Source: Methanoregulaceae archaeon (GTDB lineage Archaea > Halobacteriota > Methanomicrobia > Methanomicrobiales > Methanospirillaceae). From it: 64,000 bases of DNA. Location: NCBI GenBank assembly GCA_021371995.1, contig JAJFVA010000014.1, forward strand, positions 1-64,000. Reading direction: 5' to 3'. Of this stretch, positions 1 to 64,000 are shown piece by piece. The position numbers and the translations under genes were made by a program. How positions within the stretch are numbered: the stretch's first letter is position 1; the number at the start of each line of letters is the position of its first letter. The notes beneath the pieces are model-generated. The model did no database searches. It saw only the letters and a list, made by a program, of their open reading frames with translations, and was not told where the DNA came from.

Positions 1-81
1 ATATTCCAGGATGCTCCCAGCATTACAGTCCGATTATTGAGGGACAGGATCCATATCTTCGAAGGTTTTGAACGCTTCTGA
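1..81 (+). CDS. C-terminal tail of an unidentified protein (partial)
   Basis: The first frame is open from the window edge to a TGA at 79-81 and gives 26 residues ending IHIFEGFERF. The composition looks like real protein, and the position fits a same-strand gene that ends about 60 bases before the thioesterase start. Too little is visible to name a family. It could also be chance open frame at the edge. Confidence 0.4.
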   Translation: MFQDAPSITVRLLRDRIHIFEGFERF

Positions 82-140
82 TTTCTTCCCGCTCCTTTCG
101 TTCCAGAACGCATATGTAGGAGCAGGATTCTTTTTTCCTG

Positions 141-560
141 ATGAAGGGAGGAGTGATCGATCCCAAGGTCCCCGGCGATATTGTTGATCGGTTCAACCGT
201 TGCGAATGTGCCCGCCTCCTCGGGATGGAGGTCATCGCCGCCTGGCCGGGCGGCGCCCGGGTTATCATGAAGGCAGAAGGGAAGCAGAATCCCAACGGTG
301 TCATTCACGGCGGTGCAATATTCTCTCTTGCCGATCATGCCTTCGGTCTTGCCGCAAATAACGGGAATAACCACCAGGTCGCAGTCTCTGCAACCATCAC
401 GTACCTCTCTCCCGCAAAGGGGAATCTGGAGGCAGTCGCCGAACAGGTTGCCGAATCGGCTGAACATTCGCTGTTTCTTGTCCGCGTTTACGAAGGAAAA
501 CGCCTGGTTGCAACTCTTGAAGGGGTCGGGATAAAGGAGTCGCGTTCGGCCACCTTTTAA
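141..560 (+). CDS. PaaI-type hotdog-fold thioesterase
   Basis: A 139-residue protein of the usual length for a single hotdog domain. The core NPNGVIHGGAIFSLADHA (about residues 51-68) is the PaaI/YbgC-type signature with the HGG turn and the Asp on the central helix, followed by the strand VSATITYLSPAKG. The family hydrolyses acyl-CoA thioesters, often aryl or medium-chain, in the cytoplasm; the substrate here cannot be read from sequence. The ATG at 141 lies just before a GGGAGG stretch that is too close to the in-frame GTG at 153 to serve it, so 141 is kept, with some uncertainty about the exact start. Confidence 0.85.
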   Translation: MKGGVIDPKVPGDIVDRFNRCECARLLGMEVIAAWPGGARVIMKAEGKQNPNGVIHGGAIFSLADHAFGLAANNGNNHQVAVSATITYLSPAKGNLEAVAEQVAESAEHSLFLVRVYEGKRLVATLEGVGIKESRSATF

Positions 561-606
561 AATTTCCTGTATAAAAGCCAGGATCGAGAGAGAAAAGATT
601 TCAATA

Positions 607-691
607 CGCCGAGGGGGAGATTTGAACTCCCGAGGCGCAGGGCGCCAATGGATTTCGAGACCATCGCCTTTCCGGGCTAGACTACCTCGGC
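607..691 (-). tRNA. tRNA-Ser (CGA)
   Basis: Read on the minus strand, the acceptor arms GCCGAGG/CCTCGGC (685-691 and 608-614) pair perfectly and the discriminator is G. The T arm GGGAG-TTCAAAT-CTCCC is intact, and a long GC-rich variable arm marks a class II tRNA. The anticodon loop reads CTCGAAA, giving CGA, which decodes UCG serine. The 31-39 pair is a U-U mismatch. CCA is not encoded and no intron is visible. Confidence 0.93.
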
Positions 692-736
692 ACAGGGATC
701 AGATATTTTTCACCGGAACCCGTATAATGGTATCGA

Positions 737-946
737 ATGACGATACAAAGCAGGATGCGCCTCATTCCAGGCGACGAGGTGATAGTATATCAGGGTAAAG
801 CCGGGGATACCTATGAAAATGCGCTCCTTTCTTTTGCGATCAACCCGGATACAGTCCTGATCTTCTATCGGGGGCAGAGTATTCCGCAGGACAGCGAGTT
901 AAAAGAAGAGATGGTCGAAATAGTGTCTACCTGTTCACGCGGCTAA
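737..946 (+). CDS. Small beta-grasp (ThiS/MoaD/SAMP-like) protein without terminal Gly-Gly
   Basis: A 69-residue protein. The segment INPDTVLIFYRGQSIPQD followed by an acidic turn and VEIVSTCSRG matches the second half of archaeal ThiS/MoaD-type ubiquitin-like proteins, where a similar NPETV-V-G-P-D run precedes a C-terminal tail ending in GG. Here the tail ends Cys-Ser-Arg-Gly, so the activatable diglycine is missing. Family proteins carry sulfur or are conjugated to targets after C-terminal adenylation. Whether this one can be activated is doubtful. An AT-rich box near 700-709 lies about 30 bases before the ATG, so the transcript may be nearly leaderless. The fold assignment is inferred from motif resemblance. 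Confidence 0.6.
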   Translation: MTIQSRMRLIPGDEVIVYQGKAGDTYENALLSFAINPDTVLIFYRGQSIPQDSELKEEMVEIVSTCSRG

Positions 947-961
947 AAACAGCAGCCGGGT

Positions 962-2548
962 TTATGCCCCGGGGCTTGCTTTCTCCTGGGTGATCATCAT
1001 ATCATCAACCCTGAGGAGGAGGACTGCAGCTTCTGCCGAGCTCTGGATCGATTGGCGCTTGGAACGGTGCGGCTCAAGGACCCCTTCCTTGAGCATATCG
1101 ATAACCTTCCCGTTGTAGACATTGAGCCCGGCATTTTTCTTCCCCTTTGAATGGGCGTTCTTCAGGTCGACGAGCTTGTCAAGCTGATTGAACCCCGAGT
1201 TCTCTGCAAGAGTGGTCGGGATGACTTCAAAGGATGCTGCGTACGCCTCTATAGCCAGCTGAACCCTGCCGCCGATAGTTGCAGCATACTCGTGGATCCT
1301 CATGAGGAGTTCGGTCTCAACAGCCCCCCCTCCTACAAGGAGTTTTCCGTCTTCCATCGCATCCTCCACAACCCGGGTCCCGTCAACAACTGCCCGCTCG
1401 AGCTCATCGAGAAGATATTCGGTTGAACCGCGGAGCAGGATGGTGACTGCCTTTGGGTTCTTACATCCGGAGACTTTGATAAGATCGGCGTTCTCGACCT
1501 GTTCAACGACCGCGGCAGAACCGAGACTCTTTTTGGTGAGTTCATCGGGTTTATTGACGATTTCTGCATTGAGGGCGAGGGCGGCAAACTTCATGTCCTT
1601 CTCAGGAACGTCCTCAACGGCAAGAACGCCTGCCCGGGCAAGGTAATACCCTACCGCGTCAGCAATTCCCTTCTGGCAGAAGAGCACATTTGCCCCGCTT
1701 TCGATGACCGCGTCAGCTAATTTCTTTAAAGTATCGCGTTCCTGTGCAGAGAATGCACTGATCTGGTCGCTGTTACTGATTCTTATCTTCGCCTTGACCT
1801 GAGTCTTTTTAATCTCCATCGGAGTTGCAACGAGCGCGACCTTTGCCCCCGTCACTTTGCGGGGCATATCCTCGGCAAACCGGGTCTTGTCAAGGACAAT
1901 ACCCTGAACCAGTTCAGCATCATCCATGGCATGCCCCGCCTGCTTCTTGATCATGACATGGTCCTCATCGACAAGGACCTTGCCGTCCTTCTTCTCGGCA
2001 ACCAGCATGACTGCATCGACCACAATACCGTCGAGCTTTTTCTTCACCGATTCGATGGATTTCCCGGTCATCGCGGTATCTGCGATCTTGAGGAGGGTGT
2101 CCCGGTCATAGGGGTCGATTTTTATGGAGAGCTCGTCAATAATTTCGAGCGCCTTCTCCATACCCATCCGGTATCCCTGCCCGATGATGGTCGGGTGGAT
2201 CTTTTTGGCAATAAGATGTTCAGCCTGCTCCATCAGCGATCCCACGAGAACGACTGCAGTGGTGGTTCCGTCACCAACTTCATCGTCCTGTGCCTTTGCG
2301 ACCTCGATCACCATCTTTGCACCGGGGTGCTGGACAGCGATGTCAGAGAGGATCGTAGCACCGTCATTCGTAATGGTGACATCCCCCGTCCCTGAGACGA
2401 GCATCTTGTCCATCCCTCGCGGGCCCAGGGTGGTTCGTACGGCACTTGCGATAGCTTTTGCAGCGGCAATGTTCGAACGCTGGGCCTCCCGTCCGCGGTT
2501 GCGCTCGACATTTTCCTTGAGAATTATGATCGGTTGTCCTCCAAGCAT
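962..2548 (-). CDS. ths: Thermosome (group II chaperonin) subunit
   Basis: A 528-residue CCT/thermosome subunit that assembles into the two-ring ATP-driven protein-folding chamber of the archaeal cytoplasm. Visible signatures are GPRGMDKMLV (about 43-52), the ATP motif NDGATIL, and GDGTTTAVV with its catalytic Asp, plus a conserved GGGA-E stretch in the second half of the equatorial domain. The C-terminus ends ITQEKASPGA, without the Gly-Gly-Met repeats common in thermosome tails. The start is supported by a GGAGG at 2556-2560 and a strong TATA box at 2589-2597, so it is transcribed on its own although gfcR lies just upstream on the same strand. Confidence 0.97.
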   Translation of the reverse strand: MLGGQPIIILKENVERNRGREAQRSNIAAAKAIASAVRTTLGPRGMDKMLVSGTGDVTITNDGATILSDIAVQHPGAKMVIEVAKAQDDEVGDGTTTAVVLVGSLMEQAEHLIAKKIHPTIIGQGYRMGMEKALEIIDELSIKIDPYDRDTLLKIADTAMTGKSIESVKKKLDGIVVDAVMLVAEKKDGKVLVDEDHVMIKKQAGHAMDDAELVQGIVLDKTRFAEDMPRKVTGAKVALVATPMEIKKTQVKAKIRISNSDQISAFSAQERDTLKKLADAVIESGANVLFCQKGIADAVGYYLARAGVLAVEDVPEKDMKFAALALNAEIVNKPDELTKKSLGSAAVVEQVENADLIKVSGCKNPKAVTILLRGSTEYLLDELERAVVDGTRVVEDAMEDGKLLVGGGAVETELLMRIHEYAATIGGRVQLAIEAYAASFEVIPTTLAENSGFNQLDKLVDLKNAHSKGKKNAGLNVYNGKVIDMLKEGVLEPHRSKRQSIQSSAEAAVLLLRVDDMMITQEKASPGA

Positions 2549-2588
2549 AGATTATCCTCCAATGTTGTAAAAGATGGAATTGAACTTC

Positions 2589-2597
2589 TATATAAAT
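2589..2597 (-). promoter_or_regulatory. TATA box of the thermosome gene
   Basis: On the minus strand this reads ATTTATATA, a near-ideal archaeal TATA box. A start site about 25 bases downstream would fall near 2564, just before the ribosome binding site. This separates thermosome transcription from the upstream prs-rtcA-nob1-gfcR operon. Confidence 0.6.
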
Positions 2598-2630
2598 CAA
2601 TCTATATATCGGGAAAGAGGGGTGTATTCA

Positions 2631-3251
2631 TCAGTCGATCCGCGAGATCCTGAAGAGCGAATAGACCGGAACCCCGTCCACGTCCCTGATCCCGCGCTTG
2701 TCAAAGATCACAAGCACTGCGACCGGATTTCCCCCGTGCTTCCTGACGTACCTGACCACTTCGTGCAGGGTGTTTCCCGAGGTGATGACATCGTCCACGA
2801 TCAGGCAGCGTTCTCCGGGTATTGTAGAAAAGTTACCGCTCATTGACCCGACCGGCGGGTCATTGGAGCTCTGTTTTGCCGGATGATAGATTGCCAGCCG
2901 GACATCCTCCGCAACCGCAATCAGGGTAGCAAGAGGGATTCCCGAGATGGCAATCCCCACAACCGCGGAAGGGAACAGTTCCGGCTGTTCTTCACCCCGC
3001 GCCGCATCAGAGATCGCAGAGTAAAAGCGTTTCAGCATCATCATGGAAAGCTCATCAAGGAGCGGGCCTTCACTGCTCACGGCTGTCCAGTCAATACCGA
3101 CATCTTTTGGGATTGCTCCCGATTTCTGTTGTGTCAGGAGCCACGTCACGGTCTCAATGGAGAGTGAGAGCTCATCTGCAATCTGTCCTGGACTATGACC
3201 TTCGGAGAGGAGCATCCGTGCCCTCTCGATCAGCTCATCAAGCGATGACAT
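2631..3251 (-). CDS. gfcR: GfcR-type regulator: HTH plus phosphoribosyltransferase domain
   Basis: A 206-residue protein matching the archaeal orotate-phosphoribosyltransferase-like regulators. Residues 1-45 form a helix-turn-helix ([19 protein letters not shown]); the remainder is a type I PRTase with the PRPP loop [11 protein letters not shown] at about 151-161. In haloarchaea GfcR is a DNA-binding regulator of central sugar metabolism. Here it follows nob1 by 21 bases in a row headed by the PRPP synthetase gene, so its likely ligand is made by its own operon. It is unlikely to be a true PyrE, because a separate pyrE is at 37.4-37.9 kb. Confidence 0.85.
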
Positions 3252-3272
3252 TGGAAAAGAGTATGCACCCCC

Positions 3273-3728
3273 CTACTTAAGTTTTCTTTGAATGATAGCA
3301 CCACATACCTGGCATTCTCCGGGTTCCGTGTAATACCTTCCGCATCCGCTGCAACGGAACTTCCACCGTATATTTCGTGCTCCTTTCTGCCGGATCGGGA
3401 TAACGGTGATACTCAGGGACCGGGCAACATTCTGAAGCGCATAGTCATCGCTTATAATGCATGCCTGCAATTGCAGTGCGAGGGCAAGGACCCCAATATC
3501 CGTGGGGGAGAGGCCTTCTGCCTCGCCCCTCTTCACCGCGGTCTCCCTGACACGGATGACAGATTCCCGGTCTGGATCCATCACCTGAAGTCCGGTTTCG
3601 TGCAGGAGGTCGAACCGGGCTTTTGAAGAGAGGTCCCGTAATTCTGAAATAACCGATGATGTAGTGTAGAGGTCCCCTGTAAAACTGGCTGCAGTAAAGA
3701 AAGCACTGGAATCAAGGACTGATTTCAT
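3273..3728 (-). CDS. nob1: rRNA maturation endonuclease Nob1
   Basis: A 151-residue protein with an N-terminal PIN nuclease domain and a C-terminal zinc ribbon. The acidic residues expected for metal binding are D6 (VLDSSAFF), E29, D77 (SPTDIGV) and D94/D95 (ISDDYALQN). The ribbon uses C126/C129 and C139/C142. Nob1 cuts the precursor at the 3' end of 16S rRNA during small-subunit maturation. The length and domain order match archaeal Nob1. Its ATG overlaps the TGA of rtcA (ATGA), so the two are translationally coupled. Confidence 0.93.
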   Translation of the reverse strand: MKSVLDSSAFFTAASFTGDLYTTSSVISELRDLSSKARFDLLHETGLQVMDPDRESVIRVRETAVKRGEAEGLSPTDIGVLALALQLQACIISDDYALQNVARSLSITVIPIRQKGARNIRWKFRCSGCGRYYTEPGECQVCGAIIQRKLK

Positions 3729-4702
3729 GCAGAGAATGCAACCTCCTTTCCTTCCCTGACCCGGATTGGAAGCCCGAAAAGGGAGAGGAGCCAGTACATC
3801 GTCCGGGCATGGAGGGTATATTCAGAAGCCGTATATGACCCCCCGTAGCGGGCAAGGTAGATCAGGAGCTGATCGCTCAGGTGCCTGTCAACCTCACCGG
3901 TACTGGTAAGTTCACCGATAAGACTGGTAGCGGCAGATTCACCCACCTTCCCGGCCGGCAGTCCGGGCCGTCCAAGAGAGGAAGCGCCCTTTGCCCCGCA
4001 CCATGCCGTACAGGAACTGCCCTTCGAAAGTCCCTCAGACCGTTGTATCTCTACAGGGATATCTCTCCCCAGCACCTTACCCAGCAGTAAAACTGCATGG
4101 GATGCCTGCCGTTCCGCCACATGCAGAGGGAGACCGGACGAGCAGGAGCGTATCCCGCAGGAAGTATCCGAATTTATGATAACCCGTGCGGAATCCGAAG
4201 GTTGTACCGTCACCCTGACAATCCCCCCTCCCGCCGGGTAATACCCCCTTCTTATCACCGTGAATGTTACTCCCGATTCCGGGATACCAAGTGCCGGGAT
4301 AAGAACCTTCTCAAGGTAATCGACAGTAGGGCTTAACGGTACTTCTGTCCCGCCAGTCACCTCGAGAATCCCGCCTTTTATCAGTGCAACAGGGAGCCAT
4401 GCCTGGATCACAAGAGGGATGCTCCCGGCAGTTCCGACATCAATGATGCACTCAGCCTTCCGGATATCCCCCGGAATGAATGAAAGACTCCTGCTCCCGG
4501 GTTCATTCCCTTCCATATGCCCCTGGCAGGCACAGGCTACTGCACGGACTGCAGCGCAGTGCTGGTATCCAAGTCCGGGCTTTTTCCGGTTCTCCCTGAT
4601 TCTGGTTATCTCGATTGGTATTCCTGCTGCTGCAGAAAGCGCAACCGAAGACCGCACGATCTGCCCGCCGCCTTCGAGATATGATCCGTCAATTTTCAGC
4701 AT
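3725..4702 (-). CDS. rtcA: RNA 3'-terminal phosphate cyclase
   Basis: A 325-residue enzyme that converts an RNA 3'-phosphate to a 2',3'-cyclic phosphate with ATP. The start is placed at the ATG giving MLKIDGSYLEGGGQIVRSS, the conserved family N-terminus, with the EGGGQ substrate loop. Sequence further upstream in frame is only the shadow of prs. The nucleophilic His is H274 in DRHLSDQLLIYLA, and GYYPAGGG is present. It overlaps prs by 7 bases and nob1 by 4, so it sits inside a tightly packed operon with an rRNA nuclease, consistent with RNA processing. Confidence 0.95.
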   Translation of the reverse strand: MLKIDGSYLEGGGQIVRSSVALSAAAGIPIEITRIRENRKKPGLGYQHCAAVRAVACACQGHMEGNEPGSRSLSFIPGDIRKAECIIDVGTAGSIPLVIQAWLPVALIKGGILEVTGGTEVPLSPTVDYLEKVLIPALGIPESGVTFTVIRRGYYPAGGGIVRVTVQPSDSARVIINSDTSCGIRSCSSGLPLHVAERQASHAVLLLGKVLGRDIPVEIQRSEGLSKGSSCTAWCGAKGASSLGRPGLPAGKVGESAATSLIGELTSTGEVDRHLSDQLLIYLARYGGSYTASEYTLHARTMYWLLSLFGLPIRVREGKEVAFSA

Positions 4703-5544
4703 CGGGATATTCCATCCGCAATAAGCCCGGCGGCAGAGTAGACACTGCAGCCCCTCTCGATGGTATCGCTGCAGTAGACCTCCCTGACGCCCGATGCGAT
4801 GAGATGGGAATAGGCCCCTCCTGCAAACACCCCGTGGACACACGCTGCATATACATTCCGGGCACCCTGTCCGTACAGGAGCCGGGAAGCGGTTGCCAGG
4901 GTCCCCCCGGTGGATATGATATCATCGACGATGACCACATCCCGGCCTTCCGCACAGAGCTTCTTAGGGCACATACTCACCTCTTCAGAAGAGATCCGGG
5001 TCTTTTCAAGATGATCAAAATCCCATCCGTTCACACCCGCAACTTCTGAAGCGAAAAGGGCAGCACCATCATCAGGGGCAAGAATAAGCGGATCGTAAAA
5101 TCCGGATTCTTGTAAGAATCTCCCGATTTCCGGGGCAAGAGAGAGGGTCTGGACCGGGATACCGAAAAACCGGAGGACTCCGGGATCATGAACATTGACG
5201 AGAAAGGCCCTTGAAATACCCCCGGAGAGAATTCCTGCAATAGCCCGGGCAGAGAGAGGTTCACCAGCGGAGAACTGCTTGTCCTGGCGTGCATATCCCA
5301 TGTAAGGCAGAACCAGGGTGATCTCGGCTCCGTGGCATGCATCAATGAGGAGGATGAGCTGGACGAGAGCATCGCTGTCAGTAACACTCCCGACAACCAG
5401 CACTTCGTTACCGACCTGCCCTGCCTTCAGATAGAGTTCCCCGTCCGGGAACCGGGAGAACCGTACATCCACCAGATCGGATCCGTTCGCTTTTGCAAGC
5501 CTTGCTGCCAGGATTTGTGAATATTCTGTGCTTATTACCTTCAT
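4696..5544 (-). CDS. prs: Ribose-phosphate pyrophosphokinase (PRPP synthetase)
   Basis: A 282-residue archaeal-length PRPP synthetase making PRPP from ribose 5-phosphate and ATP for nucleotide and tetrahydromethanopterin synthesis. Conserved features are FPDGELYLK (32-40), the ATP-loop region YMGYARQDKQF (81-91), the metal-binding NVHDPGV (117-123) and the PRPP/ribose-phosphate loop VIVDDIISTGGT (204-215). It heads the minus-strand operon prs-rtcA-nob1-gfcR. GAGGTAGG just upstream of the ATG serves as ribosome binding site, and the 85-base gap to lonB holds divergent promoters. Confidence 0.95.
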   Translation of the reverse strand: MKVISTEYSQILAARLAKANGSDLVDVRFSRFPDGELYLKAGQVGNEVLVVGSVTDSDALVQLILLIDACHGAEITLVLPYMGYARQDKQFSAGEPLSARAIAGILSGGISRAFLVNVHDPGVLRFFGIPVQTLSLAPEIGRFLQESGFYDPLILAPDDGAALFASEVAGVNGWDFDHLEKTRISSEEVSMCPKKLCAEGRDVVIVDDIISTGGTLATASRLLYGQGARNVYAACVHGVFAGGAYSHLIASGVREVYCSDTIERGCSVYSAAGLIADGISRC

Positions 5545-5587
5545 CCCATCCTACCTCATGCTGAAAGTACTTAAACTACCATGAATA

Positions 5588-5597
5588 ATTTATATTA
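5588..5597 (+). promoter_or_regulatory. TATA box of the lonB-tldD-pmbA operon
   Basis: ATTTATATTA is centred about 37 bases before the lonB ATG at 5630. The leader would carry the GAGGT at 5614-5618 as ribosome binding site. The region is shared with the divergent prs gene. Confidence 0.55.
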
Positions 5598-5629
5598 CTG
5601 TATTATTTTTTTGTGAGGTAAATCTGCCC

Positions 5630-7546
5630 ATGGAATCCACAGAACCCGGTCATGAGGCCCAGGAGGAGCCCCTTTCCTTTGATATCAGTGAGGAAAGCTC
5701 ATCACAGATCGAGGTTCCCAAAAAACTCATCGACCAGGTCATCGGGCAGGAGCATGCCGTCGAGGTCATCCGAAAGGCTGCCACCCAGAGACGTCATGTC
5801 ATGATGATCGGCAGTCCCGGTACCGGCAAATCCATGCTCGCCAAAGCGATGGCCGAACTCCTCCCGAAAGAGGAGATGCAGGACATCCTTGTGTACCCGA
5901 ATTCGGATGACCCGAACAACCCGATTGTACGTACCGTCCCTGCGGGAAGAGGCAAGCAGATTGTGACTGCTCACAAGGCAGAAGCAAGGAAGAAGATCCA
6001 GTTCCGGAACACTCTCGTGATGCTGTTGATCATCGCGATCGTCGGATATGCATTCATCACCTACCAGTGGCTCATGGGTATCATCGCAGCCGCCTTCATT
6101 TTCATGGCGATGAGATATGCGACGCCAAGGGAAGAGACGATGGTACCAAAGCTCCTTGTCACAAACGATACCACTGTTGATGCTCCGTTTATTGACGGCA
6201 CAGGGTCCCATGCAGGGGCGCTTTTAGGGGATGTCCGGCACGATCCGTTCCAGAGCGGTGGTCTCGAGACACCGAGTCATGACCGGGTTGAGGCGGGCGC
6301 AATCCACCGTGCCCATAAGGGAGTGCTGTTCATTGATGAGATCAATACCCTGACCCCCCATTCACAGCAGAACCTCCTCACTGCTCTCCAGGAAGGAGAG
6401 TTCCCGATAACAGGTCAGAGCGAGCGTTCGAGTGGCGCCATGGTTCGGACCGAACCGGTGCCCTGCAGGTTCATCATGGTGGCTGCAGGGAATCTTGATG
6501 CCATCCAGGGGATGCATCCGGCTCTCCGTTCCCGTATCCGGGGTTACGGGTACGAAGTCTATATGAGCGAGAGCATGCCCGATACCCCTGATAACAGGGA
6601 GAAATTCATCAGGTTCATTGCCCAGGAGATCAAGAACGACGGGAAGATCCCCCACTTCGACAAGGGTGCAATGGAAGAGATCCTCCGGGAGGCACGGAGG
6701 AGGTCCAACCGGAAAGGGCACCTTACCCTCAAACTCCGTGATATGGGCGGGCTGATACGTGTTGCCGGGGACCTCGCACGCCAGGAAGGTGTTGAGGTTA
6801 CCACCGCCGATCATGTCATAGCCGCCAAAAAGACTGCCCGTTCGATCGAGGACCAGGTCTCGGATGAATACATCGGGCGGAGCCGTGAATATGAGCTCAC
6901 TGTTGTGGAAGGCACCCGGGTCGGAAGAGTAAACGGCCTGGCAGTCATGGGGAGCGACTCGGGATCGGTACTCCCTATCATGGCAGAGGTAACCATGGCG
7001 CAGGGAGCAAACGGGACCGTTATCGCTACCGGTATGCTCAAGGAAATTGCACAGGAGTCCATCAAGAATGTCAGTGCGATCCTCAAAAAGTTCACCGGAA
7101 AAGACATCAAGAACATGGATATACACATCCAGTTCATCGGAACCTATGGGGGTGTCGAGGGAGATTCTGCATCGATCAGCGTGGCAACAGCAGTCATCAG
7201 TGCCATAGAAGGAATCCCTGTACGCCAGGACGTGGCGATGACTGGTTCTCTTTCGGTGAGGGGAGATGTACTTCCTGTCGGCGGAGTGACCTACAAGATT
7301 GAGGCTGCGGCGAAGGCGGGAATCACCCACGTATTGATCCCGGCAGCAAACCTTGACGATGTGCTGATCGAAGAGCGATACAGGTCTCTTGTTACCGTCA
7401 TCCCGGTCGACAATATCGAGGATGTACTCAAGATCGCACTGGTGCCGGAGAACAAGGAAGGTTTCCTGAAAAAGCTCCGGAAGATGGCGCTATCTACCTC
7501 TGAAAAGCTGATTGAAAGCTCCGGATTCTCTCCCTCTCTCGTCTGA
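5630..7546 (+). CDS. lonB: Archaeal membrane-anchored Lon protease (LonB)
   Basis: A 638-residue ATP-dependent protease of the archaeal LonB type. Walker A is GSPGTGKS (61-68), Walker B VLFIDEIN (232-239). Two hydrophobic segments at about 129-146 and 148-164 are inserted between Walker A and Walker B and anchor the hexamer in the membrane, as is typical of archaeal Lon. The C-terminal peptidase has the Ser-Lys dyad S513 (EGDSAS) and K556 ([10 protein letters not shown]). It degrades misfolded and regulatory proteins at the membrane. tldD starts 6 bases after its stop, so the genes are very likely co-transcribed. Confidence 0.97.
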
Positions 7547-7551
7547 TCGGA

Positions 7552-8883
7552 ATGGATGGAATCAGCTACTATGATATCCGCCATGTCACCGGCCAGTTAA
7601 CCCATATCGACATCGACAACGGGGTGACCGAATCTGCCGGCACTTCCTTTTTTGATCATGCCGTGATCAGGGCACTTTCCGGTAAGGGATGGGGTATCCT
7701 TACCATCGACAATTTTGCTGAAAAGACAGATAAGGAGATAAAGGCCCTGATCGGGAATGCCGGCAGCATCTCTGCGATTACCGCTGATGAGGTCTCGCTT
7801 GCAGACGTAAAGAGGGGAATACGGGCTGTTCCTTCCATGCATGAGAACCCAATGGATGTCGGCATTGAAGAGAAGGCGGACCTTATGCTCTCCATCGAAC
7901 GTGCGGCAAAGGTCGAGGGTGTTGTGAACACCAGGGCGAACTATATCGAAAGGTTTGAAGAGGTGATATTCAAGGACAGCAGCGGAGCGTTCGAGCATTA
8001 CGAGATCTGCCGGAACGGATTCGGGATTATGGCGGTTGCCTCGGGAAACGGGGCACTACAGATGGGGTATGAACGCCGCCATTCTCTCCGGGGGCTTAAC
8101 ATCCGCCACCAGCAGGAACTCGGGCGAAGTGCCGGAGACAGAGCGGTTGCCCTTCTCTCTGCCCAGCCAGCGAAAGGCGGAACCATGAATGCCGTTCTCG
8201 ACCCCGAACTCGCCGGAGTTTTTGCCCACGAAGCAGTCGGCCATGCAAGCGAAGGTGACCTGATCCAGGAGGGCAATTCTGTCCTTGCCGGACGGATTGG
8301 AGAGCGGATTGGAAACCGTATTGTCACGATAGCAGACGATCCTTCCCTGCCGGAATTTGGTTTTGAGCCTTGCGATGCTGAGGGATCCCGTGTGGAACGC
8401 ACCGAGATCGTCAGCAGGGGGGTGGTTGCCGGGTTTCTTCATTCACGGGAGACCCTTGCTGCGATCGGGAACGGGCATACCGGAAATGCCCGTGCGATGC
8501 CGGGCGAACCTCCTCTCGTGAGGATGAGCAACACCTTTATCGAGCCGGGAGAGAGCAGCCCTGAAGAACTGATCGCCGAATGCAGGAACGGCATCCTTCT
8601 CAAGGGATCAAGGGGCGGGCAGGTGGACCCGGGACGGGGGATCTTCCAGTTCAATGCCGAGTATGGCTACCTGATCGAGAACGGGGAATGCACAAAAATG
8701 GTACGGGATGTTTCCCTCTCCGGAGAGATCCTTCAGACACTCCATTCTATACAGCTGTGTGCCGATGACCAGCGGATGCACCAGGGATATTGCGGCAAAG
8801 GAGGGCAGAGCGTTCCGGTAAGCGATGGTGCCCCTCATATTCTCCTGGCCGGTGCGGTGGTGGGTGGCCGTGTTTCCGATTGA
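7552..8883 (+). CDS. tldD: TldD-family metallopeptidase
   Basis: A 443-residue TldD protein. The zinc motif HEAVGH is at residues 226-231, with the downstream cysteine-bearing metal ligand region of the family following. TldD pairs with TldE/PmbA in a heterodimeric protease that trims short, unfolded peptides or leaders. Here pmbA overlaps its 3' end, which supports a heterodimer, and the proximity to lonB suggests that peptides from Lon could be further processed. Confidence 0.93.
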   Translation: MDGISYYDIRHVTGQLTHIDIDNGVTESAGTSFFDHAVIRALSGKGWGILTIDNFAEKTDKEIKALIGNAGSISAITADEVSLADVKRGIRAVPSMHENPMDVGIEEKADLMLSIERAAKVEGVVNTRANYIERFEEVIFKDSSGAFEHYEICRNGFGIMAVASGNGALQMGYERRHSLRGLNIRHQQELGRSAGDRAVALLSAQPAKGGTMNAVLDPELAGVFAHEAVGHASEGDLIQEGNSVLAGRIGERIGNRIVTIADDPSLPEFGFEPCDAEGSRVERTEIVSRGVVAGFLHSRETLAAIGNGHTGNARAMPGEPPLVRMSNTFIEPGESSPEELIAECRNGILLKGSRGGQVDPGRGIFQFNAEYGYLIENGECTKMVRDVSLSGEILQTLHSIQLCADDQRMHQGYCGKGGQSVPVSDGAPHILLAGAVVGGRVSD

Positions 8884-10153
8884 GGAGATCCTGAGAAAAG
8901 GGTCTTTTGTTGCTGATGAGATCGAGGTGTATGTTACCCAGGGGCAGTCCGTTTCCGGAGACCTGAAACGTACGAAAATAACCCGTGCTGTGGAATCACA
9001 ATATTTCGGCCTCTCTGTAAGGACAATAAAAGACGGGAGGATTGGCAATTCTTCTTCAAGCAACCCGGGGGACTGGGAAAAGTGCCTCAAAGCATCGGTA
9101 GCCAGCGGGAAACTCGCGACCCCTCAGCTCTGGAAGGGTCTCCCCGGTCCGGTCCCGCTTGACAGCCGGCCCATCGCGTATGACCCTGCCCTCATCCCCG
9201 AAAAAAATGTCCTCGTGGATCTATTGAAAGGGATGATCGATGGAGCTGCATCACATCCTGTTGAAGTCACTTCAGGAGGGGCTGCCATTTCGGTGCAGAC
9301 CCTGACCCTTGCCAACAGCAACGGGGTATATTATACACGGCCCCAGGGTCATGTCTCGGCTTCCATCGAGACGATCCGCGGGAATTCCACCGGGTATGAG
9401 TTTGGGAATTCATACACGCTCGACCTTGATCCGGTATCGATCGGGGAGCGGGCAGGGTTCCTTGCCGCAGCTTCTTCCGGAGGGGTGGATATCAGCTCCG
9501 GACCCTGTGATGTTGTTCTCTCTCCAATCGCCTTTGCCCAGCTCATCGGGGCAGTATTGATCCCGGCACTCTCGGGTCGTAATGTGCATGCAGGCAGGTC
9601 AAAGCTTGCACACTCGATGGGATTGCAGGTGATCGATCCGGAACTGTCCGTTTTTGATGATCCATTCCTTGAAAACGGCCTTTCAAGCACCCGCTGGGAT
9701 GCTGAGGGCGTTTTGACCCGGCAGATCTCTTATATCCGGCACGGCATCCTGGAAAGCTTTTCCTATGACCTGAAGACTGCGTACCGGTACGGGCATGAGA
9801 GCACAGGGAGTGCTGTCCGGACAGGCCACGGAGGTGCCCCTGCCATCGGAAACCACAACATTGTTGTCGAAGGTCCCCGGCGGGATATTATGGACGAGAA
9901 GGCAGTCTATGTCCAGGATGTGGTAGGCGCACATACGGCAAATCCCCTTTCCGGTGATTTCTCCGTAGAGCTGACCAACCCGTTCCATATTTCCGGGGGC
10001 GAGTATGAAAAGCCGGTAAGAAAGGCGATGATGTCAGGGAATGTCTTTGAGATGCTCGGGAATACCGCAGGTCTCGGGAATGATAACAGGGTGATCGGAT
10101 CTCTGGTAGTGCCTTCAATAAGATTAAATAAGCAACATATCATTGGTATTTAA
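8870..10153 (+). CDS. pmbA: PmbA/TldE-family protein
   Basis: A 427-residue partner of TldD. The longer frame from 8825 would overlap tldD by 59 bases and adds residues without family resemblance, so the GTG at 8870 is preferred, giving FPIEEILRKGSFVADEIEVY. It keeps the family C-terminal core (SGDFSVELTNPFHISGGE) but has no HExxxH, as expected for TldE, the non-catalytic or co-catalytic subunit. The overlap with tldD is about 14 bases, and the next gene starts directly after the stop. Confidence 0.92.
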   Translation: MFPIEEILRKGSFVADEIEVYVTQGQSVSGDLKRTKITRAVESQYFGLSVRTIKDGRIGNSSSSNPGDWEKCLKASVASGKLATPQLWKGLPGPVPLDSRPIAYDPALIPEKNVLVDLLKGMIDGAASHPVEVTSGGAAISVQTLTLANSNGVYYTRPQGHVSASIETIRGNSTGYEFGNSYTLDLDPVSIGERAGFLAAASSGGVDISSGPCDVVLSPIAFAQLIGAVLIPALSGRNVHAGRSKLAHSMGLQVIDPELSVFDDPFLENGLSSTRWDAEGVLTRQISYIRHGILESFSYDLKTAYRYGHESTGSAVRTGHGGAPAIGNHNIVVEGPRRDIMDEKAVYVQDVVGAHTANPLSGDFSVELTNPFHISGGEYEKPVRKAMMSGNVFEMLGNTAGLGNDNRVIGSLVVPSIRLNKQHIIGI

Positions 10154-10154
10154 G

Positions 10155-10421
10155 ATGTACATCGATCTGGCCCTTATAGTGGCTGGAATACTGATCGCTA
10201 TCGTAATGATTTTTATTCTGAAGGATATTGTAAAAATTATCATCAATTCGATACTGGGTCTTCTCATTGTTTTTTTTGTAAATTACTTTGACCTTCTCGC
10301 TTACGTCGGGAGACCTGACATCGAATTTACCCCAGTGAATATCCTTCTCTGTGCCATTGGCGGCATCCCGGGAGCCCTGATAGTTATCATCCTCCAGTTA
10401 ACCGGGACACCGATCACCTGA
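10155..10421 (+). CDS. BofA-family small integral membrane protein
   Basis: An 88-residue very hydrophobic protein with about three membrane helices and the C-terminal motif FTPVNILLCAIGGIPGALIVIIL, which resembles the pro-sigma-K processing inhibitor BofA family. In Bacillus, BofA inhibits an intramembrane protease during sporulation; archaeal members have no known role. The ATG at 10155 is one base after the pmbA stop, so it probably ends the lonB-tldD-pmbA operon. A protease-regulating role is inference from family and context. Confidence 0.7.
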   Translation: MYIDLALIVAGILIAIVMIFILKDIVKIIINSILGLLIVFFVNYFDLLAYVGRPDIEFTPVNILLCAIGGIPGALIVIILQLTGTPIT

Positions 10422-10567
10422 CAGTGGGATGACCTGATGTGGATCCCTGCCGTATGGAGTGGCCCCGGGATCACCTCAGATGAAACCTGATCCCAGAAGC
10501 TGCACACCTATGATATTATGACGTACCCGCATCCTATCATATAACGAGGGGGATTTGGGGGGATACA

Positions 10568-11068
10568 ATGGAAGAGATACAATACCGCCTGCCTGATACT
10601 ACAACCCTCCTTCTGATCCAGGGTTCATCATCATTCCTCCTTGCCGGAAAGGCCGGATCACGATTTCCCCTTTGTATAGAATATTTTTCAGGTGAAATAT
10701 GCACAACGCTCGAGAAAGACGATATCATTGCTGTTTCTGCACCTGAAGGTGGTGCACTTGAACCCGCGGTCATGCTCCTTGAGCTGGTAAGGCTCCACCA
10801 CATGCCACTTCTCGTGCTTCCTTCGGGACATCCGGGTTCAAAACGGTTGAAGTATGTTGTCTCTGCCGGCCCGGAAATCTCCCTCGGCTGCGGAATCCAG
10901 CGTGGGACCCATCCGGAGCAGCATATCCTCTGCTCATCTGAAGAACTGGCCGGTCTCAAGCTCAGGGGTACAGCAGATGGGATCACCACAGGCCCTCTCC
11001 CTGTGCAGGCGAATGCGGGTATTCTTTCTCTCTCCACCAGGATTGATCCAAAGCCTCTCCCCGGATAA
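10568..11068 (+). CDS. Conserved-looking protein of unknown function
   Basis: A 166-residue protein, not recognised. It has no signal peptide or membrane helix. The N-terminus (EEIQYRLPDTTTLLLIQG) is followed by an alternating hydrophobic pattern suggesting an alpha/beta domain, with a central stretch LLVLPSGHPGSKRLKYVVSAG and a C-terminal part rich in short polar turns. Three cysteines are scattered and form no obvious metal site. It stands alone between the lonB operon and the ATP synthase operon with a 146-base upstream gap. The ATG is preceded by GGGGGAT. Confidence 0.7.
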   Translation: MEEIQYRLPDTTTLLLIQGSSSFLLAGKAGSRFPLCIEYFSGEICTTLEKDDIIAVSAPEGGALEPAVMLLELVRLHHMPLLVLPSGHPGSKRLKYVVSAGPEISLGCGIQRGTHPEQHILCSSEELAGLKLRGTADGITTGPLPVQANAGILSLSTRIDPKPLPG

Positions 11069-11257
11069 GAAAAGGATTGATATATAATGCACCTGTTCCC
11101 TGGCGGTAGTTCAGACCCGGATCATTAATGAGCACTACAATATTCCGCGCATAATATGGTGCCGAAATTAGTCAATCATTTAAAAATTTTTCTGATAACT
11201 CATCGAAAACGCCATATTTTGATAATCAGCCCTTTTTTCGGCGAGAAAAATATCAAC

Positions 11258-11267
11258 AGATATAAGA
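11258..11267 (+). promoter_or_regulatory. Probable TATA box of the ATP synthase operon
   Basis: AGATATAAGA lies about 50 bases upstream of the atpH ATG at 11311, leaving room for a short leader containing GAGGAGG at 11299-11305. A second AT-rich candidate lies near 11175-11190. The whole 11069-11310 gap holds no convincing gene. Confidence 0.4.
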
Positions 11268-11310
11268 ACAATTCCTGTCAAATATCTCATCTGCCGTGAG
11301 AGGAGGTTGG

Positions 11311-11640
11311 ATGAAGACTGATGTATTAAAGAACATCAAAGCAACCGAAGACGAGTACCAGTCGTTGATAAACACGGTTATGGCTGAGAGGAAACGCAGT
11401 CTTTCTGACGCCGAACTCGAGGCTGACAACCTAGTTATGAAGGCAAGTACCAGTGCCGAAGAGTACCGAAAGATGCGACTTGCAGAAGCACGGGCGCAGG
11501 CAGAACGGAAGCACGCTGAAATTGTCAGAGAAGGCGAGCGGAAGGCTGCGGATCTGAAGGAAAAGGGCAGTAAAAACCTTAATTCGGCCGTGGAACTGCT
11601 GGTTTCCCGATTTAAGGAGAGCCTGCATGCTCACACCTGA
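11311..11640 (+). CDS. atpH: A-type ATP synthase subunit H
   Basis: A 109-residue, highly charged, all-helical protein that forms the peripheral stalk with subunit E. The ATG at 11311 is chosen over the GTG at 11296 because the AGGAGG at 11301-11306 lies between them. Long Ala/Glu/Lys/Arg-rich heptads (about 20-95) predict a coiled coil. It is the first gene of the nine-gene ATP synthase operon; its end overlaps atpI by 14 bases. Confidence 0.9.
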   Translation: MKTDVLKNIKATEDEYQSLINTVMAERKRSLSDAELEADNLVMKASTSAEEYRKMRLAEARAQAERKHAEIVREGERKAADLKEKGSKNLNSAVELLVSRFKESLHAHT

Positions 11641-13600
11641 ACAGATGAGCAAGGTCCTTATCGCTGCGCCTAGGGATTTGATGGATCCCGTCATCACGGA
11701 GCTCTACCACCAGAGGCTCTTTCATGTAGAAGACTTTGTTGAAAATGATCAGGAAGAGTATGCCGGGTACCGGATCGGTGTCCCCCTGGAAGGTGCAGGG
11801 GAGACATCAAAGGAACTGATCAGACTGAGATCGGTTACCGGTGCATTCTCCCTGCGGGCCGATGATCTGGATCCAAAGGCAAAGATCCGCAAATCGCAGT
11901 TGGCGGCGCAGATTGAGCAGGAGCTCCCCAGGATAGAAGATGAAGTGGAAGCACTGCTCTCCCGGAGGATGGCGCTTGAGAATCATGTGAAGGAGACCGA
12001 GCAGAAAATCGAGGCATTAACCCCGTTTTCGGAAATGCGTACCGATCTCTCCCTGCTTCACGGATACAAGACCCTCACTGTCTTTGCCGGCACTATCGGA
12101 AAGAGAATTGACCTGGGGGTCCCCAGCGAGGAATATTATTCCGAATCGAAGAAAGGGAATTTTCTCGTTGCCGTAGTTCCAGTGGAATACCGGCAGGATG
12201 TCGAGAGAAAACTGCTCGATGCGCAATTCCAGCCGGTTCCTGTACCCGATGAGCCCGGCCCTGCAAAGGAAAGGATCAGCGTGTACAATGTACAGTTCGA
12301 GTCCGACAGGAAGGATCTTGATGAGATCGCGACTCAGATTGACGCTCTGAAATCAAGACATTCTGAATTCCTGGTTGCCTGCGATGAGCTCCTTTCCATC
12401 GATGCAGAAAAGGCTGAGGTACCCCTGCGGTTTGCCACAACGGACCATGCATTCATCGTCGAGGGCTGGGTTCCAACCGAAGCCCTGGGTGGTCTGATTG
12501 ATGGTGTCACAACCGCATCCGGTGGAAGAGCCTATGTTACCATGCTGCCGGTCGAGGAAGGAAAAGATCTCCCGCCGATGGAGTATCATAATGTCAGCGT
12601 GGCAAAGCCAAGCCAGTTCCTTATCGACTTGTATTCCCGGCCGAAATATACCGAGCTCGATCCGACCCTGATCGTCTCGATCGTATTCCCCATATTCTTC
12701 GGGATAATCCTTGGTGACGTCGGTTATGGCGCGATACTGCTTGCAATGAGCCTTGGTCTCCGGAAAATTATCAAGGGTGAGGAGGGCAGGATGCTTCTTG
12801 ACGTCTTACGCAATGCAAGCATCTCGAGCATTATCTTCGGTTTCCTGTACAGTGAATTCCTCGGGTTTCCGATTCCCGGGCTGCATCCTGTGCTGCCCAC
12901 GAGACACCTGAACATCGGGGGGGAGGCGGGCGGGCACGGGCCGGCTGTTCCTGAACTGATGCTCATGTCAATCTGGATTGGTATTGCTTACATCACCCTT
13001 GGCCGGATACTTGGCATGATCAACCATGCCCGCCAGGACCACGGTTCTCACCGTACAAAAGCAATCCTCGCAAACCTCGGCTGGATTTTGGTATTGTGGG
13101 GTATCCTGTTCATGATCTGGTCATATTTTGCAATGCCGCTCATGCTCGATTTTACCGGATATCCCCCTGTGGTTGCAGGTGTATCCTTCACTACTGTTGC
13201 CGGAGCAGTGATGGTGGTTCTTGGTATCCTCTTCATTGCAAGGGATTCGGCGCTTGAGGTTGTTGAACTCCCCACGATCCTGTCCCATGTGCTTTCATTT
13301 GCACGTCTGGTTGGAGTGGGTCTCTCGTCAGTTGCTATTGCCATGGTGGTGAACTTTATCGCCATCGGGCTGATTATTGAACCGCAGTTGGAAAATCTCA
13401 CCATTTTTGGTGTATTAATTATTATTGTGGGGGTTTTTGTATTCCTTCTTGGGCATCTTTTCAATGCTATCCTTGGGTTGCTCGGGGGAGGACTGCAGTC
13501 CCTCAGGTTGAATTACGTGGAATTCTTCACCAAATTTTACAAGGGTGGAGGAAAGAAGTACACCCCATTCGGGATGATAAGAAGATTTACGGAGGATTAA
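11627..13600 (+). CDS. atpI: A-type ATP synthase subunit I (a-type stator)
   Basis: A 657-residue subunit a homologue. Residues 1 to about 345 are a soluble, partly coiled-coil arm; the C-terminal half carries about seven to eight membrane helices. The essential Arg of the ion half-channels is in LSFARLVGVGLSSVAIAMV. It couples ion flow to rotation of the K ring. AAGGAGAG before the ATG at 11627 supports this start within the end of atpH. Confidence 0.96.
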   Translation: MLTPEQMSKVLIAAPRDLMDPVITELYHQRLFHVEDFVENDQEEYAGYRIGVPLEGAGETSKELIRLRSVTGAFSLRADDLDPKAKIRKSQLAAQIEQELPRIEDEVEALLSRRMALENHVKETEQKIEALTPFSEMRTDLSLLHGYKTLTVFAGTIGKRIDLGVPSEEYYSESKKGNFLVAVVPVEYRQDVERKLLDAQFQPVPVPDEPGPAKERISVYNVQFESDRKDLDEIATQIDALKSRHSEFLVACDELLSIDAEKAEVPLRFATTDHAFIVEGWVPTEALGGLIDGVTTASGGRAYVTMLPVEEGKDLPPMEYHNVSVAKPSQFLIDLYSRPKYTELDPTLIVSIVFPIFFGIILGDVGYGAILLAMSLGLRKIIKGEEGRMLLDVLRNASISSIIFGFLYSEFLGFPIPGLHPVLPTRHLNIGGEAGGHGPAVPELMLMSIWIGIAYITLGRILGMINHARQDHGSHRTKAILANLGWILVLWGILFMIWSYFAMPLMLDFTGYPPVVAGVSFTTVAGAVMVVLGILFIARDSALEVVELPTILSHVLSFARLVGVGLSSVAIAMVVNFIAIGLIIEPQLENLTIFGVLIIIVGVFVFLLGHLFNAILGLLGGGLQSLRLNYVEFFTKFYKGGGKKYTPFGMIRRFTED

Positions 13601-13603
13601 AAC

Positions 13604-13861
13604 ATGGTAGGAGAAGAACTTGTTGGATTGACACCTGAAATGATCGAGGCCTCACAGGCCGGAATGAAAGCACTTGGCGCAGGGCTTGCGGTAGGGCTCA
13701 CCGGGATCGCTACCGGAATCGCCGAGATGGCGATTGGCTCTGCAGCGGTAGGCGCTACGGCTGAGAACAAGGATGTGTTCGGTCTTGTCCTGTTATTGAC
13801 CGTAATTCCCGAAACCATCGTAATTTTCGGTCTTGTGGTAAGCCTGCTGCTATTATTCTAA
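13604..13861 (+). CDS. atpK: A-type ATP synthase subunit K (rotor c subunit)
   Basis: An 85-residue two-helix proteolipid. A glycine-rich first helix (GLAVGLTGIATGIAEMAIG) and a second helix with the ion-binding Glu at position 70 in VIPETIVIFG fit a single-hairpin c subunit. The start is 3 bases after the atpI stop. Whether the ring binds H+ or Na+ cannot be settled from what is visible. Confidence 0.95.
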   Translation: MVGEELVGLTPEMIEASQAGMKALGAGLAVGLTGIATGIAEMAIGSAAVGATAENKDVFGLVLLLTVIPETIVIFGLVVSLLLLF

Positions 13862-13876
13862 AAGTAGGAGCAGACC

Positions 13877-14455
13877 ATGGGACTGGAAGTGGTCATCGAA
13901 GAGATCAGGGCTAAAGGAAAGAACGAGTCAGAACGGATCAGGAAAGATACCCAGGCTGAGGTCAACAGTATCCTGAAGGCCGCACAGGAGAAAGCGGAGC
14001 GGATCAAGCTGGCAGCAGACCAGGACGTCGAAAAACAGACATCCCACATTATGAATCAGGAGGCGTCTGCTGCAAACCTGGTGGTGAAGAGGCAGCTCCT
14101 GAACACCCAGAAGGACCTCCTCGACCAGGTCTATTCAGATGCTCTTTCCCGGATTGCCAGGCTCCCGGAAGATTTTCACCGCGATGCGATGAAAACTCTT
14201 CTGGCCAAAGCGAAGGCAGAGATCCCTGAAGGCATTGTCCATTGCAGCCAGCGGGACAATGAGATCCTCAGCAGGATACTATCTTCCGATACATCCTTGA
14301 AGGGGTATACAAAGGGAGCCCCGGTTGAGATCGAAGGCGGTGTCATTATCGAGAGTAAAGACGGGGAGCTCCAGATCGATTACAGTTACCGGACTTTCCT
14401 GAGCGGCGTGTGGGAGACAGGGTTGAAGGATGCTTCTGGAATCCTGTTCAGCTGA
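13877..14455 (+). CDS. atpE: A-type ATP synthase subunit E
   Basis: A 192-residue peripheral-stalk protein. The N-terminal 90 residues are a long charged helix (AKGKNESERIRKDTQAEVNS) that pairs with subunit H; the C-terminal part is a globular head that binds the A/B hexamer, with the conserved GGVIIESKDGELQIDYSYRT. It lies 15 bases after atpK with a usable GTAGGAG ribosome binding site. Confidence 0.95.
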   Translation: MGLEVVIEEIRAKGKNESERIRKDTQAEVNSILKAAQEKAERIKLAADQDVEKQTSHIMNQEASAANLVVKRQLLNTQKDLLDQVYSDALSRIARLPEDFHRDAMKTLLAKAKAEIPEGIVHCSQRDNEILSRILSSDTSLKGYTKGAPVEIEGGVIIESKDGELQIDYSYRTFLSGVWETGLKDASGILFS

Positions 14456-14466
14456 GGTGATGGGGG

Positions 14467-15522
14467 GTGGCTGAAACCAGTGCCGGTCCTGTACCGTATG
14501 TGTACGTCTGTACGAGGATGCGGGTGAGAAAGTCAAAGCTCATCCCGAGGGAGGACTATCTCCGTCTGCTTAACATGAGTATCCCGGAAATCACCCGGTT
14601 CATCGAAGAAACTCAGTATAAGCGGGAGATTGACGAGCTTGCCTCATCGTTCCAGGGAATTGACCTCATTGAACTTGCACTCTCCTGGAACCTCGCAAAG
14701 GAATACCAGAGCATTCAGGAAATTTCTCCGGGAATTCTCAAACGGTTTACCCGTTCATACCTGCGAAAATGGGATATCCAGAATGTCCTGACCATCTTCA
14801 GAGGAAAAACCCAGGGAATGAAACCCGGGAAGATTCGGGAGATCCTGGTCCCTGCAGGTGAAATGGACAGAGTGTTCCTGGACCGCCTCGTCAAGGAGGA
14901 GAATCCAGAGAGAATCCTTGAGGCACTCAAAGGAAAATCAGTGTATCCGGTTATTGCAGCAGGATTCGCTACTGCAATCACGGAGGAGTCCTTTGCAAAA
15001 ATTGAGAATGAACTCTACAAGGAGTTCTACGCAAATCTCCTTTCCGAAGCAATGAGTGGGTTCAAAGGAGGAAAACAGTTCCTGGAGTATATCCTTCTGG
15101 ATATCGACATGATGAATATCAGGAATATGTTCAGACTCCGGGCAGACCGGTTGCTTGAGAAGGCCGGTACCATGATGATACCAGGAGGGACGTTTTCAAT
15201 CGGCGATTTTGAGGATCTCATTGTCCTTGAGGATGAGAAAGATTTCATTGAAGCCCTGAAATCAAAGTTGAAATTAAAGTCGCTCCTTGTACTCCTTGAC
15301 GAACTGAGCAGTGAGAAATCTCTTCGTGAGATTGAGATTGACCTGATCAAGGTCCAGCTTGCTCAGATGGAGTCATTATCGAAACTGAATCCCTTCTCGA
15401 TACACCCCATCCTCACCTACCTTGAGAAAAAGAAGTACGAGATCTTCAATCTCCGCGCGATTGCCCGGGGAAAGGAAGTCAATCTTCCGACTGACCGGAT
15501 ACGGGGTTACCTGGTGATGTGA
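14467..15522 (+). CDS. atpC: A-type ATP synthase subunit C
   Basis: A 351-residue V-type d-like subunit linking the central stalk to the membrane ring. The signature [21 protein letters not shown] near the start is the typical archaeal C-subunit N-terminus. The GTG at 14467 follows GAGGTGAT by a normal spacing. The rest is helical with the repeated three-helix pattern of the family. It directly abuts atpF. Confidence 0.93.
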
Positions 15523-15523
15523 G

Positions 15524-15826
15524 ATGGAGATAGCGGTTGTAGGCAGCAGCGATTTCGTTCTCGGTTTCAGGCTTGCAGGGGTCAGGAAGACCTATGCAGC
15601 AGAATCAGACGAAAAACTTGTCGAAAACATCACCCGGGTTCTGGATGACGGCACGATCGGAATTCTTGTCCTCCAGAGCAGGGATATGAACAGGATCCCG
15701 CGGCGTCTCCAGGCCACGCTCGAAAATTCTGTAAAACCGACGGTTATTGCCGTAGGTGGCGAGGAGGGAGGAATGTCCATGAGGGAGAGAATAAAGCGAT
15801 CAGTGGGTGTTGATCTGTGGAAGTAA
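15524..15826 (+). CDS. atpF: A-type ATP synthase subunit F
   Basis: A 100-residue Rossmann-like subunit of the central stalk. It begins [20 protein letters not shown], the hallmark of F subunits, and includes [18 protein letters not shown]. The start is a single base past the atpC stop, and the end overlaps atpA by 10 bases. Confidence 0.95.
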
Positions 15827-17580
15827 AAGAGAAGAAAGAGAAAGGCCAGGAAGGAGTCCTCAAGCGGATTGCCGGCCCTGTCGTCACTGCGGTCAATATT
15901 GATGCGCACATGTATGATGTGGTGAAGGTCGGCCATGAGGAGCTCATGGGAGAGGTCATCAAGATTCAGGGTGATGAGACCATCATCCAGGTCTACGAGG
16001 ACACCTCAGGGATCAGACCCGGAGAACCCGTGACCAACACGGGGCTTTCTCTCGCCGTGGAGCTTGGTCCGGGACTCCTGACCAGTATTTATGACGGGAT
16101 ACAGAGGCCCCTGTCCGTACTAGTGGACAAGATGGGAGATTTCATCCAGCGGGGAGTCTCTGCACCCGGGCTTGATCACCAGAAGAAATGGGAATTCAGG
16201 CCCCTTGTAAAGGAAGGAGACAAGGTGTCCCCCGGCACTATAATCGGGGAGGTCCAGGAGACAAACATTGTCCACCGGATTCTCGTTCCTCCGAATGTGC
16301 AGGGAGGAACAGTAAAAAGTATAAAACGGGGGTCTTTCACCATCGAGGAGATCATCTGCACCCTGGATTCGGGTGTAGAACTTACGATGATGCAGAAATG
16401 GCCGGTACGTGTACCCCGCCCGGTCATGGAGAAGATGAACCCGACGATTCCGCTGATTACGGGACAACGGATTCTTGACGGATTGTTCCCTATCGCAAAA
16501 GGAGGCACCGCCGCGATTCCCGGTCCGTTCGGGAGCGGAAAAACCGTGACACAACAGCAGCTTGCAAAATGGAGCGATGCTGAGATTGTGGTTTATATCG
16601 GGTGCGGAGAGCGGGGGAACGAGATGACCGAGGTGCTGACCGAGTTCCCGGAGCTCGAGGACCCAAAGACCGGAAAACCACTCATGGAGCGGACGGTGCT
16701 CATCGCAAACACGAGCAACATGCCTGTCGCTGCCCGTGAAGCATCGGTTTACACCGGTATCACCATTGCTGAGTATTTCAGGGATATGGGATATGATGTC
16801 TCGCTGATGGCAGACTCGACTTCCCGCTGGGCAGAGGCGATGAGGGAGATCTCATCACGGCTCGAAGAGATGCCCGGGGAAGAGGGGTACCCGGCGTACC
16901 TTGCAGCCCGCCTCTCCGAGTTCTACGAGCGGGCAGGGCTTGTGAAAGCACTCTGCGGAAAGAATGGTTCCGTATCTGTCATCGGAGCCGTATCACCCCC
17001 TGGCGGAGACTTTTCAGAGCCGGTTACCCAGAACACGCTCCGTATCGTAAAGGTGTTCTGGGCGCTCGATGCAAAGCTCTCGCAGCGCAGACATTTCCCG
17101 GCAATCAACTGGCTGAACTCCTACTCGCTCTATCTGGATACCCTCCATGACTGGTATGATAAGGAGGTATCCCCGGAATGGAACGTGCTTCGTTCGTGGG
17201 CCATGGAAGTGCTCCAGAAGGAGGCTGAACTCCAGGAGATCGTCCAGCTGGTGGGATCTGACGCTTTACCCGAGGCAGAGCAGCTGACCATCGAGATTGC
17301 CAGGATGATCCGTGAGATCTTCCTCCAGCAGAATGCATACGATCCAGTGGATACCTTCTGCGATATGGCAAAACAGTATGACATGATGAAAGCGATCAAG
17401 GGCTTTGCAGACCTTGCCTATGCCGCACAGACTGCCGGGGTCTCCCCGGCACAGATTATCTCGATAAAATCCAAGAATGACCTGCCCCAGATCAAGTTCA
17501 TCAAGGATTACAAACCGGAACTGGAACGCATCCAGAAGAACATGGATAGTGAAATCAACACCCTGAGGTCGTCAGCATGA
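15817..17580 (+). CDS. atpA: A-type ATP synthase catalytic subunit A
   Basis: A 587-residue catalytic subunit. The P-loop GPFGSGKT is at 236-243, the catalytic Glu region [13 protein letters not shown] follows, and the characteristic non-homologous insert is at about 110-200. Three A and three B subunits form the soluble head. The GTG at 15817 starts within the end of atpF. Its TGA overlaps the ATG of atpB. Confidence 0.98.
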
Positions 17581-18968
17581 AGGAGTACAGAACGATATCG
17601 AAGATCGCTGGCCCGCTGGTATTTGTCGAGAAGACTGAACCTGTCGGGTATGGCGAACTTGTAAATATCGCCCTCTGGGATGGTTCCATCAAGCGGGGGC
17701 AGGTGCTCGACACGAGCGATTCCCTCGTCGTTGTGCAGGTCTTTGAGACCACCGCCGGTATCGGAAGAGATTCCGGAGTGCGGTTCCTTGGTGAGACTAT
17801 CAAGATGCCGGTCGGAAAGGAGATGCTTGGCCGTATTCTTTCCGGAGGCGGAAAACCGATTGACGGGGGACCTGAGATTGTTCCTGAAAAGAGGCTCGAT
17901 ATCACCGGCGCTGCCATCAATCCCTATGCCAGAGCCTCCCCAGAGGAATTTATCCAGACCGGAATATCGACCATTGACGGAACAAATACCCTGGTCAGGG
18001 GGCAGAAACTTCCAATTTTCTCCGGCGCCGGGCTTCCCCATAATAACATTGCCCTCCAGATCGCACGTCAGTCTAAGGTGCTCGGTTCCCAGGAAGCCTT
18101 CGCCGTAGTGTTTGCCGCAATGGGTATTACGAAAGAAGAGGCCAATCATTTCATGCAGGACTTCGAGAGGACGGGCGCTCTTGAACGGGCAGTCGTCTTC
18201 CTCAACCTTGCTGATGACCCGGCCGTTGAGCGTATCATCACTCCCCGTCTCGCACTGACTACTGCGGAATACCTTGCTTTCGAACTCGACATGCATGTGC
18301 TTGTTATCCTCACCGACATGACCAATTACTGCGAGGCTCTTCGTCAGATTGGTGCTGCCCGTGAAGAAGTACCGGGCCGCAGAGGTTATCCCGGATACAT
18401 GTACACTGATCTTGCCGGTATCTATGAAAGGGCAGGGATCATCAAGGGCAAGAAAGGTTCAATCACGCAGTTCCCGATCCTCACGATGCCGGGTGATGAT
18501 ATCACGCACCCCATCCCGGACCTGACAGGGTATATTACCGAAGGCCAGATCGTGGTATCGCGTGAACTCCACAGGAAGGGCATATATCCGCCAATCAATG
18601 TTCTTCCCTCCCTCTCCCGCCTGATGAACCTTGGTATCGGGAAAGAGCATACCCGTGAAGACCACAAGAAAGTCTCTGACCAGCTCTATGCTGCATATGC
18701 CGAGGGCAATGATCTCCGGGGACTGGTTGCTATCGTCGGAAAAGACGCATTGTCTGAACGTGACCGGATGTTTCTGGAGTTCGCTGACCTGTTCGAGAAC
18801 CGGTTTGTCCGCCAGGGATACGACGAGGACCGATCGATCTTTGAAACCCTCGACGGAGGATGGAACCTCCTTGCAACATTACCGGTCGAGCAGCTTGTCC
18901 GTATCGACCGCGACCTGATCAACAAGTATCACCCGAAATTCAGACAGGGTGCAAAGGCACAGGGGTAA
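17577..18968 (+). CDS. atpB: A-type ATP synthase regulatory subunit B
   Basis: A 463-residue nucleotide-binding regulatory subunit. In place of a true P-loop it has [12 protein letters not shown], which marks B rather than A. Other signatures are TGISTIDG and the [20 protein letters not shown] stretch. It is coupled to atpA by an ATGA overlap. Confidence 0.98.
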
Positions 18969-18974
18969 CGGCAC

Positions 18975-19601
18975 ATGGCGCTGCGAGATATCAAGCCCAC
19001 ACGATCGGAACTGATCAACCTGAAACGGCGGATAGCACTGTCAGAGCGTGGGTACAAGATCCTCAAGATGAAGCGCGATGGCCTGATCATAGAATTTTTC
19101 AAGGTGCTTGAAACGGCGAAGGACAGCCAGAGCGACCTCCAGAAAAAGTACGAACGTGCTATCCAGATGATGGCATTTGCAAATACCGTCGAGGGCGCAA
19201 TTGGGGTGAAATCTGCAGCGTTCTCCGTCCAGGAGGTGCCGGATATTACCCTTGCAAGCAAAAATATCATGGGCGTTGTTGTTCCTCAGATCGAGTCATC
19301 AAAGGTGAAAAAGAGCCTTGTTGATCGGGGTTACGGGCTCCTTGGGACAACATCGGCCATTGATGAGGCTGCATCGTCCTACGAAGACCTTGTAGATGCA
19401 ATTATTGAGAGTGCCGAGATCGAGACAACCATGAAGAAACTCCTTGATGAGATCGAGTCCACGAAACGGCGGGTGAACGCCCTGGAGTTCAAGGTAATTC
19501 CGGAACTTACCGAAGCACGTGATTTCATCAAGATGCGGCTTGATGAGATGGAGCGGGAAGAGCTGTTCAGGCTTAAGAAGATCAAAGCACGAAATACATA
19601 A
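18975..19601 (+). CDS. atpD: A-type ATP synthase subunit D
   Basis: A 208-residue central-stalk shaft. The N-terminal LRDIKPTRSELINLKRRIA and the C-terminal RRVNALEFKVIPELTEARDF are family signatures. Two long antiparallel helices are predicted. It is the last ATP synthase gene; pgk begins 12 bases after its stop. Confidence 0.96.
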   Translation: MALRDIKPTRSELINLKRRIALSERGYKILKMKRDGLIIEFFKVLETAKDSQSDLQKKYERAIQMMAFANTVEGAIGVKSAAFSVQEVPDITLASKNIMGVVVPQIESSKVKKSLVDRGYGLLGTTSAIDEAASSYEDLVDAIIESAEIETTMKKLLDEIESTKRRVNALEFKVIPELTEARDFIKMRLDEMEREELFRLKKIKARNT

Positions 19602-19613
19602 CAGAGGAAGGGA

Positions 19614-20831
19614 ATGGCACCTATTGGTCTGCTCGGTGAAACCCCCTGTGCGGGTAAGACCGTCCTCTTAAGGCTGGACCTGAACTCCCCCATCGATCCC
19701 TCCTCTCTTACGATTCTTGATGACAAACGGTTCCGGGAGCATGTACCGACCATCCAGTTCCTCAAGGAGAGCAGGCTGGTTATCGTTACCCACCAGAGCA
19801 GGCCGGGGAAGAAAGATTTTACAACGCTGGAGGCTCACGCAGAGAAGCTGGAGCAACTGATAAAGAGACCTGTCAGGTATATCGACGATATCTACGGCCA
19901 CTATGCGAGGGAATCAGTCCGGTCCCAAAAACCTGGCGATATTCTGATGCTTGAGAATGTCCGTTTCAATGCAGAAGAGAACATGACGATGAAACCGGAA
20001 GAGGCTGCAAAATGCCATCTTGTCAGGGGACTGGCCGCACTTGGCGACCTCTTTGTCAACGATGCATTCGGGACATCTCACCGGTCACAGCCAACCATGG
20101 TAGGCCTTCCATTCGTTATGAGGTCTGTTGCCGGGCTCCTGATGGAGAAAGAGGTCCTGACCCTGTCCAAGGTCTTTTCCAACTCCCCCCGTCCCGTATC
20201 TGTTGTGCTCGGGGGCACGAAAGTGGATGATTCGATTGCGGTTGCAAGGCATATGCTCGAATACCACATCGCTGACCAGGTGATTGTTATCGGGGTTGTA
20301 GCAAACATTTTCCTCCAGGCAATGGGATATGACATCGGCCGGCCTTCTGCGCAGCTGATCCAGCAGCTCAGATACGAGAATGAGATCGGGAGAGCCAGGG
20401 AGCTCCTCAAGGGGTTTGGAGAGAGAATTATCGTCCCGGAATGGATTGCTGTACGGGAAGAGGGAACCCGGCACGAATATCCCGTGAGTGCTATTCCTGC
20501 CGATGCACCGGTGCTTGATCTCGGGATGGATTCGGTGCTCTCCTTTTCAGAAAGGATTCGCGAATCAGGAACCGTGGTCTTCAACGGACCGGCAGGTGTT
20601 TTCGAAGACCGTGATTTTGCCACGGGAACCTTCGAGCTGCTGAAAGCGGCCTCGAAAACACCCTTCTCCATCATCGGTGGAGGACACACAGCAGCCGTTG
20701 TCGAACAGCTTGGGATAGAGAAGAACTTTACCCATATCTCCACAGGCGGCGGTGCCTGTATCGAATTCCTGACAGGGAAAAAGCTGCCTGCCGTTGAGGC
20801 TCTCGAGCGGTCAAAAGAGCTGTTCGGTTAA
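19614..20831 (+). CDS. pgk: Phosphoglycerate kinase
   Basis: A 405-residue enzyme interconverting 1,3-bisphosphoglycerate plus ADP with 3-phosphoglycerate plus ATP. The N-terminal RLDLNSPID is the substrate motif, GGTKVDDSI and VFNGPAGVFED follow, and the nucleotide loop reads GGGHTAAVVEQLG. The sequence is of the divergent archaeal type. Only 12 bases separate it from atpD and no promoter-like sequence is seen, so it is probably read through from the ATP synthase operon. In methanogens the enzyme works mainly in gluconeogenesis. Confidence 0.93.
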   Translation: MAPIGLLGETPCAGKTVLLRLDLNSPIDPSSLTILDDKRFREHVPTIQFLKESRLVIVTHQSRPGKKDFTTLEAHAEKLEQLIKRPVRYIDDIYGHYARESVRSQKPGDILMLENVRFNAEENMTMKPEEAAKCHLVRGLAALGDLFVNDAFGTSHRSQPTMVGLPFVMRSVAGLLMEKEVLTLSKVFSNSPRPVSVVLGGTKVDDSIAVARHMLEYHIADQVIVIGVVANIFLQAMGYDIGRPSAQLIQQLRYENEIGRARELLKGFGERIIVPEWIAVREEGTRHEYPVSAIPADAPVLDLGMDSVLSFSERIRESGTVVFNGPAGVFEDRDFATGTFELLKAASKTPFSIIGGGHTAAVVEQLGIEKNFTHISTGGGACIEFLTGKKLPAVEALERSKELFG

Positions 20832-20844
20832 GAAAAGAAGATAT

Positions 20845-21321
20845 TTATTTTCTGAATACTGATGGCCCGGCACGTGAGTATTTTCCGTTTGTGCGGAGTT
20901 TTGAACCAGCAGACAGTTTTGTGAAGGAGAACAGGGGTATTCCCCTGGCCAGACCCGCAACAGGCGAAGGCATTCCGCTCTCCTTGTTACTGGATCTCAT
21001 GAGATTATACACGGCTGCCGAGAACAGTACAGCCGTGAATAGAAACAGGACAAGGCCAAAGAGCAGGGTTATTCCACCGATCCACATAAGCCTTTCCGGC
21101 TGGAACACCATGTAGCCCCCGACAATATAGAGGGGCCAGTAGGTGAGCACCGAAATCCGCGTGAACTGCACAGGACTCCACAGACTCAGCTCCCGCTCTT
21201 CCTCCCCGGATACAGGGAACCGGTCGATCATTACACCAAGACGGAGCAGGACTGCTGATATGATGAGGCTCATCACGGTACCGATTGCCAGCCCGAAAAT
21301 CAATATTTCTTGCATGGTCAT
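20845..21321 (-). CDS. Small multi-span membrane protein of unknown function
   Basis: A 158-residue protein, not recognised. Helices are predicted at about residues 3-28, 52-73 and 78-108, with a polar loop after the first (FPVSGEEERELSLWSP) and a basic C-terminal tail ending GPSVFRK. The second ATG in frame (21321) is chosen; a TTG two codons upstream is possible. A TATA-like box at 21349-21356 stands about 28 bases away, giving a very short leader. It is transcribed divergently from the ribbon-helix-helix gene across two identical palindromes and may be controlled by that protein. Confidence 0.75.
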   Translation of the reverse strand: MTMQEILIFGLAIGTVMSLIISAVLLRLGVMIDRFPVSGEEERELSLWSPVQFTRISVLTYWPLYIVGGYMVFQPERLMWIGGITLLFGLVLFLFTAVLFSAAVYNLMRSSNKESGMPSPVAGLARGIPLFSFTKLSAGSKLRTNGKYSRAGPSVFRK

Positions 21322-21348
21322 TCCCAATCTGGAATTTGGGTCCGTTTC

Positions 21349-21356
21349 TATTTAAA
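21349..21356 (-). promoter_or_regulatory. TATA box of the membrane protein gene at 20.8-21.3 kb
   Basis: Reads TTTAAATA on the minus strand, 28 bases from the ATG at 21321. The first GTATT-N8-AATAC palindrome abuts it exactly on the side where TFB binds. Confidence 0.5.
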
Positions 21357-21374
21357 GTATTCTTTATGTAATAC
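21357..21374. promoter_or_regulatory. Palindromic operator candidate 1 (GTATT-N8-AATAC)
   Basis: GTATT at 21357-21361 and AATAC at 21370-21374 form an 18-base inverted repeat. An identical arrangement recurs exactly 40 bases downstream. It touches the TATA box of the minus-strand gene, so a bound protein would block TFB or TBP. Confidence 0.5.
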
Positions 21375-21396
21375 CTATAGAATTTTGTTGAATTTA

Positions 21397-21414
21397 GTAT
21401 TCCATAAGAAATAC
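21397..21414. promoter_or_regulatory. Palindromic operator candidate 2 (GTATT-N8-AATAC)
   Basis: GTATT at 21397-21401 and AATAC at 21410-21414, with the same arms and same 8-base spacer length as the first copy. It ends 16 bases before the TATA box of the ribbon-helix-helix gene. Confidence 0.5.
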
Positions 21415-21430
21415 GCCGTCTTTAACAGTT

Positions 21431-21438
21431 TTTATATA
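21431..21438 (+). promoter_or_regulatory. TATA box of the ribbon-helix-helix gene
   Basis: TTTATATA is centred about 29 bases before the ATG at 21463, so transcription would begin at or very near the start codon and the message may be leaderless. Confidence 0.55.
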
Positions 21439-21462
21439 CTTTTATGAAGAATAAATGAGAAG

Positions 21463-21771
21463 ATGGGTGAAAAGGGGAGTGTGCAGGGGGGCGAACGTGT
21501 TGCAATTTCCTATAAAATGCCCCCAAATGTCTATGAAAAGGTTTATAATCTCGTATATGAGGAGAAGCGATTTTCTACCATCTCAGACTGCATCACCCAA
21601 GCATTAATATACTTTATCGACAACCAGAACGATGTGGGACAGTTCAGGGACAACCTTCAGGAATATCTTGCGTCCGAGGAAGGTAAGGATTTCATGAAAA
21701 AGATGATGAAAGAACTCCTTGTAGATGTCCTCACGACCCAGCAGAAGATGACTGCTGAGGTCCGAAGATAA
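21463..21771 (+). CDS. Ribbon-helix-helix DNA-binding protein
   Basis: A 102-residue protein. After a polar leader, RVAISYKMPPNVYEKVYNLV followed by a second helix (SDCITQALIYFIDNQ) fits a CopG/MetJ-like ribbon-helix-helix domain at about residues 11-55; the C-terminal helices (EEGKDFMKKMMKELLVDVL) may form an oligomerisation or effector module. Such proteins bind paired palindromes as dimers of dimers. Two identical palindromes precede the gene, so it probably represses itself and perhaps the divergent membrane gene. The regulon is otherwise unknown. Confidence 0.75.
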   Translation: MGEKGSVQGGERVAISYKMPPNVYEKVYNLVYEEKRFSTISDCITQALIYFIDNQNDVGQFRDNLQEYLASEEGKDFMKKMMKELLVDVLTTQQKMTAEVRR

Positions 21772-21792
21772 TTCTTAAGTAATCTGGTAAAA

Positions 21793-21800
21793 TTTTTTTT
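21793..21800 (+). terminator. Poly-T transcription terminator
   Basis: A run of eight T residues starts 21 bases after the ribbon-helix-helix stop codon. Oligo-T tracts are the usual intrinsic terminators of archaeal RNA polymerase. Confidence 0.4.
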
Positions 21801-21898
21801 CGCCCCTCCCTGCAGCTCCGTTTTATCCTGCTCTCTTCCTGGCACATTACCATTGCTTTTTTCTTCCGGATGCGAGAAGACCATTAGGAGAAACATGC

Positions 21899-23590
21899 AT
21901 GAATGAGCAGCAGGGGAAAATCAATGATACACTCCTGATACAGGCTGCACGGGGTCTTGCTTCTGCAGATATCCTGTTTTCCAACGCCGAGGTCTTCAAT
22001 CCGTTCACCGGCGAATGGCAGCCAACTGATTTCGCCGTAAATGACGGAATCGTGATCGGATCGGGAAGCGCACGGGCACACCATCGGATCGACCTGAAAG
22101 GCCGCCGTGTGGTGGCCGGGCTGATCGATGCACATGTTCATATTGAGAGTTCCCTCCTCTCCCCTCCCGAATTTGCACGTCTCGCTTCAGAACACGGTAC
22201 CACCACTGTCATTGCCGATCCTCATGAGATCGCCAACGTCTGCGGGACGGAAGGGATTGAGTTCATGCTGGGCTGGAGAGGGCGTATCCCGATAGATCTT
22301 TTCATTATGGTTCCCTCCTGCGTCCCCGCAACTCCTCTCGATATGGGCGGGGCAACACTCGGTCCTCATGACCTTGTTGATTATTCCAGGAGAGAAGGGG
22401 TCCTTGGTCTTGGCGAAGTGATGAATGTCCCCGGGGTTCTCTCAGAGGAACCGGATATGATGGAAAAAATCGGACTCTTCCCAATCGTCGATGGCCATGC
22501 CCCACTCCTTTCAGGTACGGACCTGAATGCGTATATCGTCGCCGGGATACAGAGCGATCACGAGAGTTCCGGGTACGACGAGGCAAGAGAGAAACTGGAA
22601 CGAGGAATGTTTCTCTTTATCAGGGAGGGTTCGACCGAGAAGAACATACAGGCGATCATACCTCTCGTTTCCTGGAAGAATGTCTCCCGGTGTTCTTTTG
22701 CTACTGATGACCGCCATGCAGACCTTCTCGAAAGGGACGGTCATATTGATGATTGTATCCGGAAAGCGGTGGCATCAGGGCTGGAAGAGGAACTGGCTAT
22801 AAGAATGGCAACACTCAGTGCGGCAGAACGGTTCGCCCTGAACGATCGCGGGGCGCTTTCCCCGGGGAAAATAGCCGATTTCTGTATCCTTTCCCGTGGG
22901 AGGGAGTTCTCGGTTGAAAGGACCTTCCGGAGGGGGGTGCTGGTGGTACCTGATCATCCGGTATCCTGTCCTCCCCTTGACGGCCGCTTCTGCTGCAAGG
23001 CCCCCGCAGTACATGACATTCTTCTCGAGGGTCGGGGGTCTGCCCTGGTCATCGGGCTTGTCCCGCACCAGATCATTACCCGGCGCCTCTCGTATCATAT
23101 CGAACCCGGGGATATCCCGGATGTAAAGAGAGACATCCTGAAGGCGGTTGTGGCAAGCAGGTACAGGAAAGGAAGCGTCGGGACCGGGCTCGTGCACGGC
23201 TTTGGAATAACCTCAGGAGCGATTGCAGGGAGCGTCTCTCATGACTCGCACAACATCGTAGCAGTTGGTACCAGGGATGATGACATCATTCGTGCCATTG
23301 ATCTTGTGATCCGGAACCGGGGGGGTCTTGTTGCGGTCTCCGGAAATGATAGAACGATACTCCCTCTCGGGTGCGCCGGCCTGATGTCGATCCGGCCATA
23401 TGAAGAGGTCTGTGATTCTCTCCGCAGCCTGAACCGGCACGTCGAAGAGATTGGAGGGAGAGAAGATTCATTCATGTACCTCTCCTTCCTCGCTCTCTCT
23501 GTGATTCCCAGTCTGAGAATTACAGAACGTGGTCTCTTCGATGTGGACAGATTATCGGAGGTCTCTGTATTTTCCGGAGAGACCCGCTGA
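21899..23590 (+). CDS. ade: Adenine deaminase
   Basis: A 563-residue amidohydrolase converting adenine to hypoxanthine and ammonia for purine salvage. Metal ligands lie in GLIDAHVHIESS and the family signature IADPHEIANVCG follows. The C-terminal domain unique to Ade (VASRYRKGSVGTGLVHGFG; SHDSHNIVAVG) is intact. The length is normal. The gene stands alone, preceded by a possible AAACATGC-rich leader; it has an in-frame ATG at 21899 one base after another ATG. Confidence 0.95.
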   Translation: MNEQQGKINDTLLIQAARGLASADILFSNAEVFNPFTGEWQPTDFAVNDGIVIGSGSARAHHRIDLKGRRVVAGLIDAHVHIESSLLSPPEFARLASEHGTTTVIADPHEIANVCGTEGIEFMLGWRGRIPIDLFIMVPSCVPATPLDMGGATLGPHDLVDYSRREGVLGLGEVMNVPGVLSEEPDMMEKIGLFPIVDGHAPLLSGTDLNAYIVAGIQSDHESSGYDEAREKLERGMFLFIREGSTEKNIQAIIPLVSWKNVSRCSFATDDRHADLLERDGHIDDCIRKAVASGLEEELAIRMATLSAAERFALNDRGALSPGKIADFCILSRGREFSVERTFRRGVLVVPDHPVSCPPLDGRFCCKAPAVHDILLEGRGSALVIGLVPHQIITRRLSYHIEPGDIPDVKRDILKAVVASRYRKGSVGTGLVHGFGITSGAIAGSVSHDSHNIVAVGTRDDDIIRAIDLVIRNRGGLVAVSGNDRTILPLGCAGLMSIRPYEEVCDSLRSLNRHVEEIGGREDSFMYLSFLALSVIPSLRITERGLFDVDRLSEVSVFSGETR

Positions 23591-23608
23591 AAGGACAAGT
23601 GAAAACAT

Positions 23609-24379
23609 TCAGAGGGAACCCGAAGGAACCAGGGGAATAAATGTACCTGGGGAGACCAGGAACAGGATACCGAGAATGATCGGCTGGTGGACAAGATAAA
23701 TCGCCAGCGAGTGGCGGCCAAGAAAACCGAATGGTTTGTCCAGGACCTCCGGCAATACGAAATTGTATCTCCTGATACCTTCGGGATATAAGAGGGTGCC
23801 GAAAAAAACACCTGTGAGCACCAGGCCAAGCCATGGAACTACCGGAGTGTAATCAATACTGTAGAATGCGGACGGGTGGATTCCGAGCCAGAGAAGCCAG
23901 CCTGCACCCCTCATTGCAGCAACCACAGGACCGAGAAGAATAATAACCAATCCAGCCACCAGGTTCTGCCATGAATATCCCGTGTAGAGCGGGCTTAATG
24001 CGACGGCGAGCCCAATCAGGTGCAGAATACCGAAAAGGATGAAAGATCCGGGCAGAATTATCCAGGTTACAAGAGTGATCCCGATTCCGATTGAAAAGAT
24101 ACCCGCTCCTCTTTTCACGTATTTCAGAATGAATTCTTTTTGTGAGAGATTTTTCCTGGCATAGACCGCACTGATGGAGAGGGACATCCCCACGAGGAAG
24201 AGAAAGAGACCTGCCGTTGACATAGCGAGAACCCTCCATGCGAGGGAAGTCGCCGGTACCGGGACAATACTAAGGAAATAAAGATCGAAAGCAATGTGGA
24301 ATACCACCATCATGACAACAGCGATTCCCCGTGCAAAGTCAATCTCAGGGAACCGCTCCGGCACATGCGTGATTTTCAT
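23609..24379 (-). CDS. DUF1624 / HGSNAT-type membrane acyltransferase-like protein
   Basis: A 256-residue integral membrane protein with about seven helices. It opens with RFPEIDFARGIAVVMMVVFHIAFD, whose Asp, Arg and His are typical of the DUF1624 (heparan-alpha-glucosaminide N-acetyltransferase catalytic) and related acyltransferase-3 membrane families; GRHSLAIYLVHQPII near the C-terminus is also characteristic. Members are thought to move acetyl groups across the membrane onto sugars, but the substrate is unknown here. A role in surface glycan modification is inference. Confidence 0.8.
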   Translation of the reverse strand: MKITHVPERFPEIDFARGIAVVMMVVFHIAFDLYFLSIVPVPATSLAWRVLAMSTAGLFLFLVGMSLSISAVYARKNLSQKEFILKYVKRGAGIFSIGIGITLVTWIILPGSFILFGILHLIGLAVALSPLYTGYSWQNLVAGLVIILLGPVVAAMRGAGWLLWLGIHPSAFYSIDYTPVVPWLGLVLTGVFFGTLLYPEGIRRYNFVLPEVLDKPFGFLGRHSLAIYLVHQPIILGILFLVSPGTFIPLVPSGSL

Positions 24380-24594
24380 GGGAGATTAATCCTTCTTAAT
24401 TTTCTATCGTCGCAGTGCATGATAAGAATTGGTTTTCCATAACCGGTTTTCCCATTGTCCCGGTCTATTTGAATAACCAACGAGGCCAGTCCGTTTACCA
24501 CGAGGAGATGCCAGTGATTTGAATCCAGAAACGCCGCCGGGAATTTCTGGCTGTCATTTTCCAGGGGATGATTGGCACCGGGAACGAAACTCAA
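24376..24594 (-). CDS. Doubtful small hypothetical protein
   Basis: A 72-residue open frame starting at TTG whose TGA overlaps the ATG of the DUF1624 gene (ATGA), the pattern of a coupled gene. It has no recognised domain, no membrane segment and an ordinary mixed composition. It could equally be the 5' untranslated region of the downstream gene. Confidence 0.25.
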   Translation of the reverse strand: MSFVPGANHPLENDSQKFPAAFLDSNHWHLLVVNGLASLVIQIDRDNGKTGYGKPILIMHCDDRKLRRINLP

Positions 24595-24676
24595 ACTTTA
24601 ACTGATCGTATTTTCCACATACTTCTGTAGCAGACCGGCCCTTATCAGGTCCGGAGCACCAGGTTCAGGGATTGAA

Positions 24677-25258
24677 ATGATTGACAAACTGCTCGAAGGC
24701 AATAAAAAGTTCAGGGAAGGATTCTTCACAGAGAACAAGGCATGCTACGATGAACTATGCAAAGGTCAGAACCCCTCGGTCCTCTGGATCGGGTGTTCGG
24801 ACTCACGTCTCCAGACCGGGCATATCACACAGACCATGCCAGGTACTCTCTTTATACAGCGGAACATAGGGAACGTTGTTCCGATCCATGACTGGAACTT
24901 TGCCACCGTTCTCGAGTATGCCATCCGTCACCTCAAAGTGAAGGATATCGTTATCTGCGGGCATTCGGACTGTGGAGCAATAAAGGCACTCGACAAGGAG
25001 ACCGATGATGTCTATATCCCGCTCTGGCTGAATAATGCGGTCGAAGCAAAGAACCGTGTGGATGCAAAAATTCCACCTCCGAAAACTCATGAAGAGATAA
25101 AAGAGCGGTCACGAATGATCGAATACGAGAATGTCCGGCTTCAGATCGAGCATCTCAACCGTTACCCCGTCGTGAAAAAAGCACTTGCAGAGAAGAAAAT
25201 TGAGATCCACGGACTCTACTATGACCTTACGACCGGAGCATTAACAACTATTGTGTGA
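24677..25258 (+). CDS. Beta-class carbonic anhydrase
   Basis: A 193-residue cytoplasmic enzyme hydrating CO2 to bicarbonate. The zinc ligands are C40, H96 and C99, and the Asp-Arg dyad is D42/R44 in CSDSR; VICGHSDCGAIKA is the second signature. The size matches compact prokaryotic beta enzymes. In a hydrogenotrophic methanogen it would equilibrate CO2/bicarbonate for methanogenesis and carboxylations. Its 3' end overlaps the convergent thioredoxin-like gene by 18 bases. Confidence 0.95.
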   Translation: MIDKLLEGNKKFREGFFTENKACYDELCKGQNPSVLWIGCSDSRLQTGHITQTMPGTLFIQRNIGNVVPIHDWNFATVLEYAIRHLKVKDIVICGHSDCGAIKALDKETDDVYIPLWLNNAVEAKNRVDAKIPPPKTHEEIKERSRMIEYENVRLQIEHLNRYPVVKKALAEKKIEIHGLYYDLTTGALTTIV

Positions 25259-25600
25259 CCTTTCCTTCACACTTTCTATCTCTTTTTGAATCAGCGGCAG
25301 AGAGATCCTTCCCATGGGGGTATATTTTCCGTTGATAACGACGATTGGAAGGGGGGGATAATGGTCCTCGATGATCTTTTTCACGTATGGGGGAACACCA
25401 TCATCAATCAGGGTGAGGGTCATCAGAACACGATCCCCATACTCTTTTTTCAGCTCATCCGCGAGTGCATTGAATGCCACCACCAGCTTTCCTGAAGGAT
25501 AACAATCATACAGCCCGCAGCTCCGGGTATTATCGCAGGGGAACGGGGAACACGAGATATCTTTCAGACCGATGATCTCGATGTGGATGGGAGATGCCAT
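25241..25600 (-). CDS. Cys-rich thioredoxin-fold-like protein
   Basis: A 119-residue protein (start at MASPIHIEIIGLKD; an extension to 25657 adds unconvincing residues). After a first beta strand it carries four cysteines, C17, C22, C28 and C33, in a short loop, then a helix (GKLVVAFNALADELKKEYG), a strand, and the cis-Pro-like segment PPLPIVVINGKYTPMGRI, a pattern of a modified thioredoxin fold. It also ends in Cys. It follows the disulfide-reductase/rubredoxin gene and may be its electron acceptor; that is inference. No named family is recognised. Confidence 0.7.
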   Translation of the reverse strand: MASPIHIEIIGLKDISCSPFPCDNTRSCGLYDCYPSGKLVVAFNALADELKKEYGDRVLMTLTLIDDGVPPYVKKIIEDHYPPLPIVVINGKYTPMGRISLPLIQKEIESVKERSHNSC

Positions 25601-25669
25601 AGTAGGTACTGATGCAGGCATTATTTTAGCATTCAGGATCCTGCAGATCCCTGCCATCCGGGAACTATG

Positions 25670-26182
25670 TCACATGAACCGCTCGAAACGGTCTTTTGTC
25701 GCCTTGCAGACCGGGCAGACCAGTGGCGGGGTAGCTCTCGCACAGAGGTACCCACAGACCCTGCACCGCCAGACCGGAAACGGAAGCTGCTGTCCCTTTT
25801 CCGGGCCGGGTTCCGGTTGTGCATGGGCTTTCCTTTCACTTCTCGGAGGCCTCCGTTCAGGAATAGAACTCACTGTTACCTTCTTTTTCAGGACTTCATC
25901 GCTGACATACAAAGCACAAAAACATGCGTTATACTGATCAAGGTCAGGATCCCGGTAATCACAGGGGCAGATAATATCCCGGTCTTCCTCCCTGTTTCCC
26001 CAGGATATGCGGCACGGGCAGGATGGATACCCGAACCGTTTTTCATTCACAAGCAGCCCCCTGACAAGGTTTTTTGTGAATTCCCGGTCAGGATTAAGGT
26101 GATACCCTCCCTCCTCTGCTTCCCTGTCGAGTTTTTTATAATAAGCTTCCACCTCATCGTCGGATGGAGGAACTGGATTCAT
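25670..26182 (-). CDS. Ferredoxin:thioredoxin/disulfide reductase catalytic domain fused to rubredoxin
   Basis: A 170-residue fusion. Residues 1-100 are the catalytic beta-subunit type domain of ferredoxin:thioredoxin reductase, with C55/C57, C72/C74 and C87/C89 as [4Fe-4S] ligands and redox Cys pair; the last motif is CFC, with Phe where plant enzymes have His. Residues about 108-135 are a Pro/Gly/Arg-rich linker. Residues 138-170 are a rubredoxin-like site C140/C143 and C156/C159. Related methanogen proteins reduce disulfides with ferredoxin electrons. It overlaps the glutaredoxin gene by ATGA, so the two probably work together. Confidence 0.88.
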
Positions 26183-26469
26183 CCAAGGGCCTCCCGGATC
26201 TCATGTTCCTTAAACCCGATAATCACCCGGGTTCCGTCATTGATGACGAGGGTTGGAAATGAACCATGAGGGTTGAATTTTTCGACTTCCTTGATCGCAT
26301 TCTCCAAATCTTCCGGAGGCAGAAGGTCCACAAAAATATAATAATGATCCACTCCGAGTTCCTTCAGGAGGGCTTTTGTCTTCGCACACCACCCGCACGT
26401 GCTCAGTGCAAAGAGGGTGACCTTTCCTTTTGATTTTCCTGGAACATGTTCCATCTTCATCTGATTCAT
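26179..26469 (-). CDS. Glutaredoxin/NrdH-like thiol-redox protein
   Basis: A 96-residue protein with the active site C25-G-W-C28 ([12 protein letters not shown]) and the cis-Pro segment [11 protein letters not shown], typical of glutaredoxin-like thioredoxins. The N-terminal 15 residues are polar and without a signal. It is the first gene of the three-gene thiol cluster and is the likely substrate of the ferredoxin-dependent reductase encoded by the next, overlapping gene. Methanogens often lack glutathione, so reduction by that reductase is more likely than by glutathione. Confidence 0.88.
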
Positions 26470-26661
26470 CAGATCCCTGCATTAGGATTGCCGGATCTGC
26501 TATTTAATGCTATCAAATATGGTTAATACACTCCGCACGATACGGGGGTATGTTAATAATTCTGGGATAATACGATGAGATCAGCCAGGAAGAATAAGTG
26601 AATACAGGAGGATTTTAAAGATCCGCAGAGTGCCCTTATGGCCCATTGACAACTGATCCAA

Positions 26662-26676
26662 TCGGATTATATCCGA
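26662..26676. promoter_or_regulatory. Perfect inverted repeat abutting a small gene
   Basis: TCGGAT-TAT-ATCCGA has 6-base arms and a 3-base centre and ends on the base before the ATG at 26677. It could be a repressor site or a short hairpin over the start codon. It also contains an AT core resembling a TATA box, but this is too close to the ATG to serve it. Confidence 0.35.
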
Positions 26677-26811
26677 ATGCCAGGCAACCAATACCGCAAA
26701 GGTCACTGGAACCCCGTCGAATACCTCGGCGGAGACTCAAAGGCACGGGCAGCGGTTGTCCGTCTGGCAGAACATCTCGTCGAAATGGCAAGTGAGAAAA
26801 ACAGGTACTGA
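26677..26811 (+). CDS. Small basic hypothetical protein (44 aa)
   Basis: A 44-residue frame (MPGNQYRKGHWNPVEYLGG, then an Ala/Val/Arg-rich helix ending SEKNRY) lies in an otherwise empty gap between the glutaredoxin gene and a small membrane-protein gene. The codons and the amphipathic helix look coding. There is no clear ribosome binding site; a TTTTAAAG at about 26612-26620 could be its TATA box. Not recognised as a family. Confidence 0.45.
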   Translation: MPGNQYRKGHWNPVEYLGGDSKARAAVVRLAEHLVEMASEKNRY

Positions 26812-26815
26812 CCGT

Positions 26816-27052
26816 TCAGAGATTCCCGCTTAACCGTGCAATCTGGCTTGCAATATAATCAATCCACTCCGCTGCACCCGTAATCATTTCTGCGAGAAAG
26901 GCCTCAATAGAATAAACCAGCCCGTATATTCCAGAGATCTCTCCCTCGGGAGGGTTTCCTGTAGAGAGAAGCAGGGCAGCCGAAACAAGCACTATGATGA
27001 TCAGGAGGAGTATGATCACGATAACCACCCCGATGAGCATTCGCATTTTCAT
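26816..27052 (-). CDS. Small single-span membrane protein
   Basis: A 78-residue protein with one long N-terminal helix (about residues 4-31, extremely rich in Ile, Leu and Val) followed by an amphipathic outer segment (SIEAFLAEMITGAAEWIDYIASQIARL). It is either a signal-anchored peptide or a small membrane-associated regulator. Its TATA-like box (TTTTAAATAAT on the minus strand, near 27084-27094) supports it as a real gene. No family is recognised. Confidence 0.55.
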   Translation of the reverse strand: MKMRMLIGVVIVIILLLIIIVLVSAALLLSTGNPPEGEISGIYGLVYSIEAFLAEMITGAAEWIDYIASQIARLSGNL

Positions 27053-27223
27053 TGCCTGTCTGTTCCCATATTGAGTGCATCATTATTTAAAATTGAGCAT
27101 GGGAGGCATGGTACTGATTCCGGATCTTTCCCCTTACACTCTTGCCTTCCCAATAGACAGGGATTTCGACGATCCGTTATTAAAATCGAAAGATATAAGG
27201 GAGCACAATCTTACATCGATCAT

Positions 27224-28723
27224 ATGTGCGCCCGCTTTTTTGATCGTTTTTTTAAACCACGCCCGCACATTGTGGAGAGTCCTCCCCCTCCCTCGATCAG
27301 CCATGGTCCGGGCATCTATGTCCCTGAATTCAAGGTGAAACCCTATTTTATCGTGGCGTCGGTCGAGATGGGTAATACCACGACGAAATGCATCCTCACC
27401 GGAGTAAATCTTGAGACCGGTATGAGTTATGTCATCAACAAGACGGTGAAAATGAGCCGGGATGTCAGGAAACCCAAATCCGGAGAGGAGATCTTTGGCG
27501 AAACACTGGACGGGACAAAGCTCACGAAGGAATCGGTCACCGAACTTGTGAAAGATACGCTCATCCAGTGTCACAGGGATGTGCACCTCGATATCCAGAA
27601 AGATCTTGATTTCGTCGTACGGAGCACCGGAGTGGTTGCAGCGATGGACTCCCCTGACCAAGTGGGTACTTTCGTACTCGCTCTTGCAAACGGGTGCCTT
27701 AACGCAGGTGTACCGCCAAAGAAAATGACTCCCCCGATGTCGAAAGCGAACCAGCCCCAGAAACTCCAGCCGTTCTCCTATGCCGATAAAGTTGTCTTTA
27801 TCGGTGCAGTTGCCGGTGTCATCCCCCCGGTGGGAAGCACCGGAGTCGAGATGGTGGCAAACGAGATGGAAGGGGAGCTTGCTATGGCAGGGATCAAGGA
27901 AGGGGCAAAGTGGACCCCCGTTGATTTCCGGAACCCCTGTATCTCAATCGATTTCGGAACGACCCTTGATGGCAGGATAACGAGCGATGTTGCAAAAGAT
28001 GACCCGAATCCCTTTGCAAAGACGGTAGGAAATTTCTGTGGCCTTGCAGGGGCAATCCCGGATGCTATCGTCAAGGGATCAGGGCTTGTCGACTCCCGGA
28101 CCGGTACTGCTCTCGATGTATTCGGTGACCGGAGCGTGATAGCCGAATTTTCCCTGAAAGGACAGAGTGATACGGTCAGGGAATATGTCAGGAGGTGTCA
28201 CGAACTCATTGATATCAGGATCGTACCCCCCGAAAGGAAAAGGTTTGGGAGGGTGCCTGTGTATGCAGATGTTGCCAAGGATTCCGGGGTAGCGCTCATC
28301 GGATGTGATGCCGGAGAGAACGGGAATGCCCTTGATCAGCTGAAGAACATCGGGACTGAGATCTACAAAAACCACAGCCTGAGCCTCCTCAACGTTGTGA
28401 TCGATCGTGTCTGTGCTGAGATGGCGCTCCGGCTGATCGATATCACCCGAGAAGAGGGGATGCTGTTACCGAATTCTTCCATCGGGTTCACCGGGCGGGC
28501 GGCAATCTCCGGGAGAAAACCAGAGTATATCCTCGAGGGAATTACCGGGAGAAATCTCTTCCCAGACCCAAACGACCACCTTGTCTTTGTTGATGACGGC
28601 CTTGCGCGGGGAGCGGCACTGATGGGGCGCTGCATGAACTCCCTCGGGAAGCCGAAAAACCCGATAGGAGGAGTCAGGGGCGGTCCCTGCATCATGGCGA
28701 GAAGGATAAAAGCAGGAAAGTAG
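27224..28723 (+). CDS. Methanogenesis marker protein 14
   Basis: A 499-residue member of the methanogenesis marker 14 family, restricted to methanogens. The ASKHA/ROK-like phosphate loop EMGNTTTKCILTG occurs early and a second nucleotide motif in the C-terminal half (FVDDGLARGAALMG), resembling ATPases that reactivate corrinoid proteins. The exact function is not established. The ATG at 27224 is preferred over an upstream start because the extra 51 residues lack family character and a box AGATATAAG at 27191-27199 stands about 29 bases upstream, suggesting a nearly leaderless message. Confidence 0.88.
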   Translation: MCARFFDRFFKPRPHIVESPPPPSISHGPGIYVPEFKVKPYFIVASVEMGNTTTKCILTGVNLETGMSYVINKTVKMSRDVRKPKSGEEIFGETLDGTKLTKESVTELVKDTLIQCHRDVHLDIQKDLDFVVRSTGVVAAMDSPDQVGTFVLALANGCLNAGVPPKKMTPPMSKANQPQKLQPFSYADKVVFIGAVAGVIPPVGSTGVEMVANEMEGELAMAGIKEGAKWTPVDFRNPCISIDFGTTLDGRITSDVAKDDPNPFAKTVGNFCGLAGAIPDAIVKGSGLVDSRTGTALDVFGDRSVIAEFSLKGQSDTVREYVRRCHELIDIRIVPPERKRFGRVPVYADVAKDSGVALIGCDAGENGNALDQLKNIGTEIYKNHSLSLLNVVIDRVCAEMALRLIDITREEGMLLPNSSIGFTGRAAISGRKPEYILEGITGRNLFPDPNDHLVFVDDGLARGAALMGRCMNSLGKPKNPIGGVRGGPCIMARRIKAGK

Positions 28724-28735
28724 ATGTGATACGTT

Positions 28736-29002
28736 ATGATTGAAGAGAGATCATCACCGGGAACAGACCAGACCGACAATGAGCTTTTTGATCTCCTGAT
28801 ACCCCCGGGCGTCCCAAGAAAGATGATCATGGAGATCACACAAAAATTCGATGTTGAAATTGTTGAAAGGAAAGAACGCCTTTATTTTGCGAACATGGAT
28901 GGGGAAGAACGGGAGCTTCTTGCATTCCGGGGCAGACGGGAAGAGCTGGAGAAGGCACAAGCGTATCTTATGGAAGAACTGAAAAAATTCATCGGGGAGT
29001 AA
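28736..29002 (+). CDS. Small conserved-looking charged protein downstream of marker 14
   Basis: An 88-residue soluble protein. After an acidic, polar N-terminus there is LLIPPGVPRKMIMEITQKFDVEIVERKERLYFANMDGEERELLAFRGRREELEKAQAYLMEELKKFIGE in outline: a helix, two beta strands and a final long charged helix. It starts 12 bases after the marker 14 stop and is probably co-transcribed, so a methanogenesis-related role is possible. I cannot assign a specific marker family. Confidence 0.65.
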   Translation: MIEERSSPGTDQTDNELFDLLIPPGVPRKMIMEITQKFDVEIVERKERLYFANMDGEERELLAFRGRREELEKAQAYLMEELKKFIGE

Positions 29003-29150
29003 TTCCGGTAATCTTTCCAGGATCCCGGTCAATGGTATTCCAGGTTACAGAATTGCCCATCCCGGCCCATCACCTTTTACAATTCCCCGGAATATCTGAT
29101 GTGAGACCTGCACAGGGGCAACAACCCTTTATTGTAGTACAGCCGGAGAA

Positions 29151-30101
29151 TCAGAGATCCGGCATCTGTCGTGCGATATACCATGCATGAATCGCAATGA
29201 TTCCATACAGTGGCAGGAGGTAATCGAAGGTAATGAACTGCCCCTGGGTCTCAAATAACCAGACCGTCGCATAAATATCGATCTGGAAGATCAGTATCCC
29301 CCACCATTTTCCGAGATAGAAATATCCAACTCCAGGGAGGACGAAATTGAGGAACGCCGCAATGTTCGGATTTTTTCTTGTCCGTGGCCGCCTTGCAAGG
29401 GCTCTCGGCAGGTATCGCGGCGAGATCCCGCACTTCTGGGATGCCATGACCGCCTCCCACCTCACCTGGTCATCGGGATCACGGATGGCCCGATAGAGGA
29501 GGGGGATAGCCTTCTCCTCACCGATCCTGCCAAGAGTCCTGACCGCCATCATACGGACCGATTTGTCATTATCTTTTGCAGCGATATCGAGTGAGGGGAT
29601 TGCATCCTTTCCCATATCAGCAAGCATGTCCCATTCCTGTTTCCCTGCAAAGAGGAATGCCAGTGTGGCTGGTTCATCAGGAGACCAGCCCATTTTTTCG
29701 AGCGCGACAGCAGAACCGTAGCGGACATACCGGTCAGGATCCCGTAATGCACCTTCAAGGGGACCAAGTGCCCGGGGATCAGCCATCTCGCCGAGGGCCA
29801 GTGCTGCCTCCCATCTCACCTCGTTGTCTTTATCCCTGAGGAGTCCGATTAATGGTTCCACGGCCCGGGGATCCCGGATCTCGCCAAGTGCCTCGATGAT
29901 TCCAAGGCGGATGTCTTTGTTCCGGGTTTTCAGGGCGGACAGCAGATGATCCATCCCTTCCGTCCCAAGCCCTGCAAGAGCACTGGAAGCCTGCCACTGA
30001 ATATCCAGGTTTTTATGACGGAGGGCTTTTATTAATCCGCGATAATTTCTCGCTTTCTTCAGGGTTTCGATATCAGGTTCTTCGCCATAAAAGATTGCCA
30101 T
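29151..30101 (-). CDS. HEAT-repeat protein with TM2-like membrane tail (copy 2)
   Basis: A 316-residue protein. Residues about 15-235 are five to six PBS-lyase-type HEAT repeats (for example RDPRAVEPLIGLLRDKDNEV and ADPRALGPLEGALRDPDRYV), a protein-binding solenoid. The C-terminal 75 residues hold NFVLPGVGYFYLGKWWG, the sequence pattern of TM2 domains, and two membrane helices. The solenoid should face the cytoplasm. It is a paralogue of the upstream neighbour 53 bases away and ends the calpain/PKD/HEAT row. No catalytic residues are apparent, so it may be a scaffold. Confidence 0.85.
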   Translation of the reverse strand: MAIFYGEEPDIETLKKARNYRGLIKALRHKNLDIQWQASSALAGLGTEGMDHLLSALKTRNKDIRLGIIEALGEIRDPRAVEPLIGLLRDKDNEVRWEAALALGEMADPRALGPLEGALRDPDRYVRYGSAVALEKMGWSPDEPATLAFLFAGKQEWDMLADMGKDAIPSLDIAAKDNDKSVRMMAVRTLGRIGEEKAIPLLYRAIRDPDDQVRWEAVMASQKCGISPRYLPRALARRPRTRKNPNIAAFLNFVLPGVGYFYLGKWWGILIFQIDIYATVWLFETQGQFITFDYLLPLYGIIAIHAWYIARQMPDL

Positions 30102-30154
30102 GGATTAAACCTTCCCCTGCCAGTACACATGACCGCAAAAAAAATGCCTTTTTT

Positions 30155-31120
30155 TCATAAGTCCGGCAACCCCCTGACATAATACCAGGTATGGACAACG
30201 GCAACCGCTGATATAGAATACGAAATAATGTAGGGGACGTATTTCGGGAGGAAAAGACCCATGATCAGGAGGGAGGTGACATTGATCTGGAAGACCAGGA
30301 ATCCCCACCACATACCAAGATAGTTATAGCCAAGTCCGATGAAAAAGAAGTTCAGGAGCATCGCAGCATACGGATCTTTCCGCTCCCGTTTTCTCCTGGA
30401 GAGCCCTCTTGGGAGGTGCATGAGAGGAATATTGCATTTTGGAAATGCCATGAGGGCTTCCCAGCGGACAGGTCCGCTGATATCCCGGAGGGCAAGATCA
30501 CAGGCCCCCTTTGCCCCGGGGTCATGCAGATCGCCAAGAATTTTTACCGCATGAGCTCTGACGGCCGGATCATAATCACGGAGATGGTGAATGAGCGGTC
30601 CGACCGGGACTTTTTTAAGAACCGGGATCTCGTCCCAGCGCTGTGCAGCGACAAGGAAGTATACCTGCCCTTCCGGATCTTCAGGGATCCATCCGTTCTT
30701 CTCGAGTGCAATTGCCACACCGTAACGTACATATTTATCCGGATCTTTGAGAGCTTTTTTCAGCCCTGCCAGGGCGGCTTCATCACCAATCTCACCAAGG
30801 GCAATTGCAGAAGCCCAGCGGACTTCATTGCTCTCATCACTGGAGAGAATGAGAAGAAGACCGGGCACTGCCTGGATGGTACGGAGGTCAGATAAGACCT
30901 CCACCACGCCTATCCTCATTTTACGGTCAGGGTGATCCAGGGCATTGATCAGTTTTTTTGTTGTGACGTCCCCGCCAAGCCGTTCCAAGGCTGACGCTGC
31001 CTTCCACTGGATGGTAAAGTCGCGATGGGCAAGGAGCCGGATAAGTTCATCGACATTCCACTCGCGCTCAAACCTGCTAACATCGGGTGTCTTCCCGATG
31101 GAAAATGGCAGGGAGGGCAT
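30155..31120 (-). CDS. HEAT-repeat protein with TM2-like membrane tail (copy 1)
   Basis: A 321-residue protein with the same plan as the following gene: a short lead, HEAT/PBS-lyase repeats over about residues 20-235 (RTIQAVPGLLLILSSDESNE; GDEAALAGLKKALKDPDKYV), then a TM2-like tail (LNFFFIGLGYNYLGMWWG) and two membrane helices. The two copies align along their whole length but have diverged clearly, so the duplication is not recent. It starts 30 bases after the large PKD protein gene. Confidence 0.85.
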   Translation of the reverse strand: MPSLPFSIGKTPDVSRFEREWNVDELIRLLAHRDFTIQWKAASALERLGGDVTTKKLINALDHPDRKMRIGVVEVLSDLRTIQAVPGLLLILSSDESNEVRWASAIALGEIGDEAALAGLKKALKDPDKYVRYGVAIALEKNGWIPEDPEGQVYFLVAAQRWDEIPVLKKVPVGPLIHHLRDYDPAVRAHAVKILGDLHDPGAKGACDLALRDISGPVRWEALMAFPKCNIPLMHLPRGLSRRKRERKDPYAAMLLNFFFIGLGYNYLGMWWGFLVFQINVTSLLIMGLFLPKYVPYIISYSISAVAVVHTWYYVRGLPDL

Positions 31121-31150
31121 CAGTGCACCCTCTTTCCCGGCACAGGTTCC

Positions 31151-33973
31151 TTAGTGTTCACGCTTGTTCCATCTCATATAAAATACGAGAGTAACGAGGA
31201 CTACCCCAAATACCACCGAGAGGTTTTTCAGGAGGACCAGGGTAGACGTCCCCTGGGTGAGAGCTCCGGTCACGGTCTCACCCTGATCTCCTCCTGATAG
31301 CAGTGTTGTTTCTTCTGCCTGGCCTGTGCTGGCAGCCGTTTGGGTTACCGTTCCAGGAGCTTCGTCTACGTCAGCCTCTGCCGTGGTCTGAGTCGGAACC
31401 GGGGTTTGCAAAGGAGTCCCGGTAACGGTCGCAATAGTCGTGGAGGTGGCTGCTGGTCCTGCTACATCACCACCACCTCCCCCTCCTCCACCACTGCCCC
31501 CGCCACCGGAAACAGCGGTTGAAATACTCAGGTAGAGCATCTGGAAGAAATTACCTGATTTCGAGAGGGAAGCAAGGCCAAACGTAGAGAGCCCGGAGGG
31601 AGACTCAGCCATGAAGAGATCGAGATCCCGTTCGTCATCATGGCCGAGGTATCTTGTATCAAGTACCTGACCGTTCCCGTCATCCCCGATCCGGATGACA
31701 TGGATGCTGTCACGCTCATCTTTGACTTCCATGCTGAGATTATAATCATAATATCCCCTTTTCATCAGCATTACATTGTGTAGTCCGGGCGCCAGGCCGG
31801 TTGCATTAACGGGCGAAAATCCCGCATAGTTACCATCGATATACACCCTTGCCCCTTCCGGCAGGGAGTTGATCATGAGTGTCCCCTTATCACCCCATCC
31901 AAAGGTACGGACCCATTCTGAATTCACTCCAAATATCAGGGTTGCCGTTTCCGCAGGTTCTGGAGGTTCCGCTTCGAATCGCACGGTATAGGCGATATCC
32001 TCAATTGTTCCATAATTATACATGGTTTTAATATCATCGAACAGGGAAAGGTCATCAGGGGTCGATCCCTCCCATTCTGCCACACGGATACTCCTCCCCG
32101 GTTCGTACTCAATCATATTCAGGGTGAAATTGAAGAAGCACCCGCTCCCTGCCTTCTGGCTGAAATTGGCGGGGTGAAGATCCCCGCTTGTGACAACAAT
32201 ATTCCTGACGGTCCCGGTTAGCACTCCATCTTCACAATAAGAGAACTCATTCCCGGTATCGCCAAGGAACCTGATGGAAGCCATCCCTGAATCTCCGGGA
32301 GGCACACACGTAATCACGGGTGTGCCGTTCTCCGTAATAAACTCACAAGTACCCGCTTGTGAAGTGTTCAGGGCAAGCAAGGTGTCAGTACCATTCAATG
32401 ACAATTCAATTCCGGCAGAGGGGAGGACACAGGTATGGTACGTTCCCTCCACTACCGTGATAAGCGACTGCTTTGGAACGGACTCATATCCAAAAATATT
32501 TGCCACAGTCAGATTCACATCGTATACTCCGGCATGGGTAAATACATGAACGGGATTTTGTTCATCTGATGTCTCTTTGTCACCAAAGTCCCAGTGCCAT
32601 TCGAATGGAAGACCGGAAGAAGTATCTTCGAATGCAACCGCAAGAGGAGCAGGACCACAGGTCCTGTTCTGGGTAAACTGCGGAACCGGGTCTGAACCGG
32701 CAGAGATGAAATTATCCTTACGGACAGCAGCCCTCTGGAATGGATTATACACCGTCAGAACGACAGTATAGGAACCTGCAGAATCATAGGTATGAACAGG
32801 GTTTTTTTCAGTTGAGGACACCCCGTCACCAAAATCCCAGGAACAGCCATCGTTCTGTCCCTCGGTAGTATCAGTAAATTGAACGGTAATGGGTGCCTTC
32901 CCCTGGGTAACATTTGAAGTATAATCCGCTACAAGGGGTGGCATCGAAGTGCCGAATGTATACAGGAAAACATCAAAGTCGCCATTCCTCATGTCAGACC
33001 ATATCACCCTGTCTCCCCAGATCGCCGGATTATACTTTGGAGACCTGGTTGCATCTGATGAGACCGGAGACTCTGTCATCGTGGTGATATCGATGCATGT
33101 TACAACCGTGTCGTTGATATAAGCAACAATATCCCCAGAAATAACCGGGCTCTCACGGTAATAATCTCCTTCAGTGATCCGGGTCTCTTCCCCTGACAGA
33201 AGGTCGTAGAGATAAATCTGGGAAGAAACATCCCGGTTATCCATCCAGACGATACGATCTTCCCATATCGCAGGTGCCATCTGGGCGTAGGGGTCTGTTG
33301 TGATCTGTGTTTCATTCCCGCTGGTGATATTAAACAGGTAGATCTCAAAATTCCCCATCGAGGCATTCCTGGCATCCTCCCAGACAACCCGGTCTCCCCA
33401 GATAGCCGGAGATCTGGCTGAAGAAGATGAAATATCGCCAAGTTTCGTTACACTTCCGGAATTTATATCATACCAATGCACCGAACATTCAGATTCCCCT
33501 TCTATCCCTTCCTGCCATACGATCCAGTCTCCCCAGATTTGAGGTGTGACCTGGTTGACCTGGTCATTGGTGATCCGCTGCTCTTTTCCCGTTGAGAGAT
33601 TGTAAAGGTGAATCTCGAAATTATCGTCCTCATATGTCTGCCAGACGATTCGATCTTCCCAGATATCCGGCATATCCTGGTACGGCAGGATTGTGGGGAT
33701 TCTCATTATTTTACCGGAGGAGGTGTTATAGAAAATAAGGTCAGTATAATAAATCTCCGGATCTTCCAGGCTTGGATAATAATGGGCCCAGATAATCCGG
33801 TCATCCCAGATTGCCGGATTGAGCTGGTCGGTTCCCCATGTTGCAGCAGATACACAGGTTTCAGTCCCTGCCAATGCCTGAACATCTCCTGAAATTACCG
33901 GAGAACTAAGAAAAACCAGAAAAATTAGGCATATTAAACAGCCCGATCTCAATCGGAACCCTGGCTGCTTCAC
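31151..33973 (-). CDS. Secreted beta-propeller/PKD/PEGA surface protein with C-terminal anchor
   Basis: A 940-residue cell-surface protein. The GTG at 33973 follows GGGAGG (33981-33986) and gives a signal peptide (LICLIFLVFLSSPVISG). Residues about 40-360 hold at least six TolB-like propeller blades of the type WGDRVVWEDARN...GNFEIYLFNITSG...ITTD. Two PKD domains follow (CSWDFGDG and WHWDFGDK), then a beta-rich part, a PEGA repeat (LPEGARVYIDGNYAGFSPV), a glycine stretch, a Thr-rich stalk, and a C-terminal membrane helix before KREH. It lies downstream of the calpain-like gene and upstream of the HEAT pair, all on one strand. Confidence 0.88.
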   Translation of the reverse strand: MKQPGFRLRSGCLICLIFLVFLSSPVISGDVQALAGTETCVSAATWGTDQLNPAIWDDRIIWAHYYPSLEDPEIYYTDLIFYNTSSGKIMRIPTILPYQDMPDIWEDRIVWQTYEDDNFEIHLYNLSTGKEQRITNDQVNQVTPQIWGDWIVWQEGIEGESECSVHWYDINSGSVTKLGDISSSSARSPAIWGDRVVWEDARNASMGNFEIYLFNITSGNETQITTDPYAQMAPAIWEDRIVWMDNRDVSSQIYLYDLLSGEETRITEGDYYRESPVISGDIVAYINDTVVTCIDITTMTESPVSSDATRSPKYNPAIWGDRVIWSDMRNGDFDVFLYTFGTSMPPLVADYTSNVTQGKAPITVQFTDTTEGQNDGCSWDFGDGVSSTEKNPVHTYDSAGSYTVVLTVYNPFQRAAVRKDNFISAGSDPVPQFTQNRTCGPAPLAVAFEDTSSGLPFEWHWDFGDKETSDEQNPVHVFTHAGVYDVNLTVANIFGYESVPKQSLITVVEGTYHTCVLPSAGIELSLNGTDTLLALNTSQAGTCEFITENGTPVITCVPPGDSGMASIRFLGDTGNEFSYCEDGVLTGTVRNIVVTSGDLHPANFSQKAGSGCFFNFTLNMIEYEPGRSIRVAEWEGSTPDDLSLFDDIKTMYNYGTIEDIAYTVRFEAEPPEPAETATLIFGVNSEWVRTFGWGDKGTLMINSLPEGARVYIDGNYAGFSPVNATGLAPGLHNVMLMKRGYYDYNLSMEVKDERDSIHVIRIGDDGNGQVLDTRYLGHDDERDLDLFMAESPSGLSTFGLASLSKSGNFFQMLYLSISTAVSGGGGSGGGGGGGGDVAGPAATSTTIATVTGTPLQTPVPTQTTAEADVDEAPGTVTQTAASTGQAEETTLLSGGDQGETVTGALTQGTSTLVLLKNLSVVFGVVLVTLVFYMRWNKREH

Positions 33974-34031
33974 CACACACCCTCCCAACCATCCGACGAA
34001 TCCCCCATACTGCAACCTCTCTGTTTGAATG

Positions 34032-34766
34032 TTATCCAGGAATCACATATCCATATTCGTTGAAATTCGCTGTGAAATCAGCCGTTGATATTGTGATAAG
34101 CGAGCCCCCGCACGGATTTCTCAATTGATATCCGGTCGGGTTCGTGGTCTTTTTCAAAACTGAGTAGGTATGATTACTTGTTAATCCTGCCCCGGCTCCG
34201 GCTTTAGTTTTGGCCACCGAGGGATAGGTTGTCTTATTACCTGCAGCAGCATTAAAGACAAATGCTCCGGTTTTTAAAGTACCGCCGCAAATATTCTGAA
34301 GTGCAGTAAGCCCGTTTCCGCCATTCAAAAGAGTACCAATCGGCGGTGTATCCGAATGCCCGGGATCCAGCCATTTCGCATATGCTTTCTCATACAGGCA
34401 AGGCCAGATATACGCACTGCTGGACCGGGCATACACCAGATTGCTGGCAGTGTCAACGGCAAGCACTGAATTTGTCGTGAATGAAGGATCCCACACCTTA
34501 TTCACCGTGTTGTAAAACTGGTAATTTGGATGTGTTTTCAGTTTCGCTGGTGCAGCCCATGCAACCGATATGAGAGCGGCAATGAAAAAACAGTCATTCA
34601 CACTTCCCTGGAGGGGTTCTGTATAGGTCTTTGTGGTACCTACTCCTTTTCCTGTATCATTCCAGCTTGCGAACTGCCTGGTTTCAATCGCACAAGTTGC
34701 ACCACTCTTTGCCGGATCAGACAACCATGACTGATTGTCAATACTCTCCTTGCTTCCTCTCATCAT
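34032..34766 (-). CDS. Minimal calpain-family (C2) cysteine protease-like protein
   Basis: A 244-residue protein. Gln53 and Cys59 lie in LQGSVNDCFFIAAL, matching the calpain oxyanion Gln and nucleophile (QG-x-x-x-D-C-F/W-x-x-A). WPCLYEKAYAKW (121-132), a Gly-rich GG-x-T-ALQNICGG stretch, His199 in TSNHTYSVLK and Asn217 in QLRNPCG complete the C-H-N triad and the EKAYA signature. There is no signal peptide, no C2 domain and no EF-hand, so it is a bare protease core, presumably cytoplasmic. It lies 58 bases upstream of the PKD surface-protein gene. The third residue after Asn is Cys-Gly instead of the common Trp-Gly. Activity is inferred. Confidence 0.78.
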   Translation of the reverse strand: MMRGSKESIDNQSWLSDPAKSGATCAIETRQFASWNDTGKGVGTTKTYTEPLQGSVNDCFFIAALISVAWAAPAKLKTHPNYQFYNTVNKVWDPSFTTNSVLAVDTASNLVYARSSSAYIWPCLYEKAYAKWLDPGHSDTPPIGTLLNGGNGLTALQNICGGTLKTGAFVFNAAAGNKTTYPSVAKTKAGAGAGLTSNHTYSVLKKTTNPTGYQLRNPCGGSLITISTADFTANFNEYGYVIPG

Positions 34767-35169
34767 GTCCCTTCACCATCAAATTTGCATTCTATCGCCA
34801 GAACAGATAATGAGCAACGGTTGACTTATCGACAACAGAGCGAACCCGGGGATCTCCCCGGGTATCCCTCATTACATCAAACTGCCTCTCCGGATGATAA
34901 TTTCCCCCGAACCCCACTATCATTGGCTCAATTCAGTACTTCGGGAAAAAGCATATATACCTTTGGATTCAATGCGAGCATTTTCATCGTCGTTCAGGCA
35001 GGATGTCCGAATTCCAAATCGTCCCCCAGTATCTGTGACGTTCAGGGATTACTTCATATAAGAGTTGAAAAACCTATGCAACGCAGTTGAGAGAATCATC
35101 CCTGATGATGGTTCATCATACAAAAGATTTTAATTCCATAAAAAATGTTCTTTGATGAAATGGCCCATT
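34767..35169. other. 403-base intergenic region between the calpain-like gene and argF
   Basis: No convincing gene is seen on either strand; short frames present have no ribosome binding site. It contains the strong hairpin at 34844-34863 and several AT-rich boxes near 34960 and 35125-35150. The start of the calpain-like gene has GGTGAAGGG just before it. The gap separates the minus-strand calpain/PKD/HEAT row from the minus-strand argF, so it should hold the promoter for the former and the terminator for the latter. Confidence 0.5.
34844..34863. repeat. Strong GC-rich inverted repeat (9-base arms)
   Basis: ACCCGGGGA-TC-TCCCCGGGT has 9-base perfect arms around a 2-base centre. As RNA it would give a stable hairpin, and as DNA it is a candidate binding site. 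It sits about 78 bases upstream of the calpain-like start codon. Confidence 0.55.
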
Positions 35170-36096
35170 TTAAGGGGATATTATTTGCCGCCCGATCATC
35201 TTCACAAGTACCGCTTTCTGGGCATGGAGCCGGTTCTCGGCCTCGTCAAAGACCACGCTCTGCGGGCCTTCGATCACCTCATCGGTGACTTCTCTCCCCC
35301 GGTGAGCCGGGAGGCAGTGCAGGAATATGGCATCGGGGTCCGCTTTCTTCATCAGCCCGTTGTCGACGGTGAATCCCTTGAATGCCCGAATCCGGGCATC
35401 CCGCTCGCTCTCCTCTCCCATCGATATCCAGGTGTCCGTGACCACGACATGGGCATCCCTGACTGCTTCAACCGGGTTCTGGTGCAGGGTTACCATTCCG
35501 CCTTCCTGGACGGCCCGCTTCACCACGGTTTCCGAGATCCTGTATCTCTCCGGGGAGGCAACCGTTATTTCGAACCCTGCCCGGGCAGATGCCAGCACAA
35601 GGGAATTGCAGACATTGTTCCCATCGCCGACCCATGTGACTTTGAGACCTTCAATGGATCCGAAATGCTCCCTCATGGTCATGATATCGGCAAGGATCTG
35701 GCATGGGTGCTCAATATCGGAGAGGCCGTTGATGACCGGGACGCTGGAATTACGGGCAAACTCTTCGATCGTCGAGTGTTTGTAGGCCCGGATCATCATG
35801 CCTGAGACGTACCGGGACATCACCCGGGCAGTATCCCTGATCTCCTCGCCTCTCCCGATCTGGAGGTCCTGGGGATTCAGAAACAGGGCATGACCGCCAA
35901 GCTCTGCCATACCGACCTCAAAAGAGATTCGCGTTCGGGTGGATGCCTTTTCAAAAACAAGGGCAAGTGCTTTCCCGTAGAGAAATTCATGCGGCCTCCC
36001 TTCCCTGCGGAGCATCTTCATCTGGTCGGCATCATCAAGAATCTCACGTAGTTCCTCACGCGAGAGATCGAGTATTGATAGAAGGTCTTTTTTCAT
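35170..36096 (-). CDS. argF: Ornithine carbamoyltransferase
   Basis: A 308-residue enzyme forming citrulline from ornithine and carbamoyl phosphate in arginine synthesis. Carbamoyl-phosphate binding is shown by [13 protein letters not shown] (about 50-62), and ornithine binding by DTWISMG and HCLPAHRG. The start overlaps the end of purD (ATGA), so it ends the row carS-pyrE-purD-argF. Confidence 0.96.
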
Positions 36097-37379
36097 CGTA
36101 TCTCCTTCATATGGGCTATCCGTTTTTCAAGAAGAGCCCTGGTTCCGATATCACTCCGGTGACGGATCCGGCCTTTCACCGATCGTGCAGCCTTCTCGGC
36201 AGACTCTTCAGCTTCTCCCAGAGTATCCCCAACTCCCACAAAGGCAAGCGTCCGTGACGTCTGGGTATAGAAGATCCCGTCCCTCTCCTCCACATTGGCA
36301 TAATAGAGAAATGCTCCTGAATCGTTGCTGAACGTGAGCGGTTCTCCGGTCAGGGGAGCATCAGGATAGCCTTCGGGAACAAGATACTTGCACACCGTTG
36401 CCTTTCGTGCAAACCTGATATCGTGTTCTGAGAGAGATCCCGATACGATGTTCGTGACAATGCTTCCGAGATCAGATTCGAGCAGTGAGAGAACATTCAT
36501 CGCTTCCGGATCTCCGAACCTGGCATTGAACTCAATTACCATCGGACCTTTTGCGGTATTCATGAACTGGCCATACAGGATGCCCCTGTAAGGGGTTCCG
36601 GCGTCTTCCATGACTTTCACCACATCTCTCATAATGCCAAACGCATTCCTGCGATCCGCTTCAGTGACGAATGGGAGTGAATGGTTGGCCATGGAGTATG
36701 CCCCCATACCCCCGGTATTGGGGCCCTGGTCGCCCTCAAAGGCACGCTTGTGGTCCTGGACGAGCGGCATGGGCACGATATGCTTTCCGTCCACAAAAGC
36801 CTGGAGGGTGAATTCTTCCCCGATAAGACGCTCTTCAAGGACCACGTTCCCCCCAAGAGAACGGACATACGCAACAGCTCCCTCCCTGTCCAGGTGCTCA
36901 CCCATGATCCTGACCCCTTTGCCACCCGTAAGACCGATGGGTTTGATCGCAAGATCCCCTTCGTAATCCCGTATAAAACCGATTGCGTCACTGGCACTGT
37001 AGAAAGTACGATAGTGTGGGCATCCGGAGATGCCATGCCGCTGCATCATCTCCCGGCAAAATGCTTTATCTGTCTCAAGCAGGGCTGCTGACAGAGTCGG
37101 TCCGATGCAGGGAATGCCCTTTTCCTGCAGGTGATCGACGATTCCTGCTTCAAGTGGTGCCTCGGGGCCTATCACTGCATAGTCTGCTTCTCGTGAGAGA
37201 GCAAATTTCAGGACCGACGGGATATTGGTCTCCCTTTCGATCAGAACCTCAGAAGAAAGGGATGCAATCCCGGGGTTTCGCTTTGCCATCACGGAAAGCA
37301 GGATAACCCCTTCTGACAGGGAGAGAGCCCTTGCGATTGCATGCTCCCTGCCCCCACCCCCTACCACCAGCACCTTCAT
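36093..37379 (-). CDS. purD: Phosphoribosylamine-glycine ligase
   Basis: A 428-residue ATP-grasp enzyme of purine synthesis making GAR from phosphoribosylamine, glycine and [19 protein letters not shown] is the conserved N-terminus, so the ATG at 37379 is preferred to one two codons upstream. The ATP-grasp glycine-rich loop ([12 protein letters not shown]) and [14 protein letters not shown] are intact. It follows pyrE by about 40 bases. Confidence 0.95.
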
Positions 37380-37420
37380 AGTCATGTATAATACGGTCCG
37401 GGATTCTTAAAAAATTGCAT

Positions 37421-37942
37421 CTATTTGTCACGGTCGCCCACTATTTCGCTCGCTCTTGAAAGAGCTAACAGGCGTACACCCCTTTTTGCAAGTGCATCCG
37501 CTGCTCCGGCTTCGCGATCGACCACGGTAACCACCGTGTCCACAAGAGCGCCTTCCGCACGGAGCGCTTCAAGGCCTTTGATGACAGAACCACCAGATGT
37601 TGTCACATCTTCAACAAGAAGCACCTGTTTTCCGGCGACGTTCCCGATGACTTGCCCGCCTTTCCCATGGGACTTCTCACCGGTCCTGATGATTGCATAT
37701 GGTTTTTTGCTCGCAAACGAGGTTGCAACCGCTATCGGCACTCCTCCAACGGCTACGCCGGCCACTATGTCAAAGGAGGCTGTTTTGGCTATCTCATGGC
37801 CCACTGCTTCAAGCACGGAGGGATTGACAAGGGCAGACTTTACATCAAGATAATACGAACTCTTCGCACCGGAGGCGAGAAGAAACTCCCCGTACTCGAC
37901 GGCACCATTTTCCTTCAGCATACGAGCGATCCTGTTCACCAT
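37421..37942 (-). CDS. pyrE: Orotate phosphoribosyltransferase
   Basis: A 173-residue enzyme making OMP from orotate and PRPP. The PRPP loop is VLLVEDVTTSGGS and the short flexible catalytic loop EKSHGKGG carries the active Lys. The size is that of compact archaeal PyrE. It overlaps carS by 7 bases. Dihydroorotase for the previous pathway step is encoded at 44.2-45.5 kb. Confidence 0.95.
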   Translation of the reverse strand: MVNRIARMLKENGAVEYGEFLLASGAKSSYYLDVKSALVNPSVLEAVGHEIAKTASFDIVAGVAVGGVPIAVATSFASKKPYAIIRTGEKSHGKGGQVIGNVAGKQVLLVEDVTTSGGSVIKGLEALRAEGALVDTVVTVVDREAGAADALAKRGVRLLALSRASEIVGDRDK

Positions 37943-38436
37943 GGTACATCCTTAATCCCTGCAATATACCCGATAATGTTCACCGCCCTGTGGAGCAGCG
38001 GGGTGATGACAATGATCCAGAAGAGGATGGGAAGAGTGATATACGTCACTACCCATGAGAATTGGAAGATAAGGAGCAGGACGAGGGGTCCGATTACCAG
38101 ATCGTACTGATCCGCTAAAAGCCAGGGAGCTCCACGGTCCTTCCCGAGCCTCCGTTTAAAGAAACTCTTTACAAGATCACCGAAAAGAGCCCCGAACGAC
38201 AGGATGCATACCACCGGGATCGTAAGTTCCGGGAGACGGGTGAAGCCGGCGACTCCGTACACCTGGATCTGTATAATACCAAAAATAATCCCTGCGGCGA
38301 CCCCGGCACCAAAGCCCCTCCATGTCTTGCCATCCCCAAATATCCTCCTTCCGTCGCGATAAATTCTTCCGCCGTCTATCGGTCTTCCTCCGCCAAGGAA
38401 GGCGGCAACCGGGTTAGGCACATAGGCCGGCATCAT
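37936..38436 (-). CDS. carS: CDP-archaeol synthase
   Basis: A 166-residue membrane enzyme activating unsaturated archaetidic acid (digeranylgeranylglyceryl phosphate) with CTP for archaeal phospholipid synthesis. Conserved signatures are LPAYVPN-like MPAYVPNPVAAFLGGGRPID, the GDGKTWRGF loop, and the C-terminal part FGDLVKSFFKRRLGKDRGAP; four or more helices follow. In frame upstream, codons for SLLIPLLSALWI would complete a first membrane helix, yet there is no ATG, GTG or TTG before the next stop. The annotated ATG may therefore truncate the real protein. Confidence 0.92.
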   Translation of the reverse strand: MMPAYVPNPVAAFLGGGRPIDGGRIYRDGRRIFGDGKTWRGFGAGVAAGIIFGIIQIQVYGVAGFTRLPELTIPVVCILSFGALFGDLVKSFFKRRLGKDRGAPWLLADQYDLVIGPLVLLLIFQFSWVVTYITLPILFWIIVITPLLHRAVNIIGYIAGIKDVPW

Positions 38437-38578
38437 AATCCAGAGCGCGGATAAGAGCGGGATAAGAAGGGAATCGGGACTAATCTCTAATCTCCCACTA
38501 TCTGTAATAAACAGCAGATATAAGCATTAAGATATCCCAAACGTAACAACTTATGATACAGGATCGGTGGGGAGAAGG

Positions 38579-40033
38579 ATGAAGATCAAGACAACAAAAA
38601 CCCTGTGCCCGATCTGCAATGCCATCCTTGAGGGAACCATCACTGAGGAGGGTGGCAGCATCTGGCTGGAACGCTCGTGCCCGGAACATGGCCATTTCCG
38701 GGACGTTTACTGGTCTGATGCCGAGCTATGGCATAGGTTCGAACGGTATGATTCCGAAGGGAGGGGTGTGGAGAACCCGAACGTGGTAAACCCGCCGGGA
38801 TCCTGCCCGGAAAACTGCGGACTCTGCAGTTCCCATAAATCCGGCACCCTGCTTGCCAACATCGACCTCACAAACCGGTGTAACCTCGATTGTGATTTCT
38901 GTTTTGCCAATGCAAGGGCATGCGGGTTCATCTACGAGCCTTCATTTGACCAGATTGTCGGGATGATGAAGATGCTCCGGAGTCAGAAACCGGTTCCTGC
39001 GCCTGCGGTCCAGTTCTCGGGCGGAGAGCCAACGATGAGGGACGACCTGATGGAACTCATCCGGACGGCAAAGGAGGTCGGGTTTCCCCAGGTGCAGCTG
39101 GCTACAAACGGGATCAAAATGGCACAGGACATAGGGTATGTGGAAGAACTCAAGGCTGCAGGGCTCTCCACAGTCTACCTGCATTTTGACGGGGTGACCA
39201 AAGAGACCAATTCCAAGGTCAAATCGGATGAAAAGGCGGTGAGGAACTGTGAAGATGTGGGGCTCGGAGTGGTGCTTGTTCCGACTATCATCAAGGGACG
39301 GAATGATCATGAAACCGGGGCGATCATCAGATATGCTGCTGACCACATCAAAGCGGTCCGGGGCGTCAACTTCCAGCCTATTGCATTCACGGGAGCAGCC
39401 AGTGAAGAGGATATGCAGCGGGAGAGGATCACCATCCCTGAGCTCCTCCGGGGCATTGAGAACCAGACCGATGGAGTGATCAGGAAATCCGATTTTTACC
39501 CTGTGCCCTGTGTGGTCCCTTTCACGGACCTCGTGGAAGCATACACGGGACAACCACAGGTCAAATTCACTACCCACCAGCACTGCGGCGCGGCAACCTA
39601 TGTTTTCATCACCGATAAGGGTATGGTCCCCATCAACCGGATGGTTGATGTCGAGAGTTTCTTCAGGTCAATAGAGAACATGACCGAGAAACTCAAGAAG
39701 GGCGGCCAGTTGAATAAATATAAATCACTCATCGAAGGAATCCGGGAGATGAACGAATCGTTTAAAAAGAGCGAACAGGGAAGTGCTGCCCAGTTCTGGA
39801 AGCTGATTGGAAAGACCCTCGTGATGCAGAACTTCGATGCATTGCGTGACTTCCACTGGAATGCACTTTTTATCGGTACGATGCATTTCATGGACCGGTA
39901 CAATTATGACATCTCCAGGGTCCAGCGCTGCTGCATCCACTATGCCACTCCTGATGGGAAACTCATCCCGTTCTGCACGTACAATAGCGGACCGGTCTAC
40001 CGGGAGAAGGTGTGGAGCACCCATAGAAAATAA
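38579..40033 (+). CDS. tes: Radical SAM tetraether lipid synthase (Tes) homologue
   Basis: A 484-residue radical SAM protein of the MJ0619 type. An N-terminal Cys-rich ribbon (CPIC; CPEHGHF) precedes CPENCGLC, then the SAM cluster CNLDCDFC (C101, C105, C108) and QFSGGEPTMRDDL; a late Cys-rich segment (QRCCIHYATPDGKLIPFCTYN) ends the protein. The architecture is that of Tes, which joins the phytanyl tails of archaeal lipids to make tetraethers. It is divergent from carS, a lipid-synthesis gene. GGGGAG precedes the ATG at 38579. The family assignment is firm; the exact reaction is inferred from homology and context. Confidence 0.83.
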   Translation: MKIKTTKTLCPICNAILEGTITEEGGSIWLERSCPEHGHFRDVYWSDAELWHRFERYDSEGRGVENPNVVNPPGSCPENCGLCSSHKSGTLLANIDLTNRCNLDCDFCFANARACGFIYEPSFDQIVGMMKMLRSQKPVPAPAVQFSGGEPTMRDDLMELIRTAKEVGFPQVQLATNGIKMAQDIGYVEELKAAGLSTVYLHFDGVTKETNSKVKSDEKAVRNCEDVGLGVVLVPTIIKGRNDHETGAIIRYAADHIKAVRGVNFQPIAFTGAASEEDMQRERITIPELLRGIENQTDGVIRKSDFYPVPCVVPFTDLVEAYTGQPQVKFTTHQHCGAATYVFITDKGMVPINRMVDVESFFRSIENMTEKLKKGGQLNKYKSLIEGIREMNESFKKSEQGSAAQFWKLIGKTLVMQNFDALRDFHWNALFIGTMHFMDRYNYDISRVQRCCIHYATPDGKLIPFCTYNSGPVYREKVWSTHRK

Positions 40034-40096
40034 CCAGGCCGACCCTCTCCTTTTTCCCAGCAATTATCTGCCTCAAAGCTGCAGATAAAATATTAT

Positions 40097-41032
40097 TTAC
40101 GGGAACCTGAGGGCCACTCGTTCCCGGCTCTTCATTGCAATCTCTGCAATCGCAAGATCCTGAATCGCAAGCCCGGTTGAGTCAAAAACCGTTATCTCAT
40201 CAGGGCTCGTCCTTTTCTTTTTGCCAAGAACCACCTCTCCGAGTGTTCCCTCTATCCTGTCAGGTGAAAAGAGGCCTTTTTTAATCGCTACATTGATCTC
40301 CCCTGAATGGACAGCCTGTGCGGGGTCATCAACGTATACCCGGGCACGCTGAAGGATTTCAGGGTCGAGTTCCTGCTTTCCGGGTGCATCAGCTCCAATC
40401 GCGTTGATATGGGTTCCTTCATGGATCCATTCACTCCGGACAACCGGTTCCCTGGAAGGCGTCGTGGTGACGAGCAGGGTACAATCGCATACCTTCTCGG
40501 GAGATGCGATGGTGCATTCCAGGGCAGGGTATTTCCTGCAGAAAGCAACGGCATTCTTCTCATTCCTGCTCCAGACTTTTACTGACTGAACCTCAAGTTC
40601 TGCGGCAATTGCATCAAGCTGGGCGGCAGCCTGACGACCACTGCCGATTATTCCGAGAGCCACAGAACGCGAAGGGGCAAGGTATTTTGCTGCTATACCC
40701 CCCGCTGCACCAGTTCTTAAATCGGTGAGTCCGGTGGCGTTCAGGATGGCAACCGGTATGCCGGTGCCGGGGTCAAGGATAACAGTCAGCGCCATCACGG
40801 TAGGAAACCCTATCCGGGGATTTCCCGGATGGACATTCACGATCTTGACGCCTGCGAGCGAAAGGGAGGGGATGTATGCAGGCATCGTCCTGAAATCCCC
40901 GTGGTCAAAAGTGACATAGATCTTCGGAGGCATCTGGACCCGCCCCCGGCCATGCTCGGCAAACGCCTCTTCGACTGCAGCATTCACCTCCCGGATATCC
41001 AGCCCCTCGGCAGGGTTCTGGTAATAAAACAT
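40097..41032 (-). CDS. Alanine dehydrogenase / ornithine cyclodeaminase family protein
   Basis: A 311-residue NAD(P)-dependent enzyme of the mu-crystallin/ornithine cyclodeaminase superfamily. Residues about 60-80 (GVKIVNVHPGNPRIGFPTV) bind the amino acid and GIIGSGRQAAAQL is the dinucleotide loop; the Lys of the family is in the KIVNVHP segment. Archaeal members include an alanine dehydrogenase that interconverts pyruvate and alanine. Which substrate is used here cannot be decided by eye. The start MFYYQNP at 41032 is preferred to a start three codons upstream. Confidence 0.9.
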   Translation of the reverse strand: MFYYQNPAEGLDIREVNAAVEEAFAEHGRGRVQMPPKIYVTFDHGDFRTMPAYIPSLSLAGVKIVNVHPGNPRIGFPTVMALTVILDPGTGIPVAILNATGLTDLRTGAAGGIAAKYLAPSRSVALGIIGSGRQAAAQLDAIAAELEVQSVKVWSRNEKNAVAFCRKYPALECTIASPEKVCDCTLLVTTTPSREPVVRSEWIHEGTHINAIGADAPGKQELDPEILQRARVYVDDPAQAVHSGEINVAIKKGLFSPDRIEGTLGEVVLGKKKRTSPDEITVFDSTGLAIQDLAIAEIAMKSRERVALRFP

Positions 41033-41150
41033 ACTACACACTCTCCCTTCTCATGAGAAGAAGATAATCGATCCCTTCTCATTCCGCGGGGCTTATCCCC
41101 TCCCCTGACAATATAAGTATGAACGGCCGATTCAGGGAGATTATCAGAGT

Positions 41151-41945
41151 ATGATCTACATTGTGCCAAAACCGACCGATACCCACGATGATAACTCGAC
41201 AGCAACTGTTGCAATGGAAATCCGGAAACAGGGGGGGAAATACCTGCTGCTTGACATTAACCGGATCGATCCCTTCACACTCCCCTTCGAACACGAGCTC
41301 GTCTGGGTATGCGGGCTGACGCAGGATGAACACCAGTTTGAAGTGCTTCAGGCCCTTTCCCTTTCAAATGTTCTCGTGAACACTCCGCAGGCAATAGGTA
41401 CCTGTGCAAGCAAGGTTCTCACCACCGCGCTTCTCCTGCGCCATGCCATTCCCTCACCAAGGACCCTGTTTACAAACTCAAAGGAACATGCGGGCCGTTT
41501 CATTAAAGAGCAGGGTAAAGTGGTTATAAAACCGGTCTACGGGTTTGACGGCCATGGAATTTTCCTCATCGATTCTCCCGACCAACTGGGAAAACCTCCC
41601 TATTATCTCCAGGAGTATGTCCAAAATGACCGCGATTTCCGGATATTCGTGATAGACGGTGAGCCCGTTGGGGCTATTATGCGGATTTCCAATACCCTCG
41701 CGCATAATATCCACCAGGGAGGTATCGGCACTGCCTGTGAGATTGACGAAGAGATGAGATCAATTGCCGGGGCTGCAGCGCGGGTGGCCGGGGTTGACTA
41801 CGGGGGTGTCGACCTGCTCCGTTATGCCGACAGCTACTGTGTGCTCGAAGTGAATGGTACACCAAACTGGCACTGCATGTCTGCACCCATCCCTGCTTTC
41901 CTTGCGCGGTACCTTCTCGAAAAAGAGCGCAGCCTCTCCTCGTGA
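41151..41945 (+). CDS. RimK-like ATP-grasp ligase (candidate tetrahydromethanopterin/F420 glutamyl ligase)
   Basis: A 264-residue ATP-grasp protein with KPVYGFDGHGIFLI (ATP loop), YLQEYVQNDRDFRIFVIDGE, the metal site in VDYGGVDLL and LEVNGTPNW. Similar methanogen proteins, MptN and CofF, add glutamate to tetrahydromethanopterin and coenzyme F420; bacterial RimK modifies ribosomal protein S6. In Methanocaldococcus, mptN (MJ0620) neighbours the Tes gene (MJ0619), and here only one gene separates the two, which favours MptN. A TATA-like CAATATAAG is about 40 bases upstream. Confidence 0.78.
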   Translation: MIYIVPKPTDTHDDNSTATVAMEIRKQGGKYLLLDINRIDPFTLPFEHELVWVCGLTQDEHQFEVLQALSLSNVLVNTPQAIGTCASKVLTTALLLRHAIPSPRTLFTNSKEHAGRFIKEQGKVVIKPVYGFDGHGIFLIDSPDQLGKPPYYLQEYVQNDRDFRIFVIDGEPVGAIMRISNTLAHNIHQGGIGTACEIDEEMRSIAGAAARVAGVDYGGVDLLRYADSYCVLEVNGTPNWHCMSAPIPAFLARYLLEKERSLSS

Positions 41946-42048
41946 TCAAATCTTACCCTGGTTCATGAAAGGAGACTATATCGGGGACCGGAATTCCGGG
42001 AAAGGGAATAGAAAGGCAAAAAGGAAAAATCAGGCTTATTAAGTGTCA

Positions 42049-42345
42049 TTATTGGATATATTCCATCTCTTTTAACGTCTTTGCTGCAAGCTCCCTCATC
42101 CGTGCAGAGATCCTTCCGGATGCTGAAAATTCAACATCCTTCATAGCATTGGCAAGCTCGTTTCCCAGAACAAAAATGGCATATTTATGTTCCATTTTGC
42201 TTTTATGAAGCTGTGCCGGGTTAATTTTCAAGGAATGATATTCAGAAAATTTCAGGTCGGGATTGGAACCCTCAAAGTAATCCTTGATCTCATAGAGCAT
42301 CTGGTGTAACGATATCAGTTCCTCTTTGTGCACACTCTCACCCAT
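42049..42345 (-). CDS. UPF0058 family archaeal protein
   Basis: A 98-residue helical protein opening MGESVHKEELISLHQMLYEIKDYFE and containing HSLKINPAQLHKSKMEHKYAIFVLG, which matches the archaeal UPF0058 family. Four helices are predicted, with no membrane segment. The function is unknown. It follows dnaG by 45 bases on the same strand and is probably co-transcribed. Confidence 0.88.
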   Translation of the reverse strand: MGESVHKEELISLHQMLYEIKDYFEGSNPDLKFSEYHSLKINPAQLHKSKMEHKYAIFVLGNELANAMKDVEFSASGRISARMRELAAKTLKEMEYIQ

Positions 42346-42390
42346 AGTACTCTTGATCCCCGTAAAAATAAATAAGTAACGATGAAAAAA

Positions 42391-43623
42391 TCAGGAGATT
42401 TTAATCAGCCGGATAGTCAAAGGACGCTTGATTATCCCTTTAAAGTCGCGGGCAGCGACATATTCAAGCCCTTTGCCGGCCACAAGGTCCAGAATCCGCT
42501 GGTTAATGTCTCCATCGGTGATGAGTCCTGTAACATCCCCGTTGAGATCGGAGAGCACCTTCTCGATCTCGTCAGGGGCTGATTCTTTCAGAATAGAGAG
42601 ATCTGCAGAGAGGAACCGTGCGATCCGCTTGCCCCTGACAGCGTTGATCTGATCCCCGAGAGTTTTCTTTTTTTTCTCTCCCGAATCCGGCTTTTTCTTC
42701 AGCTGGCCTTTCCTCTTCTCATCCCTTTCGTCCTTATCTGTCTCCTTATGCAAGGAAGAACGGACGGTCTCTTCACCTCCCTGTGCCGGAACTTCTTCTG
42801 CTTCCTGTTCCTTAACATACTCAACAGGTATTTTATTCCGGAGCGCTTTGATGATCTCCTTCCTCGCGAGATCTTCAACGCTTTTTCCCCGCGGAGCATA
42901 GGCAACATAATCAATCTCTGCCACCTGGAGGAGCTCCTGCAGGAGAAGATCTCCTCCCCTGTCCCCGTCAAAGAATGCGGTAGAAGTCTTTTTTTCACAG
43001 ATATCAATGATTGTCGGAGAGATTTTCGTCCCTTCAACTGCTACCGCGTTTTTGATTCCATACCTGAGCAGGTTGATGACATCAGCCCGACCTTCAACAA
43101 CAATGATAGCATCCGAATCAAGGACATTAGGGCCGGCTGGTACCTGATCCTCGCCAATCGTGCCAATCTTCTCTATCCGCAGGCTCTCCCTGACACTGTC
43201 AATAATCTCGGTGCTGTCGATCGACCCTTCCTCAAATGAGTCAATAAGAAGTATTTTTGCACGGTCGACGATCTTTTTCCGTTTGCTGACCCGGATATCT
43301 TCAACTGAGACAACACTGACCCGGGCAACGCAGGGTCCTACCCTGTCGATTGTCTCAAGGGATGCTGCAAGGATGGCAGTCTCTGCCCGGTCAAGGGACG
43401 AAGCGATGTATATCTCGCCCCTGGTCTCGCCTTTTTTACTTGAAATCTGGACATCGATCCTCCCTACCCTTCCGGTCCTCTGGAGATCACGAAGGTCGAG
43501 GTCTTCGCCGAGCAACCCTTCAGTCTGGCCAAATATGGCTCCGACTACATCAGGTTTCTCGACCACCCCCTCTGCTTCAAGGTGAAGGTGAATAAGGTAC
43601 TTGGTAGTATCTGATGAATACAC
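42391..43623 (-). CDS. dnaG: Archaeal DnaG primase
   Basis: A 410-residue DnaG with TOPRIM domain. The GTG at 43623 gives [19 protein letters not shown], matching the family N-terminus (usually MYSPDTTKY); a start ten codons upstream is less likely. [24 protein letters not shown] carries the catalytic Glu, and [13 protein letters not shown] the DxD metal site. Residues about 290-335 are a charged, low-complexity insert rich in Lys, Glu and Asp. Archaeal DnaG is associated with the exosome in RNA degradation as well as primer synthesis. Confidence 0.95.
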
Positions 43624-43689
43624 GTAAGCGCACCCCCATGTATCATGCAGCAACTGAAATGCCTGATCATAGGTAAAATATAATTAATC

Positions 43690-43765
43690 GTGTAAAGGGA
43701 TAAACTATATGTTATTATATAATATTTAAAAATTTATTTATTTAATAGTATATATCATATAACTA
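43690..43765. other. AT-rich tract between dnaG and the DUF167 gene
   Basis: About 75 bases made almost only of A and T, with many TATA-like words (ATATAATATTTAAAAATTTATTTATTT in outline) lie upstream of dnaG on the minus strand. They probably hold the dnaG promoter and the 3' end signals of the DUF167 gene. No iterated origin-type repeats were recognised. Confidence 0.4.
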
Positions 43766-43771
43766 ATAACT

Positions 43772-44083
43772 TCAGGCGACAGAAAGGGCAGATCTGATTT
43801 GATCAGGGGTCATTCCCTCAACCAGAATCTTTTTTATCGGGGCTGTCCTCCCGGAAATGATACTGATGCGTGTTTTTTCGATTCCAATCCTTTCAGAAAT
43901 CACCGCAATGACCTCTTTATTTGCTCTCCCTTCCAGAGCCGGTGCCCGGACCATGCATCCCAATGCTTTTCTCCATTCATTGTATCCTGCAGGAAAGGAG
44001 GCCTTTTTAGAACCTGCTGTAACTTCAATAGTGATGATCGTACCCTTATCAGAAGAGGTAAGTGCCGGCATGATATCAGTCAT
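43772..44083 (-). CDS. DUF167 / YggU family protein
   Basis: A 103-residue protein with the DUF167 pattern: strand IITIEVTAGSKKASFPAGY, then VRAPALEGRANKEVIAVIS and KTRISIISGRTAPIKKILVEG. The fold is a small alpha/beta; the function is unknown. The length suits a complete single domain. It is downstream of pyrC on the same strand after a 162-base gap. Confidence 0.9.
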   Translation of the reverse strand: MTDIMPALTSSDKGTIITIEVTAGSKKASFPAGYNEWRKALGCMVRAPALEGRANKEVIAVISERIGIEKTRISIISGRTAPIKKILVEGMTPDQIRSALSVA

Positions 44084-44245
44084 GAGTCACCCGGGAATAT
44101 GTCGCCCGGCATTAACAACACCGGATCACCAGTGGCGTGCTGCCATCCTTCACCATGTTTTTCCCATTGCCGGGCGGTGCCTGTCGCGCAACCGGGTTGT
44201 CCCGTGGCTCATCTCCAGATCGTCGCCAGTTGATCACCCGGGGAC

Positions 44246-45544
44246 CTATGGAGGCGCTGTATCGGCACGATCACTCATGGTCTCTCCCCCATTATAACCC
44301 CTTCCTGTATACCATCGTGGAGATGCCGGGAAAAATTCCCCTCGTCGGAAGGCAATTTTTCCGGTCTGGATCACGAATTCGGGAAAGACCGCGGGCATCC
44401 CTTCAAACGGGGTCCATCCGGCACGGCTGTGGAGGTCATCTGCAGAGACCGGACTGCCAAGTACCCCGAAAATGGCAAAATCTGCCCGATCGCCTGGAAA
44501 ATAGCCTGCTTTCGGGATACCGAGAAGTTCTGCCGGCCGCCAGGAGGTTTTTGCAATGAGGGAGTTGAGACTGATAGTACCATTCCTGAAAGCATCAACA
44601 AGCATCGGGAGCATTGTCTCAACACCCGGAATCCCGGATGGGGCGACATCAAACGGTACCTTCTTTTCCTGCAGGGTATGTGGGGCATGGTCTGATGCGA
44701 TCACATCGATCCGGTCCCATGCTGTCCAGAGCCGGCGCCTCTCCGCTTCTGTCCGGAGAGGAGGGTTCACTTTACAGAAAGTATCAGTATCACCTGCCTG
44801 CTCATACGAGAGAAACAGGTGATGGGGGGTGACTTCCACCGATGCACTCCCTGCCGAGGCAACAGATGATGCAGCACTGAGGTGGCAGAAATGGAGCCGG
44901 CAGGGGTGACCGCCTCCTGCAATCCTTCCGACTGCCCGTGTCTCACCTGCCGGGCCACGGAGCCGGTTATGAGAGGCGAGGTCATGGGGGGCTCCCGGCC
45001 TGACTTCCTCGGCGTGTATCGTTGCAAGCCCGCCGAGTCTGCCAATCTCTTCAAGAGCGGAGGTAATTGTCTCTTCAGACAGTCCTTCCCCATAACTTGA
45101 AGAGGCCGCAAAAAGCTCGCCGAATGCCATGGCTCCGGCCTTCCAGAGTGACTCAATATCAGTATTGGAAAGCACCCCTGCATTAATCGCGTAGCTGCAG
45201 AGCGAGTCCCTCGCCGCTTCCGTCACCCTTGTCCTGAACGTTTCAGCGGTTGTGAGAGGGGGAACCGTGTTCGGCTGGTCAACCACCACAGTGACACCGC
45301 CTGCTATTGCACTCATGCTTCCGCTTTTCCAGTCTTCCTTCTTATGCTGCACGCCGCCCCTCATGTGAACGTGCATGTCGATGGCAGCAGGAAGGACTGT
45401 CAGCCCCCGGCAGGAGATGCACTCATCGGCAGGAAGCGGGGATCCGGCATGGACAACAATACCGTCCCTGATCGAGAGATCGGTCACCCGCCCTTCAGGA
45501 AGGGTCACGTCCTTGAGGACAAGATCGCAACGGGAAAAGGTCAT
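44246..45544 (-). CDS. pyrC: Dihydroorotase
   Basis: A 432-residue amidohydrolase closing carbamoyl aspartate to dihydroorotate in pyrimidine synthesis. Zinc ligands are in AIDMHVHMRGG, and ITHHAE-type His in TIHAEEV; ASDHAPHTLQEK carries the catalytic Asp, and GVETMLPMLVDAF follows. The final ten residues (MSDRADTAPP) are an unusual polar tail. It starts 33 bases after the RND exporter gene ends, on the same strand. Confidence 0.93.
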   Translation of the reverse strand: MTFSRCDLVLKDVTLPEGRVTDLSIRDGIVVHAGSPLPADECISCRGLTVLPAAIDMHVHMRGGVQHKKEDWKSGSMSAIAGGVTVVVDQPNTVPPLTTAETFRTRVTEAARDSLCSYAINAGVLSNTDIESLWKAGAMAFGELFAASSSYGEGLSEETITSALEEIGRLGGLATIHAEEVRPGAPHDLASHNRLRGPAGETRAVGRIAGGGHPCRLHFCHLSAASSVASAGSASVEVTPHHLFLSYEQAGDTDTFCKVNPPLRTEAERRRLWTAWDRIDVIASDHAPHTLQEKKVPFDVAPSGIPGVETMLPMLVDAFRNGTISLNSLIAKTSWRPAELLGIPKAGYFPGDRADFAIFGVLGSPVSADDLHSRAGWTPFEGMPAVFPEFVIQTGKIAFRRGEFFPASPRWYTGRGYNGGETMSDRADTAPP

Positions 45545-45577
45545 TATATGTTATTGCAGTGGGTGATACGAAAATAG

Positions 45578-47833
45578 TTATTTGTTCGCGGAACCCGCCG
45601 GGGTTTGCCCGGTATGATCGAACCGGCTCATAACGATAATGATTGCCGGCATGACAATGATGGCCCCAATCAGTGAAAATCCAACAGTTATCACCGTGAC
45701 AAGGCCGAAATTGCTGATCATGTTAAACGATGAGGCAAGCAGTGCTGCAAAACCAAAAACCGTTGTCATCCCGGACACCGTGATTGCCGTCCCGATATGC
45801 CTCGTTGCCTGTTGTACCGAATCAATGACAGAGAGGCCGTTTGCCTTCTCCTCATAAAAACGTTCCATGATCAGGATGGTATACTCTGAAGCCACTCCGA
45901 TTGTCAGTGATCCGAGCGTGGCGGTCATTGGGGTATAATCGATACCAAGTACGTACATGACCAGTCCGTTCCACCCGACAATCATCATGATGGGAATGAC
46001 CGGGGTAATCGCTTTGACGGCATTCCGGTAAATGAGGAGGAGAAGCCCGAAGATCAGGACGAACGCAAGCACTGTCATCCGGGTTTTCCCAATATTGATC
46101 TCCTTTATGAGGTTGGTAAACATCTCCCCCATCCCGGTCACACTGACTGATACCCCCGGAGGCGGCTCGCTCCATTCGATCTCCTGGACGAAATTTTCAA
46201 TCATCGCCATTGCCACCTCGTTTTCCATGTCCACTGTTGAGAAGAGGATCACGGCATCGGTATTTCCGCTGAAATAGCGCTCTTTTTCATCTGCCGGTAT
46301 CCGGGCAAGAATTGCGGTGACTTCCGGGTTTGATGAAGGCAGTATGCCGTTATTATACCGGACGATAAGACTTGCAATGCTTTCTGATCCTGTGATTTTG
46401 CTGTTATGAGTCTCCTCGTAATGCTGGAACTCGTACATCCATCGTATCGTCCCGATATCAATCACATTGTCGCCACGGACATAGACAGGGAGCGATGAGG
46501 TGGAACCCATCGTCCGGCTCACCTTGTCGAGGTTGATCTTGGCAGGCATGTCCTGCGGGACAAACGTATCCTCGTTCGTGTTGATGGTGATTTCACTGTC
46601 CATCAGGAAACCAATGACCCCGATGACTGCACAGATGAGGAGGATGGGAACGGCATGCCTTGCGATTACCCCGGCAAGGTTTCCCACCGCAACATTGTAC
46701 CGTTCCATCAGGTGACTGCTCCCGTTTCCCTCATTTCCCTCGTTTCTATCGAACTTTGGCCGGTACTTCAGCACTATACCAAGCGAGGGGATGGCAAGAA
46801 GCGCGATCAGGTAACAGCATGCGACACCGATAACACAGACAACACCAAAACCGGCAATCATGGGCACCGGTGAGATCCAGAGTGCAATGAATCCCATAGA
46901 GGTGGAGAGCATGGCAAAAAGGATCGACGGGCCTGATTTCGTGATGGTAGTCCACGCAGCCTCATCGGGGGATGACTTTCTTGCCTCTTCATCATACCTC
47001 GTATGGATGTTGACAGCATAATCAATCCCGATACCGATAAGAACCGGGAATGCGGCTATCGCAACCATTGTAATGGAATATCTTGCGTATCCTATGATAC
47101 CAAACGTGAGGATAAGCCCGCTGGCAACGATTCCTACCGGGAGGAACCGGTACCTGACATGGGAAAAAAAGAATCCTACGGCGATCACCATCAGGACCAT
47201 CGCAACCAAGATCAGGGTCCCCATGGAGGTGCCCATCTCTTCACCCATCTGCTGCTGGAATGCAGGCTCTCCTGTCACTACCACATGAACTCCTGGCGGA
47301 GGATTCGAGAGTTCAACGATATCATTCAGATTATCGAGAACGGAATTTTTCATCTCCTGGGAGAGTCCGGGCTCAAGGGTGATCACGCTGATGGTGAGCA
47401 GGTTTGAGGGGATATAACGTGAAGCGGTTTCGGCAGGTACATTCCCCTTTATTGCATTCACTTCCGCGGATGACTGTGGGAGAGTGCCTCCGTTCATCTG
47501 CTTTAACAGGGAGACGATACTGCTCGTGCCCGTAATGTATCGCTGGGTTGAGATATCGGCTTCCAGCCGTTCGAGATACCTGAGCGTCTCAAGGTCGAGT
47601 ACGTTATCACTCTCGACGAGGAGCATGATGCTCTCGGACTGGAACGTCTCGGTATATTCTGAAAGGAGCATCGCACGCGGCGTGTCGGGATCAAGATACG
47701 TCTCCGAACCGGTCTCCATCATGATGAAGCTGGTCCCGATAAGGGCAGTGATTATGAGGAGGGCGACAAAGGTCAGGACGAATTTCGGCTTCTTCACGAC
47801 AATATCTGCGATAATTTCAAAAGGGGACCGCAT
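45578..47833 (-). CDS. RND-superfamily exporter (HAE3/MMPL type)
   Basis: A 751-residue inner-membrane transporter with two homologous halves, each an N-terminal helix, a large outer domain and a five-helix bundle. Both bundles have the sterol-sensing-like pattern (FPVLIGIGIDYAVNIHTRY in the first and SLTIGVASEYTILIMERF in the second), with charged residues for proton use. Prokaryotic HAE3 members are linked to export of hopanoids or other lipids; the archaeal substrate is unknown. It has no partner membrane-fusion gene nearby. Confidence 0.9.
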   Translation of the reverse strand: MRSPFEIIADIVVKKPKFVLTFVALLIITALIGTSFIMMETGSETYLDPDTPRAMLLSEYTETFQSESIMLLVESDNVLDLETLRYLERLEADISTQRYITGTSSIVSLLKQMNGGTLPQSSAEVNAIKGNVPAETASRYIPSNLLTISVITLEPGLSQEMKNSVLDNLNDIVELSNPPPGVHVVVTGEPAFQQQMGEEMGTSMGTLILVAMVLMVIAVGFFFSHVRYRFLPVGIVASGLILTFGIIGYARYSITMVAIAAFPVLIGIGIDYAVNIHTRYDEEARKSSPDEAAWTTITKSGPSILFAMLSTSMGFIALWISPVPMIAGFGVVCVIGVACCYLIALLAIPSLGIVLKYRPKFDRNEGNEGNGSSHLMERYNVAVGNLAGVIARHAVPILLICAVIGVIGFLMDSEITINTNEDTFVPQDMPAKINLDKVSRTMGSTSSLPVYVRGDNVIDIGTIRWMYEFQHYEETHNSKITGSESIASLIVRYNNGILPSSNPEVTAILARIPADEKERYFSGNTDAVILFSTVDMENEVAMAMIENFVQEIEWSEPPPGVSVSVTGMGEMFTNLIKEINIGKTRMTVLAFVLIFGLLLLIYRNAVKAITPVIPIMMIVGWNGLVMYVLGIDYTPMTATLGSLTIGVASEYTILIMERFYEEKANGLSVIDSVQQATRHIGTAITVSGMTTVFGFAALLASSFNMISNFGLVTVITVGFSLIGAIIVMPAIIIVMSRFDHTGQTPAGSANK

Positions 47834-48325
47834 TCGGAAGACACCGTGTGTGGTAACAGGTCAACCGTATTGGTATTAAATGAATTGTTGTGAATAAGAC
47901 AACAAAAGGGGTTCTGAAAGAAGGGCCCGGAAATTTGCGCAATATAGGACTGCATCGTATGAAGAGGATTGAAACCGAGCAGCAGGGATTTTTCCGTTCT
48001 CAAGAGACAACTTCGGCAACTATCTTCCTGCAGGAATTGAGGCCCTGGGGTGACCGGATATCTTTTTTTCATCCAATAATGGGAAAAACACCAGGAAACA
48101 GAACTATGTACAGATTCCTTATCCCTGGTCACGTCATCTGAAAATAAATCCAAAATGAGTATATCCGGAATTTTTTTACCGGGGGATTTATCCCATGACT
48201 CCGGGATTTCTTCCCGGGAACAGAATTCCTTCGATTGATAGTTGCCCCTTTTATCAGGTAATCATGCCAATACTGAGATGTCCAGACCTGATTTGCCATT
48301 GGATATCATGTCAGGAGAACTGCAG
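47834..48325. other. 492-base intergenic region between the RND and MFS genes
   Basis: No credible gene is visible. At 48201-48217 an inverted repeat CCGGGA-TTTCT-TCCCGG lies about 108 bases before the MFS start, and an AT-rich stretch at 48150-48180 ends in a run of seven T. The divergent promoters of the exporters should lie here; both encode efflux systems, so shared control is possible. Confidence 0.45.
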
Positions 48326-49735
48326 ATGTTATCATTTAATGCCAGAGATCCTGCCAGGGTTGCCCTTTTTATCGCAATCCTTGCAGGTTTCATGACACCC
48401 TTTGACCTTTCTGCGGTCAATATCGCCCTTCCGGCAATCGGAGACCAGTTCTCCATGGATGCAGTCTCCCTCTCGTGGGTTTCAACCGCTTATCTCCTTG
48501 CATCCGCGATATTCCTCGTCCCTGTCGGAAGGGTTGCCGATATCTACGGGCGAAAGAAGGTATTCACCCTCGGTATCTCAATTTTCACCATCACTTCGCT
48601 CGCACTGGTCTTCTCCCCGTCTTCATCCTTTGTCATACTGCTCAGGTTTGTTCAGGGGGCCGGAGCTGCCCTTATTTTCGGGACTGCAGTAGCAATCCTC
48701 ACGACAGTAACACCACCCGAACAAAGGGGAAAAGCCATCGGAATCTATACCACTGCCGTGTATACCGGGCTCTCGGCGGGACCGTTTCTTGGGGGAATAC
48801 TCACGGGATATTTCGGATGGCAGAGTATCTTTCTTGTCAACGTCCCCATTGGTCTCTTCACCATTGGACTGATCTCCTGGAAACTACCGGGCGAATGGGC
48901 TGAATGCTGTGGCGAACCATTTGATCTTTTCGGCTCGGTCCTGTACGGGATCTCAATCATCTCTGTTATGTATGGTTTCTCGTACCTCCCGGCCACTTCG
49001 GCATACGTCATGATCCTGTCCGGAGTTGTCATACTTGCATTATTCGTCCTGTGGGAGTCTCGGAATCAAAGTCCGGTTCTGAATATACGAATCCTCGTTA
49101 AGAACAGGGTGTTTGCATTTTCAAACCTGGCGGCACTGATCAATTACAGCGCAACATTTTCCGTCACCTTTTTCCTCAGCCTGTACCTGCAGTATATAAG
49201 AGGATACAGTCCCCAGGCTGCGGGACTCATCCTGGTCGTCCAGCCGGTGGTTATGGCGCTTTTTGCGTCGCTATCCGGGGCACTGGCGGACCGGACTGAT
49301 CCCGTACGTATCGCCTCATTTGGCATGGCACTTTCAGGTATCTCTCTCCTGCTTCTCATGTTCATTGACGAAGTGACCTCCCTTGCCTACCTGGTAGTAT
49401 GCATGATTATCCTTGGTCTCGGCCTGGCCTTCTTTGCATCACCAAATACGACCGCAATCATGGGATCGGTCGAAAGGAAATTCTATGGTGTGGCTTCCGG
49501 AACACTAGGTACAATGCGTCTTGTCGGCCAGATGCTCTCAATGGGAGTTGCCGTGATCATCCTTGCCCTGTATATAGGGAAAGTAGCAATTACGCCCGAA
49601 AATTATGATCAGTTTCTCTCAGGGATGCAGATGGCGTTTCTCATCTTCGCACTGCTCTGCGGTGCAGGCATTGCATTTTCACTTGTCAGGGGAAGGAGAG
49701 AGCGTCGGATACAAAGAAGGGAAGAAAAAGGCTGA
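48326..49735 (+). CDS. MFS multidrug exporter (EmrB/QacA family)
   Basis: A 469-residue protein with about 14 membrane helices. Motif A-like GRVADIYGRKKVF after helix 2, the helix-5 motif GTAVAILTTVTPPEQRGKAIG, and a second-half repeat GALADRTDPVRIA are typical DHA2 family drug/H+ antiporters. The ATG at 48326 follows AGGAGAAC, and MLSFNARDPARVALFIAILAGFMTPFD is the expected N-terminus. Upstream ATGs at 48278 and 48308 are less likely. A T8 run lies after the stop. Confidence 0.9.
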   Translation: MLSFNARDPARVALFIAILAGFMTPFDLSAVNIALPAIGDQFSMDAVSLSWVSTAYLLASAIFLVPVGRVADIYGRKKVFTLGISIFTITSLALVFSPSSSFVILLRFVQGAGAALIFGTAVAILTTVTPPEQRGKAIGIYTTAVYTGLSAGPFLGGILTGYFGWQSIFLVNVPIGLFTIGLISWKLPGEWAECCGEPFDLFGSVLYGISIISVMYGFSYLPATSAYVMILSGVVILALFVLWESRNQSPVLNIRILVKNRVFAFSNLAALINYSATFSVTFFLSLYLQYIRGYSPQAAGLILVVQPVVMALFASLSGALADRTDPVRIASFGMALSGISLLLLMFIDEVTSLAYLVVCMIILGLGLAFFASPNTTAIMGSVERKFYGVASGTLGTMRLVGQMLSMGVAVIILALYIGKVAITPENYDQFLSGMQMAFLIFALLCGAGIAFSLVRGRRERRIQRREEKG

Positions 49736-49774
49736 CTGTTTCAGGGAAGGGAACAGATTTTTCCGCTGCTGAAA

Positions 49775-49782
49775 TTTTTTTT
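49775..49782 (+). terminator. Poly-T terminator after the MFS gene
   Basis: Eight consecutive T residues lie 39 bases after the MFS stop codon, on the strand of the gene. Confidence 0.4.
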
Positions 49783-49953
49783 GAGGATAATAAAATTCCC
49801 GAAACGGCATTGAGGTCGGAAACGGTTTTCGCATTCCTCGATTGTTCTTTTTCCTTTTACAGTAATCAGGTGCCGCTGACGGAAAAAAACACCCTGAAAT
49901 GATTAAAGAGAGGTGAAAAAGATATATGATACGTCACCGAACCTAACTGGCAT

Positions 49954-50673
49954 ATGCATATTTCGAAGGTCTGTCTGCTGCATGATTCTTTTCCGACCAG
50001 CGAACAGTATCCTTTTAATCTTGAGATTTTCAACAAGACTGACTGTATAGGGTTTTCAAGACCCGTGACTTTTTTTATCGGGGAAAACGGGACTGGAAAA
50101 TCCACGCTTCTCAAAGCAATTGCCCGGCACTGTTCTATCCATATCTGGGAAGAGACTGGGAGAATCCGCCGTCATTATAACAGATACGAGGATGATCTCT
50201 TTCGCTATCTCAAAGTTGAACAGGATGGAGACAGGATACAGGGATCATTTTTTGCATCGGAAATTTTCAGACATTTTGCAGAGATCCTTGATGAATGGTC
50301 GGTTGCCGATCCGGGATCGCTTGATTATTTCGGCAGTACCTCCCTTGTTGAGAAATCTCACGGCCAGGCTCACATGACCTTTTTTGCACACCGGTTTCAG
50401 AGGAGAGGAATGTATCTTCTTGACGAGCCTGAAAATGCCCTCTCCCCGAAGAGACAACTTGAGCTCCTGAAATTATTCCGTCACTTCACGGCTGATGGCG
50501 CTGTCCAGTTTATCATAGCAACTCATTCGCCGATTCTCCTTGCCTATCCGGATGCAGATATCTACAGCTTCGACACCGTACCGATACAGAGGATCGAATA
50601 CGAAGAAACTGATTATTACAGGATATTCAGGGATTTCCTGGATCACCGGGAAAAATATCTGAATTCTCTCTGA
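49954..50673 (+). CDS. Solitary ABC-type AAA ATPase
   Basis: A 239-residue single-domain ABC-fold ATPase. Walker A is GENGTGKS (43-50), the signature is SHGQ (135-138), Walker B MYLLDEPE (153-160), and the switch His is in FIIATHSPILLAY. No membrane component or transport partner is adjacent. The type (a loose Rad50/SMC-like or predicted ATPase family) is common in prokaryotes and has no settled function. It starts with an ATG at 49954, preceded by an AT-rich gap of about 200 bases. Confidence 0.85.
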   Translation: MHISKVCLLHDSFPTSEQYPFNLEIFNKTDCIGFSRPVTFFIGENGTGKSTLLKAIARHCSIHIWEETGRIRRHYNRYEDDLFRYLKVEQDGDRIQGSFFASEIFRHFAEILDEWSVADPGSLDYFGSTSLVEKSHGQAHMTFFAHRFQRRGMYLLDEPENALSPKRQLELLKLFRHFTADGAVQFIIATHSPILLAYPDADIYSFDTVPIQRIEYEETDYYRIFRDFLDHREKYLNSL

Positions 50674-50757
50674 GAACCGGTTTTCCGGGCTGCAAACCGG
50701 GACCGTGTAATCTGTGTCCTGGCATCCCCGGCTACAGTCCTGATTCTCACCAGTTAA

Positions 50758-51219
50758 TCAGGGTTCGATAAAAAGGACCAGATTAATTTCTTCCGAATGT
50801 CCCCCTCCCATCGCACGGAGGGTCCCGTTTACCATGAGGGGCGCAGGTGCTTGCAGGGGAACTACAACCCGGTACTCGTAAGTTCTGGGATAGGGGGGGT
50901 TCATCACTCCTGCGTTGTACGTGCCCCTGAATACCGGCCCTGCATCCACCTTCAATTGAAGTTCAACTGTCTCATTAAATCCGTTTTGAGGTGTTATCGT
51001 CACCTCACAATCAACCGGATCGCCAGGCCGGGCATAAGCTTTGGTGGGAGTCACCGTCAGGATAAACGAGGGCCTGGCATTTTCCGGTCCTAAGGGAACC
51101 TGCTCACTCATGACAGGGAGTCTGTCCTGAATGGGATGAACCTGGCCTGAAAGAGAGAATGCAACAATAACCAGAATTGCTGCTGAAATGAGTATGACAA
51201 TTCGGACCCCGGGATTCAT
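50758..51219 (-). CDS. Exported beta-sandwich-like protein of unknown function
   Basis: A 153-residue protein. A signal-anchor helix (VIVFLISAAILVIVAFSLSG-like, about residues 5-25) precedes a domain with RPSFILTVTPTKAYARPGDPVDCEVTITPQNGF, resembling extracellular immunoglobulin-like or DUF11-like folds, and a final strand-rich part. It is probably tethered on the cell surface. The 14-base palindrome at 51244-51257 lies 25 bases upstream of the start. No family is recognised. Confidence 0.75.
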   Translation of the reverse strand: MNPGVRIVILISAAILVIVAFSLSGQVHPIQDRLPVMSEQVPLGPENARPSFILTVTPTKAYARPGDPVDCEVTITPQNGFNETVELQLKVDAGPVFRGTYNAGVMNPPYPRTYEYRVVVPLQAPAPLMVNGTLRAMGGGHSEEINLVLFIEP

Positions 51220-51243
51220 TGGTGGTTCAATACCTGTTGTTGT

Positions 51244-51257
51244 TTCAATGCATTGAA
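51244..51257. promoter_or_regulatory. Perfect 14-base palindrome upstream of the exported protein gene
   Basis: TTCAATG-CATTGAA is a perfect inverted repeat without spacer, 25 bases from the ATG at 51219 on the minus strand. It may be a regulator binding site overlapping the core promoter. Confidence 0.4.
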
Positions 51258-51348
51258 TTTTGCGAGGAGTTATGGGAAACTGCTAATACCTACCCTGTGA
51301 TCTACCATATGGCTGATTTGAAAAAAGGAAAAATAAGGTGCTTCAGTA

Positions 51349-51433
51349 TGCGAGGGATGGGATTCGAACCCAAGAACTCCTGCGAGATCAGGCCCTGAAC
51401 CTGACGCCGTTGACCTGGCTTGGCTACCCTCGC
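51349..51433 (-). tRNA. tRNA-Leu (CAG)
   Basis: On the minus strand the acceptor pairs GCGAGGG/CCCTCGC exactly (51427-51433 with 51350-51356), the discriminator is A, and the anticodon stem TCAGG/CCTGA closes the loop TTCAGGG, so the anticodon is CAG (codon CUG). A long variable arm marks class II. The T arm has one U-U mismatch at the outer pair. There is no intron. Confidence 0.93.
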
Positions 51434-51530
51434 GCCTTTAACTGGTTTGGATTACGGGGAAATAAAGGTGACTAAATACCGGTAAAATCCGATAGTTAAA
51501 TGCGAGAGATAATGGAGGAAGCGCCCTTCC

Positions 51531-53189
51531 TCACTCCTCGTAATTCGCTTCCTTGGGGGGGTGAGCGAGCTCCCTTTCGCGAAGGACATTCCTTTTGATC
51601 TTCCCTGAAATGGTCTTAGGCAGGTCATCGACAAACTCGATAGCACGGGGATATTTGTAAGGGGCGGTGATCTTTTTCACAGACCTCTGGATGTCCTTTG
51701 CCAGCTGCTCGGTCGGTTCAAACCCCTCTTTCAGGACAACGAAGGCCTTTACAATCATACCACGGATGACATCGGGAGAGCCGACCACGGCAGCCTCTTT
51801 TACTGCCGGGTGCTCGAGGAGAGCACTCTCGACTTCAAAAGGCCCGATACGGTAACCGGAACTCTTGATCACGTCATCGTCCCGCCCGACAAACCAGTAA
51901 TACCCGTCGTTGTCAGTATACGCCTTGTCCCCGGTATAATAAAAGTCGCCCCGGAAAACCTCTGCGGTCGCTTCGGGGTCATACAGGTAGCCGTCAAAAA
52001 GCCCGACGGGTCGCGGATTGATCCTGATCGCGATCCTCCCCGCATCACCGGGAACGACAGGCCGCCCCTCGTCATCATGCAGCTCAATATGCCATCCGGG
52101 AGAAGGTCTGCCCATCGATCCGGGGCGGGCTTCCATGCAGGGGAAGGTCCCGATCACGAGCACGAGCTCCGTCTGGCCATATCCCTCATAGATGGTAAGC
52201 TTTGTCCCCTCTTTCCATACCCTGATCACCTCCGGGTTGAGAGGTTCTCCCGCACTGACGCAATGACGGAGCGAAGTGAGATCAAATTTTTCAAGATCCG
52301 CAAGAATCAGCATACGGTACACGGTGGGAGGAGCACAAAAGACGGTGACCTCGTATTTTTCGAGAACCGGCAGGAGCTCGGTAGGTTTGAACTTTCCCCT
52401 GATGTCATACACGAGGATGCATGCACCCTGTATCCAGGGTCCGAAAAATTTCCCCCATGAAGACTTCGCCCATCCGGTGTCGGCGAGAGTGAAATGGAGA
52501 TCGTTCTCCTTTAAATCAAGCCAGAAGGCCCCGGTCGTCACATGACCCAGGGGAAGGGCGTGGTTGTGGAGGACAAGTTTTGGCTCACCCGTCGTTCCTG
52601 AAGTAAAGTAAATCACGAGCGGATCGGTCCTTTTTGTCCGCTCCATCCCTGAAATCTTCACCAGGTGGCGGGAGACAGGTGCAGGATAGTCGATCTCTTC
52701 GATATAACTGATCCATCCCGGGAGCTTTGTATCAGTAACCAGCCGGGCAGCAAGCGTCGGGCACTCATTACAGATCTCCTCGACCTTGCCTGCATTCTCC
52801 TGGTCAGTGATAACCATCTTAATCCTGGCCGCATTGATCCGGTATTTCAAATCCTTCGGGGTGAGCATCGTTGGGCAGGGGCAGAATACTGCCCCAAGCT
52901 TAATGCAGGCGATGGCAAAGATCCACCATTCCGGGATACGGGGGAGCATGATGATCACGCGGTTTCCTTTCTTCACCCCGTATTTAAGGAGCATATTCGC
53001 CGCCGAATTGGAAAGGTTCATCAGCTGCCGGTAGGTGTAGGTCTTCTCCTCCCCTTTCTGGTTCACCCAGATCATTGCAAGACGGTTCCGGTCCTCAAGG
53101 GCAAGCCGATCGATCACATCGAACCCGAAATTGTAGTATTCGGGGACCTCCAGTGAGAAAGTCCTGTAGGTTTCCTCGTAATCTTCCAT
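51531..53189 (-). CDS. AMP-forming acyl-CoA synthetase (copy B)
   Basis: A 552-residue adenylate-forming enzyme. The ATP loop YFTSGTTGEPKLVLH, the adenine motif YEGYGQTELV, and YFTGDKAY-type YYTGDKAY plus GRDDDVIKSSGYRIGPFEVES and the C-terminal Lys in PKTISGKIKRN are intact. The closest pattern is the acetyl-CoA synthetase-like/medium-chain (ACSM) group, rather than true Acs. It activates a carboxylic acid to its CoA ester; the substrate is unresolved. Start MEDYEETYRTF is chosen. It is a paralogue of the gene just upstream, with 282 bases between them. Confidence 0.9.
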   Translation of the reverse strand: MEDYEETYRTFSLEVPEYYNFGFDVIDRLALEDRNRLAMIWVNQKGEEKTYTYRQLMNLSNSAANMLLKYGVKKGNRVIIMLPRIPEWWIFAIACIKLGAVFCPCPTMLTPKDLKYRINAARIKMVITDQENAGKVEEICNECPTLAARLVTDTKLPGWISYIEEIDYPAPVSRHLVKISGMERTKRTDPLVIYFTSGTTGEPKLVLHNHALPLGHVTTGAFWLDLKENDLHFTLADTGWAKSSWGKFFGPWIQGACILVYDIRGKFKPTELLPVLEKYEVTVFCAPPTVYRMLILADLEKFDLTSLRHCVSAGEPLNPEVIRVWKEGTKLTIYEGYGQTELVLVIGTFPCMEARPGSMGRPSPGWHIELHDDEGRPVVPGDAGRIAIRINPRPVGLFDGYLYDPEATAEVFRGDFYYTGDKAYTDNDGYYWFVGRDDDVIKSSGYRIGPFEVESALLEHPAVKEAAVVGSPDVIRGMIVKAFVVLKEGFEPTEQLAKDIQRSVKKITAPYKYPRAIEFVDDLPKTISGKIKRNVLRERELAHPPKEANYEE

Positions 53190-53242
53190 ATTATGTCCTG
53201 CGCAGGGCATATGAACAGAAATGTATCGTGCAGGAAATCATT

Positions 53243-53257
53243 AACCTGTCTTTTTTT
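53243..53257 (-). promoter_or_regulatory. Shared upstream motif of acyl-CoA synthetase copy B
   Basis: Plus-strand AACCTGTCTTTTTTT matches AACCTGTCTTTTTT before the paralogous gene. On the minus strand it lies about 54 bases upstream of the start codon. Confidence 0.4.
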
Positions 53258-53471
53258 CATATGATACAGGAGATTGTAAGAATGACTGTTTTTTCTGATT
53301 ACAAGAGAGGATAGCCCTGATTTGGCCTTTGACGTACTTGTTATACTGGTGGTTATCAACGATACACATCGCAGGGACTTTTCCGGGACAGGAATGGGGT
53401 TTTCCGGCCCGGGGCATCAAAAATACTGTGTTCAGTGCCGAGGTGAAATAGAGAGAATGATGGCTGGTAAT

Positions 53472-55139
53472 TTATCCGCTGCTCCTGTATTTTTCCAGCT
53501 CGCGCTGACGGAGCTCATTCCTCCGTATCTTCCCGGACAGCGTCTTTGGAAGTTCTGGCACAAACTCGATTGCCCGGGGATATTTGTAGGGGGCAGTGGA
53601 ATTCCTGACATGTGACTGGATATCCCTGATCAGGGTTTCAGATGGCTGGTATCCCGATTTTAGAACGATGAAGGCCTTAACGATAACCCCCCGGATAAGA
53701 TCAGGGGATCCGACCACGGCAGACTCCTGGACGGCAGGATGCTCGAGCAGAGCACTCTCCACCTCAAAAGGACCGATTCTGTATCCGGAGCTCTTGATAA
53801 TATCATCATTCCTCCCGACAAACCAGAAATACCCGTCCGCATCCATGGTGGCCTTGTCCCCTGTATAATAGAACCCGTTCACGAACGATGCTTCATTCGC
53901 CTCGGGGCTGTTTACGTACTCGACAAAGAGCCCGACTGGCCTCGGGTCCAGACAGATAGCGATCCTGCCCTCTTCCCCCTGTTCAACCGGCCTCCCTTCG
54001 TCATCATGAAGCTCGACATGCCATCCCGGTGCAGGTCTGCCCATCGAACCCGGCCGTGTCTCCATACCACGGAAGGTTCCGATACAACAGACCGTCTCGG
54101 TCTGGCCATACCCTTCAGAGATGGTCCGCCCGGTCCCTTCCTTCCAGACCCTGACAACTTCAGGATTAAGCGGTTCTCCGGCGCTGGTGCAACGGCGGAG
54201 CTCCTTGAGGTCAAACTTCTCGAGATCTGCGAGGATCAGCATCCGGTAAATGGTAGGTGGAACGCAGAACGTGGTAATTTCGTATTTCTCAATAAGGGGC
54301 AGGAGTTCGGTTGCCTTGAATTTTCCCCTTACGTCATAAACAAAGATACAGGCCCCCGCAATCCACTGGCCAAAAATCTTGCCCCAGGCGCACTTCGCCC
54401 ATCCCGTATCTGATGAAGTGAAATGTACATCGTTCTCCCCAACATCCTGCCATAACTTCGCTGTGACGAGATGACCCAGCGGGTAACTGTGGTTATGGAG
54501 GACCATTTTCGGTTCTCCCGTTGTCCCTGAAGTGAAGTAGATCAGCATCGGATCGGTCGAAAGTGTCTTTTTCACAGTTGGCAGGCTGACCGATCGGAAC
54601 GATACGGGTGCCGGGTATATGAGCTCCCTTGGAAAGTTTACCCATCCGGGACGTTCTCCGTCAACGAGGAACCTGCAGGTCAGGGTCGAGCATTCGGTGA
54701 CAACCTCCTCCACTTTGGCAGAGTTCTCAACGTTCGTTATAATCATCTTGAACGTTCCGGCGTTCAGCCTGTACCTGATATCCTTCGGGGTAAGCATGGT
54801 CGGGCAGGGGCAGAGCACTGCACCAAGCTTGATAAGCGCGATGACAAAGATCCACCATTCCGGCACGCGGGGCAGCATGATCAGCACCCGGTCCCCTTTC
54901 TGGATCCCATACTTGATCAGGATGTTTGCCGCCTGATTGGAGAGGTTTTTCAAATCCCGGAACGAGTATTTCTTCTCAACTCCTTCCTGGTTCAACCATA
55001 TCATGGCAAGCTTGTTGCGATCCTTTTCAGCCCATACATCGATGACGTCGAACCCGAAATTATAATGACCAGGTACATCGATCCGGAAGGTTCTGCAGAG
55101 TTCCTCGTAGCTCCCTGCCCCAGCGTTCCTTTCAGCCAT
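53472..55139 (-). CDS. AMP-forming acyl-CoA synthetase (copy A)
   Basis: A 555-residue paralogue of the downstream synthetase, with the same motifs: YFTSGTTGEPKMVLH, SEGYGQTETV, YYTGDKATMD and NDDIIKSSGYRIGPFEVES, with the catalytic C-terminal Lys in PKTLSGKIRRNE. The two copies align over their whole length, so this is a tandem duplication followed by divergence. Start MAERNAGAGSYEEL is preferred to one 19 codons upstream. It is divergent from tbp. A role in fatty or aromatic acid activation is possible but not shown. Confidence 0.9.
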   Translation of the reverse strand: MAERNAGAGSYEELCRTFRIDVPGHYNFGFDVIDVWAEKDRNKLAMIWLNQEGVEKKYSFRDLKNLSNQAANILIKYGIQKGDRVLIMLPRVPEWWIFVIALIKLGAVLCPCPTMLTPKDIRYRLNAGTFKMIITNVENSAKVEEVVTECSTLTCRFLVDGERPGWVNFPRELIYPAPVSFRSVSLPTVKKTLSTDPMLIYFTSGTTGEPKMVLHNHSYPLGHLVTAKLWQDVGENDVHFTSSDTGWAKCAWGKIFGQWIAGACIFVYDVRGKFKATELLPLIEKYEITTFCVPPTIYRMLILADLEKFDLKELRRCTSAGEPLNPEVVRVWKEGTGRTISEGYGQTETVCCIGTFRGMETRPGSMGRPAPGWHVELHDDEGRPVEQGEEGRIAICLDPRPVGLFVEYVNSPEANEASFVNGFYYTGDKATMDADGYFWFVGRNDDIIKSSGYRIGPFEVESALLEHPAVQESAVVGSPDLIRGVIVKAFIVLKSGYQPSETLIRDIQSHVRNSTAPYKYPRAIEFVPELPKTLSGKIRRNELRQRELEKYRSSG

Positions 55140-55172
55140 AAAACACCAAAAGGTAGGAGATACTACGAGATG

Positions 55173-55186
55173 AACCTGTCTTTTTT
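55173..55186 (-). promoter_or_regulatory. Shared upstream motif of acyl-CoA synthetase copy A
   Basis: Plus-strand AACCTGTCTTTTTT, the same word as upstream of copy B, about 34 bases from the start codon on the minus strand. Confidence 0.4.
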
Positions 55187-55230
55187 CTCGTTGCAAAAAA
55201 TACGGAAAAAAACTCTTTCCGGGGTAATCC

Positions 55231-55240
55231 AGTAGTATTA
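55231..55240 (+). promoter_or_regulatory. TATA box of the tbp gene
   Basis: GTATTATAGT is centred about 33 bases before the ATG at 55269, a normal distance for a very short leader. The same gap carries the divergent acyl-CoA synthetase promoter. Confidence 0.45.
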
Positions 55241-55268
55241 TAGTGGTCTACACTTCATGTACTGATCA

Positions 55269-55823
55269 ATGGACGATAGGAAATACGATTCATTAAAAAT
55301 TGAAAATATCGTCGCATCCGGAGCAATTGCTGATTCTATTGATCTTGCAGAGATTGCAAAAAAAGTCGATCACTGTGAACTCAATACAAAGAGGTTTCCC
55401 GGCGCAGTGTTCAGGATGGATGAGCCAAAGAGCGCATCTCTCATCTTCTCGTCCGGAAAAGTGGTGCTTACTGGGATCCGGGACAAGGAATCTCTCGATT
55501 CAGGGCTTGCCATCATCATTCGTTCAATGAAGGATGCAGGTGTCGAAACCTACGCGAAACCGCGTGTTGCCATCACAAACATCGTCTGCTCATATGATAT
55601 CGGGAAATACATCAATCTGAACAAGGTAGTCATCACCCTCAACCTTGAGAATATTGAGTATGAACCTGAACAGTTCCCTGGACTGGTCTACCGGATCCGT
55701 GACCCGAAAATTGTCGCCCTGCTCTTCTCTTCCGGGAAGATAATCCTGACAGGAGGAAAAAATCTGGATGACATCAAACGCGGCCTTGATTTTCTCGAGC
55801 AGAAACTCGAAAGTATCATGTGA
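55269..55823 (+). CDS. tbp: TATA-box binding protein
   Basis: A 184-residue TBP made of two direct repeats of about 90 residues; FPGAVFRMDEPKSASLIFSSG in the first half matches FPGLVYRIRDPKIVALLFSSG in the second. The paired Phe-rich and Ser-rich stretches that bend DNA are present in both. It recruits TFB and RNA polymerase to archaeal promoters. It has no acidic tail beyond the core. Its stop is 1 base from that of the convergent lhr gene. Confidence 0.97.
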   Translation: MDDRKYDSLKIENIVASGAIADSIDLAEIAKKVDHCELNTKRFPGAVFRMDEPKSASLIFSSGKVVLTGIRDKESLDSGLAIIIRSMKDAGVETYAKPRVAITNIVCSYDIGKYINLNKVVITLNLENIEYEPEQFPGLVYRIRDPKIVALLFSSGKIILTGGKNLDDIKRGLDFLEQKLESIM

Positions 55824-55824
55824 C

Positions 55825-58515
55825 TTACCAGAACCGGCGGGTCCTGATATAATTCCGTTCAGCCTTCAGTATCTCCTTATAGAAGGCATCCCCCTCCATG
55901 AGGGTTGAAAGGATCCTTGAAGCATTTTCAGGCCCGACCCCTTTTGCAGCAAGTGCAAGAACTGCATTTTTTCCTCCGGAAAGGACAATATTCGCGTTTC
56001 GCATCAGCCTGGCCTCGACAGCTTTTTCATCGGAAGTTTTTCCTTTCTTCGATGCGATTGCATAGAGCGGTTCCTCATATGGTTTCAGGACAGCGACCAG
56101 GCGTGCTCCGCACTTCGGGCAGATCGGATGCTCCTGTACCCTTCCTGCAATGGTATGGCTCTTCCACTTCCTGCAGTTCATACAGGCCAGCACGATCTCC
56201 TGCTGATCGATTCGCCTCTTGAGCGTACTGATTACCGCCTGGTCTGCCGTAGGAGGAGGAATCTGGTCTCTCGAAGAGAAGAGCCCTTCGGCTCCCAGAA
56301 TACTCAGCCGTGAGAGCTCCATTCCGCAATCACCCTGTTTCACGAGTTCCAATACCCGTGACGCAGCCCCGACATCCATGTATACCGAGAAGAGCTCGCG
56401 GTATGCTTCCTTCTGAACCACGGTATTCTCGAAAAGTTCGGTGAGTTTATACGAACTCATCCGTTCATAATCAGCATCAGGATCAATTGCCCCAAACTTC
56501 TTTGCGATCTGAACAAGTTTCCACTTGAAAAGTGCGGTCCGTTTCATTGCGAGCTGGAGGATTCCCTCGATATGTTCCGGTTCGAGCCCGGAAAGGATCT
56601 CCCTGACATCAGATGCCCTGATTGTATTGGGAAGAGAAAGCAGTACCCGGTAGGCATCAATCTCGATCCCGACCGTGGTCCCGAACCGTGCTGAAAGGAG
56701 GACCGAGATCACCCTGCCGAGTGCTTCATTTGCTTTATGGCCGCCACATATATTGCATACCACACCTTCTTCTGCATCTTCAAGGACAATCATACGGTCA
56801 GTGGCAATGCGGCTCCTGTTTTTATCCATCCCGGTAAGGAATCCCATTGCAAATTCGCGGGCAGCCGGTTCAGTGTGGTATGCGGCAAATCTTCGGTTTC
56901 TCCTGAGTGCGCCTGCCTCACGTGCAACCCCGTACGGGACAGGGATCTGTTCACCCTCCCATGAAGGAAGTTCTCCCTTGACACGACGGGCCGGTTCAAC
57001 GGTAATCCTTCCGTCATCCATATCAAGGACCCTCCAGAGCTGCCCTTTGGTAATGAAAACAGCACCCGTATGAATCGATCCCACGACAAAAGACTCGTCA
57101 AGAGTACCTACAGTCCTTCTCGAGACCATATCAAAGACAAGGACCTTTTTCTCATCATGGATCATCGAGAGGTTTCCTGCCAGGTATCGCCGCGCCCTCA
57201 GTGTCGTCCCAATGATATTCCCTTCGAGCCGGATCAGCCGGTGTTCGGCCATCTGGTTGCATACCTCATCAAGAAGTGTCCCGTAACCGGTGAAGGTATA
57301 CGTCCGGTCAAGGATAGCCATGATCGCTTCCTTTGAAATCTTCCCGTACTCTACCGCAAGGCCGGCAACCTGGTTGGCGAGGACGTCGGCCGGATTCCGG
57401 TGGGGGATGACATCCTCAACCTCGCCTGCCCTGGCCCGCCGGGCTATCACGAGCGACTCGAGCAGGTCGTCAAATCCCAGAGCAAGGATGGTACCCCTTG
57501 ATATTGCATGCAGCTGGTGCCCGGCCCTCCCAATCCGCTGGACCAGGCGGGAAACCTCTCTCGGTGAACCGAACTGGATAACATGCTCGATATGCCCGAT
57601 ATCAATCCCGAGCTCCATCGATGATGTACAAATCAGGCCCTTGAGAGCCCCTGCCTTGAACCGTTCCTCGGCATCAATCCTGACATCCCTTGAGAGCGAC
57701 CCGTGATGCACCTCCACGTCCCCGCGGGCATAAAGCTGGTGCCCGAGTGCTTCAGCGGTAACACGGGTATTGACAAAGATAAGAGTCGAACCGGACCGGT
57801 CAATGACATCTGAAACCCACTTCGCCTGACGTTCAAAACTGTCACCTGCAAACTCAACGGTGATATGGAGACGCTTGGTGACAGGAACAGCCACCACTGA
57901 AAAATCCCTCTTTCCGCAGAGAAACCTGCCCATCTCATCAGGATTGCCAACGGTTGCCGAGAGCCCGATCCTTTGGAATTCTCCGGAATAGGTGACCAGC
58001 CGCTCCAGGGCAACAGAGAGCTGGGCTCCGCGTTTGCTCCCGGCTAGTTCATGGATCTCATCGATGACAACGTATCTGATATTTTTAAGGTGTTTTCTGA
58101 GCACTTTCCCCATGAAAAGTGCCTGTAGTGTCTCCGGTGTGGTGATGAGAAGTTCAGGAGGGGAAAGAGCCTGTTTTCTCCTCTCGGCATTTTTCGTGTC
58201 ACCATGCCTTACCCCGACAGAAATCCCGAGTTCCCCGCACCACCAGGATAATCGCTGGAGCATATCCCTGTTCAGCGAACGGAGAGGAGTGATATATAGG
58301 GTGGTAAAACCTCCGGACCGTTCTTTCAGCATCCTGTCAAAGACCGGGATCATGGCGCTCTCGGTCTTTCCTGTCCCTGTCGGTGCAATCAGCACCAGGT
58401 TCCTGCCAGCGGCGACAAGGGGTATTGCACGATTCTGGATCTCGGAGAGTTCCTCAAATCCCCGGATCCGGATACACTCCTGTATCCTTTCGTCAAGCTT
58501 CCTGATCGGACCCAT
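55825..58515 (-). CDS. lhr: Lhr-type superfamily 2 helicase
   Basis: An 896-residue DEAD/DEAH helicase of the large helicase-related family. Motif I APTGTGKT (44-51), DEIH (152-155), SAT (SATVGNP) and motif VI QRIGRAGHQ are intact; after the RecA-like pair come a winged-helix and the Lhr-core domain, and near residues 780-810 a four-Cys zinc site (CMNC, CPKC). Lhr proteins unwind DNA and RNA:DNA hybrids and act in repair. It overlaps the phosphoesterase gene by 23 bases. Confidence 0.93.
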   Translation of the reverse strand: MGPIRKLDERIQECIRIRGFEELSEIQNRAIPLVAAGRNLVLIAPTGTGKTESAMIPVFDRMLKERSGGFTTLYITPLRSLNRDMLQRLSWWCGELGISVGVRHGDTKNAERRKQALSPPELLITTPETLQALFMGKVLRKHLKNIRYVVIDEIHELAGSKRGAQLSVALERLVTYSGEFQRIGLSATVGNPDEMGRFLCGKRDFSVVAVPVTKRLHITVEFAGDSFERQAKWVSDVIDRSGSTLIFVNTRVTAEALGHQLYARGDVEVHHGSLSRDVRIDAEERFKAGALKGLICTSSMELGIDIGHIEHVIQFGSPREVSRLVQRIGRAGHQLHAISRGTILALGFDDLLESLVIARRARAGEVEDVIPHRNPADVLANQVAGLAVEYGKISKEAIMAILDRTYTFTGYGTLLDEVCNQMAEHRLIRLEGNIIGTTLRARRYLAGNLSMIHDEKKVLVFDMVSRRTVGTLDESFVVGSIHTGAVFITKGQLWRVLDMDDGRITVEPARRVKGELPSWEGEQIPVPYGVAREAGALRRNRRFAAYHTEPAAREFAMGFLTGMDKNRSRIATDRMIVLEDAEEGVVCNICGGHKANEALGRVISVLLSARFGTTVGIEIDAYRVLLSLPNTIRASDVREILSGLEPEHIEGILQLAMKRTALFKWKLVQIAKKFGAIDPDADYERMSSYKLTELFENTVVQKEAYRELFSVYMDVGAASRVLELVKQGDCGMELSRLSILGAEGLFSSRDQIPPPTADQAVISTLKRRIDQQEIVLACMNCRKWKSHTIAGRVQEHPICPKCGARLVAVLKPYEEPLYAIASKKGKTSDEKAVEARLMRNANIVLSGGKNAVLALAAKGVGPENASRILSTLMEGDAFYKEILKAERNYIRTRRFW

Positions 58516-59257
58516 ACCCCTCCAGAGATTTTAATGGTCCCAGAAATGTGCCATCCGGAAGCAGAACCTCCGCCTCTCCAGCCCTCATGCACCTGGAAAG
58601 GGGGCTGAACGGTTCTTCTACCGTCCTTAAGAGATCATATCCGGTCAGTTCATTGAACGCGGGCATGAAAATGACCCGGCTCCCTTTCTGTGTTCCATCG
58701 GTAATGGGAAATCCCAGACACTCCTCGTTGAGCGGTGCAAAAAGGTAGGCAGGGGAACGGAGTGCGCACCCCACCTCATCCCTCAGACAAACCATCGGAT
58801 GGTGATGCCCGGCAATAATTAGCTTTCCTGCAAGGGATACATCTGGATACATGTGGCCATGCACATATCCTGCCCCGTCAATGACCGCTCCCTCTTTTGC
58901 CAGCAGCTCATCCGGATCAAAGAACTTTTCGATGCCGACATCATGATTACCCGGAACCAGGCGCAGCGGGACAAGTGAGCGCAGCTGATCGATAAATTCG
59001 GGAATCTCGCGGTGCTCCTGTCGTGAGGTAAAGGGTACTCCGTGTTTCAAGTCCCCGAGCAAAATAAGAATATCGGGACTGGTCTCCCTGATACAGGACT
59101 CGATACGTTCTCTCCTCTCCCTCGTCCTGCTTCTGAAATGGAGACCGTGCTTATCGAGTTCAGATTCTATTCCAAGGTGGAGATCAGCCACTGCAAGCAC
59201 TTTTTTTTCACTTCTGATGAGGAGTGCCGGGCCCTGGCTTAAAAATTCAAGGATCAT
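58493..59257 (-). CDS. Calcineurin-like metallophosphoesterase
   Basis: A 254-residue binuclear metallophosphoesterase. Metal motifs are VADLHLG, LLGDLKHG, GNHD (VPGNHDVGIE) and GHHHPM. It belongs to the archaeal COG1407-type phosphoesterases that often sit with replication protein A operons; the substrate is unknown, perhaps nucleic acids. It overlaps the rpap gene (ATGA) and the lhr gene, so all three are translationally coupled. Confidence 0.92.
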   Translation of the reverse strand: MILEFLSQGPALLIRSEKKVLAVADLHLGIESELDKHGLHFRSRTRERRERIESCIRETSPDILILLGDLKHGVPFTSRQEHREIPEFIDQLRSLVPLRLVPGNHDVGIEKFFDPDELLAKEGAVIDGAGYVHGHMYPDVSLAGKLIIAGHHHPMVCLRDEVGCALRSPAYLFAPLNEECLGFPITDGTQKGSRVIFMPAFNELTGYDLLRTVEEPFSPLSRCMRAGEAEVLLPDGTFLGPLKSLEGYGSDQEA

Positions 59258-60024
59258 AGAGGCTTGTACATATCACGTGCCGGCTGGTAGCATTCATCCT
59301 CTTCCAGTAATGTCCTGATCGCCTGCCTGGCCGCCGTTTCATCTATCCCGGATCTTCCGGAAAGCGTGATGAGTTCATCAAGAGATATTCCTTTCTTCCC
59401 CGCTGATTCTCTGATTATCGACAGTACTTTTTCTTTCATCTCTGGTCTTATTCCACCTTTTCCCGGAATATCAGCAACCTGATCCAACGCATTGCATGCC
59501 ATTTCTGCCAGTGTTCCAATGGATGAGGTACTTACCCGGAATTCTGATATGGCCTGGGTGAATTCGTCGCTTCCCGCACCGGATTCGATAGCCTTTTTCA
59601 TACGCGAGAGGCGCTCGCAGGTAAGCTCGGCAGTCCTGATGATCCAGGTATCCCTGGTGGGGCGATCAATCTCCCTCATCTCCAGAAGTTCAACGTAAGG
59701 GACAGCGTTGGCACAGGTTGTATTCATCCGTGCCTGACCCATAACCGTAACAAATGCCGGTGTATCGATTCCGGATACCGCAGCCTGCAGTCCTGTGTCA
59801 GGTCGCATCTTACGGAGTTCAAACACACCTGTTGGATCCGCCACCCTTCCGTAGAAGTAATCGCTGTCATTCTGCCCTTTTTCGGTAAGGGTTCCGGCCA
59901 GAAAGAGGAGACGGCATACCATGCCGCCAGGGGTGAGGAGGGCAGGACATTCAGCCGCAAAATCGGCGCGGGCACAGTGTGCCCTGCAATATTCTCCTGC
60001 AAAGATTCGTCCCGCTCCTTCCAT
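59254..60024 (-). CDS. Replication protein A-associated protein (Rpap, OB-fold)
   Basis: A 256-residue protein of the COG3390 type. The N-terminal OB-fold begins GRIFAGEYCRAHCARADFAAE and includes a Cys/His cluster; residues about 190-256 form a winged helix (KEKVLSIIRESAGKKGISLDELITLSGRSGIDETAARQAIRTLLEE). In haloarchaea, Rpap proteins are co-expressed with RPA and are needed for DNA repair. Here the rpa gene itself is not next door, but the phosphoesterase and Lhr helicase are. Confidence 0.85.
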   Translation of the reverse strand: MEGAGRIFAGEYCRAHCARADFAAECPALLTPGGMVCRLLFLAGTLTEKGQNDSDYFYGRVADPTGVFELRKMRPDTGLQAAVSGIDTPAFVTVMGQARMNTTCANAVPYVELLEMREIDRPTRDTWIIRTAELTCERLSRMKKAIESGAGSDEFTQAISEFRVSTSSIGTLAEMACNALDQVADIPGKGGIRPEMKEKVLSIIRESAGKKGISLDELITLSGRSGIDETAARQAIRTLLEEDECYQPARDMYKPL

Positions 60025-60149
60025 CTTTTTCTCCCCTTACTGGTACGAGTATCCCCAGCTCTCCGTAATATCTCCGGAATTCATGTCTGTTAATGAAGAT
60101 CTACTGAGCCCTGTGATAAAATATCGATTATGTTCAGGGAAGGCTTTTA

Positions 60150-60200
60150 CTGACTGCATGAATGTCGGTTTTAATCGCTGCTGGGACAAAAAGCAGTCAG
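60150..60200. repeat. Inverted repeat upstream of the giant surface protein gene
   Basis: CTGACTGC (60150-60157) and GCAGTCAG (60193-60200) are perfect 8-base arms separated by 35 bases. They lie 65-115 bases upstream of the start, just before the TATA box near 60224-60236. Confidence 0.35.
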
Positions 60201-60223
60201 AATAGCGTTTTTTATGAGATAAG

Positions 60224-60236
60224 TTTATAATATATG
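60224..60236 (+). promoter_or_regulatory. TATA box of the giant surface protein gene
   Basis: GTTTATAATATAT lies about 35 bases before the ATG at 60265, with AAGGG at 60255-60259 as a possible ribosome binding site. Confidence 0.5.
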
Positions 60237-60264
60237 AATTCTTCAACTGACATTAAGGGTTTTT

Positions 60265-63200
60265 ATGAGACAAAAAGAGATCCTGCTGTTATTCATACTT
60301 ATGGTGCTCATGTCGGGATTCATCCCTGCATCTCCTGCAGAGAAGATTTCCGATTCCTATATTGCACCAGATATTTCCGATATACTGGGGACGGTCCCGT
60401 TCCCCTTTGAAGTAGCCGATACGGTCGCAACCGTCCCGGCAGCAATGCCAGAAGACCAGGAGAGCCTGACCTCCTCACAACCGCTCTTCTTTATCAAAAA
60501 CCAGGGGCAGAGCAGTGGAGAGGTCCTCTTTGAGGTCATCTCTGATGGAGGAATTGTATTTTTTACCCGTGATGGAGCAGTTATCCGGGTAATCAGGTCG
60601 GTCAATGACGAGCTGATATCATCGACAATCGGATTCACCTACGAAGGAGCATCTGGAACTTCAGAAGTAAAAGGACTTGAACCGCTCCCATGCAGCGTCA
60701 ATTTCATGAAGGGGGATCCTTCAGAATGGATTACCGGCGTTAAAACATATCGTGCTATTTCTTATCCTGACCTGTATCCCGGGATAGACCTCATCTATGA
60801 AGGCAGATCCGGGGGGCTAAAAAGCATTTTCAGGGTAAAGCCGGGATCGAATCCTGAATCGATAACGACGCTATATACTGGTCACGAGGGTCTTACCATC
60901 GCAACTGACGGGACACTCCGGATCCGGACTGATGCCGGAACCCTGACCCAGAGTGTTCCTTACTGCTATCAGGAAATTGACGGGGAGAGGATCAGAATTC
61001 CCGCTTCCTTTATCCTGTTATCCGACAACCAGGTGGGGTTCAGGTTTGGGGAGTATGACCGGGAAAAAGATCTTGTTATTGACCCGGTTATCGAATACAG
61101 CCTCTATCTGCGGGGGGTAGGATTTGCTGATGCCAACGATGTGGCTGCAGATTCACAGGGGAATGCATACATCACCGGACTAACGTTCCCGGCACCCTTT
61201 GATCCGAATGGAACCCTCAGCGGAGGGACTGATGCGGTCATCGTGAAGATTAATCCTGATGGAACCGTGCCGGACTATATTACATATTTAAGGGGAAACG
61301 GCAATGATGCGGGGAACAGTATCAGCGTTGATCCGGATGGTTATGCCTATGTAACAGGATCCACCAATTCAACAGATTTCCCTGTCATACAGGAGATCCA
61401 GTCAGTAAATGCAGGCCAGAACGATGCATTCGCCTTAAAACTGAATAAAAACGGCACGGGTGTATATTCCACCTATATCGGAGGGACTGGTCAGGACTAC
61501 GGGTATGGTATCACCATCGATTCTGCGAGAAATACCTATATTACAGGTACTACCGGCTCCAGCGTATTCCCGCTCAGCCATGGCTTCCAGAATACCTCCT
61601 ATGCAGGGAATAATGATGCATTTGTTGTAAAAATCAATACAAACGGGACCCAGTTCCTTTATTCTGAATATATCGGGGGTTCCATGTATGAAAACGGATA
61701 TGGAATCGCTGTTGATAGTACCGGGAGTGCCTATATTACCGGAGAAACAAATTCCTTCAGGGATTTCCCGGTCAAGAATGCTTTCCAGCCTTCCTTTGGG
61801 GGGTACAAAGATGCTTTCGTCACGAAACTCGCACCTGAAGGGCACTCTTTTGTCTATTCCACGTATCTTGGAGGGTCTGACCTGGATACCGGGCGTGCCA
61901 TCGCTGTAGATGAGGCAGGATATGCCCATATTACGGGGCTTACCAGGTCGCCAAATTTCCCAACCCAGTCGGCGTTTAATTCCGAAAACCCTGGTGGATT
62001 TCTTATCAGTTCATTCTATACCCGGCTTCAACCGGGGGGTAATACCCTCGCCCTCTCCACTTACCTCACCGGTCCTGCCAATGATGAGGGGAGGGGTGTA
62101 GCAGTTGATACGTCAGGAAACGTCTATATAACCGGGCTTACAAAGGCCAAAAAACTGGTGACAATCAATGCATTCCAGCCAGTCTTCGGGGGCGGAGTCT
62201 CAGATGCATTTGTCGCTAAATTTGTTCCGGGGCAGAATACGCCTGAATTCCTCAGTTATCTTGGCGGCAATGGAAAGGATGAGGGACATGCCGTCGCAAT
62301 CGATAATAACTGCAGGATATATACCGTCGGACTTACCAAATCAACCGATTTCCCGTCCAGCAATCCTTATCCCCCTGCCTTTTTACCGCGTGAAGAAGGA
62401 GGATTTATCACAGTGTTGCGGGATGGCGACTGCTGCCCGGCTCCCACGGCAGACTTCAGTTACGTCCTTCCGGATTGCACAGAGGTTCTCACAGTAAAGT
62501 TCACGGATACTTCCACCAACAGCCCGGATAACTGGTCCTGGGAATTCGGGGATGGATCGTTATCAGTTCAACAAAATCCCCTGCATACCTACTCTGCACC
62601 AGGTCCTTACACGGTAAATCTCACGGTGCATAAGACCTGCATCAATAACACTGTCCTGAATTCTACTGTTTCAAAACAGTTTACGGTCGTTTTGGAAACG
62701 GTACCGGTGGCAAACTTCACAGCAAACCCATCATCCGGAACCGCACCGCTCACTGTCCAGTTCAATGACACCTCTTCAAGTAATCCCTTCAACTGGTCAT
62801 GGGAGTTCGGGGACGGGTCAATCTCAAACCTGCAAAATCCGATACATGAGTATATCGCCTCCGGCACATATTCCGTGAACCTCACCGCAGGCAACAGGTG
62901 TGGCAATGATTCAGTCACAAAACTGGTCAATGTCACGGTCTGCCCTCTGCCGATCGCAGACTTCACTGCAAACCCGTCATCCGGAACCGCACCGCTCACT
63001 GTCCAGTTCAACGATACTTCTTCAAATAATCCCTTCAACTGGTCATGGGAGTTCGGGAACGGGGCTGTCTCCTTCGGGCAGGATCCACTGTATACGTATA
63101 GTTCCCCTGGTACTTACCCGGTGAACCTCACGGTCAGGAATGAATGTGGTAATGATTCGGTCACAAAACCCATCACGGTTCTTCCCCCTGTGACAACCCC

Positions 63201-64000
63201 GACAACCTGCCCGACCACCATTATCACCACAATACCAACCACCTGCACGTCTCCATGCCCCACGACGATTATTACTACCATACCGACTACTATCCCCACA
63301 ACAGTGCCAACTACGGTGCCGACAACCATACCTACTACCTGCCCGACCACCATTCCCACATCTGAACCAACTACGGTGCCGACAACCATACCTACTACCT
63401 GCCCCACTACCATTCCCACATCTGAACCAACTACGGTGCCGACAACCATACCTACTACCATACCGACATGTCCCACTACTCCGCCAACAACCGTTCCTAC
63501 TACCTGCGTCACTACGATCCCCACGACCGAACCGACCACCTACCCGACGAATGTTGTCCCGCCGCTCCCCCATGCTTTCTACGGGGAGATCATGATTGAC
63601 GGTGAGCCGGCTGAGGCAGGAACGATTATCACGGCTGTTGTTACGGGAGGAGGGGGATCTGTCGAGACTGTTTCCGATGGAATGTATGGGAGTCCCGACA
63701 CTTTCGGTGACAAACTGGTCGTCCAGGGACTCATTTCATCCGGGGCACCTATTGCCTTCTATGCGGATGGTAACCGTGCCGAATGTTTTGATGTAGTGAC
63801 AGATGGCCCCTGGATGCTGACCTATCCCTTTACCTCCGGAGAAGTGACAGAGCTTGACCTCCGGGTTGTCGAAATGCCACCTGATGAACCTCCTGTGGCA
63901 GACTTCGTAGCAGACAAAACTACCGGTCCATCCCCCCTGTCGGTATCATATACTGACACCTCTACCAATTCACCGGACTCATGGCTCTGGGATTTTGGCG
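60265..64000 (+). CDS. Giant SBBP/PKD/Thr-Pro-rich surface protein (partial, runs off the window)
   Basis: At least 1245 codons without a stop. A signal peptide (LLLFILMVLMSGFIPASPA) is followed by a domain with FFIKNQGQ and YPDLYPGIDLIYEG that precedes SBBP repeats. Residues about 290-700 are seven or more SBBP beta-propeller repeats of the type DSTGSAYITGETNS...DFPVKNAFQ...DAFVTKL. Three PKD domains (SWEFGDG, SWEFGDG, SWEFGNG) follow, then a Thr-Pro repeat stalk with cysteines (about 975-1093), a beta domain (AFYGEIMIDGEPAEAGTIITAVVT), and the start of a fourth PKD domain. It should be an extracellular, adhesion-like or envelope protein. The end is not visible. Confidence 0.93.
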   Translation, partial: MRQKEILLLFILMVLMSGFIPASPAEKISDSYIAPDISDILGTVPFPFEVADTVATVPAAMPEDQESLTSSQPLFFIKNQGQSSGEVLFEVISDGGIVFFTRDGAVIRVIRSVNDELISSTIGFTYEGASGTSEVKGLEPLPCSVNFMKGDPSEWITGVKTYRAISYPDLYPGIDLIYEGRSGGLKSIFRVKPGSNPESITTLYTGHEGLTIATDGTLRIRTDAGTLTQSVPYCYQEIDGERIRIPASFILLSDNQVGFRFGEYDREKDLVIDPVIEYSLYLRGVGFADANDVAADSQGNAYITGLTFPAPFDPNGTLSGGTDAVIVKINPDGTVPDYITYLRGNGNDAGNSISVDPDGYAYVTGSTNSTDFPVIQEIQSVNAGQNDAFALKLNKNGTGVYSTYIGGTGQDYGYGITIDSARNTYITGTTGSSVFPLSHGFQNTSYAGNNDAFVVKINTNGTQFLYSEYIGGSMYENGYGIAVDSTGSAYITGETNSFRDFPVKNAFQPSFGGYKDAFVTKLAPEGHSFVYSTYLGGSDLDTGRAIAVDEAGYAHITGLTRSPNFPTQSAFNSENPGGFLISSFYTRLQPGGNTLALSTYLTGPANDEGRGVAVDTSGNVYITGLTKAKKLVTINAFQPVFGGGVSDAFVAKFVPGQNTPEFLSYLGGNGKDEGHAVAIDNNCRIYTVGLTKSTDFPSSNPYPPAFLPREEGGFITVLRDGDCCPAPTADFSYVLPDCTEVLTVKFTDTSTNSPDNWSWEFGDGSLSVQQNPLHTYSAPGPYTVNLTVHKTCINNTVLNSTVSKQFTVVLETVPVANFTANPSSGTAPLTVQFNDTSSSNPFNWSWEFGDGSISNLQNPIHEYIASGTYSVNLTAGNRCGNDSVTKLVNVTVCPLPIADFTANPSSGTAPLTVQFNDTSSNNPFNWSWEFGNGAVSFGQDPLYTYSSPGTYPVNLTVRNECGNDSVTKPITVLPPVTTPTTCPTTIITTIPTTCTSPCPTTIITTIPTTIPTTVPTTVPTTIPTTCPTTIPTSEPTTVPTTIPTTCPTTIPTSEPTTVPTTIPTTIPTCPTTPPTTVPTTCVTTIPTTEPTTYPTNVVPPLPHAFYGEIMIDGEPAEAGTIITAVVTGGGGSVETVSDGMYGSPDTFGDKLVVQGLISSGAPIAFYADGNRAECFDVVTDGPWMLTYPFTSGEVTELDLRVVEMPPDEPPVADFVADKTTGPSPLSVSYTDTSTNSPDSWLWDFG
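62710..63063 (+). repeat. Near-identical tandem PKD modules
   Basis: Blocks of about 108 bases at 62710-62817 and 62956-63063 are nearly identical at the DNA level, including the words encoding ANPSSGTAPLTVQFND and PFNWSWEFG, with a 246-base period. The near-identity of silent sites suggests recent duplication or gene conversion. Confidence 0.8.
63307..63458 (+). repeat. 60-base minisatellite encoding the Thr-Pro stalk
   Basis: A 60-base unit starting CCAACTACGGTGCCGACAAC at 63307 repeats at 63367 with two mismatches and again, partly, at 63427. It encodes a 20-residue unit of Pro-Thr-Thr triplets with one Cys (PTTVPTTIPTTCPTTIPTSE). Such repeats expand and contract easily. Confidence 0.85.

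Follow-up and report, generated by a model that had tools for sequence, protein, structure and literature searches.

Calpains, the C2 family of cysteine peptidases, were reported to be absent from archaea (Rawlings 2015, PMC4631099), and this was restated in a 2022 Sci Rep paper (PMC9380684); in the literature searched on calpain in methanogens, Asgard archaea or Methanomicrobiales, we found no report contradicting that absence. In the rat calpain 2 core, the calcium sites are formed by Ile89, Gly91, Asp96 and Glu175 and by Glu292, Asp299, Gln319 and Glu323 (Rawlings 2015, PMC4631099). Here we describe a C2 peptidase encoded in a 64 000-nt stretch of a Methanoregulaceae archaeon genome (contig JAJFVA010000014.1; the whole stretch is called the window). 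With the eukaryotic calpain cores (MEROPS C2; calpain-1, -2, -3, -8 and -9) it has in common the catalytic Gln, Cys, His and Asn, the EKAYA region and the fold, but it has no C2-like or penta-EF-hand domain, most of the core calcium-site residues are missing, it is about 60 residues shorter and identity in Foldseek alignments is 14–19%. Bacterial C2 peptidases with an N-terminal LFDPxxxSPLY domain (from Caldithrix, Corynebacterium hylobatis, Sanguibacter, Terrabacter and others) are placed together with the archaeal proteins in the tree; compared with them, three features are lost in the window protein, namely this N-terminal domain, the calcium site 1 Glu and the Trp that comes after Asn-Pro. 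Its gene is followed by that of a surface protein resembling the archaeal beta-propeller/PKD surface proteins (PDB 1l0q; TIGR04275), with which this partner shares propeller and PKD and to which it adds a domain termed A4, PEGA, a transmembrane (TM) anchor and an invariable association with a gene for a C2 peptidase.

The peptidase gene and the codons of its putative catalytic residues are located as follows.

34032..34766, minus strand: C2 (calpain-type) cysteine peptidase, 244 amino acids (Pfam PF00648, AlphaFold2 model, hydropathy)
34608..34610, minus strand: codon of Gln53, the putative oxyanion-hole Gln (the same in all 39 archaeal, all 14 bacterial and both human rows)
34590..34592, minus strand: codon of Cys59, the putative nucleophile and first residue of helix 59–71 (the same in all 39 archaeal and all 14 bacterial rows; DSSP)
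34170..34172, minus strand: codon of His199, the putative catalytic His, directly before strand 200–208 (invariant in 39/39 archaeal rows; DSSP)
34116..34118, minus strand: codon of Asn217, the putative third triad residue, directly after strand 211–216 (archaeal rows)

The reading frame starts with ATG and its stop codon is counted within the coordinates. These coordinates are exactly those given in an earlier note on this DNA, made from the letters alone, which had proposed a minimal calpain-type protease without naming the strand (it is minus); Q53, C59, H199, N217, QGSVNDC and EKAYA all lie at the residue numbers reported there. The C2 profile match that the note suggested looking for was obtained: residues 50–168 match PF00648 (Peptidase_C2) with 30 bits (E = 3.5e-7; the curated cut-off is 23.8 bits). 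It is the single Pfam domain found in the protein, with neither C2-like nor penta-EF-hand domain detected by Pfam in the 244 amino acids, in agreement with the proposal that only the catalytic core is present; the core calcium-site residues turned out to be mostly gone as well. No match was found in NCBIfam. A single-sequence search of the PDB placed calpain-9 at the top but with an E-value of just 0.063, and a profile built from 17 homologues matched the calpain-9 core at E = 5.7e-25, covering most of it. The AlphaFold2 model computed from the 17-homologue alignment (pLDDT 82.8, pTM 0.84; residues 1–25 disordered) was compared with known structures using Foldseek, where all 36 matches below 0.001 are calpains (best E = 3.8e-9; leading matches at TM 0.67–0.69 by query length), so that the structure prediction also called for in the note led to calpain cores as best matches. 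Weaker fold matches include papain-like toxin structures. As regards the catalytic core, the window peptidase securely belongs to the C2 family, and no second C2 match was found in the source genome.

The secondary-structure placement of Cys59, His199 and Asn217 is that expected for a papain-type fold, and the view that the three come together in the predicted structure rests on the fold match and on these positions. By homology, Cys59 would attack the peptide bond, His199 would act as the base with Asn217 orienting it, and Gln53 would form the oxyanion hole. Position 217 is Asn in 31 of the 39 archaeal rows, Asp in 7 and missing from 1 truncated row; in the seven sequences with Asp (L060, L118, L119, L121, L122, L124 and L129) the triad of the C2 peptidase reads Cys-His-Asp. 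As judged from the alignment, the active site is retained while the remaining sequence drifts, the archaeal homologues (n = 39) being mostly 30–40% identical. dN/dS for six pairs lies between 0.05 and 0.37, which indicates that purifying selection maintains the gene. By simple hydropathy, on which all signal-peptide and TM assignments given here are based, neither a signal peptide nor a TM segment was detected in the window peptidase or in any of the archaeal homologues checked. Several archaeal members carry 4–10 Cys. The N-terminal Cys25 of the window protein is kept in many homologues (not in all); that it could serve as a thiol switch is speculation.

Calcium dependence was considered by mapping the rat calpain 2 sites in our own alignment, in which Asp96 corresponds to the residue 9 before the Cys and Glu175 to that 2 before a conserved Trp. 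At site 1 the window peptidase keeps an acid (Glu50) but has Tyr at position 119; Glu is found at the equivalent position in 28/39 archaeal and 13/14 bacterial rows, and both the Asp and the Glu of this site are kept in the majority of the archaeal relatives and in almost all of the bacterial ones. Site 2 is also lacking: N217 is followed by PCGGSLITISTADF, and these 27 residues to the end leave no room for it. Where both human cores and almost every bacterial row have a Trp after Asn-Pro, the window peptidase has Cys. On these sequence features the protein would not be classed with the calcium-regulated calpains, and because the core calcium-site residues are largely lost it is probably calcium-independent, a statement that holds for its sub-branch and not necessarily for every archaeal member.

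The genes that accompany the peptidase, which had been missed in the earlier note, are the following.

31151..34015, minus strand: partner surface protein, 954 amino acids from the first TTG (domain matches, hydropathy, model, adjacency in 39/39 loci)
30155..31120, minus strand: HEAT-repeat protein A, 321 amino acids, with a C-terminal membrane domain of about 75 amino acids (GLGYNYLGMWWG; Pfam HEAT_2, A3 profile)
29151..30101, minus strand: HEAT-repeat protein B, 316 amino acids, with a C-terminal membrane domain (LPGVGYFYLGKWWG; Pfam HEAT_2, A3 profile)

The likelier start of the partner is GTG at 33976 or 33973. Its architecture comprises a signal peptide, seven TIGR04275 propeller repeats (198 bits for the seven), two PKD domains, the conserved domain A4 and PEGA, followed by a Gly/Ser/Thr-rich linker, a TM helix and a short basic tail; signal peptide and C-terminal TM helix were called by hydropathy, here and in the partners of other loci. 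In the model (940 residues), a long body rich in beta structure is joined by a disordered linker to a terminal helix (911–939), and the best fold match is 1l0q, an archaeal surface-layer propeller-PKD protein. The cytosolic tail is about 8 residues long (YMRWNKREH), which would leave little for an enzyme in the cytosol to touch directly. A second large PKD-containing surface protein is encoded on the plus strand at 60265–63999 and runs past the end of the window.

The association between the two genes is strict. In all 39 archaeal homologues with a downstream open reading frame in view, the next gene on the same strand encodes a propeller/PKD/TM protein of about 1000 amino acids, the spacing ranges from -77 to +121 bp and the propeller profile matches at all 39 downstream positions. 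The downstream frame has at least 600 codons in 36 of the 39 loci; of the three shorter ones, that of L052 runs into a contig end, that of L118 is interrupted by a stop and that of L127 carries a frameshift. Three further peptidase–partner pairs were found (L123, L149 and L150). Viewed from the other side, every assessable propeller protein of the partner type has a calpain in front, the calpain-less ones being cut by a contig end (L095, L102, L103 and L148) or truncated (L096), and in the source genome the sole C2 gene adjoins the sole TIGR04275 protein. Domain A4 was rejected as a marker of the pair on its own, since it occurs in propeller-less, calpain-less proteins (L144–L147); A4 without a propeller comes with no calpain, which makes the propeller, not A4, the specific link. 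We therefore consider it strongly supported that peptidase and surface protein are the two halves of a conserved pair, and their constant placement in some 40 related genomes suggests that the two proteins probably work together.

Another explanation, and the least probable of those considered, is that the peptidase is a solitary housekeeping protease whose adjacency to the surface-protein gene is inherited synteny without functional meaning. The whole gene order on the argF side is conserved in the source genus and in some relatives, and this part of the synteny is indeed plain inheritance. However, the pair is retained among different neighbouring genes (L062, L064, L065, L070, L113, L115, L116 and L117) and it moves and vanishes as a unit: both genes are found at another place in one genome (G042), and both have been lost together from between argF and the HEAT genes in another (G026). 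The sequences also diverge jointly. Relative to close congeners (L052, L053 and L056), argF is 93–95% identical, HEAT A 67–69% and HEAT B 80–82% (where present), in comparison to only 36–56% for the calpain and 44–60% for the partner. Across 21 loci calpain and partner distances are correlated (r = 0.63; partial correlation 0.55 given HEAT B; reached in 0/2000 permutations), a co-divergence exceeding the HEAT B background. The speed at which the two change together suggests that peptidase and partner are matched to each other locus by locus.

The two membrane proteins with HEAT repeats usually lie in the cassette and probably belong to the system as its third part. The HEAT pair lies 3' of the peptidase–partner pair in the source genus and others and 5' of it in genus g5 and in L130. 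It is present in 43/45 calpain genomes (in the exceptions, G005 and G038, the calpain is near a contig end) and in 49/49 genomes with a strong partner-domain match; the Fisher P-values for this co-occurrence (2e-30 and lower) ignore phylogeny and are descriptive. Several genomes carry the HEAT pair unlinked to the peptidase–partner pair, which weakens the case for its part in the system. With its TM2-like C-terminal membrane domain, the HEAT pair (29151–31120) occurs in 60/232 genomes of the class and is commoner than the peptidase.

Upstream of the peptidase gene, one intergenic feature stands out in the alignments.

35020..35086, minus strand: conserved block in the argF–peptidase intergenic region (alignment with L052 and L053, and more weakly with L056)

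From its sequence conservation this block is a probable promoter/leader of the cassette. A TATA-like sequence (AAAGGTATATATGC) is located at 34951–34964, and an inverted repeat with 9-bp arms (ACCCGGGGA-GA-TCCCCGGGT) at 34844–34863 on the minus strand, in a leader stretch missing in three aligned relatives; the repeat is a possible operator or hairpin. An Rfam search of the intergenic region gave a lone sub-threshold match to MicC, which was taken as chance.

Homologues of the peptidase were found in 45 of the 232 genomes of the source's class and in 12/12 sampled genomes of its genus; the nearest relatives come from contigs labelled Methanoregulaceae archaeon, which bears out the earlier note's placement of the enzyme in a methanogen. 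Among the 393 genomes of the phylum searched, matches are restricted to the source's order. To call such enzymes little described in methanogens, as the note had done, was an understatement in view of the two papers (PMC4631099 and PMC9380684) reporting that calpains were not found in archaea, though automatic annotation of such archaeal proteins as C2 peptidases may well exist in databases. Contamination was rejected on the grounds that homologues occur in all sampled genomes of the genus, mostly at the same argF site, and also in single-contig assemblies (G022 and G036). A viral origin was likewise rejected, as 2.9 million viral contigs yielded no relative of the peptidase.

In the tree, the archaeal peptidases and eight bacterial ones form one group (support 99/92) and, in this small sample, the human calpain cores group with other bacterial sequences. 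Archaeal monophyly is neither established nor rejected (p-AU = 0.287), so that transfer between archaea and bacteria may have run in either direction. Seven long archaeal forms (L062, L064, L065, L066, L067, L069 and L132) share with bacterial C2 peptidases (L078–L083) an N-terminal domain of about 70 amino acids (NPFALAE ... PYxxLFDPxxxSPLY), which spans archaea and several bacterial phyla and is unnamed in the Pfam scans made. Judged from its sequence, the window peptidase looks like a shortened derivative. Among the bacterial C2 genes examined, none has a propeller partner directly behind it.

In our preferred account, to which as a whole we give about even odds, the window peptidase is an intact, cytosolic papain-fold C2 enzyme which has been cut down to its catalytic core, forms a conserved pair with a surface protein and acts in signalling. 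The likeliest mechanism would link a protease inside the cell to a sensor or an adhesin on its surface: the propeller protein would bind something outside the cell, its state would be relayed at the membrane, perhaps through the HEAT proteins, with repeats that should lie on the cytosolic side, and the peptidase would then cleave a specific cytosolic or membrane-proximal target. On a more far-reaching and more tentative reading, peptidase, propeller protein and HEAT pair would constitute an undescribed archaeal system for outside-in proteolytic signalling (or conflict), in which a surface receptor controls the cytosolic protease and matched receptor–protease pairs diversify fast. Strict pairing and co-divergence suit an enzyme–substrate pair equally well, and it is somewhat less likely, yet quite conceivable, that the peptidase acts in maturation or quality control, cleaving the nascent or mis-inserted surface protein, its tail or a co-inserted HEAT protein for biogenesis; the order of peptidase then partner in one operon-like arrangement also agrees with such a role. 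However, the peptidase appears to be cytosolic while the partner is predicted to lie nearly all outside with a very short tail, and related surface proteins that lack the propeller have no adjoining peptidase of this kind.

A function in defence or conflict, the propeller protein sensing a virus or contact with a neighbour and the peptidase being a suicide effector or toxin-like enzyme, seems unlikely. The hypervariability of the pair at a fixed chromosomal site (36–56% for the calpain against 93–95% for argF), its patchy occurrence and joint loss, and the papain-like toxins among the weaker fold matches would suit it, but PADLOC anti-phage models gave no match for peptidase or partner and only generic ones for the HEAT proteins, the genes near the cassette in the window have housekeeping roles (argF and purD) and form no defence island, and no sampled genome of the genus is without the peptidase. 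We thus rank signalling above maturation and maturation above defence, all three being inferences. Still more doubtful is the idea that the peptidase leaves the cell without a signal peptide and acts extracellularly, with the partner or foreign proteins as its targets. The partner is extracellular, several peptidase members carry 4–10 Cys and secreted enzymes exist among bacterial C2 peptidases (PMC4631099); against this, all hydropathy-checked archaeal members are without signal peptide or TM segment and the cassette shows no gene of a secretion system.

Arguments about the origin of calpains have relied on their reported absence from archaea, and a maintained archaeal family removes that premise. 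This family, which extends through a single order of methanogens and groups with a single bacterial clade, does not by itself unite archaeal and eukaryotic calpains, since in our tree the human cores are found among other bacterial sequences. For prokaryotic calpains of this kind, the strict pairing provides a concrete lead to their role, with a partner and likely regulators named.
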